From: Prochlorothrix hollandica PCC 9006 = CALU 1027
Lineage (GTDB): Bacteria; Cyanobacteriota; Cyanobacteriia; Prochlorotrichales; Prochlorotrichaceae
Assembly: GCF_000332315.1 (NCBI RefSeq)
Contig: NZ_KB235941.1
Location: 175,438-239,437, forward strand
DNA length: 64,000 bases
Reading direction: 5' to 3'
The stretch's first letter is position 1, and every line of letters starts with the position of its first letter. Below the pieces are notes generated by a model. That model was not told where the DNA came from. It saw only the letters and a list, made by a program, of their open reading frames with translations, and searched no databases. The translations under genes were made by a program, and so were the position numbers. Shown here piece after piece: positions 1 through 64,000 of this stretch.

Positions 1-221
1 AAATATTGCCTAGAGGAGGAATTAAGTGAGCGACGTGACTTCACCTCAATAATCACAGCTTCATCTCCCCGCCGCACGATCATATCAGGGCGATAATTTC
101 TAAGAAAATCAGGTAAGTCTTCAGGGTTTGGATGAAAAAAAATCTCGTATCCCTTGCCATGATATTCTTCCGCTAGTTGCAGTAATCGCTCTCGTTCTAG
201 GTTTGCAGTTGTGGTTGTCAT
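1..221 (-). CDS. Partial PD-(D/E)XK nuclease-like protein (N-terminal part)
   Basis: The gene starts at an ATG at 221 and runs off the left edge after 73 codons. The visible part has a charged N-terminal helix, a segment rich in F, P and D, and then the stretch PDMIVRRGDEAVIIEVKSR. An aspartate followed after a short turn by ExK is the signature of the PD-(D/E)XK nuclease fold, so a restriction-endonuclease-like protein is likely. The rest of the protein and its substrate cannot be seen. Its ATG overlaps the stop of the upstream RusA-like gene (TGATG), which implies translational coupling. Confidence 0.55.
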   Translation of the reverse strand, partial: MTTTTANLERERLLQLAEEYHGKGYEIFFHPNPEDLPDFLRNYRPDMIVRRGDEAVIIEVKSRRSLNSSSRQY

Positions 222-622
222 CAGATTAGTACCTCTTGGTTAGGAGCCTCAATTACAACAATATGCAGGAATTCGTTTCCACGAGAAAAACCTTCTGCCA
301 GGGTTGAGGTCATGTTTTCTACTTTAAAGTTACCTAACAAATTTCGCTTCCTGACAAGAACGTCAGTGACTTGATCGTCGTCAATGTAGGCTAATCCAAT
401 TATGGCATCCTGAATTGGCTTGACAATATTGTCCACATCCATATCAACAGAATCATAGAAATAGGTGATTTTCAGCATGATTAGACCTGTAGCTGCTTTT
501 TGCCCTGGTGACCAATATTTCTCTGCCTCTTTCCGTACTACTATTTTCCAGGCTCTAAGATTTTCACGTCTACGAGTCTGTTGCGATACGGGTGGTCCAT
601 CCACTATGAACTCAAATCTCAT
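221..622 (-). CDS. RusA-family Holliday junction resolvase-like endonuclease
   Basis: A 133-residue protein of the usual RusA length. RusA enzymes are dimeric endonucleases that cut Holliday junctions in a Mg2+-dependent way. The acidic cluster is complete: D60, D62, D64 and N65, then K68, D72, and the D81-D82-Q motif (DVDNIVKPIQDAI and YIDDDQV). I use the ATG at 622; a TTG one codon upstream is less likely. It is coupled by a 1-base overlap to a nuclease-like gene. RusA genes are often phage-derived, but no phage gene is visible here. A family A repeat begins about 60 bp upstream of the start. Confidence 0.8.
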   Translation of the reverse strand: MRFEFIVDGPPVSQQTRRRENLRAWKIVVRKEAEKYWSPGQKAATGLIMLKITYFYDSVDMDVDNIVKPIQDAIIGLAYIDDDQVTDVLVRKRNLLGNFKVENMTSTLAEGFSRGNEFLHIVVIEAPNQEVLI

Positions 623-679
623 CAATGCGCTTTCAACTAAAAGATATGGATTATTTTATACACCTGTGAGCGGTATAAA

Positions 680-782
680 TACAGCAACCCTAAATCAGTT
701 GTAAGGATCTCGAAGGCTGAAACCCTTGGTGTGGTGTGCCCCCGGAGGGGGCACACCACACGACCTATTTAGGACTGCTGTA
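680..782 (+). mobile_element. Family A miniature element (MITE-like), copy 1
   Basis: One of 12 copies of a roughly 103-bp element. It is bounded by TA on both sides. Its inner ends are CAGCAACCCTAAAT on the left and, read from the right, CAGCAGTCCTAAAT. The centre is a near-perfect hairpin with 15-bp arms (GTGTGGTGTGCCCCC and its complement). It has no coding capacity. It lies between the RusA-like gene and the FAD oxidoreductase. Confidence 0.85.
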
Positions 783-817
783 CCTCTTAGAAAGATTGGG
801 TAGACTAACTAAGTAGG

Positions 818-951
818 GTAACCGTTCAGGGGGGGTACGAAGTTAGTGCATTTCAGCCCTCCGATCGAGAGTTAAAATGGCCCAAAGTGCAACGATCCTA
901 GATTTTCAGAGGCTGAAACCTGTATTCTCCCGTGGATCCCTGAATAGTTAC
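818..951 (+). mobile_element. Family C miniature element, short variant
   Basis: Starts GTAACCGTTCAGGGGG and ends with the inverted counterpart (CCCTGAATAGTTAC). The subterminal stretches TTTCAGCC and GGCTGAAACC are shared with the longer copies near 27.0, 54.3, 59.4 and 61.4 kb, but the interior is shorter (134 bp). No target duplication is visible. It lies directly downstream of the FAD oxidoreductase stop. Confidence 0.65.
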
Positions 952-981
952 AGTTCTTCGTTATTCAGAGCCATGCTGGAT

Positions 982-2475
982 TTAGAACCACTGCAACGAC
1001 TTGAGAAAAGTGTCGTGAAATTGGCGGACACTGCGGTTTAAGGTGCGGGCTAGCTGAATATGGGGTTCATCGGCTTGGATGGGGACAATGGTGGCCGGTG
1101 CCCCCAATCCCCATTGGCCAATGACCCGGTTGGCGGCTTCTAGGCCCGTCACATAGGCTTTTTCCTGGGACCAAGAGCCGTGGTCGGTCACAATCCAATC
1201 GCCCCCCATGAAGACATTGCTAAAGCTGGTGGTGCCGGGGAGTAAATAGCGATAGCTGCCGGGGGCGAAGTGGGAGACGGCTTGGGGCAGGCGGACAATG
1301 CCAGAATCTTGGATCAGGGCAGTGCTGAATTCGGGAATGCAGCCCGCCAAATGTTCTTGAATGATGGGCAGGAGTTCCCGATCGTCCAAAGCCAAAAACT
1401 GATTAGCGTGGTAGAAATCCACCTCAATGACGCTGCCCGGTGCATCCCGGTATTCATCCTGGAGGGCGTTGAGATCAAAGAAGGTCCAGCCCGTGGTGGG
1501 TTCAAAGCCAAAACAGGCATTGGAGGGGCGAGGCAGGGTGAGCTTGCGATCGAACCATAATCGGGACGCAAGGACATCGATCGCCCCCAAATTTTGCACA
1601 TCCCGGAATTCCCGCCGGGTGCGCAGGGCCGGACTGCCCGCTACGATTTTTTTCAGCCCCGTAATGCCCACGGTGAAAATCACTGCATCGGCAGCAAAAA
1701 CTTCGTCCCCACAGACCACCGCCGTCACGCGATCGCCGTCGTGGCGCACATCAGTGACCCGTTTCTGGGCCAAAACCTGACCGCCATGGTGCTGGATTTG
1801 TTCTACCCAGGGCCGGAAAATGCGATCGCCCACACTGCCCCGACACCACATCACATCAAAATCGGCTTGGTGGGCCAGGATGAAGTAATAGAGCATCCCC
1901 AGGGCCGCTGCCGCCGAGCACTGTTCCCCCGGTGCAAACAGCCCTACCAACAGCATCGGTTCAAAGGATTCTTGGTATAAACGCTGGGAAACCCCATAGC
2001 GCCTAAACAGTTCCCGCGCCGTCATGCCGTCGTAGCGCTGCCATGCCTCCGGGGAATTATCAAAGTCCACCACCGCCTGGAGCAGGGGTAAGGCCGACAG
2101 GCGATCGGCCAGGGGCAACCGTAGAAAGCGGGTATAGCAAAAGGTGCCCAGGGGGGCGGGCAAGGGGGGCATGGTCTGGAACAGGGGAGCCTCCGCCTCT
2201 AGGCCCGCCGGGGAATATTGATGGGACTCGGTGAAGGGGGTAAAGGGCTGAATGCCCAGTTCAGCCACCAAGCTAAAAATATTGCCATAGGGATACCAAA
2301 ACCCATGGATCCCGGCCTCAAGGGTGCGACCGCTGGCCGTGCGCCACCCCGCCACTAAGCCCCCCGGCTGGGGTCCTGCCTCCAATAGGGTAACGGCGTA
2401 ACCCTGTTTGGCCAGGTGGTGGGTTGCGCCTAAACCGGCCCAACCTGCACCCACGACTACGATGTTTGGGGTCAT
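982..2475 (-). CDS. FAD-dependent oxidoreductase, carotenoid-desaturase-like
   Basis: A 497-residue flavoprotein of the amine oxidase / carotenoid desaturase superfamily. The N-terminus is a Rossmann dinucleotide-binding fold (VVVGAGWAGLGATHHLAKQG) followed by E32 and the PGG turn of this family. The C-terminal FAD contact FMGGDWIVTDHGSWSQEKAY fits the zeta-carotene-desaturase-like branch. The substrate is unknown; a carotenoid or other isoprenoid is an inference from the family. It is the last gene of a minus-strand run with the SH3b and TPR genes (74-bp and 19-bp gaps), which may be one transcript. Phytoene or zeta-carotene desaturase itself seems less likely than a paralogue. Confidence 0.75.
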   Translation of the reverse strand: MTPNIVVVGAGWAGLGATHHLAKQGYAVTLLEAGPQPGGLVAGWRTASGRTLEAGIHGFWYPYGNIFSLVAELGIQPFTPFTESHQYSPAGLEAEAPLFQTMPPLPAPLGTFCYTRFLRLPLADRLSALPLLQAVVDFDNSPEAWQRYDGMTARELFRRYGVSQRLYQESFEPMLLVGLFAPGEQCSAAAALGMLYYFILAHQADFDVMWCRGSVGDRIFRPWVEQIQHHGGQVLAQKRVTDVRHDGDRVTAVVCGDEVFAADAVIFTVGITGLKKIVAGSPALRTRREFRDVQNLGAIDVLASRLWFDRKLTLPRPSNACFGFEPTTGWTFFDLNALQDEYRDAPGSVIEVDFYHANQFLALDDRELLPIIQEHLAGCIPEFSTALIQDSGIVRLPQAVSHFAPGSYRYLLPGTTSFSNVFMGGDWIVTDHGSWSQEKAYVTGLEAANRVIGQWGLGAPATIVPIQADEPHIQLARTLNRSVRQFHDTFLKSLQWF

Positions 2476-2549
2476 GGTCTTTTCTTCTGAAGGGATCTGG
2501 CAAAGGGCAGGCCCAAGGCACTGGTCAGACGGGGGGGTTGGGGCTGGGG

Positions 2550-3047
2550 CTAGTTGCCCGTACTCAAGTTCCCAGTCTTAACCCAGCCCTCCGTACCATT
2601 GGACCAAATGCGCTGCCAGTTGCCATCAGCGCTGGTTTCCAGGATCACCACATCCTGGTTATACTCCACCCCCCCCACCGAGGCAGCACTGACATTAGGG
2701 GTATCCCGAATCCGTAGCCCTTCCGGCCAACTGACCTTGGCGGCTTGACCGGGGGGACGGGAGGGACTGGGGGATGGACTGGGGGAGGCACTGGGGGAGG
2801 GTTTGGGGGAGGGACTGGGGCTAGGGTTCGGCAGGGGACTGGGCACCAGAGCCGCCGTGGGGACTGGGGTGGGATCCGGGGTGGGATCCGGCGGTGGCGA
2901 TGGCAGTTCTTCTGCAAAAAGGGGCTTGGGCGGGGGAACGGTGAACTGCTCGATCAGATACCGTGCCACCGAAATGGTGCCCGTCAACAGCAACACCATC
3001 CCCAGGGATAAGCCCAGCACAAATCGCAGTAGGTTGGATAGATTCAT
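2550..3047 (-). CDS. Membrane-anchored SH3b-domain protein with Pro/Ser linker
   Basis: 165 residues. An N-terminal hydrophobic segment (about residues 8-28, LLRFVLGLSLGMVLLLTGTI) acts as a signal anchor. A low-complexity linker follows, rich in P and S, with repeated SPSPSP and DPTPDPTP runs (about 45-100). The C-terminus is a bacterial SH3 (SH3b) domain (about 105-160), with the typical LRIRDTPNVSA start and the NWQRIWSNGTEGWV core. SH3b domains often bind cell-wall peptides, so a periplasmic role is likely. The linker DNA is itself repetitive. It lies 19 bp downstream of the TPR gene. Confidence 0.75.
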   Translation of the reverse strand: MNLSNLLRFVLGLSLGMVLLLTGTISVARYLIEQFTVPPPKPLFAEELPSPPPDPTPDPTPVPTAALVPSPLPNPSPSPSPKPSPSASPSPSPSPSRPPGQAAKVSWPEGLRIRDTPNVSAASVGGVEYNQDVVILETSADGNWQRIWSNGTEGWVKTGNLSTGN

Positions 3048-3066
3048 GGGAGGTTCCCGGCTGAAC

Positions 3067-3921
3067 TTATTGGGCCTGCTGTTCCTGGGCGCGGATCAAG
3101 GCTTCCCGGACTTGGGGCACTGCTAAAAAGATAGTGGTGTCTGCCAGGATACGATCGCCCCACAACTGCTCTTTTAAAAAGTCTAAATCCCCATAGCGAC
3201 TATCGAGGGTTAAGGCTGCAATGCCCTCAGTGAGACCAGTTGCCTGATCCCCTTTGGCATAGAGGGCGACGGCCACCGCTAATTTTGGTTCAGCCGCTTC
3301 GGGGTTAATGGTTAACGCTTGCTGCCAATAGTCCAGGGCGGCGGCGCTGTTGCCCTGTTCATAGTTTACCAAGCCGATGTTGTTGAGGGCTTCCCAAAAG
3401 TCTTCTTTGAGGGCGATCGCCTTGTCATAGGTGGCGATCGCCGTGGCGTATTGCTGCTGCACATAATAGACATTGCCCAGATCGAACAGGGCACCGGGAA
3501 TATCGGGTTTTAGGCTCAGTCCTTTCTGAATGGAAGACGCTGCTGCATCATAATCGGCTTCGCGAAAATAGGCGGATCCCAAGGCAAAGAGCAGGGTGGG
3601 TTCCTCCGGGGCGATGGATTGGGCCACCTTGAGGGCCGCGATCGCCTCTCCGGTTTCACCACTGCGCAGGTGAATATCCGCCACCAAGGCCCACAGGCGA
3701 TAGTCCCCCGGTACCAACTGGGTGGCCAATTCCGCCCGCTGGAGCGCTAAGGGAAGTTGCTGGAACTGGGCCAGTTGGGCAGCTTCTTGGGCCAACTCTA
3801 GTCCCCGCCGCTCCAACAGATCAAAGTCTAGGGTGACGGTGTGGGGGGTTAAGCCCTGGGCTGGGTCAACCCAAACCAGGTTGGCAGAGATCAGCAGGGA
3901 TAGAAGGGAAATACGCTTCAC
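3067..3921 (-). CDS. Secreted TPR-repeat protein
   Basis: 284 residues with a signal peptide (MKRISLLSLLISANLVWVDPAQG). About five tetratricopeptide repeats follow between residues 45 and 220, for example GEAIAALKVAQSIAPEEP, ALFDLGNVYYVQQQYATAIA and AALDYWQQALTINPEAA. TPR arrays are protein-protein adaptors; the partner is not known. A signal peptide places it in the periplasm or thylakoid lumen. It is the first gene of a probable three-gene minus-strand unit with the SH3b protein and the FAD oxidoreductase. Confidence 0.75.
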   Translation of the reverse strand: MKRISLLSLLISANLVWVDPAQGLTPHTVTLDFDLLERRGLELAQEAAQLAQFQQLPLALQRAELATQLVPGDYRLWALVADIHLRSGETGEAIAALKVAQSIAPEEPTLLFALGSAYFREADYDAAASSIQKGLSLKPDIPGALFDLGNVYYVQQQYATAIATYDKAIALKEDFWEALNNIGLVNYEQGNSAAALDYWQQALTINPEAAEPKLAVAVALYAKGDQATGLTEGIAALTLDSRYGDLDFLKEQLWGDRILADTTIFLAVPQVREALIRAQEQQAQ

Positions 3922-4525
3922 GGCTTTAGGGCACAGATAAAGGGCAGGTCAAGGAAGGGCAGATGAATCTTAAATTCTGGAATTCTAGCCTGAAAGTCTA
4001 GCCTGAAAGTCTAGATGACTTTTGGCGATCGGGGTTTGGAGGTTAATCCGTGGGGCTAATTCCAGAATCCAAACCTTAAGCAACGTTGATCGCCCCAGAG
4101 GACTCTCCTTCCCCCCAACCGATTTGTTCCCTTTAGCCTCCTCCTCCTGATAGGAACAGGAACTGGTCCATACAGGATTAACCGAAGCTGGGTAAGATAG
4201 AACAATCTTTTGGGGTTGTCGGGTAGGGAGGGTTAAGGGTAGGGAACCGTCATCTTGCGCCACGCCAATTCCCCCTATCCCCCTATTTTGCCAGAGGTTT
4301 TGCCAGAGGTTTTGCCAGAGGTTTTGCCAGAGGTTCTCCCTAGGAGCATCTTAATTCCTTGGGGACAATCCTTGGGACTGTTCAGTTCCCCACGGTCAAC
4401 CGAATCTCCAGGGTCTATCCAGATCGAGGCAACGTCGTGGGCAAGATCCCCAGTCCCTGGGCGATCGTCCCCCGTTTGGCAGAGTGTCCCAGGATCCCAT
4501 CCACGATCGAACGCTAGGAGTCTGC
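3922..4525. other. 604-bp intergenic region between divergent genes
   Basis: Holds a short direct repeat of GCCTGAAAGTCTA (about 3987-4013) and a four-unit tandem repeat listed separately. The short reading frames here are not convincing as genes. The promoters of the minus-strand TPR operon and the plus-strand antiporter must lie here, but I cannot pick clear -10/-35 boxes. Confidence 0.4.
4286..4333. repeat. 12-bp tandem repeat, 4 units (TTTTGCCAGAGG)
   Basis: Four perfect head-to-tail copies of TTTTGCCAGAGG, of the STRR type known in filamentous cyanobacteria, about 190 bp upstream of the antiporter start. Confidence 0.9.
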
Positions 4526-5659
4526 ATGAGTTTTGCATCCCTGATTGGACTAGTTGTGGGCTTAGGCTTACTGGTTTTAGGGGCGGAAGTGTTGGTTAAA
4601 GGGGCTTCTCGCCTAGCTGCTGCCCTGGGGCTATCCCCCTTGGTCATTGGTTTAACCATTGTGGCCTATGGCACCAGCGCCCCCGAACTGGCCGTTAGTC
4701 TGCAATCAGTATGGAATGATGAAGCGGCGATCGCCATCGGTAATGTGGTGGGCAGCAATATTTTCAATGTTTTGTTTATCTTGGGGGTATCAGCCATCAT
4801 CACCCCCCTGGTGGTGGCCCAACAGATTATTCGCCTTGATGTCCCCATCATGATTGGGATCTCGGTGCTGCTGCTGTTAATGGGGTTAGATGGCACAATC
4901 AACCGCTGGGAAGGCTTAATTTTAGTGGCGGGGGCAGTGCTGTATACCGTTTTCCTCTTTACCCAAGGGGGGGCAGAAAACGATACAGCGGTGCAGGAGG
5001 AATATAACCAGGAATATGCTCTGCTCGAAAAACTTTCCATTCCCGCTTGGGTCTTGAATCTTACCTTTGTCCTAGCAGGGATAGCGATCCTAGTGGTGGG
5101 TTCCACCCTCATGGTCAATGGGGCGATCGCCATTGCCGAAGCCTTGGGGGTTAGCCGCATCATCATTGGCTTAACCATCGTGGCCTTGGGAACCTCCCTG
5201 CCGGAGTTGGCCACCTCGGTCATTGCCAGCCTCCACAATGAGCGGGACATTGCCGTGGGCAATGTGGTGGGCAGTAATATTTTTAATATTTTGGCCGTGG
5301 TCGGATTGGCCAGCGTCCTCAGTCCCCATGGTCTGGAGATTCCCGCCTCTGTGTTGCATTTCGATCTGCCGGTGATGATTGTGGTGGCCTTGGCCTGTTT
5401 ACCCATCTTCTGTACGGGTAATGTCATCAGCCGCTGGGAAGGCATGGTCTTCCTGGGCTATTACGGGGCGTACACCACCTATCTGATCCTCAAGGCGACC
5501 CAACATGATGCCCTACCGATGTTTAGCAGCATGGTGGTTTGGTTTGCCATTCCCCTGACGATCGTGACCTTAGCCACCGTTAGCCTGAGGGCATGGCGCA
5601 GTGGATCTCGCCCTGTGGTCAGCCCCAATCTTTCAGATCCTCCAGACGATCAGCCCTAG
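4526..5659 (+). CDS. Calcium/sodium (cation) antiporter, CaCA family
   Basis: 377 residues from the ATG at 4526, which has AGGAG six bases upstream; an upstream in-frame start at 4484 has no such site. It is an inner-membrane antiporter of the YrbG/NCX type, exchanging Ca2+ for Na+ or H+. The two alpha-repeats are both present: IGLTIVAYGTSAPELAVSL with NVVGSNIFN in the first half, and IGLTIVALGTSLPELATSV with NVVGSNIFN in the second. Their glutamates are the cation ligands of the family. About ten membrane helices are separated by an acidic loop (about 160-180). The ion actually carried is not shown by the sequence. Confidence 0.88.
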   Translation: MSFASLIGLVVGLGLLVLGAEVLVKGASRLAAALGLSPLVIGLTIVAYGTSAPELAVSLQSVWNDEAAIAIGNVVGSNIFNVLFILGVSAIITPLVVAQQIIRLDVPIMIGISVLLLLMGLDGTINRWEGLILVAGAVLYTVFLFTQGGAENDTAVQEEYNQEYALLEKLSIPAWVLNLTFVLAGIAILVVGSTLMVNGAIAIAEALGVSRIIIGLTIVALGTSLPELATSVIASLHNERDIAVGNVVGSNIFNILAVVGLASVLSPHGLEIPASVLHFDLPVMIVVALACLPIFCTGNVISRWEGMVFLGYYGAYTTYLILKATQHDALPMFSSMVVWFAIPLTIVTLATVSLRAWRSGSRPVVSPNLSDPPDDQP

Positions 5660-5753
5660 CAGACGAAAGGGTAGTGGATCCAGAATACCCAGCGGCGCGG
5701 AACCTCTGGCAGCCCCGTCTCCCAGGGCGGGCCAAGGGGAGCCAGAACCTTCA

Positions 5754-5798
5754 AAGTCCCTCTCCCGTTCTGGAAGAAGGATTTAGGGTGAAGGTAGC
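5754..5798 (+). repeat. Intergenic repeat (CAAAGTCCCTCTCCC...GATTTAGGGTG)
   Basis: A short inverted-repeat-containing sequence that recurs in the opposite orientation at 42057-42104 (CCCTCACCCTAAATCCCTC...GAGAGGGACTTTG). A dispersed repeat of unknown role between the antiporter and the Tudor-knot gene. Confidence 0.6.
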
Positions 5799-5909
5799 CA
5801 AAGCGGGATGCACCCGTCCCCCAAGCCGAAAATTGCCCCGCTCCACGCCCCGCTCCACGCCATACTACCCAGGAACACATACCACCCAGGAACAAAGGAG
5901 AACCTAACT

Positions 5910-7229
5910 ATGGCCAAGTCCATTATTCAACTGGTTGATGAGTTGCCAGCGGATAACATCACGGTAAAAGTCTTGAAGGCATTGGACTTCGTGGCTCCAG
6001 GACAATGGAGCAATATGGTGGGCTTTGATCAAACCGTCATCGCTCTGACCGGAGATAGTGATCCCAAGGTTTTGAGCCGTGTGCGCGATCGCGCCGCCGC
6101 CCTCTATGAAGATCCCAGCCAGGGGTATAAAGGGGCGATCGGTCTCTATCAAACCGTGGATAAAGCGGATGTGGCCATGGCCACCGCTGCCCTAGCCAAC
6201 AAGGTGGGGGAGAAAATTTCTGTCCTGTCGTTTTTAAGCAGCATTACCCCCAAGGCCGACACCACCCAAACCGTGGATCTGCTGCTGAAGATCGCCGTAG
6301 AGGTTTTGGCCTTTTGCAAACTCAATGGCATCCCCCAACCCAACCCCCAAGCCTTTGTCGCTGCCCTGCAACAAAACTACAGCGATGCTGCCCTGATGCG
6401 CATGGTGGCCCTGGTCTGCATTGATGGTCTCTTGCCCCTAGGACCCAATTTCCTGGGGAAAATCCATGAAACCCTGAAGGGCTTAGACCTAAGTAGCATT
6501 ACGGGTAACCCGGTGTTCTCTGGCATTAAAGGGGATTTACCCGGTGGGGGAACCGAGGAAAAGGTTGGCTTTCTAACCCAGAGTTTTGGGTCCGTGGAAG
6601 GCTGGGTTTCCGGTTTTGTCGATCGCACGAACATTACCCCCCAACGCATTAGCGGTGGCATTGGCCGTTTTATTGACATCGCCGATGATAACTTGGACTT
6701 TATCGCCGCGTTTTTAGACCAAACCACCAATTATTTTGAACATACCGGCATCCAGACCGTTGCCCGTCATCTGATCCTGGCCGTCTATCCCCAGGTTAAA
6801 ACAGAGCTGGCAGCAGAAGCAGAAGCAAAAGCCCAAGCCCAGGCCGCTGCCCCCTCCGGCCAACCCGGACAATACAGCATTGGTCAAACGGTGGAAGGCT
6901 GGGATGAGGATGAGGAAGACTGGTATGAAGCCAGTGTGCTGAAGGTGCGGGAGAAGAAGGGGAAAACCCAGTATTTCCTCCACTATGCAGGCTATGGTGC
7001 CTCGGAAGAAGAGTGGGTTTGGGCTGAAGATGTGCGGGTGCGGGACTTAGACAACAGTGATCAACAGGGCTACAGCCTGGGCCAGACGGTTAAGGTTTGG
7101 GACGATGAGGAGGAGGAATGGTACTCGGCCACGATCCAAGAAATCCGGGGCAAGCAGTATTTTGTCCATTATTGGGATGACGATGCGGGTGAGGACGATG
7201 AATGGCTAAATCTGGACGATATCACCTAA
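5910..7229 (+). CDS. Two Tudor-knot/chromo-barrel domains fused to a helical cyanobacterial domain
   Basis: 439 residues from the ATG at 5910, preceded by AAAGGAG. Residues about 1-320 form a mainly helical domain that I do not recognise. A short Ala/Gln/Glu linker follows (AEAEAKAQAQAAA). Two tandem domains of about 55 residues end the protein, each of the chromo-barrel pattern: SIGQTVEGWDEDEEDWYEA...YFLHYAGY...EEWVW and SLGQTVKVWDDEEEEWYSA...YFVHYWDD...DEWLN. The WY...HY...EW aromatic positions are those of eukaryotic MOF/MRG chromo barrels, which bind modified peptides or nucleic acid. The role in a bacterium is unknown. A strong terminator follows at 7349-7388. Confidence 0.75.
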   Translation: MAKSIIQLVDELPADNITVKVLKALDFVAPGQWSNMVGFDQTVIALTGDSDPKVLSRVRDRAAALYEDPSQGYKGAIGLYQTVDKADVAMATAALANKVGEKISVLSFLSSITPKADTTQTVDLLLKIAVEVLAFCKLNGIPQPNPQAFVAALQQNYSDAALMRMVALVCIDGLLPLGPNFLGKIHETLKGLDLSSITGNPVFSGIKGDLPGGGTEEKVGFLTQSFGSVEGWVSGFVDRTNITPQRISGGIGRFIDIADDNLDFIAAFLDQTTNYFEHTGIQTVARHLILAVYPQVKTELAAEAEAKAQAQAAAPSGQPGQYSIGQTVEGWDEDEEDWYEASVLKVREKKGKTQYFLHYAGYGASEEEWVWAEDVRVRDLDNSDQQGYSLGQTVKVWDDEEEEWYSATIQEIRGKQYFVHYWDDDAGEDDEWLNLDDIT

Positions 7230-7261
7230 TCAGGTCATGGGTTGCCGTAGCCTAGGGGCAT

Positions 7262-7322
7262 GACACGGTAACGGTACGATAAGGCTTACAGCCTGTCTTT
7301 TCACGACCTAAACAGCGCTACC
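7262..7322 (+). repeat. Family D element remnant
   Basis: The stretch from CACGGTAACGGTACGATAAGG to GACCTAAACAGCGCTACC matches the right two thirds of family D copies at 11.0, 35.8 and 40.3 kb. The left end is missing. Confidence 0.6.
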
Positions 7323-7348
7323 GTAACAGCACTACCGTTGAGGAACGA

Positions 7349-7388
7349 AACCCCACAAGGCACCTAGCACAAGGTCTTGTGGGGTTTT
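7349..7388 (+). terminator. Rho-independent terminator after the Tudor-knot gene
   Basis: Perfect 11-bp stem AACCCCACAAG / CTTGTGGGGTT around a 16-base loop, followed by TTT. It lies 120 bp after the stop at 7229, beyond the family D remnant. Confidence 0.65.
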
Positions 7389-7439
7389 GCCCGATTAATC
7401 TGGAAAATAAGCCGAGACGGGTCGCAAGCTCAACCCAAC

Positions 7440-7500
7440 ACAGGGAGCTAAAGGTTGCTCGTTGGGTTTCGTTCCTCTACCCAACCTACGGGAACATAAG
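7440..7500. repeat. GTTGGGTTTCG...CCCAACCTACG dispersed repeat
   Basis: Contains GTTGGGTTTCGTTCCTCTAC and CCAACCTACGGGAA, a motif pair also found at 26.94-27.0, 27.29-27.40 and 42.6-42.74 kb. This is a common dispersed intergenic repeat in cyanobacteria. No coding content is seen. Confidence 0.6.
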
Positions 7501-7550
7501 CCTTTCAGAAGTTGTGCCAGTCAAGCAGGTCAAGCCCACTAAAACCCACT

Positions 7551-7575
7551 AAAAAAGGGGACCCATAGCGTCCCC
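7551..7575 (-). terminator. Candidate terminator for the minus-strand phycobiliprotein-like gene
   Basis: On the minus strand GGGGAC-loop-GTCCCC is followed by six T residues. It lies about 220 bp downstream of the stop at 7793, so assignment to that gene is tentative. Confidence 0.4.
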
Positions 7576-7792
7576 CCATCCTAAAAGTAGTTAAGTCTCC
7601 CCAAAGGGATGTGAGTTGTTGGTAGTTCCCTGATGGGGTGTGGCCTGGGTCTATCTGTCCTTGACCTTTGGCTTAGCCCCAAGATGTCAGATTAATCAGT
7701 TCGGCATGATTAGCCCTAGATCATTATCGTCACGGATCGTTAGGCCACGATCGCCCTGGGGCAGCTAGGTAACAGCCAGCGCCCTGGGCACC

Positions 7793-8254
7793 TTAGCTGC
7801 GGTTCATGACTTCGATTAACTGATCCACATAGACATTAATCATGCGGGCGCTATCGGCGGGGAAGGTTTCTTCCACAACACCCCGCAGGTGGGTATAGGC
7901 AGCATGGGCAGCATCTTTGCGCTTAAAGGCTTTCATCATGGTGTCCATCCACAGCACAAATTCTTCATAGAAGGCGTGTTCATCATGCTTAAGGATGCAA
8001 AGGCTGATGTAGCGCATGATATCTGTAATGTCGCGCTTACAGATTTGGCCATGCTGTTGCAGCATTTTGGCATAGACAGCCGTCATTTTGCGCAGGGTTT
8101 TGAGCACCACCTCATCGGCGTGAGTCTGAATCAGTTGATAGGTTTTGAGGCGCAGGGCATGGGACTGCATATACTCTTCGAGGGATCGCAGCTCTTGATC
8201 GTTGAGGTAGCGATCGTCCACCGCCGTAAGATTGCGGGTCAGGGTGCTATTCAT
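7793..8254 (-). CDS. Phycobiliprotein-like (allophycocyanin superfamily) protein
   Basis: 153 residues from the ATG at 8254. The all-helical protein follows the phycobilisome-protein pattern: a YLNDQELRSLEEYM N-terminal helix like allophycocyanin (RYLDAAELNRLKDY), then ICKRDITDIMRYISLCIL at residues 71-88. The latter aligns with the bilin-binding stretch ACIRDLDYYLRYATYAML, so Cys72, Arg74, Asp75, Arg81 and Tyr82 are kept. The rest is divergent, and there is no second subunit, linker or lyase gene nearby. A light-harvesting role is therefore not assured; a sensor or scavenger role is possible. Upstream in-frame ATGs up to 8359 would add a non-homologous extension, so I prefer 8254. Confidence 0.7.
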   Translation of the reverse strand: MNSTLTRNLTAVDDRYLNDQELRSLEEYMQSHALRLKTYQLIQTHADEVVLKTLRKMTAVYAKMLQQHGQICKRDITDIMRYISLCILKHDEHAFYEEFVLWMDTMMKAFKRKDAAHAAYTHLRGVVEETFPADSARMINVYVDQLIEVMNRS

Positions 8255-8483
8255 AGAAAGGTGTCCTGGCAAACTAACAACAGACTCAAAGGCGGGAATT
8301 CCGATTCCTGGGAATGACAACGCCATGGGATTCACAATTCCCAGGGTAGCCATGGCCAAGGGCCGGTTTTCTTCCCCTCTTACTTAGTAACTGATCCTTA
8401 GCTTGAAATAGACTCTGGGGAAAAACCACCAAACGCAAAGGATTGATACCTTTCTTCATAAAACCTCGCAATTGATCCCACTC

Positions 8484-9587
8484 CTATCCCCTGGTCTCCA
8501 ACACTCCAGCCTGGGCTAGATCCCGCACCCGTGGCACCCCAGTACAAAAGAGAACCGTGGCCAGTTCCGCCAACAATAACTGCACCTGGGCTTCCAGGTG
8601 ATCCTCCGATTGGGACGCTGCCACCAGAAAGGGACGGGCCAATCCCGCCACATCAGCCCCCAAGGCCAAAGCCTTAGCAGCGTCTAAGCCATTCGTTAAG
8701 CCCCCAGAAGCGATTAAGGGCACCTGGGGGGCGATCGCCCGCACAGCCGTTAAACACTCCGCCGTGGGAATGCCCCAATCCCCAAAGGTGGTCCCCAACT
8801 GGTGTTGGAGAGGGGTTTGGGCGCGGGCGCGTTCCACCTTGGCCCAAGACGTGCCCCCGGCCCCGGCCACATCGATCGCCGCCACCCCCGCCTCCAGCAG
8901 CCGCTGGGCCATCACCCCCGAAATGCCATTGCCCACCTCCTTGGCCACCACGGGCACCGGCAACTGGGTACACAGGGTTGCAATGCGGCCCAACAGTCCC
9001 CGAAAATTGGTGTCCCCCTGGGGCTGAATCCACTCCTGCAAGGGGTTAATGTGCAGAATCAGAGCATCGGCCTCCAGCATATCCACCAACCGACGACACT
9101 GATCCACCCCATAGCCATAGTTCAACTGCACCGCCCCCACATTGGCCAGCAGCAAAATATCGGGGGCTTGGTTCCGCACTGTAAAGGTGGGAATGACCTC
9201 TGGCTTTTCCAGGGCCACCCGTTGGGAACCGACCCCCATGGCCAACCCATGGCGCTGGGCCGCAGCAGCAAGGCACTGGTTCAGATGTTTCGCTTGGTCA
9301 GTGCCCCCGGTCATGGAGGAAATCAGGAGGGGGGCTTGGAGGGATTTTCCCAGAAACTCGGTGGTCAAGTCCAGATCGCAGCGATCCAGTTCCGGTAAGC
9401 AGCAATGGCGAAAGCGGTAGCGCTCTAGGCCGGTGCTGACGGTTTCGCACTGTACCGCTTCCTCTAGACAAATGCGGATATGGTCGGCTTTGCGACTTTG
9501 GGTTTGGTGATCGGCCAGGGGGGTCGGGCCGGGTAGGTTAGAGCCGGGTCGGGTGGAGGGGGCGGGAGACGGGGGATCAAAGGCCAT
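8484..9587 (-). CDS. fni: Type 2 isopentenyl-diphosphate delta-isomerase (FMN-dependent)
   Basis: Interconverts IPP and DMAPP for carotenoid, chlorophyll tail and quinone synthesis. It is cytosolic and needs reduced FMN. Seen: the [16 protein letters not shown]-terminal motif, [11 protein letters not shown] (FMN contact), [39 protein letters not shown] and the phosphate-binding [21 protein letters not shown]. The ORF extends upstream to 9695 through a 15-bp tandem repeat encoding GCSSP units. I place the start at the ATG at 9587 (MAFDPPSP), after the repeat; 367 residues fit the family. It is divergent from the RsbW-like gene. Confidence 0.9.
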
Positions 9588-9604
9588 GGGGATCGAGGGG
9601 CATA

Positions 9605-9672
9605 GGGGACTGGAGCAACCTGGACTGGAGCAACCTGGACTGGAGCAACCTGGACTGGAGCAACCTGGGAAC
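9605..9672. repeat. 15-bp tandem repeat, 4 units (CTGGAGCAACCTGGA)
   Basis: Four head-to-tail units just upstream of the presumed fni start. They are open in the fni frame, so they would add a GCSSP repeat if translation began at 9695. Confidence 0.88.
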
Positions 9673-9848
9673 GATCGCCCGTTGCCGTGCCCCAATCTTG
9701 CCCCAAAAGTCCCCGTCCTGCAAAAACTCCCCTGATCTCGATCGGCAAGGCAATCCTATACACTAGAGAAAGATACACTAGAGACAGGTAGAAGACTTCC
9801 CAACTTCTACCAGAAGCCCCAGCACTTAGGCTTTCAACCCCTCGGCTT

Positions 9849-10331
9849 GTGATTTCCCTCTCACCTCGCCCCACACTGCGCACCTGGAGAACCATCAGTT
9901 TTCCATCCACGCTGCACCTCACGCCAGTTTTAGACTTACTGCTGGCCACAGTGCCGCCTCGCTGGGAACCCGACTTGCGTCTCGGTCTCCAAGAAGCCCT
10001 CGTCAATGCCGCCAAACACGGGAATCAGTTAGATCCCAGTAAGGTGGTCTATATCCGTTTTTCCCGCATTAATCACCAGTGGTGGTGGATCATTGGCGAT
10101 CAGGGGGGTGGTTTTTCCCCGCCTACGTGCCACACTCCCCTCCCCGATCCCTTTGCTCTGCCCCTGGCCCCGGTCGCCGAAACCCGCGATTGTGGCCGTG
10201 GTTTATTTTTAATTGATCAGATTTTCGATCAGGTGTACTGGAATCCAGCGGGCAATGAACTCACCCTCTGTAAAGATTTGCCCCGATCGCTGCCCCACAC
10301 CCTGCTCCCCTTTTGGTTTAAAGCAGCCTAA
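9849..10331 (+). CDS. RsbW/SpoIIAB-like anti-sigma factor kinase (HATPase)
   Basis: 160 residues, GHKL-type ATPase fold. The N box is EALVNAAKHGN (about 53-63), the G1 box DQGGGF (about 84-89) and the G2 region GRGLFLI (about 115-121). This is the serine-kinase/anti-sigma subfamily, which acts by partner switching with a STAS antagonist and sometimes a PP2C phosphatase. No sigma or phosphatase gene is adjacent; the nearest STAS gene is at 16.8 kb. The start is taken as GTG at 9849 with no clear ribosome-binding site, so the exact N-terminus is uncertain. Confidence 0.8.
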   Translation: MISLSPRPTLRTWRTISFPSTLHLTPVLDLLLATVPPRWEPDLRLGLQEALVNAAKHGNQLDPSKVVYIRFSRINHQWWWIIGDQGGGFSPPTCHTPLPDPFALPLAPVAETRDCGRGLFLIDQIFDQVYWNPAGNELTLCKDLPRSLPHTLLPFWFKAA

Positions 10332-10462
10332 AGAAGCGCTGAATTTGAACCCTGACAGATCCCAGATCCCCTCGCCTTCCTTGGGATCTACGGTGTACAC
10401 GAAAATTGACGGTGTACACGAAAATTAATTAAGACCTCGAAACCCTGATTTTGGCCACCAGA

Positions 10463-10864
10463 TTAGCCACCAGCATAGGGTTCATAGACTTGGACGCTTT
10501 CCTGCTCATTGGGATCATTGCGGGAGACAATGGCGATCGCGGTTTCCGTTGAGCTGAGGTTGATGGGCTGATGGGGTACACCCTCCGGAATAAAAATAAA
10601 ATCCCCCGCCTGATTCTCAACAGACTTTTCCAGATTCTTGCCATACCGGGTTTCCACTGAACCCTTTAGAAGGTAAATCGCTGTTTCAAAGCCATTGTGG
10701 AAATGAGGTTTGGCTTTGGACCCAGGGGGAATGACCACCACATTCATCGATATACCCGTGGCTCCGGCGGTCTGTTCAGAGATGCCCAGGTAGTTGGGTA
10801 GTTCCTGAATCGTCGCTGTCGTCACCTCAGGACGCACCGTCACAATATCTTGATCTAGATTCAT
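10463..10864 (-). CDS. Small cupin-domain protein
   Basis: 133 residues, single-domain cupin. Motif 1 is PHFHNGFETAIYLLKG (about 54-69) with the two histidines and glutamate that usually bind metal. Motif 2 is PEGVPHQPIN (about 94-103) with the final histidine. Such proteins include isomerases, dioxygenases and sugar binders; the substrate is not predictable. It stands alone between convergent and divergent neighbours. Confidence 0.8.
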   Translation of the reverse strand: MNLDQDIVTVRPEVTTATIQELPNYLGISEQTAGATGISMNVVVIPPGSKAKPHFHNGFETAIYLLKGSVETRYGKNLEKSVENQAGDFIFIPEGVPHQPINLSSTETAIAIVSRNDPNEQESVQVYEPYAGG

Positions 10865-11017
10865 GTGCTATTTCAACCTCTGACTAAGGCCCATGGAGGT
10901 CAGTATACAGAGCAACTCTCGTAGAAATCTAGCCTGTACCCGCCCATAGCACTAGGGTGCGAGTCTCTAGCTAGTGACCCTAGCCTGACCCTAGTCTGCT
11001 GTAGTCAGCTCTTTTCT

Positions 11018-11100
11018 GGGTAGTGATCTAAACGTAGTGAAGTCGTCACGGTACGACAAGGGTTGCAGCCCATCTTCTGACTACCTAAACACCACTACCC
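11018..11100 (+). mobile_element. Family D miniature element, complete copy
   Basis: Runs from GGGTAGTGATC to CACTACCC. The flanks repeat TTTTCT directly (11012-11017 and 11101-11106), and the match continues as TTTTCTGGG if the leading GGG is counted as target. The interior contains GAAGTCGTCACGGTACGAC and GACTACCTAAACACC, shared with copies at 35.8 and 40.3 kb. Confidence 0.7.
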
Positions 11101-11104
11101 TTTT

Positions 11105-11155
11105 CTGGGGCACTGGGGCAAATGGGGCACTGGGGCACTGGGGCAAATGGGGAGC
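11105..11155. repeat. Tandem array of GGGGCACTGGGGCAAAT units
   Basis: Imperfect units built from GGGGCACT and GGGGCAAAT, directly downstream of the family D element. Confidence 0.8.
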
Positions 11156-11487
11156 AATGGGGTCTAAAAGACGGCGAAAAAGCCAGAATAAGGCCAAAAA
11201 AGCAAAAAAATTCCCGACAAGCCTGCCGGGATAGAAGAGATGAAATATGCAACTTGATTTATATCATAAATCAATTTAGCCAAAAATCAATCCGTAATTT
11301 TACTGAAAGTACGGACAGTTATCTAACGGTCAGAGTTCATCAAAGGTTGTTCCCCCTGCCAGCGATCTGTAGTGACTACTGGCAGACCACCAAAGGATGA
11401 CATTTCCGCTGCCTCTCCCTTTTTGGATCCCCTTAAGGGTAAGGATTTGGTTATCCTTGAGGGTGTTGCACGCGCTGAACCTGGGCC

Positions 11488-12699
11488 ATGATCACCACCA
11501 CCTCACCCCCGTCTCCATCCTTTAGCCTTCGCCCCGAAATCCGAGATCAGCAGCCTCAACTGCTGGAATGGCGACGACATTTGCACCAATATCCTGAGTT
11601 GGGGTTTCAGGAGACCCTCACCGCTGCTTTCATTGCCGAAAAGCTGACCCAGTGGGGCATTGATCACCAAACTGGTGTGGCTGAAACCGGTATTGTTGCC
11701 GTCATTGAAGGTCAGCGCCCCGGTCCCGTGTTGGCCATCCGCGCTGACATGGATGCGTTACCGATTACCGAAGCCAACGACATTGACTATCGCTCTCGCC
11801 ACGACGGACGGATGCACGCCTGCGGCCACGATGGCCACACCACCATTGCCCTGGGCACGGCCTACTATTTAAGCCATCATCGGGACTTTGCGGGCACCGT
11901 GAAGCTGATCTTCCAGCCTGCGGAAGAAGGACCGGGGGGCGCTAAACCGATGATCGAAGCGGGGGTGCTGAAAAACCCCGATGTGGATGCCATCATTGGT
12001 CTCCATATTTGGAATAACTTACCCCTGGGGACTGTGGGGGTGCGCACGGGTCCTCTGATGGCGGCAGTGGAGCTATTTGAATGTACCGTTAAGGGCAAAG
12101 GGGGCCATGGAGCCATGCCCCATCAAACGGTGGATGCGATCGTCGTCGCCGCCCAAGTGGTCACCGCTCTCCAAACCATTGTTTCCCGCAATGTCGATCC
12201 CATTGACTCCGCTGTGGTGACCATTGGCTCCCTCCATGGGGGCACAAAGCACAATATCATTGCTGAAACCGCCGCACTTAAGGGCACTATTCGCTACTTT
12301 AATCCCCGCTACGATGGCTTTTTTCCCGATCGGGTCAAACAAATTATTGCGGGGGTCTGCGACACCTATGGGGCCACCTATGATCTCAACCACTACAAGC
12401 TCTATTCCCCGGTCATTAATGACGATCGCATAGCGGATTTAGTGCGATCGGCAGCCTTAAGCGTTGTAGAGTCGCCCCTGGGTGTCGTCCCTGAGTGCCA
12501 AACCATGGGGGGAGAAGATATGTCCTTCTTTCTCCAGGAAGTTCCGGGTTGCTACTTTTTCCTGGGGGGCGCTAACCTCAACAAAGGACTCACCTTCCCC
12601 CACCACCATCCCCGGTTTAACTTCGACGAAACAGTGCTGAGCGTGGGTGTGGAACTTTTCGTGCGCTGTGTGGAACGGTTCAGCCAAGGAACGCTCTGA
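11488..12699 (+). CDS. M20-family amidohydrolase (N-acyl-amino-acid / hippurate hydrolase type)
   Basis: 403 residues, cytosolic, two-metal M20D peptidase. Seen: HLHQYPELGFQE at the N-terminus, AIRADMDALPI with the metal-binding Asp, MHACGHDGHTT, and PAEEGPGGA with the catalytic Glu. The dimerisation domain lies in the middle (GKGGHGAMPHQTVDAI), and TMGGEDMSFF is near the C-terminus. The family hydrolyses N-acyl amino acids or amino-acid conjugates; the exact substrate is not evident. Length and motif order are complete. Confidence 0.9.
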   Translation: MITTTSPPSPSFSLRPEIRDQQPQLLEWRRHLHQYPELGFQETLTAAFIAEKLTQWGIDHQTGVAETGIVAVIEGQRPGPVLAIRADMDALPITEANDIDYRSRHDGRMHACGHDGHTTIALGTAYYLSHHRDFAGTVKLIFQPAEEGPGGAKPMIEAGVLKNPDVDAIIGLHIWNNLPLGTVGVRTGPLMAAVELFECTVKGKGGHGAMPHQTVDAIVVAAQVVTALQTIVSRNVDPIDSAVVTIGSLHGGTKHNIIAETAALKGTIRYFNPRYDGFFPDRVKQIIAGVCDTYGATYDLNHYKLYSPVINDDRIADLVRSAALSVVESPLGVVPECQTMGGEDMSFFLQEVPGCYFFLGGANLNKGLTFPHHHPRFNFDETVLSVGVELFVRCVERFSQGTL

Positions 12700-12848
12700 C
12701 GCAAGGAACGCTCTAACGGCTGAGGCTAGGAGAGTCGCCCGGTCTACATCGCCCGGTTTACATCGCCCGGTTTATAATCCAGTCTCTTTAATCCTCGCCC
12801 CTCCCTGCCCCAAGCCCTTGCCTTACCAGCCCCTATCCCCATGACCCT

Positions 12849-13277
12849 ATGGCTCTGTTTACGACGGATCAGGTTCTTGTTCCCACCGATTTTTCTGGTG
12901 CTGCCAACCGTGTCTTGGAGGATACCCTTGCCTTTGTGGCGGACGCTGGGCAAGTCCATGTGCTCCATGTGTTGCCTAATCTCAACCCTGGGGAACCGGG
13001 GGTGATGTGGAAAACCATCGATAACCGCAGTCGTACTGATCACGTTTACCAGGAGTTCCAGAAGCGCTACAGCGGGCCTCTGTACGAACGGGTTCAGTTT
13101 CAAGTGGCGATCGGGGATCCCAGTAACCAAATTGCCCACTATGCTCAAGTCCACGCCATCAACCTGATTGTCATTCCGTCCCATGGCCGTAAGGGCATAT
13201 CCCATTTTCTCTTAGGTTCTGTGGCGGAACGGGTGAGTCGCTGTGCCCCTTGTCCTGTGTTAATTGTGCGGCGTTAA
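12849..13277 (+). CDS. Universal stress protein, UspA family
   Basis: 142 residues, a single Usp domain. The N-terminal strand VLVPTDFSGAANRVLEDTLAFV and the C-terminal SHGRKGISHFLLGSVAERV, with CPVLIVRR, form the nucleotide-binding pattern. Residues in the GRKG...GS stretch suggest ATP binding. Just upstream (about 12735-12777) there are three tandem copies of a CATCGCCCGGTTTA-like unit. Confidence 0.88.
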   Translation: MALFTTDQVLVPTDFSGAANRVLEDTLAFVADAGQVHVLHVLPNLNPGEPGVMWKTIDNRSRTDHVYQEFQKRYSGPLYERVQFQVAIGDPSNQIAHYAQVHAINLIVIPSHGRKGISHFLLGSVAERVSRCAPCPVLIVRR

Positions 13278-13328
13278 TGGTATGGCGTTAATGGTGTGGC
13301 GTTAATGGTGTGGCGTTAATGGTTGGGC

Positions 13329-13844
13329 CTAATGATCTGATTCCTTGTCCAGGTTGCCAAGGTTGCCCTGCTCCCGACCCTGGAGCGCCGTCTGAATGCC
13401 CAAGGCTAATAATCCTAGGGCAGTAATGGCAAACAGGAAGGTGGCCAAGGTGCAACTGCCCACCACTAAGGTTCGCACCGCTGCCCCAATGTTGGCAGCA
13501 ACGTAGCTTTTGGCGGCGATCGGCTTGGCTGCAAAGGACTGGGCAATGGAATGGGTCAGCAGGTACAGCAGAAAGGAAAAGCCCCCCGCCATCAGGGATC
13601 CACTGACGCATTGCCACAGAGTCGGCGGTTGTTGGCCATTGGTTTGGGCCGCACTAGTTTGGGTAGCACTGGCCTGGGCAGCACTGGTCTGGGCAGCACT
13701 GGTCTGGGCAGCACTGGCCTGGGTAGCACTGGTCTGGGTAGCACTGGTCTGGGCAGCACTGGCCTGGGTAGCACTGGTCTGGGTAGCACTGGCCTGGGTA
13801 CTAGTGTCTAGGCTGGAGGTGGGTGTCGGGATGGGCGAGGTCAT
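13329..13844 (-). CDS. DUF3082-like membrane protein with repeat-derived N-terminus
   Basis: 171 residues. Residues about 15-72 are a low-complexity run of SATQTSAAQ/SAAQASATQ units encoded by a tandem DNA array. The C-terminal part (about 75-165) has two membrane helices (CVSGSLMAGGFSFLLYLLTH and ATFLFAITALGLLALGIQ) and matches the cyanobacterial DUF3082 pattern. Function unknown. The repeat array appears to have extended the N-terminus in frame. Convergent with the UspA gene. Confidence 0.65.
   Translation of the reverse strand: MTSPIPTPTSSLDTSTQASATQTSATQASAAQTSATQTSATQASAAQTSAAQTSAAQASATQTSAAQTNGQQPPTLWQCVSGSLMAGGFSFLLYLLTHSIAQSFAAKPIAAKSYVAANIGAAVRTLVVGSCTLATFLFAITALGLLALGIQTALQGREQGNLGNLDKESDH
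13655..13805. repeat. 15-bp tandem repeat array inside the DUF3082 gene
   Basis: About ten units of GCACTGGCCTGGGTA / GCACTGGTCTGGGCA. The unit length is a multiple of three, so unit number can change without breaking the frame. Confidence 0.9.
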
Positions 13845-13948
13845 AGTTCCGGCGCGTGTTTAAGGACTTCCATTGCATTATCCCTAAATTGCACCCCAAG
13901 GTTATGGGCTATAGTTAAAAGCTTGAATGCCGATCGCCCTCAACCGTG

Positions 13949-14377
13949 ATGATGACCCAGCCCCCTGTATCTCCCCAGAACTGGCCGATCGTCCAGCTTC
14001 CCGGTCTCAGTCCCCAGGACCAAACCCAACTCCAAGCCCTCGGTATTACCACCACCCTGCAACTATTGCACCAGGCCCAAACGCCCCACCAGCGCCAGAC
14101 CCTAGCCCAGCAGGTGGATGTCCGTCCCCAAATCATCCAGAAATGGGTTGCTTTAGCCGATTTAGCCCGAATACCGGGGGTAGGGTGCCAATACTGTGGC
14201 TTACTGCTCCATGGGGGAATGATGTCCGTTGGTCATGTGGCCGACTCCCAAGCCCCTGCCCTCCATCGCCAAGTCTCCCGTCTCCACCAAGTTTTGCTGA
14301 AACGGCGCGATCTCTGTCCATCCTTAGGGGAAGTGCAGCACTGGATCACCCAAGCTCGTCGCCTGAATCGCCCTTAA
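13949..14377 (+). CDS. DUF4332-like helix-hairpin-helix protein
   Basis: About 142 residues. Helical repeats of the helix-hairpin-helix type are visible: LPGLSPQDQTQLQALGITTTLQLL, then the second pair ALADLARIPGVGCQYCGLLL. This matches DUF4332-type proteins, which are probably nucleic-acid-binding. Three adjacent starts exist (GTG 13946, ATG 13949, ATG 13952). A longer ORF in another frame overlaps it but has a Pro/Ser-rich shadow composition. Confidence 0.65.
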   Translation: MMTQPPVSPQNWPIVQLPGLSPQDQTQLQALGITTTLQLLHQAQTPHQRQTLAQQVDVRPQIIQKWVALADLARIPGVGCQYCGLLLHGGMMSVGHVADSQAPALHRQVSRLHQVLLKRRDLCPSLGEVQHWITQARRLNRP

Positions 14378-14418
14378 GTCCTACCCTTAAGTCCTACCCT
14401 TAAGTCCTACCCTTAAGC
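14375..14418. repeat. 13-bp tandem repeat (TTAAGTCCTACCC), about 3.5 units
   Basis: Starts at the stop codon of the DUF4332 gene and continues downstream. Confidence 0.85.
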
Positions 14419-14623
14419 CAGAACAAAGCCAGAACGTCTACCCACGGATTAGGGCAGACCACAGACTTGCATTGGGGCACCTCGATTAATTGGGTTGGGC
14501 GGCGAAGTCGCCCGCCACAACCCCTGTTCTTGCGTTGGTACAGGGGCGACAATTTGGATTTTTCTTGGATTTTTCGAGGTGCCCATTGACAGGTCTTTGA
14601 ACAACGGCAGTTGTGTTTACAAC

Positions 14624-14714
14624 GGAGAGGGGGGGATTCGAACCCCCGGTACGGCCTTACGTACCGTACAACAGATTAGCAATCTGTCGCTTTCAACCAC
14701 TCAGCCACCTCTCC
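14624..14714 (-). tRNA. tRNA-Ser (GCU)
   Basis: Read on the minus strand: acceptor stem GGAGAGG pairing with CCTCTCC, D arm with GAGTGGTTGAAAG, anticodon arm ACAGATT-GCT-AATCTGT giving anticodon GCU, and a long class II variable arm (GTACGG...CCGTAC). The T arm has GGTTCGAATCC. The CCA end is not encoded. The length of 91 nt and the long variable arm are typical of serine tRNA. Confidence 0.95.
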
Positions 14715-14857
14715 AGGCGGTGCTTTAGCATGGTAGCAGATGTTGGCTGCAATGTGCAGGGGAGATCTTAAAAAATTTTGCCCTCTGGTTCTCTCCCCTC
14801 AACCCCAGCCTAGGGATGCCCTGAACCCCAGCTTACATAACCCGCCCCCGGTCGCCA

Positions 14858-15535
14858 TTACAGGCGATAGTCGTCTTTACACACTCCTAAGATCTGTCGA
14901 TCGTTGTCGCTAACTTCATCTAAGGGCTGGAAGCCTTCTAGGTCAAAGGGGGCCAACAGATCATCTGAGGCTTGGGGATCCCCGCTGTCCAGGGCTACGG
15001 CATAGGAGGAGGTTTCAGCGCTATAGCTATCGGTGATGGTAAGGGCAAGGCGATCGGCCTCCAGTGACCCTTGAAAACAGTCGAAGGACGAGAAAGGCAT
15101 ATAAAACGCCCCCACCATCTGGTCAGCCTGGGCTTCAAAGACCATATAGACTTGACCGATTTCTTCCGGCTGGGACGATTGGCCATACACATAGACACCA
15201 TCCCGAAGACGCTGGGTAGCGCCGGTTGCGATCGCCTGGGTTGCGGTGGTCTCTGGGCCGATCGCGTCTGGGCCGATCGCGTCTGGGCCGATCGCATCTG
15301 GGCCGATCGCGTCTGGGCCGATCGCCTCAGGCATAGCCGGTGCAGGATTCATTCCCGGAACGGTAACCGCAGTTGGGCTGGCCGGAGTCGTTGCAGGCAT
15401 CGCCTGGGCAAAACTCCGGGGGGCGGTGGTTGCCAATAGTCCCAGGGCTGCGATCGCGACAACCGGAAAGCGGGCAACCGTGGCCAAGGGTCGGATCGGA
15501 GCCTGATGTAGGGGGTGGGTGGGGAAGTAGTGCAT
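14858..15535 (-). CDS. Secreted cyanobacterial hypothetical protein with AIGPD repeats
   Basis: 225 residues from the ATG at 15535, about 10 bases after AGGA; the longer frame begins at TTG. A signal peptide ends near SFAQA (about residue 44). Residues about 70-95 are five tandem AIGPD/AIGPE units from a 15-bp repeat. The C-terminal domain (about 105-225) begins LRDGVYVYGQSSQPEEIGQ and contains YMVFEAQADQMVGAFYMPFS and one Cys pair (C from FDCF, C from GVCK). I recognise it only as a cyanobacterial protein of unknown role, probably periplasmic or lumenal. Confidence 0.65.
   Translation of the reverse strand: MHYFPTHPLHQAPIRPLATVARFPVVAIAALGLLATTAPRSFAQAMPATTPASPTAVTVPGMNPAPAMPEAIGPDAIGPDAIGPDAIGPDAIGPETTATQAIATGATQRLRDGVYVYGQSSQPEEIGQVYMVFEAQADQMVGAFYMPFSSFDCFQGSLEADRLALTITDSYSAETSSYAVALDSGDPQASDDLLAPFDLEGFQPLDEVSDNDRQILGVCKDDYRL
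15256..15332. repeat. 15-bp in-gene tandem repeat carrying GCCGATCGCGTCTGG
   Basis: Five units, each with a GATCGC core close to the HIP1 octamer, coding AIGPD in the secreted protein. Confidence 0.88.
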
Positions 15536-16001
15536 AATCTGGTTTCCTTGGCGGCGCAATGGTTCGGATTTAGGGATAAGCTGTCGCGAAGGGGAAGTCG
15601 GGAGAAGATTGATCAGATAGGGCAGTGGCGCAGCCGTAAACCCATGGATCGCCGCATGATGGGCAGGTGCTGGGTATCTTGCTCGGATGTCAGACGGGTC
15701 TCCCTTGAGATCCGGATCTGGGAAGTTGAGTGGAGAAGGTGTTCAGGGAACCCTGGGTTAAGCACTGGGGTTCGTGGAAGGGAGCGGCTCGTGGAACGGT
15801 GCGGTTCTGGTGGCGCTCTTCATCGCGTTCTAGCGATCCTGTTCTATAGGCTACTATCTCGCCTTTACCAGGGTTACCGCAGTGACCTTGTTGACTGGGA
15901 TCGGTGAGATTGAGGGGGCGCGATCGTGATGATGTTGCCCTTATGGTGTGATATCAGTTTGTCCTAGCCTAGACCTGCTCTTGGGATTAACCTGAGGGTT
16001 G
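15536..16001. other. 466-bp region without a supported gene
   Basis: No reading frame here has convincing composition, and no RNA is recognised. It holds the promoter region of the secreted-protein gene. Confidence 0.3.
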
Positions 16002-16104
16002 TACAGCAACCCTAAATCAGTTGTAAGGCTCTCGATGGCTGAAACCCTTGGTGTGGTGTGCGCCCTCCGGGAGTACACCACACGACCCATTTCGGACTGC
16101 TGTA
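16002..16104 (+). mobile_element. Family A miniature element, copy 2
   Basis: TA-flanked, with the standard left end. The central hairpin is partly decayed (GCGCCCTCCGGGAGTAC). Confidence 0.82.
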
Positions 16105-16581
16105 TCAGCGTTGTTAGCTGTCCCAAGGTGCTATCTTTTGGATTATTTTCTCGCCTATCTGATGGGCCATCTGATGGGCCATCTGAGGTCACCACTCCTC
16201 TATTGTGGGTCTTATGTGGGTGTTATGACCAAGGGTTCCTAGGGGGTCAATGCCTGGTGCGGGCGATCGTGCAATCCTCAAACCCCCACCAGTGAACCAT
16301 TACAAGCCTTTCGCTCTGGCTAACAGAGTCGGGGAAACTTCACAAAGCTTTTCAAAAACCGAGTCGTCCTAGATGATTGATGGGGGCAACCCTCACCGTT
16401 GGGCCAACGATTCCCGCCAACGGTTCGGTTCCCGCCATAGCGCCCCTTGCCGTCGCCGTTCCTGGAGCTAATGCTGGGGGATGGGCAGGGCACAGCCTCT
16501 GCCAGGGTGCTGCCAGGGGTCGAAAAGGGTCGTGCAGCGTTGTCTGCATCCCATGGCCCTGATGGGGTGGAACTGTCTAGA
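16105..16581. other. 477-bp region between two family A elements
   Basis: Contains a short tandem CTGATGGGCCAT (about 16158-16187). Otherwise I see no gene, RNA or terminator. Confidence 0.3.
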
Positions 16582-16684
16582 TACAGCAATCCTAAATCAG
16601 TTGTAAGGCTCTCGATGGCTGAAACCCTTGGTGCGGTGTGCGCCCTCCGATGGCACACCACACGACCCATTTAGGACTGCTGTA
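16582..16684 (+). mobile_element. Family A miniature element, copy 3
   Basis: TA at both ends, full length, about 90 bp upstream of the STAS gene, so it sits in that gene's probable promoter region. Confidence 0.85.
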
Positions 16685-16732
16685 TCCGCTAAAAAGATTC
16701 AGGTAGTTCGCTGTTTCTTGTTGATCTATGTA

Positions 16733-16766
16733 AAGCCGTCCTCAAGGACGGGGTTCCTACCCAATT
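16733..16766. mobile_element. IS200/IS605-like end hairpin remnant
   Basis: GCCGTCCTCAAGGACGGGGTT resembles the subterminal hairpin at one end of IS200/IS605 elements and the one at 51.67 kb. No tnpA or tnpB is present. It lies directly before the STAS start. Confidence 0.45.
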
Positions 16767-16771
16767 TTCTG

Positions 16772-17095
16772 ATGAATCTAAGTTCCAAGGCTATTAAACC
16801 TGTGGGCATTTTTGATGGCACCACGGCTCTGTCCTTTAAGCAGGAAATCAGCCAAGCCTTAACGGATCAGGCAGGGGTGATTATCGTCAATTTCCAGGAT
16901 GTCTCATTTATTGATAGTTCTGGATTGGGAGCCTTAGTGGCGGCCCAAAAAATAATCAAGTCTGAAGGCAAAAAACTAATCTTCTGTGGGTTTAATGCCC
17001 AGGTTAAGATGATCTTTGAATTAACAAATCTGGATCGAGCCTTTGAGATTTTTCCCACCTTAGATGCTGTCCACAACCATTTGCAGAGTCCATAG
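16772..17095 (+). CDS. STAS-domain anti-sigma-factor antagonist
   Basis: 107 residues, a single STAS domain as in SpoIIAA/RsbV. The loop FQDVSFIDSSGLGALVAAQK (about 41-60) contains the serine that the partner kinase phosphorylates in this family. It would work with an RsbW-like kinase; the one at 9.8 kb is a candidate but unlinked. The start at 16772 is chosen because homology begins there. The frame is open upstream into the family A element, so a longer product cannot be fully excluded. Confidence 0.85.
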   Translation: MNLSSKAIKPVGIFDGTTALSFKQEISQALTDQAGVIIVNFQDVSFIDSSGLGALVAAQKIIKSEGKKLIFCGFNAQVKMIFELTNLDRAFEIFPTLDAVHNHLQSP

Positions 17096-17140
17096 ACCCA
17101 ACCGCCTGAAAAATTTAGGGTTGATCAGGGTACCTCAATG

Positions 17141-17221
17141 GGGTTCCTGCTTAAAGCGGGACAAGATTAACGGGACAGTGGGGTGATCCGCGCCCCACTG
17201 TCCCGGCTTAAGTTTATACCC
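17141..17221 (+). mobile_element. Family B 81-bp element, copy 1
   Basis: Begins GGGTTCCTGCTTAAAGCGGG, carries GGGACAGTGGGG...CCCCACTGTCCC as a hairpin, and ends GGCTTAAGTTTATACCC. It is exactly 81 bp like four other copies. Confidence 0.85.
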
Positions 17222-17490
17222 CCTCGATTCATGGAGGAATGCGGCGCAGCCGCCTGCGACAACCCTGATTTTCAGGTTAGCACCGGGACAAACCCTGGGA
17301 ATTATGGAAGGTGCCCTAGTTTGGATTCAGGCACTGTTCTGGACAAGACTCCGTACAATGGTGATGGGGACTCTAGAAGGCTTGCGGTGCGATTGCCCCA
17401 GTCCTTTTGGGTTTTGAACCCAAACCCATATCATTCCCTTAAGTTTCTTATCAACAAGTTTCTTATTCAACCTTAGCCTACGGGGACGCT

Positions 17491-17946
17491 ATGACTATTG
17501 AGACCGATGCGGCAACTTACAACCCATCCAGCTACGATCAGGTGAATTACATCGAGGTGATCGAAACGGTTATCACCAGCCTGCGGGAAGAGGGCACTGC
17601 CATGGTGAACCATAACCAGGATGGTTATCTTTGGAAATTTAAGTATGGCAGTGTGGATGTTTTGGTGCAGTTGTCGGGCCTGACCGATGATGACACTCTG
17701 ACGGTGTGGTCATCGATCCTGTCGGCTCCCTTCAAGAATGAGTTACACCTGCTCCAAAAGCTGATGCGCCTCAATTGGTCAGAAACCCTGGAATCTCGGT
17801 TTGCCCTGCTCAATGATCAGGTGGTGGTGCTGTCTTCCCGCACGGTGGCCGATCTGTCTCCGGGGGAAATTTCCCGTGCCATTACGATCGTGGCAACCCT
17901 AGCCGATGATTATGATGATGCCTTAATTGCTGAGTTTAGCGCCTAA
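17491..17946 (+). CDS. YbjN-domain protein
   Basis: 151 residues of the YbjN / CesT-chaperone-like fold. Seen: an acidic N-terminus, the central WKFKYGSVDVLVQLSGL...LTVWSSIL strands, then LLQKLMRLNWSETLESRFALLNDQVVVLSSRTV, which is typical of the family. YbjN-type proteins are often small regulators or chaperones; no partner is encoded nearby. Confidence 0.75.
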   Translation: MTIETDAATYNPSSYDQVNYIEVIETVITSLREEGTAMVNHNQDGYLWKFKYGSVDVLVQLSGLTDDDTLTVWSSILSAPFKNELHLLQKLMRLNWSETLESRFALLNDQVVVLSSRTVADLSPGEISRAITIVATLADDYDDALIAEFSA

Positions 17947-18057
17947 TCCTGTGGGGCTAGGGTGGCAGGTGATGTCAGGGCTAAGGTGCGGATGGAGCCG
18001 CAGCCCCGTTCCCTGACCCATCTCCCTGGCTACCCGTGTCGAGTGTGGTGGCGGCAC

Positions 18058-18252
18058 CTACGGTAGACTTGAGACCAGAAGGGAGAGGCCAAGGGGGGGA
18101 AACACAGCAATGGGGGACAGAAAGCCTAGATCTAGGGGGGCTGGTTCTAAATTGCCCCGAAAATCTAGGATTTGAACCAAAAGTAGGTAGCCGATCGCCA
18201 GCAGAACCGACAGAACCCCTGTGGAAATGGCAATGATTTTTGACCGATTCAT
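18058..18252 (-). CDS. Small single-pass membrane protein
   Basis: 64 residues from the ATG at 18252, which has AAGG nine bases upstream; a TTG two codons earlier is less likely. The sequence MNRSKIIAISTGVLSVLLA then IGYLLLVQILDFRGNLEPAP reads as a signal-anchor with a short conserved-looking tail. Similar short proteins occur in other cyanobacteria as far as I recall. Function unknown. A longer frame on the same strand (17981-18406) has no such structure. Confidence 0.5.
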   Translation of the reverse strand: MNRSKIIAISTGVLSVLLAIGYLLLVQILDFRGNLEPAPLDLGFLSPIAVFPPLGLSLLVSSLP

Positions 18253-18682
18253 AGGCAACCTTAGGGAATACTTGCAACACTTCCCCAGGATATCGGATTC
18301 CTAGGGTTGCGGGGGTCTCAACTGAAGCCGGGACAGATCCTTCTGTGGCCTGGGTTACCTGCCATACCCCTAGGCAACCTTGATGGTTGATGCCCCTGTA
18401 GTACACGGACCCCCTGGGGAGCCATTACCCTAGTCAGAGAACAACATCCCCCTTTAGAATCAACCCAATCTTCCCAGGGGTTAAGCCGATGGAATGGGGG
18501 ATCAAATGCCTGCCCGGTTTCAGATTTCCAGTTTCAGATTTCCGGTTTCAGATTTCCGGTGTCCGGTAACCCGAAGCGATCGCGCTCCATGGGAAACTGC
18601 TCCCTTAACTCAGGCTGATCCTATGCTGGAATGGCGTTGTCTAGGGCAACAGCACGCCTTGACACGTTCTTCCATAATATTT
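18253..18682. other. 430-bp intergenic region with a short tandem repeat
   Basis: Contains a 14-bp repeat of the unit CAGATTTCCGGTTT (18517-18560, three units). No gene is supported. Confidence 0.4.
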
Positions 18683-18763
18683 GGGTTCCCGCTTTAAGCG
18701 GAACAAGACTAACGGGACAGAGGAGCGCTCTGCGCCCCTCTGTCCCGGCTTAAGTTGATACCC
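18683..18763 (+). mobile_element. Family B 81-bp element, copy 2
   Basis: Begins GGGTTCCCGCTTTAAGCGG and ends TAAGTTGATACCC; the central hairpin is GGGACAGAGG...CCTCTGTCCC. The flanks are ATTT and AAAT, not a direct repeat. Confidence 0.87.
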
Positions 18764-18941
18764 AAATGATTGACGCTACAAAGTAGACTGAGATAGCTTT
18801 AAGAGGCATCTCTCCGTCGGTTATTCTTCCTAAACAATTTCCAGGGACATCTCAAGGGATACGTTCGACTGAATATTGAGCGTGAACTTCTATATTGCAA
18901 TCTACTTGCAGCTAAACACTAGCAGCCGATCCTAAACCGTT

Positions 18942-19352
18942 ATGTATGCGACTCGTCCCGACTCGATCGATCCGCCGCTTCAGTCTACGCCCCGCCCCCG
19001 GTCTGGTTCCCGTCATCCCTCGCCCAAAACCCTGGCCCAGCGAGAGGCTCGACGGAGAGCACAGCTTAACGCCCAACTCACAGAAGTTTGTGTCAAGCTT
19101 TCCCTCAATACCTTGTTAGCCCTAGCTTTTATTTCTGCACTATGGCATTTGGTGCCATACCATCACCAACAACGCCTGATGTTGCAGGAGGCCCAGAAGA
19201 CCCTGACGGAGTCTGAAGAGCGGGTCGCAGATCTGCAGTTAAGTTTTAGCCAGCTTTTTGATCCCAAGCAAACGAATGCTGCCATGCAGAGCCAAAGCTA
19301 CCGGGTTGATCCCAGCCAGCGCCAAGTTATTTGGTTGGAACCTAAGCATTGA
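18942..19352 (+). CDS. Bitopic protein with coiled coil, cyanobacterial family
   Basis: 136 residues. The N-terminus is basic and cytoplasmic (about 1-45, TLAQREARRRAQLNAQL). One membrane helix follows (about 50-68, KLSLNTLLALAFISALWHLV), then a coiled coil (about 76-110, QQRLMLQEAQKTLTESEERV), and a conserved-looking tail RVDPSQRQVIWLEP. The layout is like FtsL/FtsB, but I have no sequence evidence for a divisome role. No operon partner is present. Confidence 0.6.
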   Translation: MYATRPDSIDPPLQSTPRPRSGSRHPSPKTLAQREARRRAQLNAQLTEVCVKLSLNTLLALAFISALWHLVPYHHQQRLMLQEAQKTLTESEERVADLQLSFSQLFDPKQTNAAMQSQSYRVDPSQRQVIWLEPKH

Positions 19353-19517
19353 ACTGAGGGGCTAATGGTGGGCACTGGCCTGTCTACACCAGCCTCCTCG
19401 GCATATCCTCAAGTACAACTTGTGGATCCAGATCTGGAACTTGATGCCAATCTTGGATGTTGATGGCAGCGTTGGATCAACAGAAAACCGATGGCGGGTC
19501 ATCATCTAGGTTATAGA

Positions 19518-19630
19518 TACAGGAGTTCGAGATGGGTTGTAGGGGATACGCCCGGAGATCACACACCACGCCAGGGGTTTCAGCGATCGAGATCCTTTGA
19601 GATCCTTAAAACTGATTTAGGATTGCTGTA
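19518..19630 (-). mobile_element. Family A element, degenerate copy 4
   Basis: Reverse orientation. Ends TACAGGAGTTCGAGATGGG and ACTGATTTAGGATTGCTGTA are recognisable; the hairpin is eroded and a short duplication (GATCCTTTGAGATCCTT) is present. Confidence 0.7.
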
Positions 19631-19684
19631 GTACCTTAGTTCTTGATAGTACTATAGTACGACAAGGGCCATGATGACAACCCC

Positions 19685-21865
19685 TTAACCATGGGGTTCT
19701 CCAAACAGGACGATCGATCCGCCAAAGTTATCCATTACCTGATTGGTGACGGTGCTGACGGCAAAGCCCCCCGCCGTGCGACGGCGTACCGATCGCAACA
19801 CCACCAAATCAAACTGTTGCGCTTGGTTCAGGATGATGGAAGCCACTTCTTCCCCCGTGATGCTTTCCCCGGTGAGGGTGGTGACCTGGACGGTTGCCCC
19901 TGGGTTGGGTTCTAGGGTCTCTCCCCCCGATCGCCCTGGGTTGAGGGTGCCAGACTGTTGTTCCACCCACTGATTGAGGCTGGTTTCAAAGGCCGTAATT
20001 TGTTCAGGGGGAGTCCAGGCGACGCAAATGTGGAGCAGAACCACCGTGCCGCCGTTGGTTTCCCCCAGCCACTGGGCAAAGCGCACCGTGCGCAGGGTGC
20101 GGGGCAACAAATCCTTGACGGGTACCAAAATGCGTTGAATTTGCTGGGGATTGTCCACTAAACGGGTCACGGCAACGGGACAGTGGGCTGCCCAAAAGAC
20201 GGCTTCGGTGACGGTGCCCAACAGGCGCGATCGCAGGCTAAAGCGACTCCAACCCATAACAATGAGGTCGGCCTGATGTTCCCGCGCCGCATGGGTAATG
20301 CCCGCCGCCACATCGTCATCAATGCGCAACACTGGATCCACCGTCACCCCAAAGCCTTGGCACAGATCCACGGCCCGCCGCAGAATTCGCCGTCCCCGCA
20401 GCAGATCTTGATCCAACTGGGGGTCGGCCATATTGACATGGGCCTTGGTGATTTTGAGGGGGACGATCGTTCCCGACTCCTGTTGGGCCACCAATGCCGC
20501 CAGTTCAATTAATCCCTGTTCCGTGGACGGATTGGCCAGGGGCACCAGAACCGTAAAGGGGTGGGGCCGATCGTCTTCGGGAAAGAGGGTGCAGAAGTCG
20601 GGGACCGGAACCCCAGCGGTGAGGCTGGGAACCAGGGCATCGGCTTGAAACCAGAGGGTGTCCGGCTCTGGCAGACTTGTCGGCAAGGGGGGAGTCAGTT
20701 GGGCCGCGAAGCGCTCCGTCAGCAGTGGACCTAGGATCGAGGTCACTAACATCATCACAATGACCCCATTAAAAATTTCTTCCCCTAACAAGCCCACTTG
20801 AACCCCTACCAGGGTTGCCGCTAGGGTTGCCGCCACTTGGGGGAGGGAGAGGGACCACATGGTAATGGTTTCCGCCCAGTTGTAGCGAAAGGCCACCTTA
20901 CAGACCAAGCTGGCTAGGAACTTACTGCTAATGAGGCTGGCGGACAGGGCTATGGTGAGGAGGGGGTTTTGGACAAGACTATCGATGAAACGGGGAATAT
21001 CGATTAAAAGACCCATATCGATGAAAAAGAAGGGAATAAATAGGGTGCTGCCCAGAAATTCCACTTTTTCCTGCACTGGTCCCTTCCCCAGGGCATCATT
21101 GATGGCTAGTCCGGCTAAAAATGCCCCCACAATTTTATCGACGTTGATCATTTGGGCCACGATCGCCGCCAAAAATACGCCAAAAAGGACAAAGAGGAAC
21201 TGATTTCCTTCTTCATCCCCGGTGCGCTTAAAGTATTCTCGACCTGCCCAATCTAATCCCCACAGCACTGCCACCGCATAGGCTCCCAGGAGGATCAGTT
21301 GTTTCACCAGGAAAGATCCGGTGAAGGAGCCGCCGTGGATGGCCACGCAGATGGCTAGAACAAGGAGGGCGGCGGTGTCGGTGACGATCGTGGCTCCCAC
21401 GGTGACGGTGACTGCTTCTGTGCGTACCACGCCTAAGCGGCGCACGATGGGAAAGCCCAGGAGGGTGTGGGATGCCAAAAGGGAGCCGATGAGAATCGAG
21501 CCATTCCAGCCGAAGTTAAAGCTGCGGCCCATGATCGTCCCAAAGATCAGGGGAATGAAAAAGGTTGCTGCCCCAAATCCCAGGGAACGATTTTGGGTTT
21601 TGCGAAACTCTGCCAGGTCAATTTCCAGCCCCGCCACAAACATTAGGTAAATTTTGCCAATATCCGACAGCAACGCCATGCCCGCATCATCGCTGCTGAT
21701 GAGACCTAGACCATTGCCGCCTAACATAATTCCCGCTGCCAGTAGCCCGACTAAACCGGGTAAGCGTAAGCGCTCAACCAGGGGTGGAACCGTGAGAATG
21801 GCCAACAATAAAGCCGTAAACCCGACGATCGGACTGTCGGGCAGTCCGTGGATTAAAGCACTCAT
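19685..21865 (-). CDS. CPA2 cation:proton antiporter with two universal-stress-protein domains
   Basis: 726 residues from the ATG at 21865; the frame also opens at a TTG at 21877. Residues about 1-385 are a 12-helix CPA2 antiporter domain (LVGLLAAGIMLGGNGLGL, KIYLMFVAGLEIDLAEF, VGAFLAGLAINDAL, SLPQVAATLAATLVGVQVGLL). The C-terminal half holds two Usp-like modules (about 430-565 and 575-725): FTVLVPLANPS...DLIVMGWSRFSLRSRLLGTVTEAV...CPVAVTR and QRILVPVKD...DLVVLRSVRRRTAGGF. It probably exchanges Na+ or K+ for H+ in the plasma or thylakoid membrane, with the Usp part as a likely nucleotide-sensing regulator. Confidence 0.85.
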   Translation of the reverse strand: MSALIHGLPDSPIVGFTALLLAILTVPPLVERLRLPGLVGLLAAGIMLGGNGLGLISSDDAGMALLSDIGKIYLMFVAGLEIDLAEFRKTQNRSLGFGAATFFIPLIFGTIMGRSFNFGWNGSILIGSLLASHTLLGFPIVRRLGVVRTEAVTVTVGATIVTDTAALLVLAICVAIHGGSFTGSFLVKQLILLGAYAVAVLWGLDWAGREYFKRTGDEEGNQFLFVLFGVFLAAIVAQMINVDKIVGAFLAGLAINDALGKGPVQEKVEFLGSTLFIPFFFIDMGLLIDIPRFIDSLVQNPLLTIALSASLISSKFLASLVCKVAFRYNWAETITMWSLSLPQVAATLAATLVGVQVGLLGEEIFNGVIVMMLVTSILGPLLTERFAAQLTPPLPTSLPEPDTLWFQADALVPSLTAGVPVPDFCTLFPEDDRPHPFTVLVPLANPSTEQGLIELAALVAQQESGTIVPLKITKAHVNMADPQLDQDLLRGRRILRRAVDLCQGFGVTVDPVLRIDDDVAAGITHAAREHQADLIVMGWSRFSLRSRLLGTVTEAVFWAAHCPVAVTRLVDNPQQIQRILVPVKDLLPRTLRTVRFAQWLGETNGGTVVLLHICVAWTPPEQITAFETSLNQWVEQQSGTLNPGRSGGETLEPNPGATVQVTTLTGESITGEEVASIILNQAQQFDLVVLRSVRRRTAGGFAVSTVTNQVMDNFGGSIVLFGEPHG

Positions 21866-21942
21866 GGGAGGTACCAAAAAAGGGGGGTGCTTTTAAGGTG
21901 TCAGAGACGGTGAGCGATCGCAAGGAAATGGGGACTGAAAAC

Positions 21943-22022
21943 GGCGTTGGTAAACCACGGGTTGAATTCGGGCTGAAATCTCTATAACCTCGTTCGGTTT
22001 CAGCCTTTGATTTACCAACGCC
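21943..22022. mobile_element. Single-copy 80-bp inverted-repeat element with 8-bp target duplication
   Basis: Perfect 12-bp terminal inverted repeats GGCGTTGGTAAA / TTTACCAACGCC enclose a non-coding interior with internal symmetry (GGGCTGAAA...TTTCAGCC). It is flanked by perfect direct repeats CTGAAAAC at 21935-21942 and 22023-22030. I found no other copy in the window. Confidence 0.75.
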
Positions 22023-22044
22023 CTGAAAACTGGGTGCGGATCCC

Positions 22045-22125
22045 GGGTATCAACTTAAGCCGGCACAGGGGGGCGCGGAGTGCCCCCCTGTCCCGTTAAT
22101 CTTGTCCCGCTTTAAGCGGGAACCC
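22045..22125 (-). mobile_element. Family B 81-bp element, copy 3
   Basis: Reverse orientation: GGGTATCAACTTAAGCCGG at the left and CGCTTTAAGCGGGAACCC at the right, 81 bp. It lies 22 bp from the 80-bp element. Confidence 0.86.
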
Positions 22126-22194
22126 CTGATCCCCAAGGGTAGCCTTCGATTTATTTGGATTAACTTGGATTAAGTTGGATTAAAATTCCTGAAA

Positions 22195-22887
22195 TTAAGC
22201 GAATTGAGGAAATTCGGGAAATCTGGGGAAGTGAACAACTTCGGCGCTTTCCAGGCCGAATTCAGCGATCCAGGTCATGAGGCGATGGTGCAGCCCCCCG
22301 AGGTTGCCCAAAGTGGGATCCCCCAGGGCAGCGAGGGCCGTGTGATAGTCGCCCATAGCCCAGTTCCAGTGTCCCGCCAGGTAGTGGGTACGGCCCCGTT
22401 CAGCATAGGCATGGGCGGGAAGTTTGTCGAAGGCGATCAGGGCATTGAAGTTTTCCAGGGCAAGGCGGTGGAGTCCCATGTCTCGGAGGGTGATGCCCAG
22501 GTTGAGGCGGGCACGATCGTTGTGGGGATTGTGGCTTAGGGCTTGGTGGTAGTCATTCAGGGCTTGGGTGAGGCGACCCTGTTGGGCATAATAGTTGCCC
22601 CGATTATTGTAGGCACTGTCCAGGCTGGGATCGAGGGCTAACGCTTGGTTGAGGTCTGCTAAGGCCGCTGCCTCCTGCCCCAGTTTCAGGTAGACAAATC
22701 CGCGATTATTGTAATCCATGGCGCTGTGGGGCTGCTGCTGTAGCACCTGGGTCAATACATCAATGGCTGTGCCATAGTCACCGTGACGCACCGCAGCGGA
22801 GGCTTCCTGTCGTAGGGTGCCTACGGACTGGGGGGACGGAGAGACCCAGGGGCACAGATGGGGAGTGGGAGTAGTTGCACTAAACAT
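22195..22887 (-). CDS. TPR-repeat protein
   Basis: 230 residues with four or five TPR units (about 25-180): GDYGTAIDVLTQVLQQQP, AMDYNNRGFVYLKLGQEAAA, YNNRGNYYAQQGRLTQALND and YAERGRTHYLAGHWNWAMGD. There is no clear signal peptide, so it is probably cytosolic. It is an adaptor-type protein with no known partner. Upstream (23027-23107) there is a 19-bp tandem repeat shared with the divergent gene. Confidence 0.75.
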   Translation of the reverse strand: MFSATTPTPHLCPWVSPSPQSVGTLRQEASAAVRHGDYGTAIDVLTQVLQQQPHSAMDYNNRGFVYLKLGQEAAALADLNQALALDPSLDSAYNNRGNYYAQQGRLTQALNDYHQALSHNPHNDRARLNLGITLRDMGLHRLALENFNALIAFDKLPAHAYAERGRTHYLAGHWNWAMGDYHTALAALGDPTLGNLGGLHHRLMTWIAEFGLESAEVVHFPRFPEFPQFA

Positions 22888-23026
22888 GGCAGGAAATCAA
22901 TAAAGCGGGCTGGAGCCAACACAGCAGCCGGGGGCCGTGACCTAGGGTTAATGTAAAACCAGGCTGGTGGGGGGCTGGCCTAAGTTGTGTCACTTCATGA
23001 TCTGGACTTGTGCAAAATTCCCAGGG

Positions 23027-23107
23027 GTTCTAAAAACCGGGAGTTGTAAAAAACCGAGAGTTGTAAAAAACCGAGAGTTGTAAAAAACCGAGAGTTGTAA
23101 AAAACAA
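23027..23107. repeat. 19-bp tandem repeat (CCGAGAGTTGTAAAAAA), 4 units
   Basis: Four near-identical units between the divergent TPR gene and the gene at 23190; it ends about 80 bp before the latter's start. Confidence 0.88.
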
Positions 23108-23189
23108 TGTCGATCGACGGGGAGCCGCTGGCGATCGGGGTAGGATCAGCAGAGTTCTTTACCTAAGCTGCGAACGCTCCCTGAACCTT

Positions 23190-23660
23190 ATGACTACAAC
23201 TGCTTCGGCTTATGCCAATGCTCCTGATCTCTCCACCGATGATTATGTGCTGGTGGGGGTGTCCACCTGCTTTGTGCGGGATGATGGGGAAGTCAAGGAG
23301 GTAAAGGTGCTGGAACCGATTCCCTCCGCTGCTGCCCTCACGATTTTGGAGAGTCCCATTCCCACCTCCTACCGCATCGCCTATGGCACCACCTTGGGGG
23401 CTGTGCTACGGGATGGTGTTCCCCAGGGGTTGGCGGAATTTCCTGGGGATGCTCAGTTTTGTGTCGATTTTGAGGAACGGGCCTTTGCTGCGGCCCGCAC
23501 CCATCGCCGGGATCCGCGTGTGGTGGAGCAGGTGCCGGTGGGCAGTGCCTATGAGGGGTTTAACTATTCCACGGAACGTAAGCGGGTTTTAAACGAGAGC
23601 CATACGGTGCGCCCCGAAGATAACGTGAAGCAACACGCCCACACCCATCAGGTTTTGTAA
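23190..23660 (+). CDS. Cyanobacterial conserved hypothetical protein
   Basis: 156 residues, soluble and acidic, no membrane segment. I do not assign a domain. Features: STDDYVLVGVSTCFVRDDGE, VKVLEPIPSAAALTILE, an AYGTTLGAVL motif, and a basic His-rich tail (VKQHAHTHQVL). The even composition and normal codon use support a real gene. A family A element lies 23 bp downstream, between it and the convergent sbcD. Confidence 0.6.
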   Translation: MTTTASAYANAPDLSTDDYVLVGVSTCFVRDDGEVKEVKVLEPIPSAAALTILESPIPTSYRIAYGTTLGAVLRDGVPQGLAEFPGDAQFCVDFEERAFAAARTHRRDPRVVEQVPVGSAYEGFNYSTERKRVLNESHTVRPEDNVKQHAHTHQVL

Positions 23661-23682
23661 TTAGGTTCTGTGATTAGGGATC

Positions 23683-23785
23683 TACAGCAACCCTAAATCA
23701 GTTGTAGGCATCTCGATGGCTGAAACCCTTGGCGTGGTGTGCCCCCGGAGGGGGCACACCACACGACCCATTTGGGACTGCTGTA
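23683..23785 (+). mobile_element. Family A miniature element, copy 5
   Basis: Full length, TA-flanked, perfect 15-bp central hairpin. It sits between two convergent genes, 30 bp from the sbcD stop. Confidence 0.86.
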
Positions 23786-23814
23786 GAAAGCTAGAAATCT
23801 AGCAAGCTAGGGGG

Positions 23815-25143
23815 CTAGAGCAGCCGTAATTGGGTCTTTTCGTCGGTGTGGTAAGGGGTTCCCGGTTCTTGAGCCAGGGGGCGGGCCGTTTGCCCCGGCG
23901 ATCGCTGCCGTGCTCCCTCTGCCTCTGGATCTTCCCCATGCCACAACAGTTGGGCTGCTTGGATCATGGACTCGGCTAGATCCTCTAAGTCCGATCGATT
24001 GTCCACATAGGCTTGGAGGGCATCCAGGGGGCTGAGGTCTTGACCTTCCCCCAGTTCTGGCAAGCGGCGGGGGGTGGGGGGGGTGGCGAGTTCCGGTTGA
24101 ATGGTGTAGCTGTGGGCGGGGGCGAGGGCTTCCCGCAGGGGATGGAGATCGATCGCGGCCAACTGAGACGCTTTGATGGTGTAGATCAGGCGGACGATCG
24201 CATCCTGGAGATCGGCCTTAGCCAACGCTTTGAGCAGGGCTGCTTGGGGGTGGGGATTGTCCGATAGATCCAGCCGCAGGGTTTTGAAGGGCCGAACGGG
24301 CAGGGGACAAAATTCATAATCGGTGGTGTCGGAGCCGATCGTAATCAGCACATAGCCTTTCTCTTCTTTCTCTTCGGAAAAGTCCACCCGATCGAGGCTG
24401 CCCGCATAGACCACCGGGGGATGGGTGCAGAGGACTTGGTGGCGGTGGACATGGCCCAGAGCCACATAATTAAACGCAGACCGGGTAACCAAGGAGAGGG
24501 GCAGGGTGAACCCTTTACCCACCGCCAAATAGCGTTCAGCCCCATAGCGGGCCGTGTCCAACATGGCATGGGCCAACAGCACCGCCGGAATCTGGGGATC
24601 CAACTGGCGAATTTCCCCCTCCAGGATAATGGCTAAGCGATCCAATAAATGTTGGTTCACCTCCCCCAGGGACAGCCCATCCATCTCTGGGCGGGTGAGG
24701 AGGGTGGAATGGGTCAGCCAGGGCAGGGTGGTGACCTGGACTGGACCGCTGCGGGTTGTGATTCGGTGGGTTTCTAGGCGATCGCCCACGATAAACCCAG
24801 GCACCCCCAAGGTGCGGTAAATGCATAAACTGGCTCCCCCTTGGCCCTGGGTATGTTGGTCATGGTTGCCCACCAACAACACTGTGGGGATGTCGGCATC
24901 GACTAGCCGCCGGAATTGGGCCGCAAAGGTTTCCTGGACATAGGGTGGCGGGGTGGCATCGGGAAAGGCATCCCCCCCAAATAAGACTAAATCCACATCC
25001 TCCGCAATGGCCCGATCGAGGGTCAGCCGCAGGCTTTCCCCAAAGTCTTCAAGACGAGTGTTCAGTCCTGTTTGGGGGTTAATGTGGCCATGGCTAAAGC
25101 CACTGCCCAAGTGGATATCTGAAAGATGCAGAATTTTAACCAT
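23815..25143 (-). CDS. sbcD: SbcD-like exonuclease subunit (Mre11 family)
   Basis: 442 residues. Metallophosphoesterase motifs: KILHLSDIHLG (1), LVLFGGDAF (2), VLLVGNHDQH (3), and the histidines of LLAHAML and VALGHVHRHQ (4, 5). The C-terminus (about 300-442) is a capping domain and a low-complexity tail. SbcD with SbcC cuts hairpin and palindromic DNA ends. No sbcC is next to it, so the partner, if any, is elsewhere. The upstream CHAD gene overlaps it by 8 bp. The abundance of hairpin repeats in this genome makes such an enzyme relevant. Confidence 0.85.
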   Translation of the reverse strand: MVKILHLSDIHLGSGFSHGHINPQTGLNTRLEDFGESLRLTLDRAIAEDVDLVLFGGDAFPDATPPPYVQETFAAQFRRLVDADIPTVLLVGNHDQHTQGQGGASLCIYRTLGVPGFIVGDRLETHRITTRSGPVQVTTLPWLTHSTLLTRPEMDGLSLGEVNQHLLDRLAIILEGEIRQLDPQIPAVLLAHAMLDTARYGAERYLAVGKGFTLPLSLVTRSAFNYVALGHVHRHQVLCTHPPVVYAGSLDRVDFSEEKEEKGYVLITIGSDTTDYEFCPLPVRPFKTLRLDLSDNPHPQAALLKALAKADLQDAIVRLIYTIKASQLAAIDLHPLREALAPAHSYTIQPELATPPTPRRLPELGEGQDLSPLDALQAYVDNRSDLEDLAESMIQAAQLLWHGEDPEAEGARQRSPGQTARPLAQEPGTPYHTDEKTQLRLL

Positions 25144-26227
25144 GGGCGCTGGGTTCCAGCAGATGGTGACGCAGTTGGCTGCGGAATTGGGGGCTGATGT
25201 AGCGCTGATGGAGGGGGTGCCACTGGTGCCAGAGATGGGCTTGGGTTGCCTCGAACTGGGCCACGAGGCTGGGAAAGCGTTGGGCTAGGGGTTGGTGGAT
25301 GTGGTCGGCGATCGTCACCTGTTGCACCTGAAGATCCTGCATTTGCCCCAATAGACCCTGGGCCGTTTTGAGGTCTTTGAGCACCTGGCCATAGAAATCG
25401 CCATAGAGCGTCTGGAACAGTTCCCCCTGGTACCGCGCCTCTTTGATGGCTTTGCGTAAACTATGGAGACAACTGCTTTGGCGTTGCACCTGCTCCCGTA
25501 GGCTGTCAGACCAGGGCAATCCCTGTAATCCTTGGGTCGTCACCTCGGTCCCCAGGAGCCAACCGGGATGGCGGAACAAGCGGCAAAACTGGGATAGCAA
25601 GAGGTCGGGGGCTTCGATGTCCCAGGCTAACTCCGCCAAGGCAGTGTAGTGGGGATCCTTGAGCCACTCCCGGTAGATGCTTTTGAAGAGGCGATAGCGA
25701 TCGCTGCGCAGCAGGACGACCATGGCTTGGAATTGTTGATTACGGTCCCGTTTGATCAGCCGCAATACGTCCTCCAGGCGTTTTTGTTCCTTCAGGGGCA
25801 ACTGGGGCAGGGTTCGACGGTGTAGATCCACTTGCAACACATCTAAATCCCGCACCTGACCGAGGCGACGGGACAAGTTTCCCAGGGCGCGATCGCGTCC
25901 CCCTTTGGGCAAATCCACCACTGCTTCAAAGGTTTTCAAGGTGGTGCGTAGACGACGGAACCCCACCCGCATTTGATGCAACGCTTCGGGATCCGTATCC
26001 CGCAGTACGGCCTTGCGTTGCTTGGTGGTGTGATCAAACTGGACACGGATAGCCTGATAGGACACCTCTCCCAGGGTTAAGCTAGGGATAACCTGAGCCT
26101 GGGGGACCGAAGTAGGAGGAACCTCGGCAGTGAGACTAGGCACTTCAGGGGCAAGGGATGGGGAGGTGGCATCAATGAAGGTAGGGGAAAAGGTAGGGGA
26201 AGTAGACTTGCTGTTCTCCAATTTCAT
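25136..26227 (-). CDS. CHAD-domain protein
   Basis: 363 residues from the ATG at 26227, with GGAG nine bases upstream. An N-terminal low-complexity tail (S/T/P-rich, about 1-50) precedes an alpha-helical CHAD domain (about 55-350): YQAIRVQFDHTTKQRKAVL, DPEALHQMRVGFRRLRTTLK and LRKAIKEARYQGELF, with the many conserved His/Arg of the family. CHAD domains bind inorganic polyphosphate. It overlaps the sbcD start by 8 bp, so the two are likely co-translated; the functional link is unclear. Confidence 0.85.
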   Translation of the reverse strand: MKLENSKSTSPTFSPTFIDATSPSLAPEVPSLTAEVPPTSVPQAQVIPSLTLGEVSYQAIRVQFDHTTKQRKAVLRDTDPEALHQMRVGFRRLRTTLKTFEAVVDLPKGGRDRALGNLSRRLGQVRDLDVLQVDLHRRTLPQLPLKEQKRLEDVLRLIKRDRNQQFQAMVVLLRSDRYRLFKSIYREWLKDPHYTALAELAWDIEAPDLLLSQFCRLFRHPGWLLGTEVTTQGLQGLPWSDSLREQVQRQSSCLHSLRKAIKEARYQGELFQTLYGDFYGQVLKDLKTAQGLLGQMQDLQVQQVTIADHIHQPLAQRFPSLVAQFEATQAHLWHQWHPLHQRYISPQFRSQLRHHLLEPSAHG

Positions 26228-26617
26228 GGGTTCTGTCTCCACTAGTGTTTTGCTGGGGGGAACAGTTCCAGATCAACGGTTAGCCGCTGGGAGGGAACTG
26301 GGTTTGATGGCAGAAATATATGGGTCAATTCACTGGCTTGGTCAATTCACTTGCACGGCAACGATCGGCCTATCTCCCCTCATGATTTCCGAAGATTACG
26401 CCCAAACCCCAGGATTCACTGCTGCTATGGGGGGTTCCTGACTGATCCCTGAACCGTCACTGAACGAGTCTTGTACGACCGCATCTGTGTTGCCATCAAT
26501 GTTTGATCTGAGTTCGATCTGAGTTCGATCTGAGTTCGATCTGAGTTCGATCTGATACTTTCGATCGAATACCTGTTGCCACCCACTCTATCCCCATCAT
26601 AATAAGATGCCCCAACC
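26228..26617. other. 390-bp intergenic region with an 11-bp tandem repeat
   Basis: Includes five units of GATCTGAGTTC (26513-26567) and a repeat of GGTCAATTCACT (about 26322-26352). No gene is supported. Confidence 0.45.
26513..26567. repeat. 11-bp tandem repeat (GATCTGAGTTC), about 5 units
   Basis: Perfect head-to-tail units ending about 50 bp upstream of the small gene at 26618. An 11-bp period is not a multiple of three, as expected outside coding DNA. Confidence 0.9.
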
Positions 26618-26845
26618 ATGAGTGATCTCAACCCCCTGCCCTGGATTCAACCGGCCCCTCCCCCCGCTGGCAATGAGGTGGCGGATCAGTTTTTAGCCTA
26701 TGAGTTTTATCGGGAAGTGGAACATCGGGAAGCCTTTGAAGCGCACTGTCGCTGGTATCAGGAACTTGCAGCCCAAAATCGTCGAGATTTAGCAACGATG
26801 CGCCAGGAACCCAACTTTTTTCGGTGGTTTAGCGGTAAAGGCTAG
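26618..26845 (+). CDS. Small cyanobacterial hypothetical protein
   Basis: 75 residues, soluble, no recognisable domain. A Pro-rich N-terminus leads into one long charged helix, EVADQFLAYEFYREVEHREA, followed by YQELAAQNRRDLATMRQEP and a tail FFRWFSGKG. The amphipathic pattern and codon use look genuine. No operon partner is present. Confidence 0.55.
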   Translation: MSDLNPLPWIQPAPPPAGNEVADQFLAYEFYREVEHREAFEAHCRWYQELAAQNRRDLATMRQEPNFFRWFSGKG

Positions 26846-27003
26846 AACCCACTCCCGAATCCAGGGGCAGGGTACCGCCATGCAATGCCGAAGAACTGAA
26901 AGCCGCTTGACTGACAAAACGCCTGCAAGGCTCATGTTCCCGTAGGTTGGGTTGATCTGGGAACCATGTTGGGTTCGTTGTCACCACCTCCCAGGGCGAA
27001 ACC

Positions 27004-27286
27004 GTAACTATTCAGGGGGGGACGAAGTGAGTAGGGTTTCAGCCCCACGATCGCCGGTCAAGACCGTCTCAAAGGGGTTCAGTTTACTGGGGAACCCTCG
27101 ACCTCGGGTAGGGTTCTTGCCCCCGTGCCGACCCTCTTGGCGACCCACAGCCGGGGCAACCACGGGGGGATTGCCCCTACCAAAATCGGGGAATCTGCCC
27201 AGGTGAAATAGACCCTCTCCAATCGCCTCAGGTCTGTTTTCTGAAGCCTGAAACCCTCATTCTCCCGTGACCCCCTGAATAATTAC
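27004..27286 (+). mobile_element. Family C element with 9-bp target duplication
   Basis: Left end GTAACTATTCAGGGGG, right end the inverted form (CCCCCTGAATAATTAC). An internal palindrome GGGGCAACCAC...GATTGCCCC is visible. Perfect direct repeats GGCGAAACC flank it at 26995-27003 and 27287-27295. It interrupts the dispersed GGTTGGGTT...GCGAAACCCAAC repeat. Confidence 0.85.
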
Positions 27287-27500
27287 GGCGAAACCCAACA
27301 GCCAGTTTTGTCAGGTCCCTTGTTGGGTTTCGTTCCTCTACCCAACCTACAAAGCCCATATTCCCGTAGGTTGGGTAGAGCCTTGCGAAACCCAACACAA
27401 CCATTGTGGCTGTTGCATTGTGGCTGTTGCATTGTGGCTGTTGCATTGTGGCTGTTGCAGGGTGGCTGTTGGGTTTCGTGCCTCTAGCCAACCTACAGCG
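27287..27500. repeat. GTTGGGTTTCG / CCAACCTACG dispersed repeat cluster with a 15-bp tandem array
   Basis: Several copies of GAAACCCAAC and TAGGTTGGGT lie in both orientations. Inside (27404-27466) are four units of GCATTGTGGCTGTTG. No gene is supported between the family C element and the hli terminator. Confidence 0.65.
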
Positions 27501-27539
27501 ACCCTCTTTTGCCAGTCAACCAGGACTGCACGTCAGGGC

Positions 27540-27570
27540 AAAAAAAAAGACCCTGTGCTCTTACAGGGTC
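27540..27570 (-). terminator. Rho-independent terminator of the Hli gene
   Basis: On the minus strand GACCCTGT-AAGAGC-ACAGGGTC (perfect 8-bp stem) is followed by nine T residues, 85 bp after the hli stop. Confidence 0.88.
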
Positions 27571-27654
27571 ATTCGTCTATCTATCTGTCTGCCTAGGCGG
27601 AACAAAGAACAAATGCTCTTTGGCTATGGCCCAGGAACATAGCGGGATTAGTGC

Positions 27655-27798
27655 TTACATCAAGCCCAGTTGGGACAGGATGCCTTGGCCGGTCAGCAAT
27701 TCAGTGGCCAGACCGATGACGAAGCCCAACATAGCCAGACGGCCATTCCAGGTTTCGGCCAGATTGTTGAAGCCGTACTTGCTTTCTTGCTTTTCCAT
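27655..27798 (-). CDS. One-helix high-light-inducible protein (Hlip/SCP)
   Basis: 47 residues. Ends: ATG at 27798 with GGAG upstream, TAA at 27655. The chlorophyll-binding helix is complete: AETWNGRLAMLGFVIGLATE matches the ExxNGRxAMxGF Hlip signature, with E15, N18 and R20 as the chlorophyll and salt-bridge residues. Hlips sit in thylakoids beside photosystem II assembly or chlorophyll synthase complexes and protect from excess light. The gene has its own promoter with an HLR1-like site and its own terminator, so it is monocistronic. Confidence 0.92.
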   Translation of the reverse strand: MEKQESKYGFNNLAETWNGRLAMLGFVIGLATELLTGQGILSQLGLM

Positions 27799-27918
27799 GA
27801 TTCGTGTCTCCAATTCGTGAAGTGTTAGCGCAACCCCTAGGTAGGCTGAACCCTGAGGCGGGTCTGACCCTACAGCGAGGATGAGGTTTACTGTTGAGGT
27901 TTATCCTTGCTTGGAGCT

Positions 27919-27948
27919 ATAGTAACGTAACTTTACAAAAAGTTGCAA
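27919..27948 (-). promoter_or_regulatory. Hli promoter with overlapping HLR1-like (RpaB) site
   Basis: On the minus strand -35 TTGCAA (27943-27948) and -10 TACTAT (27919-27924) are separated by 18 bp, placing the start near 27911. On the plus strand TTTACAAAAAGTTGCA (27932-27947) matches the HLR1 consensus (G/T)TTACAWWNN(G/T)TTACA with one mismatch. RpaB binds HLR1 in light-responsive promoters; binding here is inferred. Confidence 0.6.
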
Positions 27949-28034
27949 CATTTCTTTAGAAAGATTGACAAAGATTGGTGACAATCAAAGAAACGTATCC
28001 GAGACTACCAGCGTTCCCCACGGGATACTGACCC

Positions 28035-28125
28035 TCCAACCCGATCCCTCCAACCCGATCCCTCCAACCCGATCCCTCCAACCCGATACCTTCAACCCGA
28101 TACCTTCAACCCGATCCCTTCACCT
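28035..28125. repeat. 14-bp tandem repeat (CCCTCCAACCCGAT), 6 units
   Basis: Six units with drift (the last ones read ACCTTCAACCCGAT), ending about 18 bp before the ccdA start. Confidence 0.9.
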
Positions 28126-28142
28126 CACTCTGTTTGAAACCC

Positions 28143-28880
28143 ATGTTTGAAACCCTCCAAACCCGTTTCTATGGCCTAGAACAACTGGCCAACCAGTGGG
28201 TCAATGGTCAGCTTACCCACATCAGCCCCGTCAGCATTGGGGTCTTGATGGTGGCTGGATTAATGACCAGCCTCACCCCCTGCATGTTGTCCATGCTGCC
28301 CCTCACCCTGGGCTACATTGGCGGCTATGCCTCAGAGAACCGCTGGGGAGCAGCCCAACAGTCCGCTTGGTTCGCCCTGGGCTTGGCGACCACCCTGGCG
28401 GCCCTAGGTATTGGGGCAGCGGCCTTGGGACGAGTCTATGGTCAAATTGGCTGGGGCTTTTCTGTGGCTGTGAGTTTGGTGGCCATTGTCATGGGTCTCA
28501 ACTTATTAGAGGTGTTGCCCCTGCGGTTGCCCAACTTGGGGGGGGTGGAACAAATTCCCGCCCACTGGCCCCCTAGCCTGCGCTCCTATGGCTTGGGGTT
28601 GACCTTTGGTCTGGTGGCATCCCCCTGTAGCACCCCTGTTTTAGCTACCATCCTGGCTTGGATTTCCGCCTCCCAGGATCCCTGGCTGGGGGGCGTGCTG
28701 CTCCTGGCCTATGGGGTGGGGTATGTGTTGCCCCTGGTGTTGGCAGGAACCTTTGTGGCCACCCTGAAGGGGCTGCTATCCCTGCGGCGCTGGTCTGGCT
28801 GGATTACTCCCACCAGCGGGGTCGTGTTGCTGATGTTTGGGGTCTTTTCCCTGTTGTCGCGGGTGGTGGCTATGGGCTAA
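28143..28880 (+). CDS. ccdA: CcdA/DsbD-type thiol-disulfide transmembrane protein
   Basis: 245 residues from the ATG at 28143. Six membrane helices carry the paired cysteines of CcdA: one in LMTSLTPCMLSMLPLTLGY and one in LTFGLVASPCSTPVLATIL, each next to a proline. CcdA carries reductant across the thylakoid membrane to keep apocytochrome c haem sites reduced, serving cytochrome f and c6 maturation (System II with Ccs1/CcsA). The Ccs partners are not nearby. The next gene starts 87 bp downstream on the same strand. Confidence 0.88.
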   Translation: MFETLQTRFYGLEQLANQWVNGQLTHISPVSIGVLMVAGLMTSLTPCMLSMLPLTLGYIGGYASENRWGAAQQSAWFALGLATTLAALGIGAAALGRVYGQIGWGFSVAVSLVAIVMGLNLLEVLPLRLPNLGGVEQIPAHWPPSLRSYGLGLTFGLVASPCSTPVLATILAWISASQDPWLGGVLLLAYGVGYVLPLVLAGTFVATLKGLLSLRRWSGWITPTSGVVLLMFGVFSLLSRVVAMG

Positions 28881-28967
28881 GGCCATGGTTTAATCCCATG
28901 GATGAAGGCCATGGATTTCGGCAATCCGTGATATTTTTCAGGGGATGCTGTTGCCTGTTCCCCAGCT

Positions 28968-30809
28968 ATGCCTGATTTTATGTGTCCTGATCCTAGTCCC
29001 CAACCCTCTGGTCTCGATCGATCGCGGCGGCAGGGGATTACAGTGCTGCTCGCCGTGGGGATTCTTCTGGGAACTGCCCCCAGTTTGGCGGCCCAGTCTA
29101 GCCCTGGGTTGACGGTCTCTGAACTGACCTCGCTACAGCTAGCCCAGGCTACGTCTCCCCTCAGCCAAGCCTGGGAGTTGTATAACGCTGAACAGTATGC
29201 TGAGGCGATCGCCCAGTTCCAAGCCGCGATCGCCGCTGATGCCGCCGACCCTAAACCCCATTGGGGGCTAACCCTCTGTTACAACAAACTCCGCCAGTAC
29301 CCCCAGGCTCAAGGGGCGTTGGATCAAGCTGTTGCCTTGGATCCCGCCCTGGGTTTTACCTCCCCTGAGACCTACAACAGTCTGCGGACCACGATCGCTA
29401 AAAATCTACAACGTCCCCAGACCTCGGCTCCCAGGGCGGATGCAGATCCCGCTGCCGGGAGTTCTACTGCTGATACCCCTCGCCAACGCCAAGATCTGAT
29501 CGCCGCCTTAGTCCAAGGCTCCACCTATGTGGCTCCTGCCATGGTTTCGGTGGTTAATCTGGCGGATCTCGATCGCGCCGCCCAAGCCCTAGAACCCTTC
29601 ACCGTCAAATTTGTGATTGTTCCCACCGTCACCGGGGAACGGCAAACCTATGGGCAAGAAGTTTTCCAAGCCCTGAATCTGTCCTATGGAGCCGTGATTG
29701 TGGCCACGGAGCGGGGGGTGGATGTCTATGGGGATGGCTTGACGGCGGATCAGGCCACGGCTCTGGCCCAAGGCAGTCAGGTCAACTTTACCGCCACGGA
29801 TTACACCTCAGGCTTGTTGCAACTGGCTCAAGCGGCCCAAGCGGCCTCCCCGGCTCCCGCAAAACCCTTACCGGTTTGGACCTGGGGCTTGGGGGCTGGG
29901 GTGTTAGGGGTCGGAGCATGGGGGGTGCAGCGCCGCCGCCAACGTGGTTTACAGCAAAAAATTAAGGAACTGGAAGCCCTGCGCTATCAGGTTTCTGAAC
30001 AGTTGGACGATCGTCAAAACTATCTGCGGGTGTTGCCCGATGCTGCCAACACCACCGAGGCCCAACGCTTGTTACATCAGGTGAGCGCTCAGTTTATTGA
30101 TGCCTCGGACGGGCTGGATCAACCCCCCCGCACTTGGAAAGCGGTGCAAGCCCTTGAAACCCAACTGCAAGCAGCCCTCGTGACCCTACGCCAGGTGCAG
30201 TCTGCCCTCGATCGCGCCAGTGGCCAACCTGCCGCCACCACTCCCCAGGCTGATGCCCAGGGCGATCCCTATGCCACTCCCCAGACCGACACCCAGGGCA
30301 CCTGCTTTTTCTGCTCCCGTCCCCTGGCCCTAGATCTGCTGCAACCCAGGACCTTGAATCTGAAACCCCGATCGCGGCGGGTGCTCTGTTGTCCCTCCTG
30401 TGCGGCCCAGGTGGACACCGATACGCCCCCCAAGCTGCGGACGGTGCGAGACGGCGATCGTTACCGGCCCTGGTATCAAAGCAATAACTATGACCCCTAT
30501 CGGGATTACTACCGCTACGATCGCGATTGGCACAGCACTAAAGTCTATGATCTGGAGATTGACCTCGATCAGGACGATACCACCCTGCAACAGGTGGTTA
30601 TTTTCGCCGATCAGACCCAATATCGCGATTACCAAGTGCAACAGGTGGAACAAAATCAGGACTGGCAACCCTCGCCAGCCAGGGATCCCGACCCTGGGGA
30701 AACCTCCTCCGAAACCGATTTCTTTTGGGCCAGTGACCCGTCCTCCTCGGAGCCAGAGGTGGACGAGATCCCAGAGGTGACGGATTTCTTCCAGCAGGAT
30801 CCCTCCTGA
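28968..30809 (+). CDS. Large membrane protein with TPR, TPM-like domain and zinc ribbon
   Basis: 613 residues. Parts in order: signal sequence (about 22-42), TPR-like region (about 65-125; AWELYNAEQYAEAIAQF), TPM-like lumenal domain (about 175-280), membrane helix (about 305-323; VWTWGLGAGVLGVGAWGV), coiled coil (about 326-400), a four-cysteine zinc-ribbon-like module (CFFC...CCPSC, about 446-485), and an acidic, Tyr/Asp-rich tail (YDPYRDYYRYDRDW). TPM domains occur in Psb32, a photosystem II repair factor; that role is not shown here. It ends 6 bp before the glycosyltransferase gene. Confidence 0.6.
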   Translation: MPDFMCPDPSPQPSGLDRSRRQGITVLLAVGILLGTAPSLAAQSSPGLTVSELTSLQLAQATSPLSQAWELYNAEQYAEAIAQFQAAIAADAADPKPHWGLTLCYNKLRQYPQAQGALDQAVALDPALGFTSPETYNSLRTTIAKNLQRPQTSAPRADADPAAGSSTADTPRQRQDLIAALVQGSTYVAPAMVSVVNLADLDRAAQALEPFTVKFVIVPTVTGERQTYGQEVFQALNLSYGAVIVATERGVDVYGDGLTADQATALAQGSQVNFTATDYTSGLLQLAQAAQAASPAPAKPLPVWTWGLGAGVLGVGAWGVQRRRQRGLQQKIKELEALRYQVSEQLDDRQNYLRVLPDAANTTEAQRLLHQVSAQFIDASDGLDQPPRTWKAVQALETQLQAALVTLRQVQSALDRASGQPAATTPQADAQGDPYATPQTDTQGTCFFCSRPLALDLLQPRTLNLKPRSRRVLCCPSCAAQVDTDTPPKLRTVRDGDRYRPWYQSNNYDPYRDYYRYDRDWHSTKVYDLEIDLDQDDTTLQQVVIFADQTQYRDYQVQQVEQNQDWQPSPARDPDPGETSSETDFFWASDPSSSEPEVDEIPEVTDFFQQDPS

Positions 30810-30815
30810 GGGGGG

Positions 30816-31919
30816 ATGATGCTATCTCGACGCTGGCTTTTCTATGCGGTCAATGGCTTAGGCTTGGGGCACCTGACCCGTACCCTGGCCTTGGCGCGAC
30901 AACTGCGACGGCGATCGCCCCAGAGCCAATTCCTGTTCCTCACCACCTCCGAAGCGGACGGTATTCTCTGGCAAGAGGGCTTTGCCAGTGTTAAGTTGCC
31001 CTCCCGCATGGCGGCGAAACCCAGTGGTCTGCGCTATGGCAGCTATAATCGCCTGATCCACACCGTTGTAGTTAATACCATTGCCGCCTTTCAGCCCCAT
31101 GTGCTGGTGGTGGATACCTTTCCCGCTGGATCGGCCCAGGAACTGTTGCCGGTTTTACGCTGGGACGGCAAGCGAGTTTTCATCTACCGGGAGCAGAAGG
31201 CGGAAGTTTGCACGGATCCCTGGTTTCAGCAACTTCTGGCACTTTATGACCAGATTCTGATTCCCCACAGCCCCGGAGAGCTGGAGCTACCCCTGCCCCC
31301 CGATGTGCCGGTGCAGTGGACTGGACCCATGGTGGTGCGCGATCGCAGCGAAGCCCTGGATCCCCAAGCCGCCTGCGATCGCCTGGGGCTACCTCGCGAT
31401 CGTCCCTTGATCTATGTGGGCTTTGGGGGGGGCGGTGACCCGGATTATGGTTCCCTCCTCCAGTGGGTGTTAACCCAAGCCCCCGATTTTCCCCAGTGGC
31501 AGTTTGTGGCGGCCCAGCCCCCCCTCGGTCGGTTGAATCTCGATATCTTGCCCCAAAGCCCTAATATCAGCATGATTCGCTACTATCCTCTGGCAGAGTG
31601 CTGGTCTGCCTTCCAGGGGGCTATTTCTGCTGCTGGTTACAATACGGTGGCGGAACTGTTGCACCATCAGGTGCCGACCCTCTGGGTGCCCCTGAAGCGG
31701 GGGGTGGATGCCCAGGATCAGCGGGTCGATCGGCTGGTGGCCCAGGGCTGGGGCTGGCGGGTCGATCCCCAGGATACGACGGCCCTGGAGATGGCGTTGC
31801 AGGCTTTGACTGACACGGGGGCGCGATCGGCCAAACGCCACGCCCTCGCTACGTTGGATCAGGGCAATGGGGCGATCGTTGCCGCCGATACCCTCTGCTC
31901 CTGGCTGGGTCTCCCCTAA
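30816..31919 (+). CDS. MurG-like family 28 glycosyltransferase
   Basis: 367 residues, GT-B fold. The N-terminal domain opens FYAVNGLGLGHLTRTLALARQ with the glycine-rich acceptor loop. The C-terminal nucleotide-sugar site is IYVGFGGGGDPDYGS, then GAISAAGYNTVAELLHHQVPT and the VDAQDQRVDRLV stretch. It resembles MurG and lipid glycosyltransferases, but the acceptor is unknown. Co-directional with the TPM-like gene (6-bp gap) and probably co-transcribed. Two ATGs are adjacent (30816, 30819). Confidence 0.8.
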   Translation: MMLSRRWLFYAVNGLGLGHLTRTLALARQLRRRSPQSQFLFLTTSEADGILWQEGFASVKLPSRMAAKPSGLRYGSYNRLIHTVVVNTIAAFQPHVLVVDTFPAGSAQELLPVLRWDGKRVFIYREQKAEVCTDPWFQQLLALYDQILIPHSPGELELPLPPDVPVQWTGPMVVRDRSEALDPQAACDRLGLPRDRPLIYVGFGGGGDPDYGSLLQWVLTQAPDFPQWQFVAAQPPLGRLNLDILPQSPNISMIRYYPLAECWSAFQGAISAAGYNTVAELLHHQVPTLWVPLKRGVDAQDQRVDRLVAQGWGWRVDPQDTTALEMALQALTDTGARSAKRHALATLDQGNGAIVAADTLCSWLGLP

Positions 31920-31976
31920 CCCCGCGATCGTGACCGACCCTTTCCCCTCTCGGTCATCTTCTCAACAGGTCATTAA

Positions 31977-32038
31977 ATAGGACGACCAAACAGGACGACC
32001 AAACAGGACGACCAAACAGGACGACCAAACAGGACGAC
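31977..32038. repeat. 13-bp tandem repeat (AGGACGACCAAAC), 5 units
   Basis: Five nearly perfect units in the 205-bp gap before the membrane protein at 32125. Confidence 0.9.
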
Positions 32039-32124
32039 TGTAAAAGTGGGACAGGCCGGGGGACGATCGACCGTCATTGTTTCCAAGATGCAGCCAGATA
32101 GCTCACCGCTGAACTGGTTACACC

Positions 32125-33261
32125 ATGACTCACTCCCCTAAATCCCCCTGGCTTTCCCTGGCCTTCGGCCTGTTGCTCTGCCTAGGACTGGCACTGGCCA
32201 GCCTGACCCTAGCGCCTACCCCCGCCCTGGCGGAGTCTGTGTCTGCCCAAGGGGCGATCGTCGTCATCAATGATCTGGAAGATCGGGCCATCCTGGCTCC
32301 CCCCGTGGCGACGGCCCAGCGCCAGTACTACCAAACCCACCCCACCGCCTTCCCTCCTAGTCTCTGGTCACGGGTGCAGGGGGTGGTCACCTTTGCCAAC
32401 GTTATCTGGGTTTTGGCCAGCCTGCTGCTAGTGGCAGCGTTGGCCTGGTTGGGGGGGCTATACTTCCTGGCTCTGCTGATGGCCGTTCCCCTGGTGGTCT
32501 ACGAAGCACTGGCCTATGGCTGTAGCCTGGGTCTGATGATCTACAGTCCCAGCGAATTTGGTGCCCTGCCCGGTTGCCTGGGGTTTGCCGGCACCTGGGC
32601 CTGGTCTACGGTGCGCCACCACGATCGCCTTCGGCTCCTCTATCAGCGCTGGCACTGGGATCCGATCGTGGTCTACAGTACCGTGCTCACCCTCGTCTGG
32701 GGCGCGGCGACCCTCTGGCAGCAGAGCACCGTCCTAGGGTTCATTACCGTCATTGCCCTGGAAGCCTGTGTGGGATTTTTCATTGGGGTTATGCCCGGTG
32801 TCTATAGCCTAGGGTTCCGCTCCCGTGACCTGGTGCCCCGCGCTGTTATCGTCTCCCTGGGGTTACTGCTGGCCTATGTGCCCTTATCCCAAGGCTGGAT
32901 CCAATGGTCTCCCGCCCGTCTCTTTCAGCCCGGTGTTTTGTTTGTGGGCACCTTTGTCTATTACATTGGCCTGTTGATCTGGTCCGCCAAGTGGTACGGC
33001 CACGATCGCCCGCGCATCTATGGCATCCTCCAAGGGTTCACCATCCTCTCCGGCATCGCCGCCCTCTATCTGGGGAGTCTTTGGGGAATCCAGCAACTCC
33101 AGGGCATTGGTGGCACCTTTTTTGGGTTGTACCTGCTGGAGAAATATTTTGAACTGCCCTGGGGTCAGAAATCCCTGGCTTGGGCTACCCTGGGTTTGGC
33201 CCTGTTGTTGGGCACCCTGGCCGGGGTGATGCGCCACTATCCCCAGTATTTTCTGGTTTAA
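32125..33261 (+). CDS. Polytopic membrane protein of unknown function
   Basis: 378 residues. A signal peptide (about 1-36, cleavage near ALAES) is followed by a short lumenal segment and about nine membrane helices, for example FANVIWVLASLLLVAALAWL, AVIVSLGLLLAYVPLSQGW and ILQGFTILSGIAALYLGSLW. No family motif is recognised. Signal peptide plus multiple helices suggests an envelope or thylakoid protein. It may be co-directional with the glycosyltransferase, but the repeat array lies between them. Confidence 0.6.
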   Translation: MTHSPKSPWLSLAFGLLLCLGLALASLTLAPTPALAESVSAQGAIVVINDLEDRAILAPPVATAQRQYYQTHPTAFPPSLWSRVQGVVTFANVIWVLASLLLVAALAWLGGLYFLALLMAVPLVVYEALAYGCSLGLMIYSPSEFGALPGCLGFAGTWAWSTVRHHDRLRLLYQRWHWDPIVVYSTVLTLVWGAATLWQQSTVLGFITVIALEACVGFFIGVMPGVYSLGFRSRDLVPRAVIVSLGLLLAYVPLSQGWIQWSPARLFQPGVLFVGTFVYYIGLLIWSAKWYGHDRPRIYGILQGFTILSGIAALYLGSLWGIQQLQGIGGTFFGLYLLEKYFELPWGQKSLAWATLGLALLLGTLAGVMRHYPQYFLV

Positions 33262-33272
33262 TCTTGCCTACT

Positions 33273-33312
33273 TTGTCGTACCGTGACGACTTCACGATGT
33301 TTGGGTCGCTAC
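33273..33312 (-). repeat. Family D fragment
   Basis: TTGTCGTACCGTGACGACTT...GTTTGGGTCGCTACC is the reverse of the left part of family D. Confidence 0.55.
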
Positions 33313-33390
33313 CAAAATTCCGTAGGGGTGTGGTTTGCGCGCCCAATCCAAAATTTTTTGTCAGTCAACCAGACCGTCCAACCAGACCAT

Positions 33391-34089
33391 CTACATGAAC
33401 CTGGCTGGGGGGTGGGACAAGGGTTGGGTCAGACAGTACCCCACGATCGCCTTCAAAATTTGGACAATGGCCACGGCTTCCGTTTTCTCCCCATATTCCC
33501 GCGAGGCCATCACCTGCAAGCGGGGACGTTCCGACTCCAAGCCCGTTACCCTGGCCCGCACAAAAGTCCAGGTATCTGCAATGGTATAGCAGCCAAAAAC
33601 CGTCTGGGGATCGGCTCCGTTTCCATACCCACTGCCCCAATTCATCTGGGCCGCTGCCAGCAATTGTCCATAAAGCTGAAAAACAGGGTTGTGACCAGCC
33701 ACTCCCCGCGTTGCCTCCACCATGACCAGATAGGGGGTTTCCAAGCGCCCCCACACACTTTGGCCCAAGACCCCATCCACCACTCCCTCCAGGTAAAAGT
33801 GGCCATAGGATGCAGCCACAGCGACTTCCGCCCAAGCCCGCACCTGGCCCTGTTCCGCCAACATCATCAGGGGATAAATGGCCCGCGCCCAAATCGTTGC
33901 TTCATTGAACAGGTGAACTTTTTCTTGGACAATGTGCAGCAGAACCTGTTGAATTTGTTGCTGTTCCAGGGCTGTGAGGGGTACGGTCTCCGGTTTTAGT
34001 TCTGCTTCCCAGGGAAAATCGATTTCCTCCAACTGCACACACTGGTGCAGGTCAGACAGAGACAGGCTGGAAAGGTTGAGGCGCAGCAT
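33391..34089 (-). CDS. Hypothetical protein, cyanobacterial type
   Basis: 232 residues from the ATG at 34089; the frame opens at a TTG two codons earlier. No membrane segment or signal peptide. A helical N-terminal half (LRLNLSSLSLSDLHQCVQLEE, TALEQQQIQQVLLHIVQEKV) precedes a beta-rich C-terminal half (VFGCYTIADTWTFVRARVTGL). I do not recognise a domain, so no function is offered. A family D fragment lies downstream. Confidence 0.55.
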   Translation of the reverse strand: MLRLNLSSLSLSDLHQCVQLEEIDFPWEAELKPETVPLTALEQQQIQQVLLHIVQEKVHLFNEATIWARAIYPLMMLAEQGQVRAWAEVAVAASYGHFYLEGVVDGVLGQSVWGRLETPYLVMVEATRGVAGHNPVFQLYGQLLAAAQMNWGSGYGNGADPQTVFGCYTIADTWTFVRARVTGLESERPRLQVMASREYGEKTEAVAIVQILKAIVGYCLTQPLSHPPARFM

Positions 34090-34242
34090 GGTCAAAGGCG
34101 TAGTATGGGGAGACGATCGAGGGTCACCGACGGTCAGATCGATAACATGGGTCAGTAGGCTGGGTAAAATAAACGGGGTTAAAAGTGGCTGAAACCCTTA
34201 CTCCGTCGTCACCTCTACCTCGGATTCATTATCCTGACCTAA

Positions 34243-34266
34243 CTATCCCAGCTTAAGTTGATACCC
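34243..34266 (+). mobile_element. Family B half-element (right end only)
   Basis: CTATCCCAGCTTAAGTTGATACCC: the right 24 bp of family B, breaking at the hairpin arm. It abuts the ABC-exporter fragment. Confidence 0.65.
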
Positions 34267-34271
34267 CTTCC

Positions 34272-34440
34272 CTAAAGATAACGGTTGGCTTGCCGCGTAA
34301 ACATGGCGTGGTAAATTCCCCCCAACATTCCCCCCAACTCCATGAGGTGGCCATGGCTCCCCTCTTCTGCCACCTGCCTTTGTTCCATGACCACAATGCG
34401 ATCGGCCAGTTTCGCCAAAGCCATAAGGTCTCCCACAGGC
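34272..34440 (-). pseudogene. C-terminal fragment of an ABC exporter ATPase
   Basis: The minus-strand frame ending at TAG (34272) reads LADRIVVMEQRQVAEEGSHG then HLMELGGMLGGIYHAMFTRQ. This is the D-loop/H-loop-distal end of an MsbA-like ABC exporter (ADRIVVLEQGRVVEEGSHEELL). Walker A, the signature motif and the membrane domain are absent upstream, where the frame soon loses similarity. It is a gene remnant, probably cut by a deletion, next to the half family B element. Confidence 0.7.
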
Positions 34441-34694
34441 CCATATCCCCCTTAAATCCATAGCTTTCTAGCATCAAGGGCCGGGGCTGGAGGGGGGTCC
34501 AGGGGGATGGAAGAGGGGGGGAAAGATTGCATGGCGATGTGGATCCGGCTGGGGGAACCTTGGGGTAGATGTCCTCTGCCTACCACCCCACAGCCGGAAA
34601 AGTAGCAAATGCGGATATATTTTGGGTCAGCTTTAGGATATGATCGAGTTTATCACTAGGTATTTATTCTTGTAGATACAGAGGGGAAGACGCA

Positions 34695-35708
34695 GTGGTT
34701 AGAGTTGCAATCAACGGGTTTGGCCGTATTGGTCGAAATTTTTTACGTTGTTGGTTGACCCGTGAAAATAGTGGTCTAGAGGTGGTTGGTCTGAACGACA
34801 CTTCTGACCCTCAGACTAATTCTCATTTACTCAAGTATGACTCCATGCTGGGAACGCTGGATGAGGAAGTGAGCTGTGACGAGAATTCTATTACCGTTGC
34901 AGGAAAGACCTTGAAATGCGTGTCCGATCGCAATCCCTTAAACTTGCCTTGGGCTGAATGGGGTGTGGACCTAATTATCGAATCCACGGGGGTGTTTGTC
35001 TCTGTTGAAGGGGCTTCTAAACACATCCAAGCGGGTGCCAAAAAGGTTCTCATCACCGCACCCGGCAAAGGGGAAGATATCGGAACTTACGTGATGGGCG
35101 TAAATCACCACGACTACAAAAATGGTGAATATAACGTCATCAGTAATGCGAGCTGTACCACCAACTGTCTCGCGCCCATTGTGAAGGTGCTGAACGATAA
35201 CTTTGGCATCATTAAGGGCACTATGACCACTACCCACAGCTACACCGGAGACCAGCGTCTGTTAGATGCCAGTCACCGGGATGTGCGTCGGGCACGGGCG
35301 GCAGCCTTGAACATTGTTCCCACCAGCACAGGTGCTGCTAAGGCCGTGGCTTTGGTCATTCCCGAAATGAAGGGCAAATTGAATGGCATTGCCTTGCGGG
35401 TCCCGACTCCCAACGTCTCTGTTGTGGATCTAGTGGTTCAGGTTCAAAAATCCACTATTGCCGAGCAAGTTAATGAAGTGCTTCAGGCTGCTTCCCAAGG
35501 CTCGATGAAGGGATTCTTGGGCTACTGTGACCTGCCCTTGGTCTCATCCGACCATCGCAAATCCAATGTCTCGTCCATTGTGGACTCCAGCCTCACCATG
35601 GTGATGGATGGTGACATGGTGAAAGTGGTGGCCTGGTATGACAACGAGTGGGGCTACAGTCAGCGGGTGGTTGACTTGGCCGAACTGATGGCCGAAAAGT
35701 GGGCTTAA
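34695..35708 (+). CDS. gap2: Glyceraldehyde-3-phosphate dehydrogenase, Gap2 (Calvin-cycle) type
   Basis: 337 residues from a GTG at 34695, preceded by GAGGGGA. Reduces 1,3-bisphosphoglycerate with NADPH or NADH in the Calvin cycle. The N-terminal Rossmann fold is [19 protein letters not shown] at 33-38 marks the dual-cofactor Gap2/GapA type. The active site is [12 protein letters not shown] with Cys154 and the partner His181 (TTTHSYTGD). The C-terminus has [17 protein letters not shown]. Monocistronic, with a terminator at 35752-35782. Confidence 0.93.
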
Positions 35709-35751
35709 GTGTCCCTTAGTTTGAGAAAATTCTGATAACTTCTAGCAATAC

Positions 35752-35782
35752 TGCGCTTTTCTTGGGAAAGGCGCATTTTTTT
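35752..35782 (+). terminator. Rho-independent terminator of gap2
   Basis: TGCGCTTTTC-TTG-GGAAAGGCGCA stem-loop followed by seven T residues, 43 bp after the stop codon. Confidence 0.85.
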
Positions 35783-35794
35783 GTCTTGGGTGCC

Positions 35795-35872
35795 GGTAGT
35801 GCTGTTTAGGTCGTGAAAAGAGAGGCCGCAAGCCTTGTCGTACCGTTACGACTTCACTACGTTTGGATCACG
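35795..35872 (-). mobile_element. Family D element, copy at 35.8 kb
   Basis: Reverse orientation, GGTAGTGCTGTTTAGGTCGT at the left. The right end is eroded (GTTTGGATCAC). It matches the copies at 11.0 and 40.3 kb. Confidence 0.7.
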
Positions 35873-35906
35873 ATCGAATCTTGTTCTTGAAATTTTCACC
35901 TTGGCC

Positions 35907-36272
35907 CTAGGCTAAGGGTGCCAGCAGGATTCCCCGTAGCTCTGCCTCTGCTGCGCGGAACCCCACCAACACCGCCACCCCATCCCGCACAAACAAGGGT
36001 CGCTTCAGCACCATGGGATCCTGGGCAAAGGCATCGACCCACTGGGTCTCGCTCCAGGTTTGTTTCTCGTCCCCCAGGGCGCGATAGGCTTGGCCGGATG
36101 TATTGCGCAGGGGTTTGCTCCCCAGGCTGGTGACCCATTGGGCAATCTGATGGCGATCGGGGGGCTGTTCCTTGGTATTAATGAACTCATAGGCCACCTG
36201 GTTGGTTTTCAGCCACTGGAAGGCTTTTTTACAGGTGCCACAGGTGGGGATGCCATAAATTTGCAAGGTCAT
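35907..36272 (-). CDS. ArsC/Spx-family protein
   Basis: 121 residues from the ATG at 36272, where family homology begins; an in-frame ATG at 36284 would add four residues. Thioredoxin-like fold with the CxxC of IYGIPTCGTCKKAFQWLK (Cys11 and Cys14), followed by YEFINTKEQPP and the tail VLKRPLFVRDGVAVLVGF. Spx proteins regulate RNA polymerase and YffB/ArsC-like proteins are reductases; the sequence does not decide which. Downstream it converges with gap2. Confidence 0.8.
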   Translation of the reverse strand: MTLQIYGIPTCGTCKKAFQWLKTNQVAYEFINTKEQPPDRHQIAQWVTSLGSKPLRNTSGQAYRALGDEKQTWSETQWVDAFAQDPMVLKRPLFVRDGVAVLVGFRAAEAELRGILLAPLA

Positions 36273-36469
36273 AGGTTTCACCATGAACGGGGACAGGGGG
36301 AATGGTTAGTTTAGGGCGGGTTGGTTTAGAGCGGGTTAGTTTTCTCCTCGGAACCTTTCCCCCCACCCCAGGCTGATGGGCTATGGTCGCCGCCCAGCAG
36401 GACAGACTGGACCTTGAAGACGGGGTCTCCCTAGGACACCAGGGGCGAATCTTGGGCTGTTAGCTGCTG

Positions 36470-37789
36470 TTAGCCCTGGCCTGGGTTTTGAGCCAAGGAT
36501 TTGGGATAGAGCAGGGTCAGGGCTTCCTGGTATTGGCGATCGAGGTCGCTACCCCATTGGTTACTGCGCAGGGGCACCGAGGGCACCTCATAGTTGGGGT
36601 GAATCCCTTCTTTATTGATGTCGTGGTGTAGGGGGGTTTCATATTTGGCTACGGTTACTGCCATGCCTGACCCATCCAACAGTTGAAACAAAGACTGGAT
36701 TAACCCCTTGCCAAAGGTGGTTTCCCCCACCAAGGTGGCGCGATCGTTTTCCTGGAGCGCCCCGGCTAAAATTTCACTGGCACTGGCTGTCCCCCGGTTG
36801 ACCAACACCACTAGGGGATCCTCCGTCAGGGCAAAGCCATTGGCCTGGAACGATCCCTGGACCCCATGGCGATCGACGGTGTAGACAATGGTGCCCCGAT
36901 CGAGCCATAGACGAGCTACATCAATGCCCGCCTGGAGCAGTCCCCCTGGGTTATTGCGCAGATCTAAAATATAGCCCTCCGCTCCCTGACTCTCCAGATC
37001 CAGCAGGGCATCTTCCATCTCCACCCGCGAGTTGCCGTTGAACTGGAGCAGGTGAATATACCCCAGGGGTGGCAATCCCGGCTCCTGGCGCAACTCTGAG
37101 ATCACCGAGTTGAGGGAAATCAGATCCCGCACCACCTCCACCTCCCAGAACTCCAGATTGGGCTGTGGGGAAGACTGGTCGGAGGTTGTGACAGGCTTAG
37201 GGATCGGGCTAAGGGTGGCATTGAAGTCGGGGTTAATCCAGCGGTTGACCGTTAGTCGCACTGTGGTGCCCTGGGGTCCCCGCATCAGGGAAGCCGCTTC
37301 GTCAAGGCTCAGATCGTCCGTGGGCTGGCCATCAATGGCTTGGATGTGATCCCCCGGATGTAGCCCTGCCCGCTCTGCTGGGGACCCGGCGATGGGGGCA
37401 ATCACGATCACTTGGCCATTGGTGCGATCGGAGGCAATTTGTAGCCCCACCCCCGTTAATGCTCCAGAGGTGGTCATTTGCAGATTGCGATACTCCTCCG
37501 GTTCCAGGAGCCGGGTAAAGGGATCCCCCAGGCTATCCAGCATTTCCCGCACCACGTCATAGGTTTGGGCGCGATCGGCCAAGGGTTGGCTCAACACCGT
37601 CTGGCGCACTGCCCACCAGTTCTGATCATTAAAGGTGTCATCTACATAGGCTTGGCTCACCACCCGCCAAGCTTGGTCAAAAAGCCGCTGTTCCAGGGTC
37701 AGGGCTTGGGCTGCATCGGGCTGCAATCCCAGCAGTAAACCCAACTGCAAGCCCAACAAACACAGAATTTTTAAAACGGGAGTTTTCAT
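36470..37789 (-). CDS. C-terminal processing protease (S41, CtpA type)
   Basis: 439 residues. A signal peptide (about 1-29) is followed by a helical domain, a PDZ domain (about 112-185; GVGLQIASDRTNGQVIVIAP, GDHIQAIDGQPTDDLS) and the S41 catalytic domain. The Ser nucleophile sits in NRGTASASEILAGALQ and the Lys base in ETTFGKGLIQS. Cyanobacterial CtpA trims the D1 C-terminus in the lumen so that the manganese cluster can form; the genome may have CtpA, B and C and I cannot say which this is. Confidence 0.87.
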   Translation of the reverse strand: MKTPVLKILCLLGLQLGLLLGLQPDAAQALTLEQRLFDQAWRVVSQAYVDDTFNDQNWWAVRQTVLSQPLADRAQTYDVVREMLDSLGDPFTRLLEPEEYRNLQMTTSGALTGVGLQIASDRTNGQVIVIAPIAGSPAERAGLHPGDHIQAIDGQPTDDLSLDEAASLMRGPQGTTVRLTVNRWINPDFNATLSPIPKPVTTSDQSSPQPNLEFWEVEVVRDLISLNSVISELRQEPGLPPLGYIHLLQFNGNSRVEMEDALLDLESQGAEGYILDLRNNPGGLLQAGIDVARLWLDRGTIVYTVDRHGVQGSFQANGFALTEDPLVVLVNRGTASASEILAGALQENDRATLVGETTFGKGLIQSLFQLLDGSGMAVTVAKYETPLHHDINKEGIHPNYEVPSVPLRSNQWGSDLDRQYQEALTLLYPKSLAQNPGQG

Positions 37790-37816
37790 AGGGATTTTAA
37801 AAAACTAGAACAAAAC

Positions 37817-37915
37817 TACAGCAGTCCGAGATGGGCCGTGTGGTGTACACCCGGAGAGCGCACACCATGCCAAGGGTTTCAGCCATCGAGATCCTTGCAA
37901 CTGATTGAGGATTGC
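37817..37915 (-). mobile_element. Family A element, copy 6 (right end lost)
   Basis: Begins TACAGCAGTCCGAGATGGG. The last bases of the other end (GCTGTA) are replaced by GCGGGAG, where a family B piece starts. Confidence 0.75.
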
Positions 37916-37919
37916 GGGA

Positions 37920-37962
37920 GGGTATCAACTGAAGCCGGGAAGTGGGGCGCGGAGCGCCGAGC
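37920..37962 (-). mobile_element. Family B partial element
   Basis: GGGTATCAACTGAAGCCGGGA then GTGGGGCGCGGAGCGC. About half of the 81-bp unit, directly abutting the truncated family A element. Confidence 0.65.
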
Positions 37963-38402
37963 TAGTCAGACTCCTCCCCCTTGATCCCTCCATGGCCAGC
38001 CTTGGCCCTTGCTTTGAGGCTATCCGTTGCAGCATAGCTTAATATATTGAAATATTTTGGTTTTGCATCTGGTAACACCATTTCCCTTCGCCCCGACCCC
38101 AGTCTTACCCCCAATAATGGGAAGCTGTGTTACATTTTTAGTATAAAAAGCTCGAATCGGCTAACCAGAGGTAAAACTCGCGCCGTGGGAGAAGCCCGCA
38201 CCGTATGCTTGCATCGGTGTCGGGAGTACGTCACAGAACTCTAGGGACTGGGATACTCTGCTACCGGGGCTTCCTTGGGAATTTTGCATAAAATCCATGG
38301 GGCGATCGCGACGGTTGCCATAGCTCAGAATCCCCCCGTGGTACAGTAAAACCAGTATTCCTCTGGCATTCCTAGGGAGGTCTTCCCCAGGGAGGACATC
38401 AT

Positions 38403-38426
38403 CTGCCACAGAACATTCCGTGGCAG
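38403..38426 (+). promoter_or_regulatory. Stem-loop in the petB upstream region
   Basis: CTGCCAC and GTGGCAG pair perfectly around a 10-base loop, 52 bp before the petB start. It could fold in the 5' untranslated leader; no regulatory role is known. The 690 bp upstream of petB holds no psbH or other small photosystem gene that I can see. Confidence 0.4.
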
Positions 38427-38478
38427 TCTGGGATTAGTCCAGGCTTAACCATCTTCTATCAATAACCTTATTTGCCTC

Positions 38479-39147
38479 ATGTTCACGAAGCAAGTTCAAG
38501 AATCTGGCGTATACAAGTGGTTTAACGACCGTTTGGAAATCGAAGCGATTTCAGATGACATCTCCAGTAAGTATGTTCCCCCCCATGTCAATATCTTCTA
38601 TTGCCTGGGTGGCATCACCTTAGTCTGTTTCATCATCCAGTTCGCCACTGGATTCGCAATGACCTTTTACTACAAGCCTTCGGTTACCGAGGCTTTCACC
38701 TCCGTGCAGTACCTCATGAATGAGGTCAGTTTTGGCTGGTTAATTCGCTCCATCCACCGCTGGTCTGCCAGCATGATGGTGTTGATGATGATCCTCCATG
38801 TGTTCCGGGTGTACCTCACCGGTGGTTTCAAAAATCCCCGCGAACTGACCTGGATTACGGGGGTTATTTTGGCGGTGATCACCGTATCCTTCGGCGTGAC
38901 CGGCTACTCCTTGCCCTGGGATCAAGTGGGTTACTGGGCCGTGAAAATTGTGTCCGGTGTCCCTGAGGCCATTCCCCTGGTTGGTCCCCTGATGGTGGAA
39001 CTGATTCGCGGTAGTGCCAGTGTGGGTCAAGCGACCCTGACCCGCTTCTATAGCCTGCACACCTTTGTGTTGCCCTGGTTCATTGCGGTGTTCATGCTGA
39101 TGCACTTCCTGATGATTCGCAAGCAAGGGATCTCCGGTCCTTTATAA
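38479..39147 (+). CDS. petB: Cytochrome b6 (petB)
   Basis: 222 residues, the core haem subunit of cytochrome b6f in the thylakoid. The N-terminal sequence [20 protein letters not shown] is the 222-residue cyanobacterial form, about seven residues longer than the shortest versions. Haem ligands: His in [20 protein letters not shown] and His in [12 protein letters not shown]...LMHF. Cys42 (IFYCLGG) holds haem c_n. Four membrane helices. It precedes petD, but with a 427-bp spacer. An N-terminal ATG at 38479 is consistent with this form. Confidence 0.95.
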
Positions 39148-39574
39148 GCGAATGACCGCCAGTGGATTGTGGGCTGTGGATTGTGGGCAGTGAATTTCGG
39201 GCTGTGAATTTCGGGCTGTGAATGACTGTCAGTGAATTACCGCCAGTGAATAACCACCAGTGAATGACCGCCTGTAGTTTGCTGCAATCCCCTAAGCGGG
39301 TGTGTTTGTCACTCCCTATCGTTCCGACTTGGGGGTGAGAGACCCGTTCTTATTCTTGTTCAGGCCAACTGATTAAGGCCAACTGATTAAGGTTAGCTGA
39401 GACCCCTGCAAGGTTGATGTTTCCTTGGTAGCTTAGACCTACCGCCTTGGTTATCATCGTTAATGGGTGCCATACCCTGATTGGTGCCATAACCTGTGCA
39501 ATGCCCCTGGCTAGGGATTATCCCGTTGTAACCTTCCCCAGGTGACTGCTCTCTTACGGAGATCATTGAAAACT
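39148..39574 (+). other. Unusually long petB-petD spacer with short repeats
   Basis: 427 bp, with direct repeats of GTGAATTTCGGGCTGT-like and CCGCCAGTGAATGAC-like units (about 39168-39265) and GGCCAACTGATTAA (about 39364-39390). No gene or clear terminator is seen. petB and petD are normally close together and co-transcribed, so this spacer is expanded. Confidence 0.6.
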
Positions 39575-40057
39575 ATGTCTGTTCTCAAAAAGCCGGATTT
39601 AACCGATCCCGTCCTATTGGAAAAGCTGGCCCAAAATATGGGTCATAACTACTATGGGGAACCCGCTTGGCCCAACGATCTGCTCTACACCTTCCCGGTG
39701 GTGATCTTGGGTACCCTAGCCTGTGTTGTCGGGCTAGCTGTGCTGGATCCCGCCATGGTCGGTGAGCCTGCCAACCCCTTCGCCACTCCCCTGGAAATTC
39801 TGCCGGAGTGGTACCTGTACCCTGCTTTCCAAATTCTGCGGGTTGTTCCCAATAAACTGTTGGGGATTTTGCTGCAAACTGCGATTCCCTTGGGCTTGAT
39901 GCTGGTTCCCTTCATTGAGAATATCAATAAGTTTCAGAACCCGTTCCGTCGTCCCATTGCCATGGCTGTGTTCCTCTTTGGAACCCTGGTTACCCTGTGG
40001 ATGGGTGTTGCTGCAACCCTGCCCATTGATAAGTTTTTCACCTTGGGCTTGTTCTAA
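39575..40057 (+). CDS. petD: Cytochrome b6f subunit IV (petD)
   Basis: 160 residues from the ATG at 39575 ([20 protein letters not shown]). Three membrane helices; the PEWY motif near residue 80 ([16 protein letters not shown]) forms part of the plastoquinol-oxidising Qp site. The frame opens at a GTG 11 codons upstream without homology, so it is not used. A strong terminator follows at 40137-40181. Confidence 0.95.
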
Positions 40058-40136
40058 GGTCCGTCAAGCTTTTCTGAAATTGGTGAGGACGGCGGCGAGG
40101 ATCGATCGCGGTCTTTCCCCTCTGAGCCTGATCCCC

Positions 40137-40181
40137 ACTTACCCTAGGGTGCTTTCCAGTTGCCCTAGGGTAAGTTTTTTT
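40137..40181 (+). terminator. Rho-independent terminator of petD
   Basis: Perfect 13-bp stem ACTTACCCTAGGG / CCCTAGGGTAAGT around a 13-base loop, followed by seven T residues, 79 bp after the stop. Confidence 0.9.
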
Positions 40182-40286
40182 ATGGCTGCAGCGTTCTGGG
40201 TCAGCGTTCTGGGTGGGTAGCAAGGTCAACGTTCTGGGTCAACGTTCTGGGTCATATCTCTATGCCAGCTCTCGATCGCCTTTTTA

Positions 40287-40469
40287 GGCAGTGATCCAAA
40301 CGTAGTGAAGTCGTGATGGTACGACAAGGCTTACAGCCCGTCTTTTGACGACCTAAACAGCACTACAGCAATTCTAAATCAGATGTAAGGATCTCGATGG
40401 CTGAAACCCTTGGTGTGGTGTGCGCCCGGAGGGCGCACACCACACGACCCATTTAGGACTGCTGTACCC
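40287..40469 (+). mobile_element. Family D element interrupted by a family A element
   Basis: The left part (GGCAGTGATCCAAACGTAGTG ... GACGACCTAAACAGCAC) and the right end (TACCC) match family D at 11.0 kb. They are split by the family A insertion at 40364-40466; removing it and one TA restores CACTACCC. Confidence 0.82.
40364..40466 (+). mobile_element. Family A element, copy 7 (nested in family D)
   Basis: TA at 40364-40365 and 40465-40466. The hairpin uses GTGTGCGCCC/GGGCGCACAC, a base-pair swap relative to copies with CCCC/GGGG. Confidence 0.88.
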
Positions 40470-40516
40470 CTTTGTATTGTCCTTGTATTGCCCTTGTATT
40501 GCCCTTGTATTGCCCT
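40468..40516. repeat. 12-bp tandem repeat (CCTTGTATTGCC), 4 units
   Basis: Four units ending seven bases before the sfsA ATG. They are open in the sfsA frame (40472 start) but not part of the homologous protein. Confidence 0.85.
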
Positions 40517-40522
40517 GTGACC

Positions 40523-41233
40523 ATGCTCTATTCCTATCCCCCCCTCCTGCCCGGTATTCTCGTTAAGCGCTATAAACGGTTCATGGCCGATATCGCCCTA
40601 AAAACGGGGGAAACCATTACGGCCCATTGCCCCAACACCGGACCCATGACCGGTATTTACAAGCCTGGGGCGAAGGTTTATGTGTCCCGCAGTGATAATC
40701 CCAAGCGTAAGTTGGCCTATACCTGGGAACTGATTGAGGTGGAGGATAATGGGCCGACTTGGGTGGGGGTGAATACCAGCTTGCCGAACCAGATTGTGGC
40801 CCTGGCGTTGGAGCAGCGCCTCTGGACCCAGTTGGGGGACTATCACCGGGTTCGGCGAGAAGTGACCTATGGCCAGGAGAAAAGTCGCATTGATTTTTTA
40901 TTGGACTACGGGGACGATCGCCCCCTCTATTTAGAGGTCAAAAATACTACTTGGGTTCGGGGACCCCTGGCCCTATTCCCCGACACCGTGACCACACGGG
41001 GCCAAAAGCATTTGCGGGAGTTAACGGCCATCTTGCCCCAAGGGCGGGCGGTGATGTTGTATTTCATTAATCGATCGGACTGTCCCCAGTTTTCCCCCGG
41101 TGATGATGCCGATCCCTGCTATGGCCAGTTGCTGCGGCAGGCGGTACACCAGGGGCTGGAGGTCTTGCCCTGTCGTTTTACGGTCTCGCCCCAGGGGGTC
41201 GATTACCTAGGTCTGGGGGAATTGGTGTTGTAG
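40523..41233 (+). CDS. sfsA: SfsA-family protein
   Basis: 236 residues from the ATG at 40523 (MLYSYPPLLPGILVKRYKRF). SfsA has an N-terminal OB-like part and a C-terminal PD-(D/E)XK nuclease-like domain. Visible motifs: AHCPNTGPMTGIYKPGA, SRIDFLLDYGDDRPLYLEVKNTTW with the acidic residues and lysine of the nuclease site, and GRAVMLYFINRSDCPQFSPG. It was named for sugar fermentation stimulation in E. coli; the true biochemical role is not settled. Confidence 0.88.
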   Translation: MLYSYPPLLPGILVKRYKRFMADIALKTGETITAHCPNTGPMTGIYKPGAKVYVSRSDNPKRKLAYTWELIEVEDNGPTWVGVNTSLPNQIVALALEQRLWTQLGDYHRVRREVTYGQEKSRIDFLLDYGDDRPLYLEVKNTTWVRGPLALFPDTVTTRGQKHLRELTAILPQGRAVMLYFINRSDCPQFSPGDDADPCYGQLLRQAVHQGLEVLPCRFTVSPQGVDYLGLGELVL

Positions 41234-41482
41234 CTGTTGGGGTTTTCACGGAGGTTCATTCCCTAATCTGGGATTATAGCGGTGGGGTATGGCAGAAACC
41301 AGTATTTAGACTGAGGTAACCAGTGCTGAATCTGTGATCTACTTCACGTCACTGGGGTTGTTTAAGGCGTTTAATATAGTTAGCCTTCGCATCTTTTATG
41401 GCTACCCAGCTTGGTAATCGCGATCATCAGCTCAGGTTTTTGTTTCTATCGATCTGCTTTGAGCTATCGAAAGAACTGTCAA

Positions 41483-41585
41483 TACAGCAATCCCAAATCA
41501 GTTGTAAGGATCGCGACGGCTGAAACCCTTGGTGTGGTGTGCCCCCGGAGGGGGCACACCACACGACCCATTTAGGACTGCTGTA
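41483..41585 (+). mobile_element. Family A miniature element, copy 8
   Basis: Full length, TA-flanked, 58 bp before the start at 41643. Confidence 0.86.
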
Positions 41586-41642
41586 GTCCCTTGACAGGGT
41601 TGCAAGGGCATTCTGAATGCACTTTTCTGGAAGGTGAATCCT

Positions 41643-41921
41643 ATGAATTCTATGGGCTTAAATCCTAGTTCCCTGGAGCCTAAACCCCATGCTAGTCGTC
41701 CTGCTCAACGATTAGGGGAGCGCTTGCTGGCGGCGGGCTTAGTCAGTCGTTTTCAACTGGAAATGGCGTTACAAGAGCAACTATCCACCAAAAAACGCCT
41801 TGGGGAAATCGTGGTCGCTAAGGGCTGGGTTCCCTATGCAGTGCTGGAAAAAATTGCCGCTGGCATGATCCATAACGGGACGAAATCCGTGCGATCGGTC
41901 AAAAATAAAATCACGTTTTAA
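41643..41921 (+). CDS. Small protein with type II/IV secretion ATPase N-terminal-like domain
   Basis: 92 residues from the ATG at 41643, with AAGG upstream. RLGERLLAAGLVSRFQLEMA, then ALQEQLSTKKRLGEIVVAKG, resembles the GspE/PilB N-terminal (T2SSE_N, MshEN-like) helical module: LGE-LL-AGL-S---L--AL--Q, then LGEIVV-KGWV. In MshE this module binds c-di-GMP. Here it stands alone with no ATPase domain. Function unknown. Confidence 0.6.
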   Translation: MNSMGLNPSSLEPKPHASRPAQRLGERLLAAGLVSRFQLEMALQEQLSTKKRLGEIVVAKGWVPYAVLEKIAAGMIHNGTKSVRSVKNKITF

Positions 41922-41930
41922 GAGATTTTT

Positions 41931-42011
41931 GGATTTCCGCTTCAAGCGGGACAAGATTAACGGGATAGTGGGGCACTCCGCGCCCCACTATCCCGGCTTA
42001 AGTTTATAGCC
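41931..42011 (+). mobile_element. Family B 81-bp element, copy 4
   Basis: Drifted ends (GGATTTCCGCTTCAAGCGGG ... TAAGTTTATAGCC) and hairpin GGGATAGTGGGG/CCCCACTATCCC, in which both arms carry a compensating T-A change. Confidence 0.84.
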
Positions 42012-42056
42012 AAACGTTTGTCTCGTCTAAGTCATGGGATGGGCGACTTTCCCGAA

Positions 42057-42104
42057 GACCCTCACCCTAAATCCCTCGCCCAGAGCGGGAGAGGGACTTT
42101 GAAC
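42057..42104 (-). repeat. Intergenic repeat, inverse of 5754-5798
   Basis: CCCTCACCCTAAATCCCTCG...GAGAGGGACTTTG, matching the repeat at 5.75 kb in the other orientation. Confidence 0.6.
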
Positions 42105-42166
42105 AATTCTTGCTCCCCGTCTCCTGTTGACTGAGCGAAGCCGAAGCCGAAACGGTAGGTTTTGGG

Positions 42167-42457
42167 TCAAGTCCAGTCTTCCAGGTCTTCCCCTGAGTTA
42201 CGATAGACCCGCTGTTGGCTATGGATGGCCCTAGTTTTGGCAAATAGCTCGGCTTCCGATAGGTTCCAACGTTTAAGGGCGGTAGCTAGACTATCTTGGA
42301 TGTCTCTGGCCCCTGGGAATCCCTGATAACGAATTTTTAGACGTGCTAGTTCCACTAAACCGAGATCGGTCATGTCCTGTTGCAGGATTTGGTCAGCGGT
42401 GGCCCGATCGATGGCCCACTGGGGATGCTTCTGTTCGGGTAATCTCGATTCAGCCAT
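42167..42457 (-). CDS. DUF3288-like cyanobacterial protein
   Basis: 96 residues. The motif order HPQWAIDRATADQIL, then ELARLKIRYQGFPGARDIQD, then LSEAELFAKTRAIH fits DUF3288, a small helical family confined to cyanobacteria as far as I know. No function is assigned. Normal codon use and family-wide length support the start at 42457. Confidence 0.75.
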   Translation of the reverse strand: MAESRLPEQKHPQWAIDRATADQILQQDMTDLGLVELARLKIRYQGFPGARDIQDSLATALKRWNLSEAELFAKTRAIHSQQRVYRNSGEDLEDWT

Positions 42458-42935
42458 GGTGCAAGGGACTATCCTAGGGGCGCGATACGACTAACTTTGG
42501 GGTGATGGCTACCGATCGTGGGTTAGGTCGAGGAACGCAAACCCAAAAGGTACCGGGGATAAGGACTGAAGTCCTGACTACGAACGAAGGCCGATCGTCG
42601 ATCGTAGGTTGGGTTGAGCCTGCAACCATTCTAGGCCCATTGCCGCAACCTCACGGGGCGAAACCCAACGGAGCGAAACCTAACGGAGCAAGTTGTGGGT
42701 TGCTGGTTGCCACAACCTCACGGAACGAAACCTAACAAAGCACTTTGCGAAACTAACCGTACCCGTCTAATGACCTAGGGATGGAACCTGAGCTGTGGTC
42801 AAAGAGACCCCCAGAACCCTGTAAGTAAAGACGTTAACCGGAACATCTCTACTACATTGGTCTGGGGTTTCGGGGTTTCGGGGTTTCGGGGTTGAGGATC
42901 ATCCCAACCCCATCGCCTTTACCGATCGCCTTGAA
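42458..42935. other. 478-bp intergenic region rich in dispersed repeats
   Basis: Holds AGGACTGAAGTCCTGACTACG (about 42563), the GGTTGGGTTGAGCC/GCGAAACCCAAC repeat (42598-42745), and a 9-bp tandem GGGGTTTCG (42863-42896). No gene is supported. Confidence 0.5.
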
Positions 42936-45900
42936 CTACAGTTTGTGGTAGTCCTGGAGAGCCTTCACCGTTAGGGGACCCGCCTGCATCGCCTTAATGG
43001 CTGACACCGTTGCCTTAGCCCCTGCCACCGTGGTGATCATGGGGATCTTGTAGCTGAGGGCGGTGCGGCGGATGCTGCGATCGTCGATCTGAGCCTCCTG
43101 TCCCACGGGGGAATTAATCACTAAATGGATCTGCTGGTTCTTGATGGCATCCAGCACATGGGGACGGCCCTCATGCACCTTGAAAATGCGTTCCACCGGT
43201 ACCCCTTGATCTTCCAGAGCTTGGCAGGTGCCTAGGGTGGCCACGACCTTAAAGCCCAATTGCACAAACTCCTGGGCCACGGGGACGATGGCTTGTTTAT
43301 CGCGATCGTTCACCGAAATAAACACCGTTCCCGCCATGGGCAAGCGCTGGGAAGCCCCCAGTTCCGCCTTAGCAAAGGCCCGACCAAAGTCCAGATCCAC
43401 CCCCATCACCTCGCCCGTAGAGCGCATCTCAGGACCGAGAATGGTATCGGCACCGGGGAAGCGATCGAAGGGCAACACCGCCTCTTTCACGGAAATATAG
43501 GGAGGAATCACTTCTTCCGTAAAGCCCAACTCCGCCAGGGTTTTGCCCGACATCACCCGCGAAGCCATCTTGGCCAGGGGCACACCAATGGCCTTCGAGA
43601 CAAAGGGCACCGTGCGGGAGGCGCGGGGGTTGGCTTCCAGGATATAAACCTGCTCCCCTTGCACTGCAAACTGAATATTCATCAGCCCCACCACCTTCAG
43701 CGCCTTGGCTAATTGCACGGTCCAGTCCCGCACCACCGTCAGCACCTCTTGGGACAGGGTGACCGTGGGCAGAGAACAGGCGGAGTCTCCAGAGTGGATC
43801 CCCGCTTGCTCGATGTGTTCCATGATGCCCCCGATGACCACGGCTCCGGTGTGGTCGGTGATGGAGTCCACGTCCACCTCCACCGCATTTTCCAGGAACT
43901 TATCAATCAAAATCGGGTGATCTGGCTCCACCTGTACCGCATGGGTCATGTAGCGTTCCAGTTCCTCATCGGAATAGACAATCTCCATGGCCCGACCCCC
44001 CAGCACATAGCTGGGACGCACCACCACGGGATAGGTGACCCGTTGGGCACAGGCCACGGCTTCGTCATAGCTGCGGGCCAAGCCATTGGGGGGTTGCTCA
44101 ATCTTGAGTTCCCGCAGGATCTTCTCGAAGCGCTCCCGGTCTTCGGCGGTGTCGATGGAATCGGGGGAGGTGCCCCAAATCTTGGTTTTGACGGGGCACT
44201 GGGGATCGCTGAGGTAGGTGGCCAGGGGCACCGCCAGTTTCAGGGGAGTTTGGCCCCCAAACTGGATAATCACCCCCTCCGGCTGCTCCACCTCAATGAT
44301 GTTCAGCACATCTTCCTTGGTCAGGGGTTCAAAGTAGAGGCGATCGCTGGTGTCATAGTCCGTCGAGACGGTTTCTGGGTTGGAGTTGACCATCATGGTT
44401 TCAAAGCCATCGTCCCCCAGGGCAAAGGAGGCATGGCAACAGCAATAGTCAAACTCAATCCCCTGGCCAATGCGGTTGGGTCCCCCCCCCAGGATCATGA
44501 CTTTCCGGCGATCGCAGGGTAACACCTCCGTTTCCGCCACCAGCGATCGGGACTGATCGGCGGTTTCCAGCATCTCCGTGGGGGATTCGTAGGCGGAATA
44601 GTAGTAGGGGGTAAAGGCTTCAAACTCAGCGGCACAGGTGTCCACGGTTTTGTAGGTGGGCACAATGCCCAGCCCTTTGCGGTAGGCCCGCACCTCGTCT
44701 TCCTTGGTTTTGGTGGCGAAGGCAATTTGGCGATCGCTAAAGCCCTGTTGCTTCACCGCCAACAGATCCTCGGCGGTCAACTGGGCCAAGGGGGTGCGCT
44801 TCAGGAATTTCTCGGTCTCCAGCAACTCCTCGAACTTATCCAAGAACCAGGGATCGATGGCGGTCAGTTCATAGAGTTCCTCCGTGGTCATCCCCAGGAG
44901 CAAGCCATGGCGCAGGGTAAAGATGCGATCGGGGTTCGGCGTGCGCAGTTGGGGTCGAATTTGCTGGATACTGGGCAATTTCTCCAGGCGATCGCAGCCC
45001 CATCCTGCATGGCCCGTTTCCAACGATCGCAGGGCTTTTTGGAAGGACTCCTGGAAGGTGCGCCCGATGGCCATGGCCTCTCCCACCGACTTCATTTGGG
45101 TGGTGAGGGTTGGCTCTGTTCCCGCAAATTTCTCAAAGGCAAACCGGGGCACCTTGGTCACCACATAGTCAATGGTGGGTTCAAAGGAGGCCGGGGTTTT
45201 TTCCGTGATGTCGTTGGTAATTTCATTGAGGCTATAGCCCACCGCCAACTTGGCCGCAATTTTGGCAATGGGGAAACCCGTGGCCTTGGAAGCCAGGGCC
45301 GAACTCCGGGAGACGCGGGGGTTCATCTCAATGACAATCATCGCCCCATCGATGGGGTTAATGGCGAATTGAATGTTGGAACCGCCGGTTTCTACCCCAA
45401 TTTCCCGGATGATCTTGATGGAGGCATCCCGCAGCCGCTGATATTCCTTATCGGTCAGGGTTTGGGCCGGGGCTACCGTAATGGAGTCGCCGGTGTGAAC
45501 CCCCATGGGATCAATGTTTTCGATCGAGCAGATAATGACCACGTTATCGGCCATGTCTCGCATGACCTCTAGTTCATATTCCTTCCAGCCCAAGAGGGAC
45601 TGCTCCACCAGAATCTGGGACATGGGGCTAGCATCCAGACCCGACTGGGCAATGGTCTCAAACTCTTCCTGGTTATAGGCAATACCACCACCGGTGCCCC
45701 CCATGGTGAAGGCGGGACGAATGATGAGGGGGAAGGAGCCGATGTGTCGCCCAATGTCCTTGGCCTCGGCCATGGTGTTGGCAATGCCGGAGGGACAGAC
45801 ATCCACACCAATTCTGGCCATGGCCTCCTTAAAGAGAAGCCGATCTTCTGCTTTTTTGATGGCAGGCAATTTAGCCCCAATCAGCTCCACCCCCAGCTTG

Positions 45901-46226
45901 TCCAAAATACCCATTTCCGCCAAGGCAACGGCGGTATTGAGGGCGGTTTGGCCGCCCATGGTGGGCAGAATGGCATCGGGTCGCTCCTGTTCTACCACCT
46001 TGGCCACCATCTCTGGGGTCAGGGGTTCGATGTAGGTACGATCGGCCATACCCGGATCGGTCATGATCGTTGCAGGATTGGAATTGACTAGCACCACCTC
46101 GTAGCCCTCTTCCCGTAAGGCTTTACAGGCTTGGGTGCCTGAGTAGTCAAATTCACAGGCTTGGCCAATGACGATGGGACCAGAGCCAAGGAGCATGATT
46201 TTTTTCAAATCGTTACGGCGGGGCAT
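42936..46226 (-). CDS. carB: Carbamoyl-phosphate synthase large subunit
   Basis: 1096 residues, cytosolic, for pyrimidine and arginine synthesis. With CarA it makes carbamoyl phosphate from glutamine, bicarbonate and two ATP. The two homologous halves both begin with carboxyphosphate or carbamate ATP-grasp start motifs: [20 protein letters not shown] and [20 protein letters not shown]. The C-terminal MGS-like allosteric domain (about 950-1085) contains [19 protein letters not shown]. Full family length, no frameshift. Its partner carA is not adjacent. Confidence 0.95.
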
Positions 46227-47021
46227 AAGCAGACCATACCTACAGAAAATCCGATCTATTTTAAGGCTATTTTCACTGATACAAATTTTAACTCTGTCAT
46301 GATTTCAGAATTCGCACGTATCCCCAAAACGGTTTGTCATGCTGATCCAGGGCGGATTACAGCTCATTCGGGCACGATCGACTGGAAGGCAATTCCTGGA
46401 ACCCCTAAGGCGTGTGTCGGATAAGGCGTGTGTCGGATAAGGCGTGTGTCGGAGAGGGTCGTGTCTGGTCGGACTGCAACCCGTTTAGGACAGGGCTGCC
46501 CCTAGCCCATCCCGTTGGTCGTGTTGACCTGAGACCGCAAGCTGATCAGGACTGAAGTTCTGACTACGAACTAGGACACGCGGGCGTAAGGTTGCCACGG
46601 GGAATGATTTAAGGTGCCTTACCTATTGTTTCGATTCTTCATAAACCGTTTATTTTTTTGGTCTTAAAAAGTGATAGGGCAATTAAGAGCCTGGGGCGTG
46701 GAATTACTCAGGTTGAAATGTAGCAGATTGCTGGTTATTAATTAAGCTTATTGCCGGTTTTCAAATCACTTTCGTGGCTGAATTAGAGGTTGGGACAGGG
46801 CCAATATTGCGTTAAAAACCGAGTTAAACTAGGTTTTACGGGTAAGAGAATGAGTCTACTGGTTTTACAAAACCAATCTGAAATCAGGATTCACTTGGAT
46901 AGTATTGAGAAATATAAAGATAGGTAACGTTAAGTAAGATTTAAGGGCTACTAATCGTTATGAATTCCTGTAAATCTCATAATGAAGAAATAATTTTTAA
47001 CCTTTTTTATAGTGTGTCGTG
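46227..47021. other. 795-bp AT-richer region upstream of the GGDEF/EAL gene
   Basis: Includes three copies of a 15-bp unit AAGGCGTGTGTCGGAT (46409-46455) and the AGGACTGAAGTTCTGACTACG motif near 46550. Downstream of about 46610 it is clearly AT-richer than the rest of the window and contains the palindrome TGGTTTTACAAAACCA (about 46860-46875). It presumably holds the promoter of the GGDEF/EAL gene; I see no small gene or RNA. Confidence 0.4.
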
Positions 47022-49289
47022 ATGTTCAACCGGGCTACACCCTTTAAGACTCTTTTTATTGAACACAACCCTGGGGAAGTCGCAGCCCTACGTCAGGTGT
47101 TGCGGTTTTCTGAAACCCGGTTTGCCTCAGGACAACCCTGTACCACGGTTTCTTTGATGACCGTGCCGCAGCTTCAGTGGGTGCTGGATGCTCCGTTATC
47201 CCAGTCCTTGGATCTGATTTTTCTGGGTTCTGCGACGGATCAGACTAATGTCCTGACCATGGTGGCCCAACTTCAGCAACACCTGCCCCAGGTTCCGTTG
47301 ATTGTGGTCGATCGCCACCATCGTTTGAACCCTGCCCAACAGCGTGAGTTAGTGCAGCAGGGAGTCCATGGGTATTGGGATGAGAAGCAGATACAGTCTC
47401 AAACCTTGGGAGAAGCCCTTGAGATGGTTATTCAACACTACCGCTACTCCCCTGCCCGATCGCAGTCCGCGAGTCCCAGCCTCCAGACCACGGCAGGGTC
47501 CAGCCATGCCCATACCCCAGATTTCGGGGAGGAACCGCAGGGTCGAGGGACTCGATCGGCCAGCCTCCCCCCGACCCTGGCCATGGCTGACCCCGCCTCC
47601 CTGCTGGCAGCGGTCAACGATGCGGTGATCTTGGTTAACCTGGAAGGCCGCATTCAGCACCTCAACCCCGCAGCCGAACGCCTCACCGGTTGGCTGACCG
47701 AAATGGCCCAAGGCCAGTGGATCCAAGATGTCTGTCAGGTCTTGCGGGACAACTGCCCCGAACCGATCCAAAGCCTGGTGAGCGCTACCCTGGCCGGTCA
47801 ACGCACCGCCAATGCGCCCGGTCTGATTGTGCTGAGCCACCGGGATCAATATCAGCGGGCCGTGGATTTGTCCGTAGTCCCCCACCTTTCCCCCCAGGGG
47901 GATATCCAAGGTGCGGTGGTGGTGTGCCGGGAGGTGACCCCCACCCGGCGGCTCGCGAGTCAGTTGGTGTGGCAAGCGAGCCATGATTCCCTGACGGGGT
48001 TGCTGAATCGATCGGAGTTTGAGTTTTATCTGGAAAAAGCGGTTAACCATGCCCAACTCACCGATCAAACCCATGTGCTGTGCTATTTAGATCTAGACCA
48101 ATTCAAAATTGTCAATGATACCTGTGGTCACTCCACGGGGGACGAGTTGTTGCGCCAGGTCAGCCACTGTCTCCAGAGTCAACTGAGGGACAGCGATATC
48201 CTTGCCCGCTTGGGGGGGGATGAGTTTGGCTTGTTGTTGCATAACATCTCCTTGGGCGAGGGACAGCAGCGCATGGAAACCCTGGTGGCCCAAGTGCGCC
48301 AGATCCAGTTTTTGCACCACGATCGCCTGTTTCAGGTGGGAGCCAGCATCGGTATTGTGGCCATTGGCCAGGGAGAAGCCGACAAAGCCACCCTGCTCAG
48401 TGCCGCTGACACCGCCATGTACATCGCCAAGGATAGGGGAGGCAACCGTTGCCATGGCTATCAGGTGGGGGATTTGGAGATGGAACAGCGGCGGGGGGAT
48501 ATGCAGTGGGTGTCCCGCTTAACCCAAGCCTTGGAAGACGATCGCTTTTGCCTTTATGTCCAGGCCATTGCTCCGATTCAGCCCGTTGCAGCTTTCCAGC
48601 CCCGCCCCCCCGCAATTTATGAAGTTTTGCTGAGGCTTCAGGATCCCCATGGCAACTTGGTGATGCCCGGTGCTTTTATCCCAGCGGCTGAGCGCTATCA
48701 TCTTATGCCTGATCTCGATCGCTGGGTTATTCGCACCCTCTTTCGCACCCTGGCCAGCCTCCCCCCCATCCCCCATCACACCCGCACCATCTATAACATC
48801 AACCTGTCAGGGGCTAGCTTTAACGACGATCAGTTTTTGGAGTTTGTGCGGCAACAGTTCCGGCAGTATGCCATTGCCCCTTCCCAAATTTGCTTTGAGG
48901 TCACGGAAACCGCTGCCATTGCCAACCTGCCCAAAGCGGTGGACTTTATCCGTGAACTGAGGGCTTTGGGGTGTCAGTTTGCCCTGGATGACTTTGGCAG
49001 CGGCATGTCCTCCCTCACCTACCTCAACACCCTGCCGGTGGACTACCTGAAGATTGACGGTCAGCTTATCCGCCCCATTGCCACGGATTCCGTCAGTGCC
49101 GCCATGATCGAAGCCATTGTCCACATCAGTTCCGCCATGGGTCTGGAAACCGTGGCCGAATTTGTGGAAGATGCCACCATTCTCCAAAAAATCAAAGCCT
49201 TTGGCATTGACTATGCCCAGGGCTATGCCATTGCCCATCCGATCCCCTTGGCAGATCTCTACGGCTCAGTCCACCTAAAAATAGGATAG
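47022..49289 (+). CDS. GGDEF-EAL c-di-GMP protein with receiver-like and PAS domains
   Basis: 755 residues. Domain order: receiver-like region (about 8-145), PAS (about 195-300; AVNDAVILVNLEGRIQHLNPAA), GGDEF (about 325-480) with intact GGDEF (near 399) and an I-site RDSD five residues upstream, and EAL (about 500-750). The EAL domain has the ExLxR motif (YEVLLR), DDFGSGMSS, LKIDG and the late ETVAEF glutamate, so both cyclase and phosphodiesterase activities are plausible. The receiver's phosphoacceptor Asp is not certain. Start 47022 (ATG); a GTG is one codon earlier. Confidence 0.88.
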   Translation: MFNRATPFKTLFIEHNPGEVAALRQVLRFSETRFASGQPCTTVSLMTVPQLQWVLDAPLSQSLDLIFLGSATDQTNVLTMVAQLQQHLPQVPLIVVDRHHRLNPAQQRELVQQGVHGYWDEKQIQSQTLGEALEMVIQHYRYSPARSQSASPSLQTTAGSSHAHTPDFGEEPQGRGTRSASLPPTLAMADPASLLAAVNDAVILVNLEGRIQHLNPAAERLTGWLTEMAQGQWIQDVCQVLRDNCPEPIQSLVSATLAGQRTANAPGLIVLSHRDQYQRAVDLSVVPHLSPQGDIQGAVVVCREVTPTRRLASQLVWQASHDSLTGLLNRSEFEFYLEKAVNHAQLTDQTHVLCYLDLDQFKIVNDTCGHSTGDELLRQVSHCLQSQLRDSDILARLGGDEFGLLLHNISLGEGQQRMETLVAQVRQIQFLHHDRLFQVGASIGIVAIGQGEADKATLLSAADTAMYIAKDRGGNRCHGYQVGDLEMEQRRGDMQWVSRLTQALEDDRFCLYVQAIAPIQPVAAFQPRPPAIYEVLLRLQDPHGNLVMPGAFIPAAERYHLMPDLDRWVIRTLFRTLASLPPIPHHTRTIYNINLSGASFNDDQFLEFVRQQFRQYAIAPSQICFEVTETAAIANLPKAVDFIRELRALGCQFALDDFGSGMSSLTYLNTLPVDYLKIDGQLIRPIATDSVSAAMIEAIVHISSAMGLETVAEFVEDATILQKIKAFGIDYAQGYAIAHPIPLADLYGSVHLKIG

Positions 49290-49307
49290 GATAACCAGTA
49301 ATTGTCG

Positions 49308-49679
49308 ATGCCAACGTTTTATCTAGGGCTAGCCATGGATCCCTTCAGCCCCAGCGCCCCAGAGTGGACCGCCACAGCGGCCCATGCCCATGAATTTTGT
49401 TGTCCCCAGTGTCGATCGGGTCCCTTAGAGGCCCATCAGGTGTGGATTAACCGACGATCGCCGGTCTACACCGAAGACTATCGCAAAAAGTGGCAGGAGT
49501 TTTACCGCTGTTCTTGCCAACAAGCTTGGTGGGCGTGGAGCAGCGATCGCCCGCCTACGGAATTGGAGTCCAGTAAAACCGAGGCAGATAAGGTCTTGGA
49601 GATCCGATCGCGCTCCCTCGAAGCGTTGCTTTATGAATTGGAGAACTTGGACAGTGGTTCCGATGACGGACTGTTTTAA
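49308..49679 (+). CDS. Cys-rich small protein, unknown function
   Basis: 123 residues from the ATG at 49308; another ATG at 49335 would give 114. A zinc-ribbon-like cysteine pattern EFCCPQCRSG ... RCSCQQAWW suggests a metal site. The C-terminus is acidic. It lies 18 bp after the GGDEF/EAL gene and may be co-transcribed with it. I do not recognise a family. Confidence 0.5.
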   Translation: MPTFYLGLAMDPFSPSAPEWTATAAHAHEFCCPQCRSGPLEAHQVWINRRSPVYTEDYRKKWQEFYRCSCQQAWWAWSSDRPPTELESSKTEADKVLEIRSRSLEALLYELENLDSGSDDGLF

Positions 49680-49744
49680 TGGCCTTATCTAATGGCCTTA
49701 ATCCCCTACGATGCGCCCCTGTCATTGTGAAGGGTAGACGAACT

Positions 49745-49825
49745 GGGTTTCCCCTGAAAGCGGGACAAGATTAACAGGACAGTGGGGCACGGAGCGCTCC
49801 ACTGTCCCGGCTTCAGTTGATACCC
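49745..49825 (+). mobile_element. Family B 81-bp element, copy 5
   Basis: Exactly 81 bp from GGGTTTCCCC to GATACCC, with hairpin GGACAGTGGGGC.../...GCTCCACTGTCC. It ends 35 bp before the EVE gene. Confidence 0.86.
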
Positions 49826-49860
49826 GGCGAACTGACACCCTGGTGTACTAGGAGCAGCCC

Positions 49861-50337
49861 ATGAATTACTGGTTAATGAAGTCGGAACCGACGGTCTACG
49901 GCCTTGACGACCTAGAGCGGGATCAGCAGACCCTGTGGGATGGGGTGCGCAACTACCAGGCCCGCAACTACCTGCGGCAGATGGCCGTGGGCGATCGGGC
50001 TTTTTTCTACCACTCCAACACCAAACCCCCCGGCATTGTCGGCCTAATGACCATTACAGCGGTGGGGATCGTTGACCCGACCCAGTTCGACCCCAGCAGT
50101 GACTACCATGACCCCAAGGCCAGCCCCGATGCCCCTCGCTGGCAAACGGTGACCGTGACCTTTGGCCAACGCTTTGACCATTGCCTGACTCTGGATCAGC
50201 TCAAGGCCACCATCAGCCCCGACGAATTGGGGGTCGTGCGCCGGGGTAATCGCCTGTCGGTGATGCCGGTGACGATCGCGATCGCCCACCGCCTCCTGGT
50301 TCTGGGTGGCCTGAACCCATCAATTCCTGGGACTTGA
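49861..50337 (+). CDS. EVE-domain protein
   Basis: 158 residues from the ATG at 49861, AGGAGCAGCCC just upstream. The EVE fold is a PUA-like domain that binds modified bases in DNA or RNA. Seen: MNYWLMKSEPTVYGLDDLER, LWDGVRNYQARNYLR, the aromatic FFYHSNTKPPGIVGLMTI, and PRWQTVTVTFGQRF. These match the classical single-domain EVE (THYN1-like) family. No methylase or restriction gene is linked. Confidence 0.85.
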   Translation: MNYWLMKSEPTVYGLDDLERDQQTLWDGVRNYQARNYLRQMAVGDRAFFYHSNTKPPGIVGLMTITAVGIVDPTQFDPSSDYHDPKASPDAPRWQTVTVTFGQRFDHCLTLDQLKATISPDELGVVRRGNRLSVMPVTIAIAHRLLVLGGLNPSIPGT

Positions 50338-50402
50338 GATCCCCGGTTGCTGTGCCAAGATTTAAAGATTTCGGCTCTTAGCACAGAAAAAATCGGGGAT
50401 TA
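50333..50402 (+). terminator. Long imperfect hairpin after the EVE gene
   Basis: Arms GATCCCCGGTTGCTGTGCCAA and TCGGCTCTTAGCACAG...ATCGGGGATT pair in two segments (ATCCCCG/CGGGGAT and CTGTGC/GCACAG). It overlaps the stop codon. No long T run follows, so it is either a terminator-like structure or a degenerate repeat. Confidence 0.4.
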
Positions 50403-50472
50403 GGTTGGCGGCTTGGGGAGGCTGGGGCACAGAAGTTAAGGGCGATCGGGTTGCGGAGTCTCAAAGGTTCCC

Positions 50473-50541
50473 TTGACCCTATTGCTTTGGCCTTATTGCT
50501 TTGACCTTATTGCCTTGACCTTATTGCCTTGACCTTATTGC
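50473..50541. repeat. 14-bp tandem repeat (CTTATTGCCTTGAC), 5 units
   Basis: Five units; the last overlaps the stop codon of the response-regulator gene (minus strand). Confidence 0.88.
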
Positions 50542-51092
50542 ATTTTCTGGCGAATGAACTGCAACACCTGACCTAACTGGTGTTTCAGTTTAGTGACCTC
50601 GGCTTCGAGGTGATCCACCTTCGCTTTCAAAGCTGCCATATCTTCAGACGAAGCTCCCGACCCTGACCCCGCCTCAGGAGCCGCAGGAGGACGAACCATG
50701 GCCATGTGGGGCCGTCGCCGTGCCCCCGCCATGGCATCCTTGATGGCGCTCATTAGCTCATCTTTCTCGAAGGGCTTCTCAATAAACGCAAAATACTCAA
50801 AGGGTTCCGGTAGCTTTTCCGTGACCTCTTCCTTGCGGCCCGACATCACCACCAGGGGAATGGATTGTAACGTCGCATCTTCCTGGATTTGTTGGAACAC
50901 TTCCCAGCCACTCATGCGGGGCAGCAGAAAGTCCAACATGATCAAATTGGGATGTTCCTGGCGGATCAGATTCAGCCCTTCGACACCATCTTTGGCTTCT
51001 AGAACGTCAAAATTACCCTTTGGTAACATTTCCTGAACCCGCGCCCGGATGACACGGCTATCATCAATAACCAGGATTTTATGGGCTGCCAC
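50535..51092 (-). CDS. Response regulator with coiled-coil tail
   Basis: 185 residues from a GTG at 51092, AGGAG six bases upstream. A complete CheY-like receiver (about 1-120): acidic pair in LVIDDSRVIRARVQ, phosphoacceptor Asp in LIMLDFLLPRMSGW (about 54), Ser/Thr switch in VVMSGRKEEV, Lys in FIEKPFEKDEL. The C-terminus is a charged linker and a coiled coil (about 150-180; ALKAKVDHLEAEVTKLKHQL). There is no DNA-binding domain, so output is probably by protein contact. No histidine kinase is adjacent. Confidence 0.87.
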   Translation of the reverse strand: MAAHKILVIDDSRVIRARVQEMLPKGNFDVLEAKDGVEGLNLIRQEHPNLIMLDFLLPRMSGWEVFQQIQEDATLQSIPLVVMSGRKEEVTEKLPEPFEYFAFIEKPFEKDELMSAIKDAMAGARRRPHMAMVRPPAAPEAGSGSGASSEDMAALKAKVDHLEAEVTKLKHQLGQVLQFIRQKMQ

Positions 51093-51188
51093 GGTGAACT
51101 CCTGATATATACATCAGTGGAATGGAATCAAGGGATTGGCTCAATGACTGGTTCCCCTCTGGCGCTGACATTGCTCCACCTTAAGACT

Positions 51189-51290
51189 TACAGCAACCCT
51201 AAATCAGTTGTAGGCATCTCGATGGCTGAAACCCCTGGTGTGGTGTGCCCCCCCGGGGGCACACCACACGACCCATTCAGGACTGCTGTA
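51189..51290 (+). mobile_element. Family A miniature element, copy 9
   Basis: TA-flanked; one base shorter in the hairpin. About 100 bp upstream of the response-regulator start. Confidence 0.84.
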
Positions 51291-51356
51291 GACACGTTAA
51301 AGCTTAGAAATGTGTTGCCACGATTTATTCTAATCGATTCAGGCGCGAGGGATCTT

Positions 51357-51705
51357 TGACATGCTCCCCGACCTAAAGGTGCGGGGATCCTCCGACTAGG
51401 CGAATAGTCCAAGCTGTTCGCTATACGGATGGCTAGACAAAGCAGTCGGATTGCCAGACATCCCGGTCTTACGCCCGTTCTTTGTCCATTTAGGGTCTTG
51501 GCTTAGCCCCAACCCAGACTTTTATCGTTCTTCAGCAGTCCTCAATGGGTCGTGTGGTGTGCCCCCTCCGGGGGCACACCACACCAAGGGTTTCAGCCTT
51601 CGAGATCCTTACAACTGATTTAGGGTTGCTGTTTTATGCTAATCATATAGCATAAACGGATGCAGGAAGAAAAGCCGTCCTAGAAGGACGGGGCTTTAGA
51701 CCCAG
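51357..51705. mobile_element. IS200/IS605-like relic lacking transposase, with a nested family A element
   Basis: The left end GACATGCTCCCCGACC...GGTGCGGGGATCC is hairpin-bearing like IS200/IS605 left ends. The right end GAAAAGCCGTCCT...AGGACGGGGCTTTAG is the matching hairpin end. About 350 bp lie between the ends, with no tnpA or tnpB. The interior contains a family A copy and the palindrome TTATGCTA...TAGCATAA (about 51634-51655). Confidence 0.6.
51532..51633 (-). mobile_element. Family A element, copy 10 (inside the IS200/IS605 relic)
   Basis: Reverse orientation; the flanking dinucleotides read TT instead of TA at both ends. The hairpin is intact. Confidence 0.8.
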
Positions 51706-51809
51706 ATTTTTGGTAAATCCGTCCACATCTAAAGCGGGACTGCATCAGATCCCCCTGGCGCTGGGGGGGATAAACCCGTTCCGTTATTTGACCCATTGGA
51801 GATGAATCC

Positions 51810-52739
51810 GTGGCTGCTGCTCCCTTGCCCCCCGCTCCCTTGCCCCCCGCTCCCCTGCCCCCTGCTCCCCTGCCCCCCTGGCTCAAGCGTCCCTTGGGAC
51901 GAGCCAGTGATATTTCGACGGTGCAGCGCATTGTTAAGGAGCGCCAAATTCACACCATTTGCGAAGAAGGGCGCTGTCCCAACCGGGGGGAATGCTACGG
52001 CCAGGGCACAGCCACCTTTCTGTTGATGGGTCCGGTGTGTACCCGCTCCTGTGGATTTTGTCAGGTGGACAAAGGCCATGCCCCCATGGCCCTGGATCCA
52101 GAGGAACCGGCGAAGGTGGCGGAGGCGGTGGCCCTGTTGGGGTTGCGCTATGTGGTGCTGACTTCGGTGACCCGGGATGATCTGCCGGATCAGGGGGCGG
52201 GGTGGTTTAGCCAAACTATGGCAGCTATTCGAGCACGATCGCCCCAAACCCGCATTGAAGTGCTGACCCCCGATTTCTGGGGCGGGGAACCGGATCCCCA
52301 ACGGGCAGCGGTGATTCAACAGGATCGCATTGCCACGGTGGTGGCGGCTCAACCGGCTTGTTATAACCACAATATTGAAACGGTGGCCCGCCTCCAGGGC
52401 CGGGTGCGGCGGGGGGCTAAGTACGATCGCTCCCTCCAGGTATTGGCCACGGTTAAAGCCCTCGATCCCACCATTCCCACGAAATCGGGGCTGATGTTGG
52501 GCCACGGGGAAACAGAAGCGGAAATCCTGGCTACCTTGGTGGATTTGCGATCGGTGGGCTGCGATCGCCTCACCTTGGGCCAATATCTGCGCCCCTCCCT
52601 GGACCATTTACCGGTGTCTCAGTACTGGACCCCGGAAGCCTTTGATGATCTGGGGAACCAAGCGCGATCCCTGGGATTTTCCCATGTGCGATCGGGTCCC
52701 CTGGTGCGCAGTTCCTACCATGCCGCTGAGGAAGGTTAA
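51810..52739 (+). CDS. lipA: Lipoyl synthase (radical SAM)
   Basis: 309 residues from a GTG at 51810, with GGAGA seven bases upstream. Inserts two sulfurs into octanoyl-protein using two 4Fe-4S clusters. The auxiliary cluster motif is [12 protein letters not shown] (Cys51, 56, 62); the radical SAM motif is CTRSCGFC (Cys77, 81, 84). RSSYHAAE near the C-terminus is the family ending. The N-terminus carries a repeat-derived APLPP run (about 4-23) absent from standard LipA. Cytosolic, for pyruvate dehydrogenase and glycine cleavage. Confidence 0.93.
51818..51885. repeat. 15-bp tandem repeat in the lipA N-terminus
   Basis: Four units of GCTCCCTTGCCCCCC / GCTCCCCTGCCCCCT coding APLPP, in frame, just after the start codon. 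Confidence 0.88.
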
Positions 52740-52801
52740 TGCCAACCCTTTGAGTGAGACTGGCATAACCAACGTTTGATCCCCTTCGTCTCGTTCGCCC
52801 C

Positions 52802-61360: not shown

Positions 61361-61738
61361 GTAACTACAGCAGTCCGAAATGGGTCGTGTGGTGTGCGCC
61401 CTCCGGGCGCACACCACACCAAGGGTTTCAGCCATCGAGAGCCTTACAACTGATTTAGGATTGCTGTATTCAGGGGGAAAGTGAGTAGGGTTTCAGCCCC
61501 ACGATCGCCGGTCAGGACTGTCTCAAAGGGGTTCAGTTTACTGGGGAACCCTCGACCTCGGGTAGGGTTCTTGCCCCCGTGCCGACCCTCTTGGCGACCC
61601 ACAGCCGGGGCAACCACGGGGGGATTGCCCCTACCAAAATCGGTGCCCCCCCAGTGACATGGACCCTCTCCAATCGCCTAGGGTTTTTTGTCTAGAGTCT
61701 GAAACCCTCATTCTCCTGTGACCCCCTGAATAATTACA
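61361..61738 (+). mobile_element. Family C element interrupted by a family A element, 9-bp target duplication
   Basis: GTAAC at 61361-61365, then family A at 61366-61468, then TTCAGGGGG continues the family C element to TAATTAC at 61738. Perfect direct repeats ACCGTAAAG at 61352-61360 and 61739-61747 flank it. The left copy includes the TAA stop of the metallophosphoesterase gene. Confidence 0.88.
61366..61468 (-). mobile_element. Family A element, copy 11 (nested in family C)
   Basis: TA at 61366-61367 and 61467-61468. Removing the element and one TA restores GTAACTATTCAGGGGG exactly. Confidence 0.9.
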
Positions 61739-61740
61739 CC

Positions 61741-61835
61741 GTAAAGCTGGTCAGCCGTAGAGCTTGCCAGCCGTAGAGCTTGCTAACTGTAGAGCTTGTT
61801 AACCGTAAAGCTTGCTAACCGTAAAGTTTGCCAAC
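61741..61835. repeat. 18-bp tandem repeat (CGTAAAGCTTGCTAACC), 5 units
   Basis: Imperfect units starting at or near the right target duplicate of the family C element (ACCGTAAAG is part of the unit). Confidence 0.85.
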
Positions 61836-62228
61836 CCGTTAAGTCAGTCAGGATCATTCATTCCAGCTAGAGATGGCCCTAGAGTCAGGGTTTCAGCCAC
61901 CCTGAATTCTCGTGTTGGCATCTGGACAACCCTGGGAATGATTCAAGATGCCCGTGCCCTAATATCCAGAGATCTTCAAAAGAGGGTAGAATTGTGCCTT
62001 GTACTACAAAATCTCTGATCTGAGTCACAATTACCCACCTCTGACATCACCCCCAATCCCCCCATTTATCACCCTTCTCTGAACTCCCCATCACGGTCTT
62101 GCCAGAGTATTCAAGGGATACTAATTATGGACAACGGTATCAAACGTTACCGCCCCACCCTCACCCCCACCCCCTAACGGTGGGATACCAGGGGGACTAC
62201 CGTTACACCCTTCACCGAGGTTCTTCCC
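61836..62228. other. 393-bp region without a supported gene
   Basis: Contains GGGAATGATTCAAGATGCCC (about 61935), a dispersed motif also near 46600. No gene or RNA is recognised; it should hold the promoter of the small gene at 62229. Confidence 0.3.
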
Positions 62229-62444
62229 ATGGCTTATGCCCTTCCCTTACCCGGTGCCATTGCCGCCCTCTACGCCCAAGCCAACGCCACCGATGAGTTG
62301 ACTCTGGCCGATCGTTACGCTCTCCAAGCCGCACTGCTGTCGGGCCAAATGGACGAGGAAGAACAGCAATGCATTAACCGCATCCTCTACTCTGTGCGTC
62401 GGGGTCGGGTTCACATCAGCAATAAGATTTCCGCGCTGTCCTAG
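62229..62444 (+). CDS. Small cyanobacterial hypothetical protein
   Basis: 71 residues, soluble and helical. LTLADRYALQAALLSGQMDE, then EEQQCINRILYSVRRGRVHI, is the recognisable part; I recall similar proteins in other cyanobacteria. Function unknown. The gene lies 135 bp before the HdrB-like gene on the same strand. Confidence 0.6.
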   Translation: MAYALPLPGAIAALYAQANATDELTLADRYALQAALLSGQMDEEEQQCINRILYSVRRGRVHISNKISALS

Positions 62445-62579
62445 GGCCACTGCTGCCGAGCAAACCGGAGGGTGTACACTGTCACTCACCGTCATTCGTG
62501 ACCCTCTCACCGTCATTCGTGACCCTGTCACCCAGTACACTGACCCTCAGCCGTTACCCCACCTGCAAGCGCGATCGCC

Positions 62580-63497
62580 ATGCCTACCTCCCCTCTACGT
62601 TATGCCTACTACCCTGGTTGTGTTGCCCAAGGTGCTTGCCGTGAGTTGCACCAATCAACCCAGGTCTTAAGTCAGGCGTTAGGCATTGAGCTAATCGAAC
62701 TGAAGAAAGCCTCCTGCTGTGGGTCTGGCACGTTCAAAGAAGATTCCCAACTCCTGGAAGATACGGTCAACGCCCGCAACATTGCCTTGGCCGAACATCT
62801 CAACTTACCGCTGCTGACCCATTGCAGCACCTGCCAGGGGGTCATTGGCCATGTGGACGAGCGCCTGAAAGAGGCCCAAGCCCATAATCCCCAGTATCTT
62901 GAGCAGGTCAACGGCCTGTTGTGTAAAGAGGGCTGTAGTCCCTACAAAGGCACCACCGAGGTGAAGCACCTCCTCTGGGCGTTGGTGGGGGATTACGGTT
63001 TGGATGCTTTGGCTGCTAAGGTCACCCGTCCCCTCCAGGGTTTAAAGTGTGCCGCCTTCTACGGTTGCTATCTGCTGCGGGGCCAGAAGCAAATTCCCTA
63101 CGATGATCCCTTCAATCCCCAGTCCCTGGAGCGGGTGTTTGCGGCGGTGGGGGCAACGGCGATCGAGTACCCAGGGCGCACCCAGTGCTGTGGTTGGCCC
63201 CTGTCCAGCTATGCCACGGATCAGGCGTTCCAGATGGCCGGTAAGCATTTAACAGCGGCGATCGAGGCCGGATCCGATTGTTTGGTGACCCCCTGTCCCC
63301 TGTGTCACCTCAATTTAGACTCGCGCCAGCCGGAAGTGGAGGCGGCGATCGGTCGCAAGTTGGGGTTACCGGTGCTGCACCTGCCCCAGTTGGTGGCCTT
63401 AGCTCTGGGCATTGAGCCGGAAGCGTTGGGGCTGAGCCATCACATTGTTAGCTTGGAGCCAGTGTTACGCAAGCTCAACAGCCCAATCACGGCTTAA
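62580..63497 (+). CDS. HdrB-like cysteine-rich protein (CoB-CoM heterodisulfide reductase B family)
   Basis: 305 residues, two CCG domains. Each has the pattern CX(n)CCGX(n)CX2[15 protein letters not shown] with THCSTCQG near residues 45-85, and [10 protein letters not shown] with TPCPLCHLN near residues 200-245. Such domains bind a noncubane 4Fe-4S cluster. In cyanobacteria homologues have been proposed as SdhC-like or heterodisulfide-reductase-like subunits; the electron partner is not encoded next to it. Length is complete. Confidence 0.83.
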
Positions 63498-63608
63498 GTC
63501 TTCCCCCTCGCCTAATCCTGGGGGACTGCGATCGGGGCAACCCTGGGGGGCTGGCGCGATCGATCCCGTAGCCCTACGGCTTCGATCATACATGTAAGTA
63601 TAAAAAAC

Positions 63609-63711
63609 TACAGCACTCCTAAATCAGTTGTAAGGATCTCGATGGCTGAAACCCTTGGTGTGGTGTGCGCCCTCTGGACACACACCACACGACCCATTTA
63701 GGACTGCTGTA
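63609..63711 (+). mobile_element. Family A miniature element, copy 12
   Basis: TA-flanked, full length; the hairpin's right arm is partly changed (CTCTGGACACACACC). Confidence 0.83.
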
Positions 63712-64000
63712 CACGATTGTTTAGGCGATAACCCAGCCTAGAAATTAGCGAAGTTTTTCTACCTTTCAGGGTCTCCCGAACTCATCAAAGTCTGTCATAC
63801 CTCCCTTCAATCGGAGACTTAAGGAGTTAGATAATACCGTATATTTACTGTGGTAGCAGTCATGGTTTATGGCTATGATAAAGCTAAGTAGTCTTTGATA
63901 TTGAAATCTGGTATTCCCCCAGAGGTAATGCTGCTGTAACGCTGAAATCAAAGCTATCACTAGCCAGGGTAAGCGCGTCTAGAATGTTTTTGACACAAGG
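63712..64000. other. 289-bp right edge without a supported gene
   Basis: AT-richer than the average of the window. A 64-codon minus-strand frame (63766-63960) lacks any recognisable feature. No gene is claimed. Confidence 0.3.

Follow-up and report, generated by a model that had tools for sequence, protein, structure and literature searches.

The window analysed here, a stretch of 64,000 nucleotides from the genome of Prochlorothrix hollandica PCC 9006 = CALU 1027 (contig NZ_KB235941.1), contains a gene whose product carries two real Tudor/chromo barrels, both of the SH3-like barrel fold, behind an N-terminal helical core. Animals, plants and fungi employ barrels of this type as readers of methylated proteins. 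The core belongs to a cyanobacteria-wide family that is new in this analysis, and the paralogue branch of the window gene appears to have left the lipoprotein locus of that family and carries exchangeable tails. Chromo barrels in a cyanobacterium have already been published, as the accessible text of Kaur et al. 2018 (PMC5906684) indicates, and the surprising part is therefore their apparently cytosolic setting on a core that swaps its tails. The function that we lean towards is that of a cytosolic adaptor, in which the core would be docked by its tail onto a peptide that is basic and may be methylated.

The gene and its two barrels

The reading frame is uninterrupted, and the whole protein aligns end to end with its homologues at 58-65% identity (Table 1). 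The ATG at 5910 was preferred over an upstream ATG at 5808 because an AAAGGAG motif lies nine bases upstream of it and because the first residue of the homologues corresponds to the residue encoded from this codon; the start at 5808, which is that of the mechanically called ORF, is without support. The hairpin found about 120 bp past the stop codon, which is followed by TTTT, is a probable terminator. The protein begins with MAKSIIQLVDELP and has no secretion signal by the hydropathy criterion, a hydrophobic N-terminal stretch being absent (the highest 19-residue mean within the first 40 residues is 0.78 on the Kyte-Doolittle scale); we infer that the Tudor-tailed protein is probably cytosolic. 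A search for plasmid-borne copies of the gene found none.

Table 1. Features of the gene and its flanks, in positions of the window
Feature	Position	Strand	Basis or remark
AAAGGAG, likely ribosome-binding site for the ATG at 5910	5894..5900	+	direct reading of the sequence
Whole gene, helical core and two Tudor/chromo barrels	5910..7229	+	439 aa; stop codon 7227-7229
Core domain, residues 1-300, all helical	5910..6809	+	models, family search
Ala/Gln-rich linker, residues 301-323	6810..6878	+	second half flexible; length varies among homologues
Barrel 1 (D1), residues 324-378	6879..7043	+	Pfam Tudor-knot, alignment with MRG2 (4pl6), model strands
Barrel 1 cage: W331, Y339, Y359, Y362; fifth position E366			
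Barrel 2 (D2), residues 388-439	7071..7226	+	Pfam Agenet, cage counts, model strands
Barrel 2 cage: W397, Y405, Y421 kept; lost positions hold D424, E428			
Hairpin CCCCACAAG...CTTGTGGGG, then TTTT	7351..7388	+	direct reading; 16-base loop

The surroundings of the gene have features of their own. Just downstream, on the opposite strand (7793-8359), lies a gene whose product is a divergent member of the phycobilisome family (PF00502, 2.5e-18). Short tandem repeats occur by the dozen across the whole window, many with a period of 11-17 bp (for example 4286-4335, 9607-9668, 13640-13800, 15252-15325, 28032-28119, 31975-32038 and 59930-60060). Several repeats fall within ORFs, in multiples of 12 or 15 bp, and give peptides such as IGPDA, TSATQ and GCSSP. 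A 66-bp tandem repeat at 58428-58926, inside the minus-strand ORF 57439-59301, matches at 97% in its best part and encodes repeated 22-residue segments resembling EFTGQVLGETVEGTTKVMGGAI.

The barrels were recognised by sequence and by predicted fold. The Pfam Tudor-knot model (PF11717) matched the whole protein with 31.8 bits and the C-terminal 120 residues alone with 36.4 bits, against a curated cut-off of 20.8, and the same 120 residues matched Agenet with 30.7 bits (cut-off 27) and SMN_Tudor with 21.5 bits, slightly below its cut-off. Tudor-knot, Agenet and MBT were each matched at E <= 0.01 by all 16 of the 16 homologous tails. The closest PDB match was the Arabidopsis protein At1g02740/MRG2 (4pl6, E=7.5e-5) in a single-sequence search and L3MBTL3, with its MBT repeats, in a family-profile search (E=3.3e-10). 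An AlphaFold2 model computed on the homologue alignment (mean pLDDT 83) has helices throughout residues 1-312 and then two four-strand sheets, ordered as in a chromo barrel, with strands at 327-332, 337-349, 352-359 and 368-371 in barrel 1 and at 393-398, 403-413, 416-421 and 431-434 in barrel 2; within the linker between core and tail, residues 314-319 have pLDDT < 50. With this model, Foldseek retrieved tandem-Tudor structures at E values from 1.8e-4 to about 1.5e-3, namely ZGPAT, the UHRF1 TTD, FXR2, the SHH1 SAWADEE domain and the ADCP1/AGDP3 Agenet domains. The model does not reproduce the placing of one barrel relative to the other that is seen in the matches (TM <= about 0.45, rmsd about 10-15 Å; for the UHRF1 entries TM <= 0.42 and rmsd about 11-12 Å), which is expected because the linker between the barrels was modelled with low confidence (pLDDT < 50).

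The presumed cage positions 2-5 of barrel 1 were taken from the printed alignment with MRG2 (4pl6), in which Y339, Y359, Y362 and E366 pair with Tyr, Tyr, Trp and Trp, and position 1 (W331, and W397 in barrel 2) was assigned by spacing only. The pattern of the tail, W-x7-Y...Y-x-x-Y, is one that we take to resemble the SMN Tudor cage. Across the 31 homologous tails, aromatic residues make up 90% of the ten cage columns and 11% of the remaining tail columns. In the window protein, barrel 1 reads W-Y-Y-Y-E, with aromatics at four of the five positions, and barrel 2 reads W-Y-Y-D-E, an incomplete cage from which two of the five aromatics have been lost; position 4 of barrel 2 (D424 here) is Tyr in 28 of the 31 homologues and position 5 (E428 here) in 25. 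The nearest relative, at locus L058, has W-Y-Y-Y-E in barrel 1 and W-Y-Y-E-E in barrel 2. The loss in barrel 2 is common to the window protein, this relative and few others, and most homologues keep all five positions. Because positions 4 and 5 are lost, barrel 2 is doubtful as a methyl reader in this protein.

These results confirm the observation made in the first-pass annotation of this gene and support its interpretation in part. It had proposed two tandem chromo-type barrels with acidic stretches, joined to a large helical domain, and the barrels, the stretches as quoted and the all-helical region were all found. Its assignment to the MOF/MRG type is too narrow, since models for MBT, Agenet, SAWADEE and chromo domains are matched by the tails as well. 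The aromatic pattern that it saw in both barrels holds for the invariant W/Y positions and breaks down at D424 and E428 of barrel 2 and at E366 of barrel 1. As for conservation of the cage among cyanobacterial homologues, which it had suggested checking, the cage is mostly kept in the family and incomplete in barrel 2 of the window protein.

A core family that exchanges its tails

No Pfam or NCBIfam model matched residues 1-300, no PDB entry was matched by the sequence profile of the core, and Foldseek returned no solved structure with a matching fold (best E 0.13); its weak matches to unrelated helical proteins were set aside as noise. Modelled alone, the core is all helical and confidently predicted (pLDDT 87, pTM 0.86). 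When the whole protein was searched against the phylum, 126 of 386 genomes (125 of the 377 good ones) gave a match, nearly always through the core and mostly in proteins of about 300 residues without a tail. The host's own second copy (G000:C1:950822) is of this tail-less kind.

A lipoprotein gene in the same orientation immediately precedes the core gene at 18 of the 26 tail-less loci examined, versus none of the 24 tailed loci. The lipoprotein has 170-200 residues, with a Cys after a hydrophobic N-terminus, and gave no significant Pfam match. Examples of the lipoprotein gene are L111:9697-10230(-), L117:7713-8303(+), L102:9234-9788(-) and L107:8154-8678(+). Lipoprotein and tail-less core apparently form a two-gene operon conserved across distant cyanobacteria, although their products may be separated by the membrane. 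In the host genome the lipoprotein was not found in a single search with one query, a weak result at that sensitivity. A gene beside the pair at five loci, which resembled a methyltransferase on inspection by eye, was set aside, a 110-residue fragment of it having matched no Pfam family.

The tails were placed on a maximum-likelihood tree of 95 cores. The C-terminal tails, all on one paralogue branch, are tandem Tudor in 31 sequences, FHA in four (L069, L071, L072 and L048, from Limnothrix and family f35) and BON in one (L002/L070, genome G050); the domain matches of the alternative tails had E values of 1.3e-15 for FHA and 2.5e-6 for BON. The tailed proteins form a single clade (100/98) whose nearest kin are tail-less paralogues. 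A single gain of each tail suffices to explain the tree, and tandem Tudor, FHA and BON were apparently each gained once. As a single branch the Tudor group has moderate support (91/77), and within the tree the window protein pairs with L058 (99/96). The Tudor-tailed form is conserved in many Nostocales; at the loci examined, it has no conserved neighbours beyond near relatives. A 150-residue form in Sphaerospermopsis aphanizomenoides (L055:5992-6441), in which about the first 97 core residues are in frame with barrel 2, is consistent with an internal deletion. This form was rejected as a second architecture and treated as a single shortened copy, because its two finds belong to one genome.

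What the tail may recognise

In the mechanism that we favour, the tail would bring the N-terminal core to a target. This core is paralogous to a widespread cyanobacterial protein whose gene usually follows immediately behind that of a lipoprotein. The cage of barrel 1 (W331, Y339, Y359 and Y362) would most likely hold the side chain of a Lys or Arg residue, which may be methylated, within a basic peptide on the partner, and barrel 2, with its cage damaged in this lineage, would most likely supply an extra acidic docking surface and rigidity. Peptide binding and an adaptor role are the most likely interpretation of this arrangement; the term adaptor comes from domain logic only, since the core has no known fold. 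The presence of an FHA domain in the place of the tail in another lineage supports the idea of a recognition slot. FHA domains bind phosphothreonine in the cytosol, and this fits a cytosolic recognition role for the slot. Going further, the branch may be a family of cytosolic adaptors that fit a single conserved core with exchangeable tails, which read different protein modifications (methylated or basic groups by chromo/Tudor, phosphothreonine by FHA), a generalisation that we offer tentatively.

Methylation of the ligand is possible. Methylated lysine, which the first-pass annotation had named as an example of the basic ligands favoured by the acidic parts, was a guess: no SET-domain methyltransferase was detected in the host genome. 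SET genes occur in 5 of 13 genomes with the Tudor form, versus 9 of 12 relatives without it, and so are not commoner with the Tudor form. A SET methyltransferase as a companion of the Tudor form was consequently rejected, there being no association and no such gene in the host.

Alternatively, the tail could be a pure electrostatic clamp whose acidic barrels bind basic proteins by charge, such as ribosomal proteins, nucleoid proteins or the tails of RNA polymerase, with the aromatic residues merely forming the hydrophobic core of each barrel. Residues 320-439 carry a net charge of -23, all 31 tails are strongly acidic (-16 to -27), the cage of the window protein is incomplete, and the host's lack of a detected SET methyltransferase would also agree with binding by charge. 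However, W331, Y339, Y359, Y362 and their counterparts in barrel 2 are near-invariant, with positions 2-5 aligned to the cage of MRG2, and most second barrels have Tyr at the fifth position, as counted above. We consider binding by charge alone rather unlikely.

It could also be argued that in this lineage the core alone matters and the tail has become a remnant, either neutral or in decay, given that the barrel 2 cage is eroded in the window genome and in its nearest relative and that an internally shortened form exists in Sphaerospermopsis. However, the tail is of full length, has no frameshift and is 49-57% identical to the tails of its homologues, and the damage to the cages of the window protein is limited to 3 of 10 positions. 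Furthermore, purifying selection acts on the tail in the relatives that were tested, nine close pairs with dN/dS of 0.03-0.21 for the tail and 0.03-0.09 for the core. Decay is improbable on these results.

The plant MRG protein found as the best single-sequence PDB match raises the idea that lateral transfer brought the barrels in from a eukaryotic donor and that they act on the nucleoid much as in chromatin, but that match is biased, because the Tudor proteins in the PDB are mostly eukaryotic. When the tail profile was run against the 386 genomes of the phylum, related tandem barrels turned up in other cyanobacterial proteins, which argues against such a transfer. In small Nostocales proteins of 130-150 residues, two barrels come after a signal-peptide-like start (L099/L170, L161, L168, L169 and L172; E=2e-6 for L099 against the window tail), and caspase-like Peptidase_C14 proteins end in two barrels (L163, L165 and L166; Pfam 2.5e-8 for L163). 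These carriers suggest that the barrel pair is a module which became attached to several partners. In addition, eukaryotic chromo-like domains are argued to derive from bacterial ones in the accessible text of Kaur et al. 2018 (PMC5906684), and we regard an origin by transfer from a eukaryote as very improbable. The caspase-like ORFs have 380 (L163, minus strand), 361 (L165, minus) and 434 residues (L166, plus), and in L163 and L165 no signal peptide is obvious, in contrast to the published secreted forms and to those in L087/L095. Finally, binding of nucleic acid, for which the description of PF11717 ('RNA binding activity-knot of a chromodomain') and the FMRP/FXR tandem Tudors among the fold matches might be cited, is the least credible explanation of the tail, because all tails are strongly negative in charge, which speaks against binding of RNA or DNA.

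If the tentative picture of one core with exchangeable readers is true, the branch would represent a bacterial modification-reading module, with the tandem chromo pair as a bacterial intracellular reader. The exchange of tandem Tudor, FHA and BON tails points to a recognition slot, and it opens the function of the core family through the ligands of its tails.

Relation to known chromo-like and Tudor proteins

The first-pass annotation had called the arrangement poorly characterised. As far as the accessible text goes, cyanobacterial chromo-like domains had already been described by Kaur, Iyer, Subramanian and Aravind (Kaur et al. 2018, PMC5906684), and in that text, which was all that literature searches for the present architecture returned, no mention of this core was found. 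According to the same accessible text, bacterial chromo-like domains occur 'consistently' in secreted proteins, in caspase-like, peptidase, SHD1 and TPR contexts, so that the caspase architecture and the secreted forms were already known, and they are proposed to recognise modified amino groups in peptides, with eukaryotes proposed to have used such domains later inside the cell for chromatin reading. The conserved and probably cytosolic two-barrel protein described here makes it possible to test intracellular reading directly in a bacterium. The domains of Kaur et al. 2018 (PMC5906684, accessible text) and those of the window protein have in common the chromo-like SH3 barrels, the conserved cage aromatics, an often tandem arrangement and their occurrence in cyanobacteria. 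In contrast, the proteins described there are secreted, whereas the window protein shows no sign of secretion and carries its barrels on a helical core.

With MRG15/EAF3/MRG2 and MOF/TIP60 the window protein shares the barrel fold and, in barrel 1, the spacing of cage positions 2-5. It differs from them in being tandem and strongly acidic and in having a broken cage in barrel 2, and no MRG or MYST acetyltransferase domain was matched in it by Pfam. The tandem Tudor, Agenet and MBT readers, that is the UHRF1 TTD, FXR, SHH1 SAWADEE, ADCP1 and L3MBTL, which gave the best fold and profile matches, likewise have at least two barrels in tandem, but the placing of the barrels in the model does not agree with theirs and the cyanobacterium has no histone substrate. 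The small secreted and caspase-like cyanobacterial proteins (L099, L161, L168, L163 and L165) carry a related tandem barrel pair, and it is the partners that differ, the pair standing either behind a signal-peptide-like start alone (L099, L161 and L168) or beside a Peptidase_C14 domain (L163 and L165).
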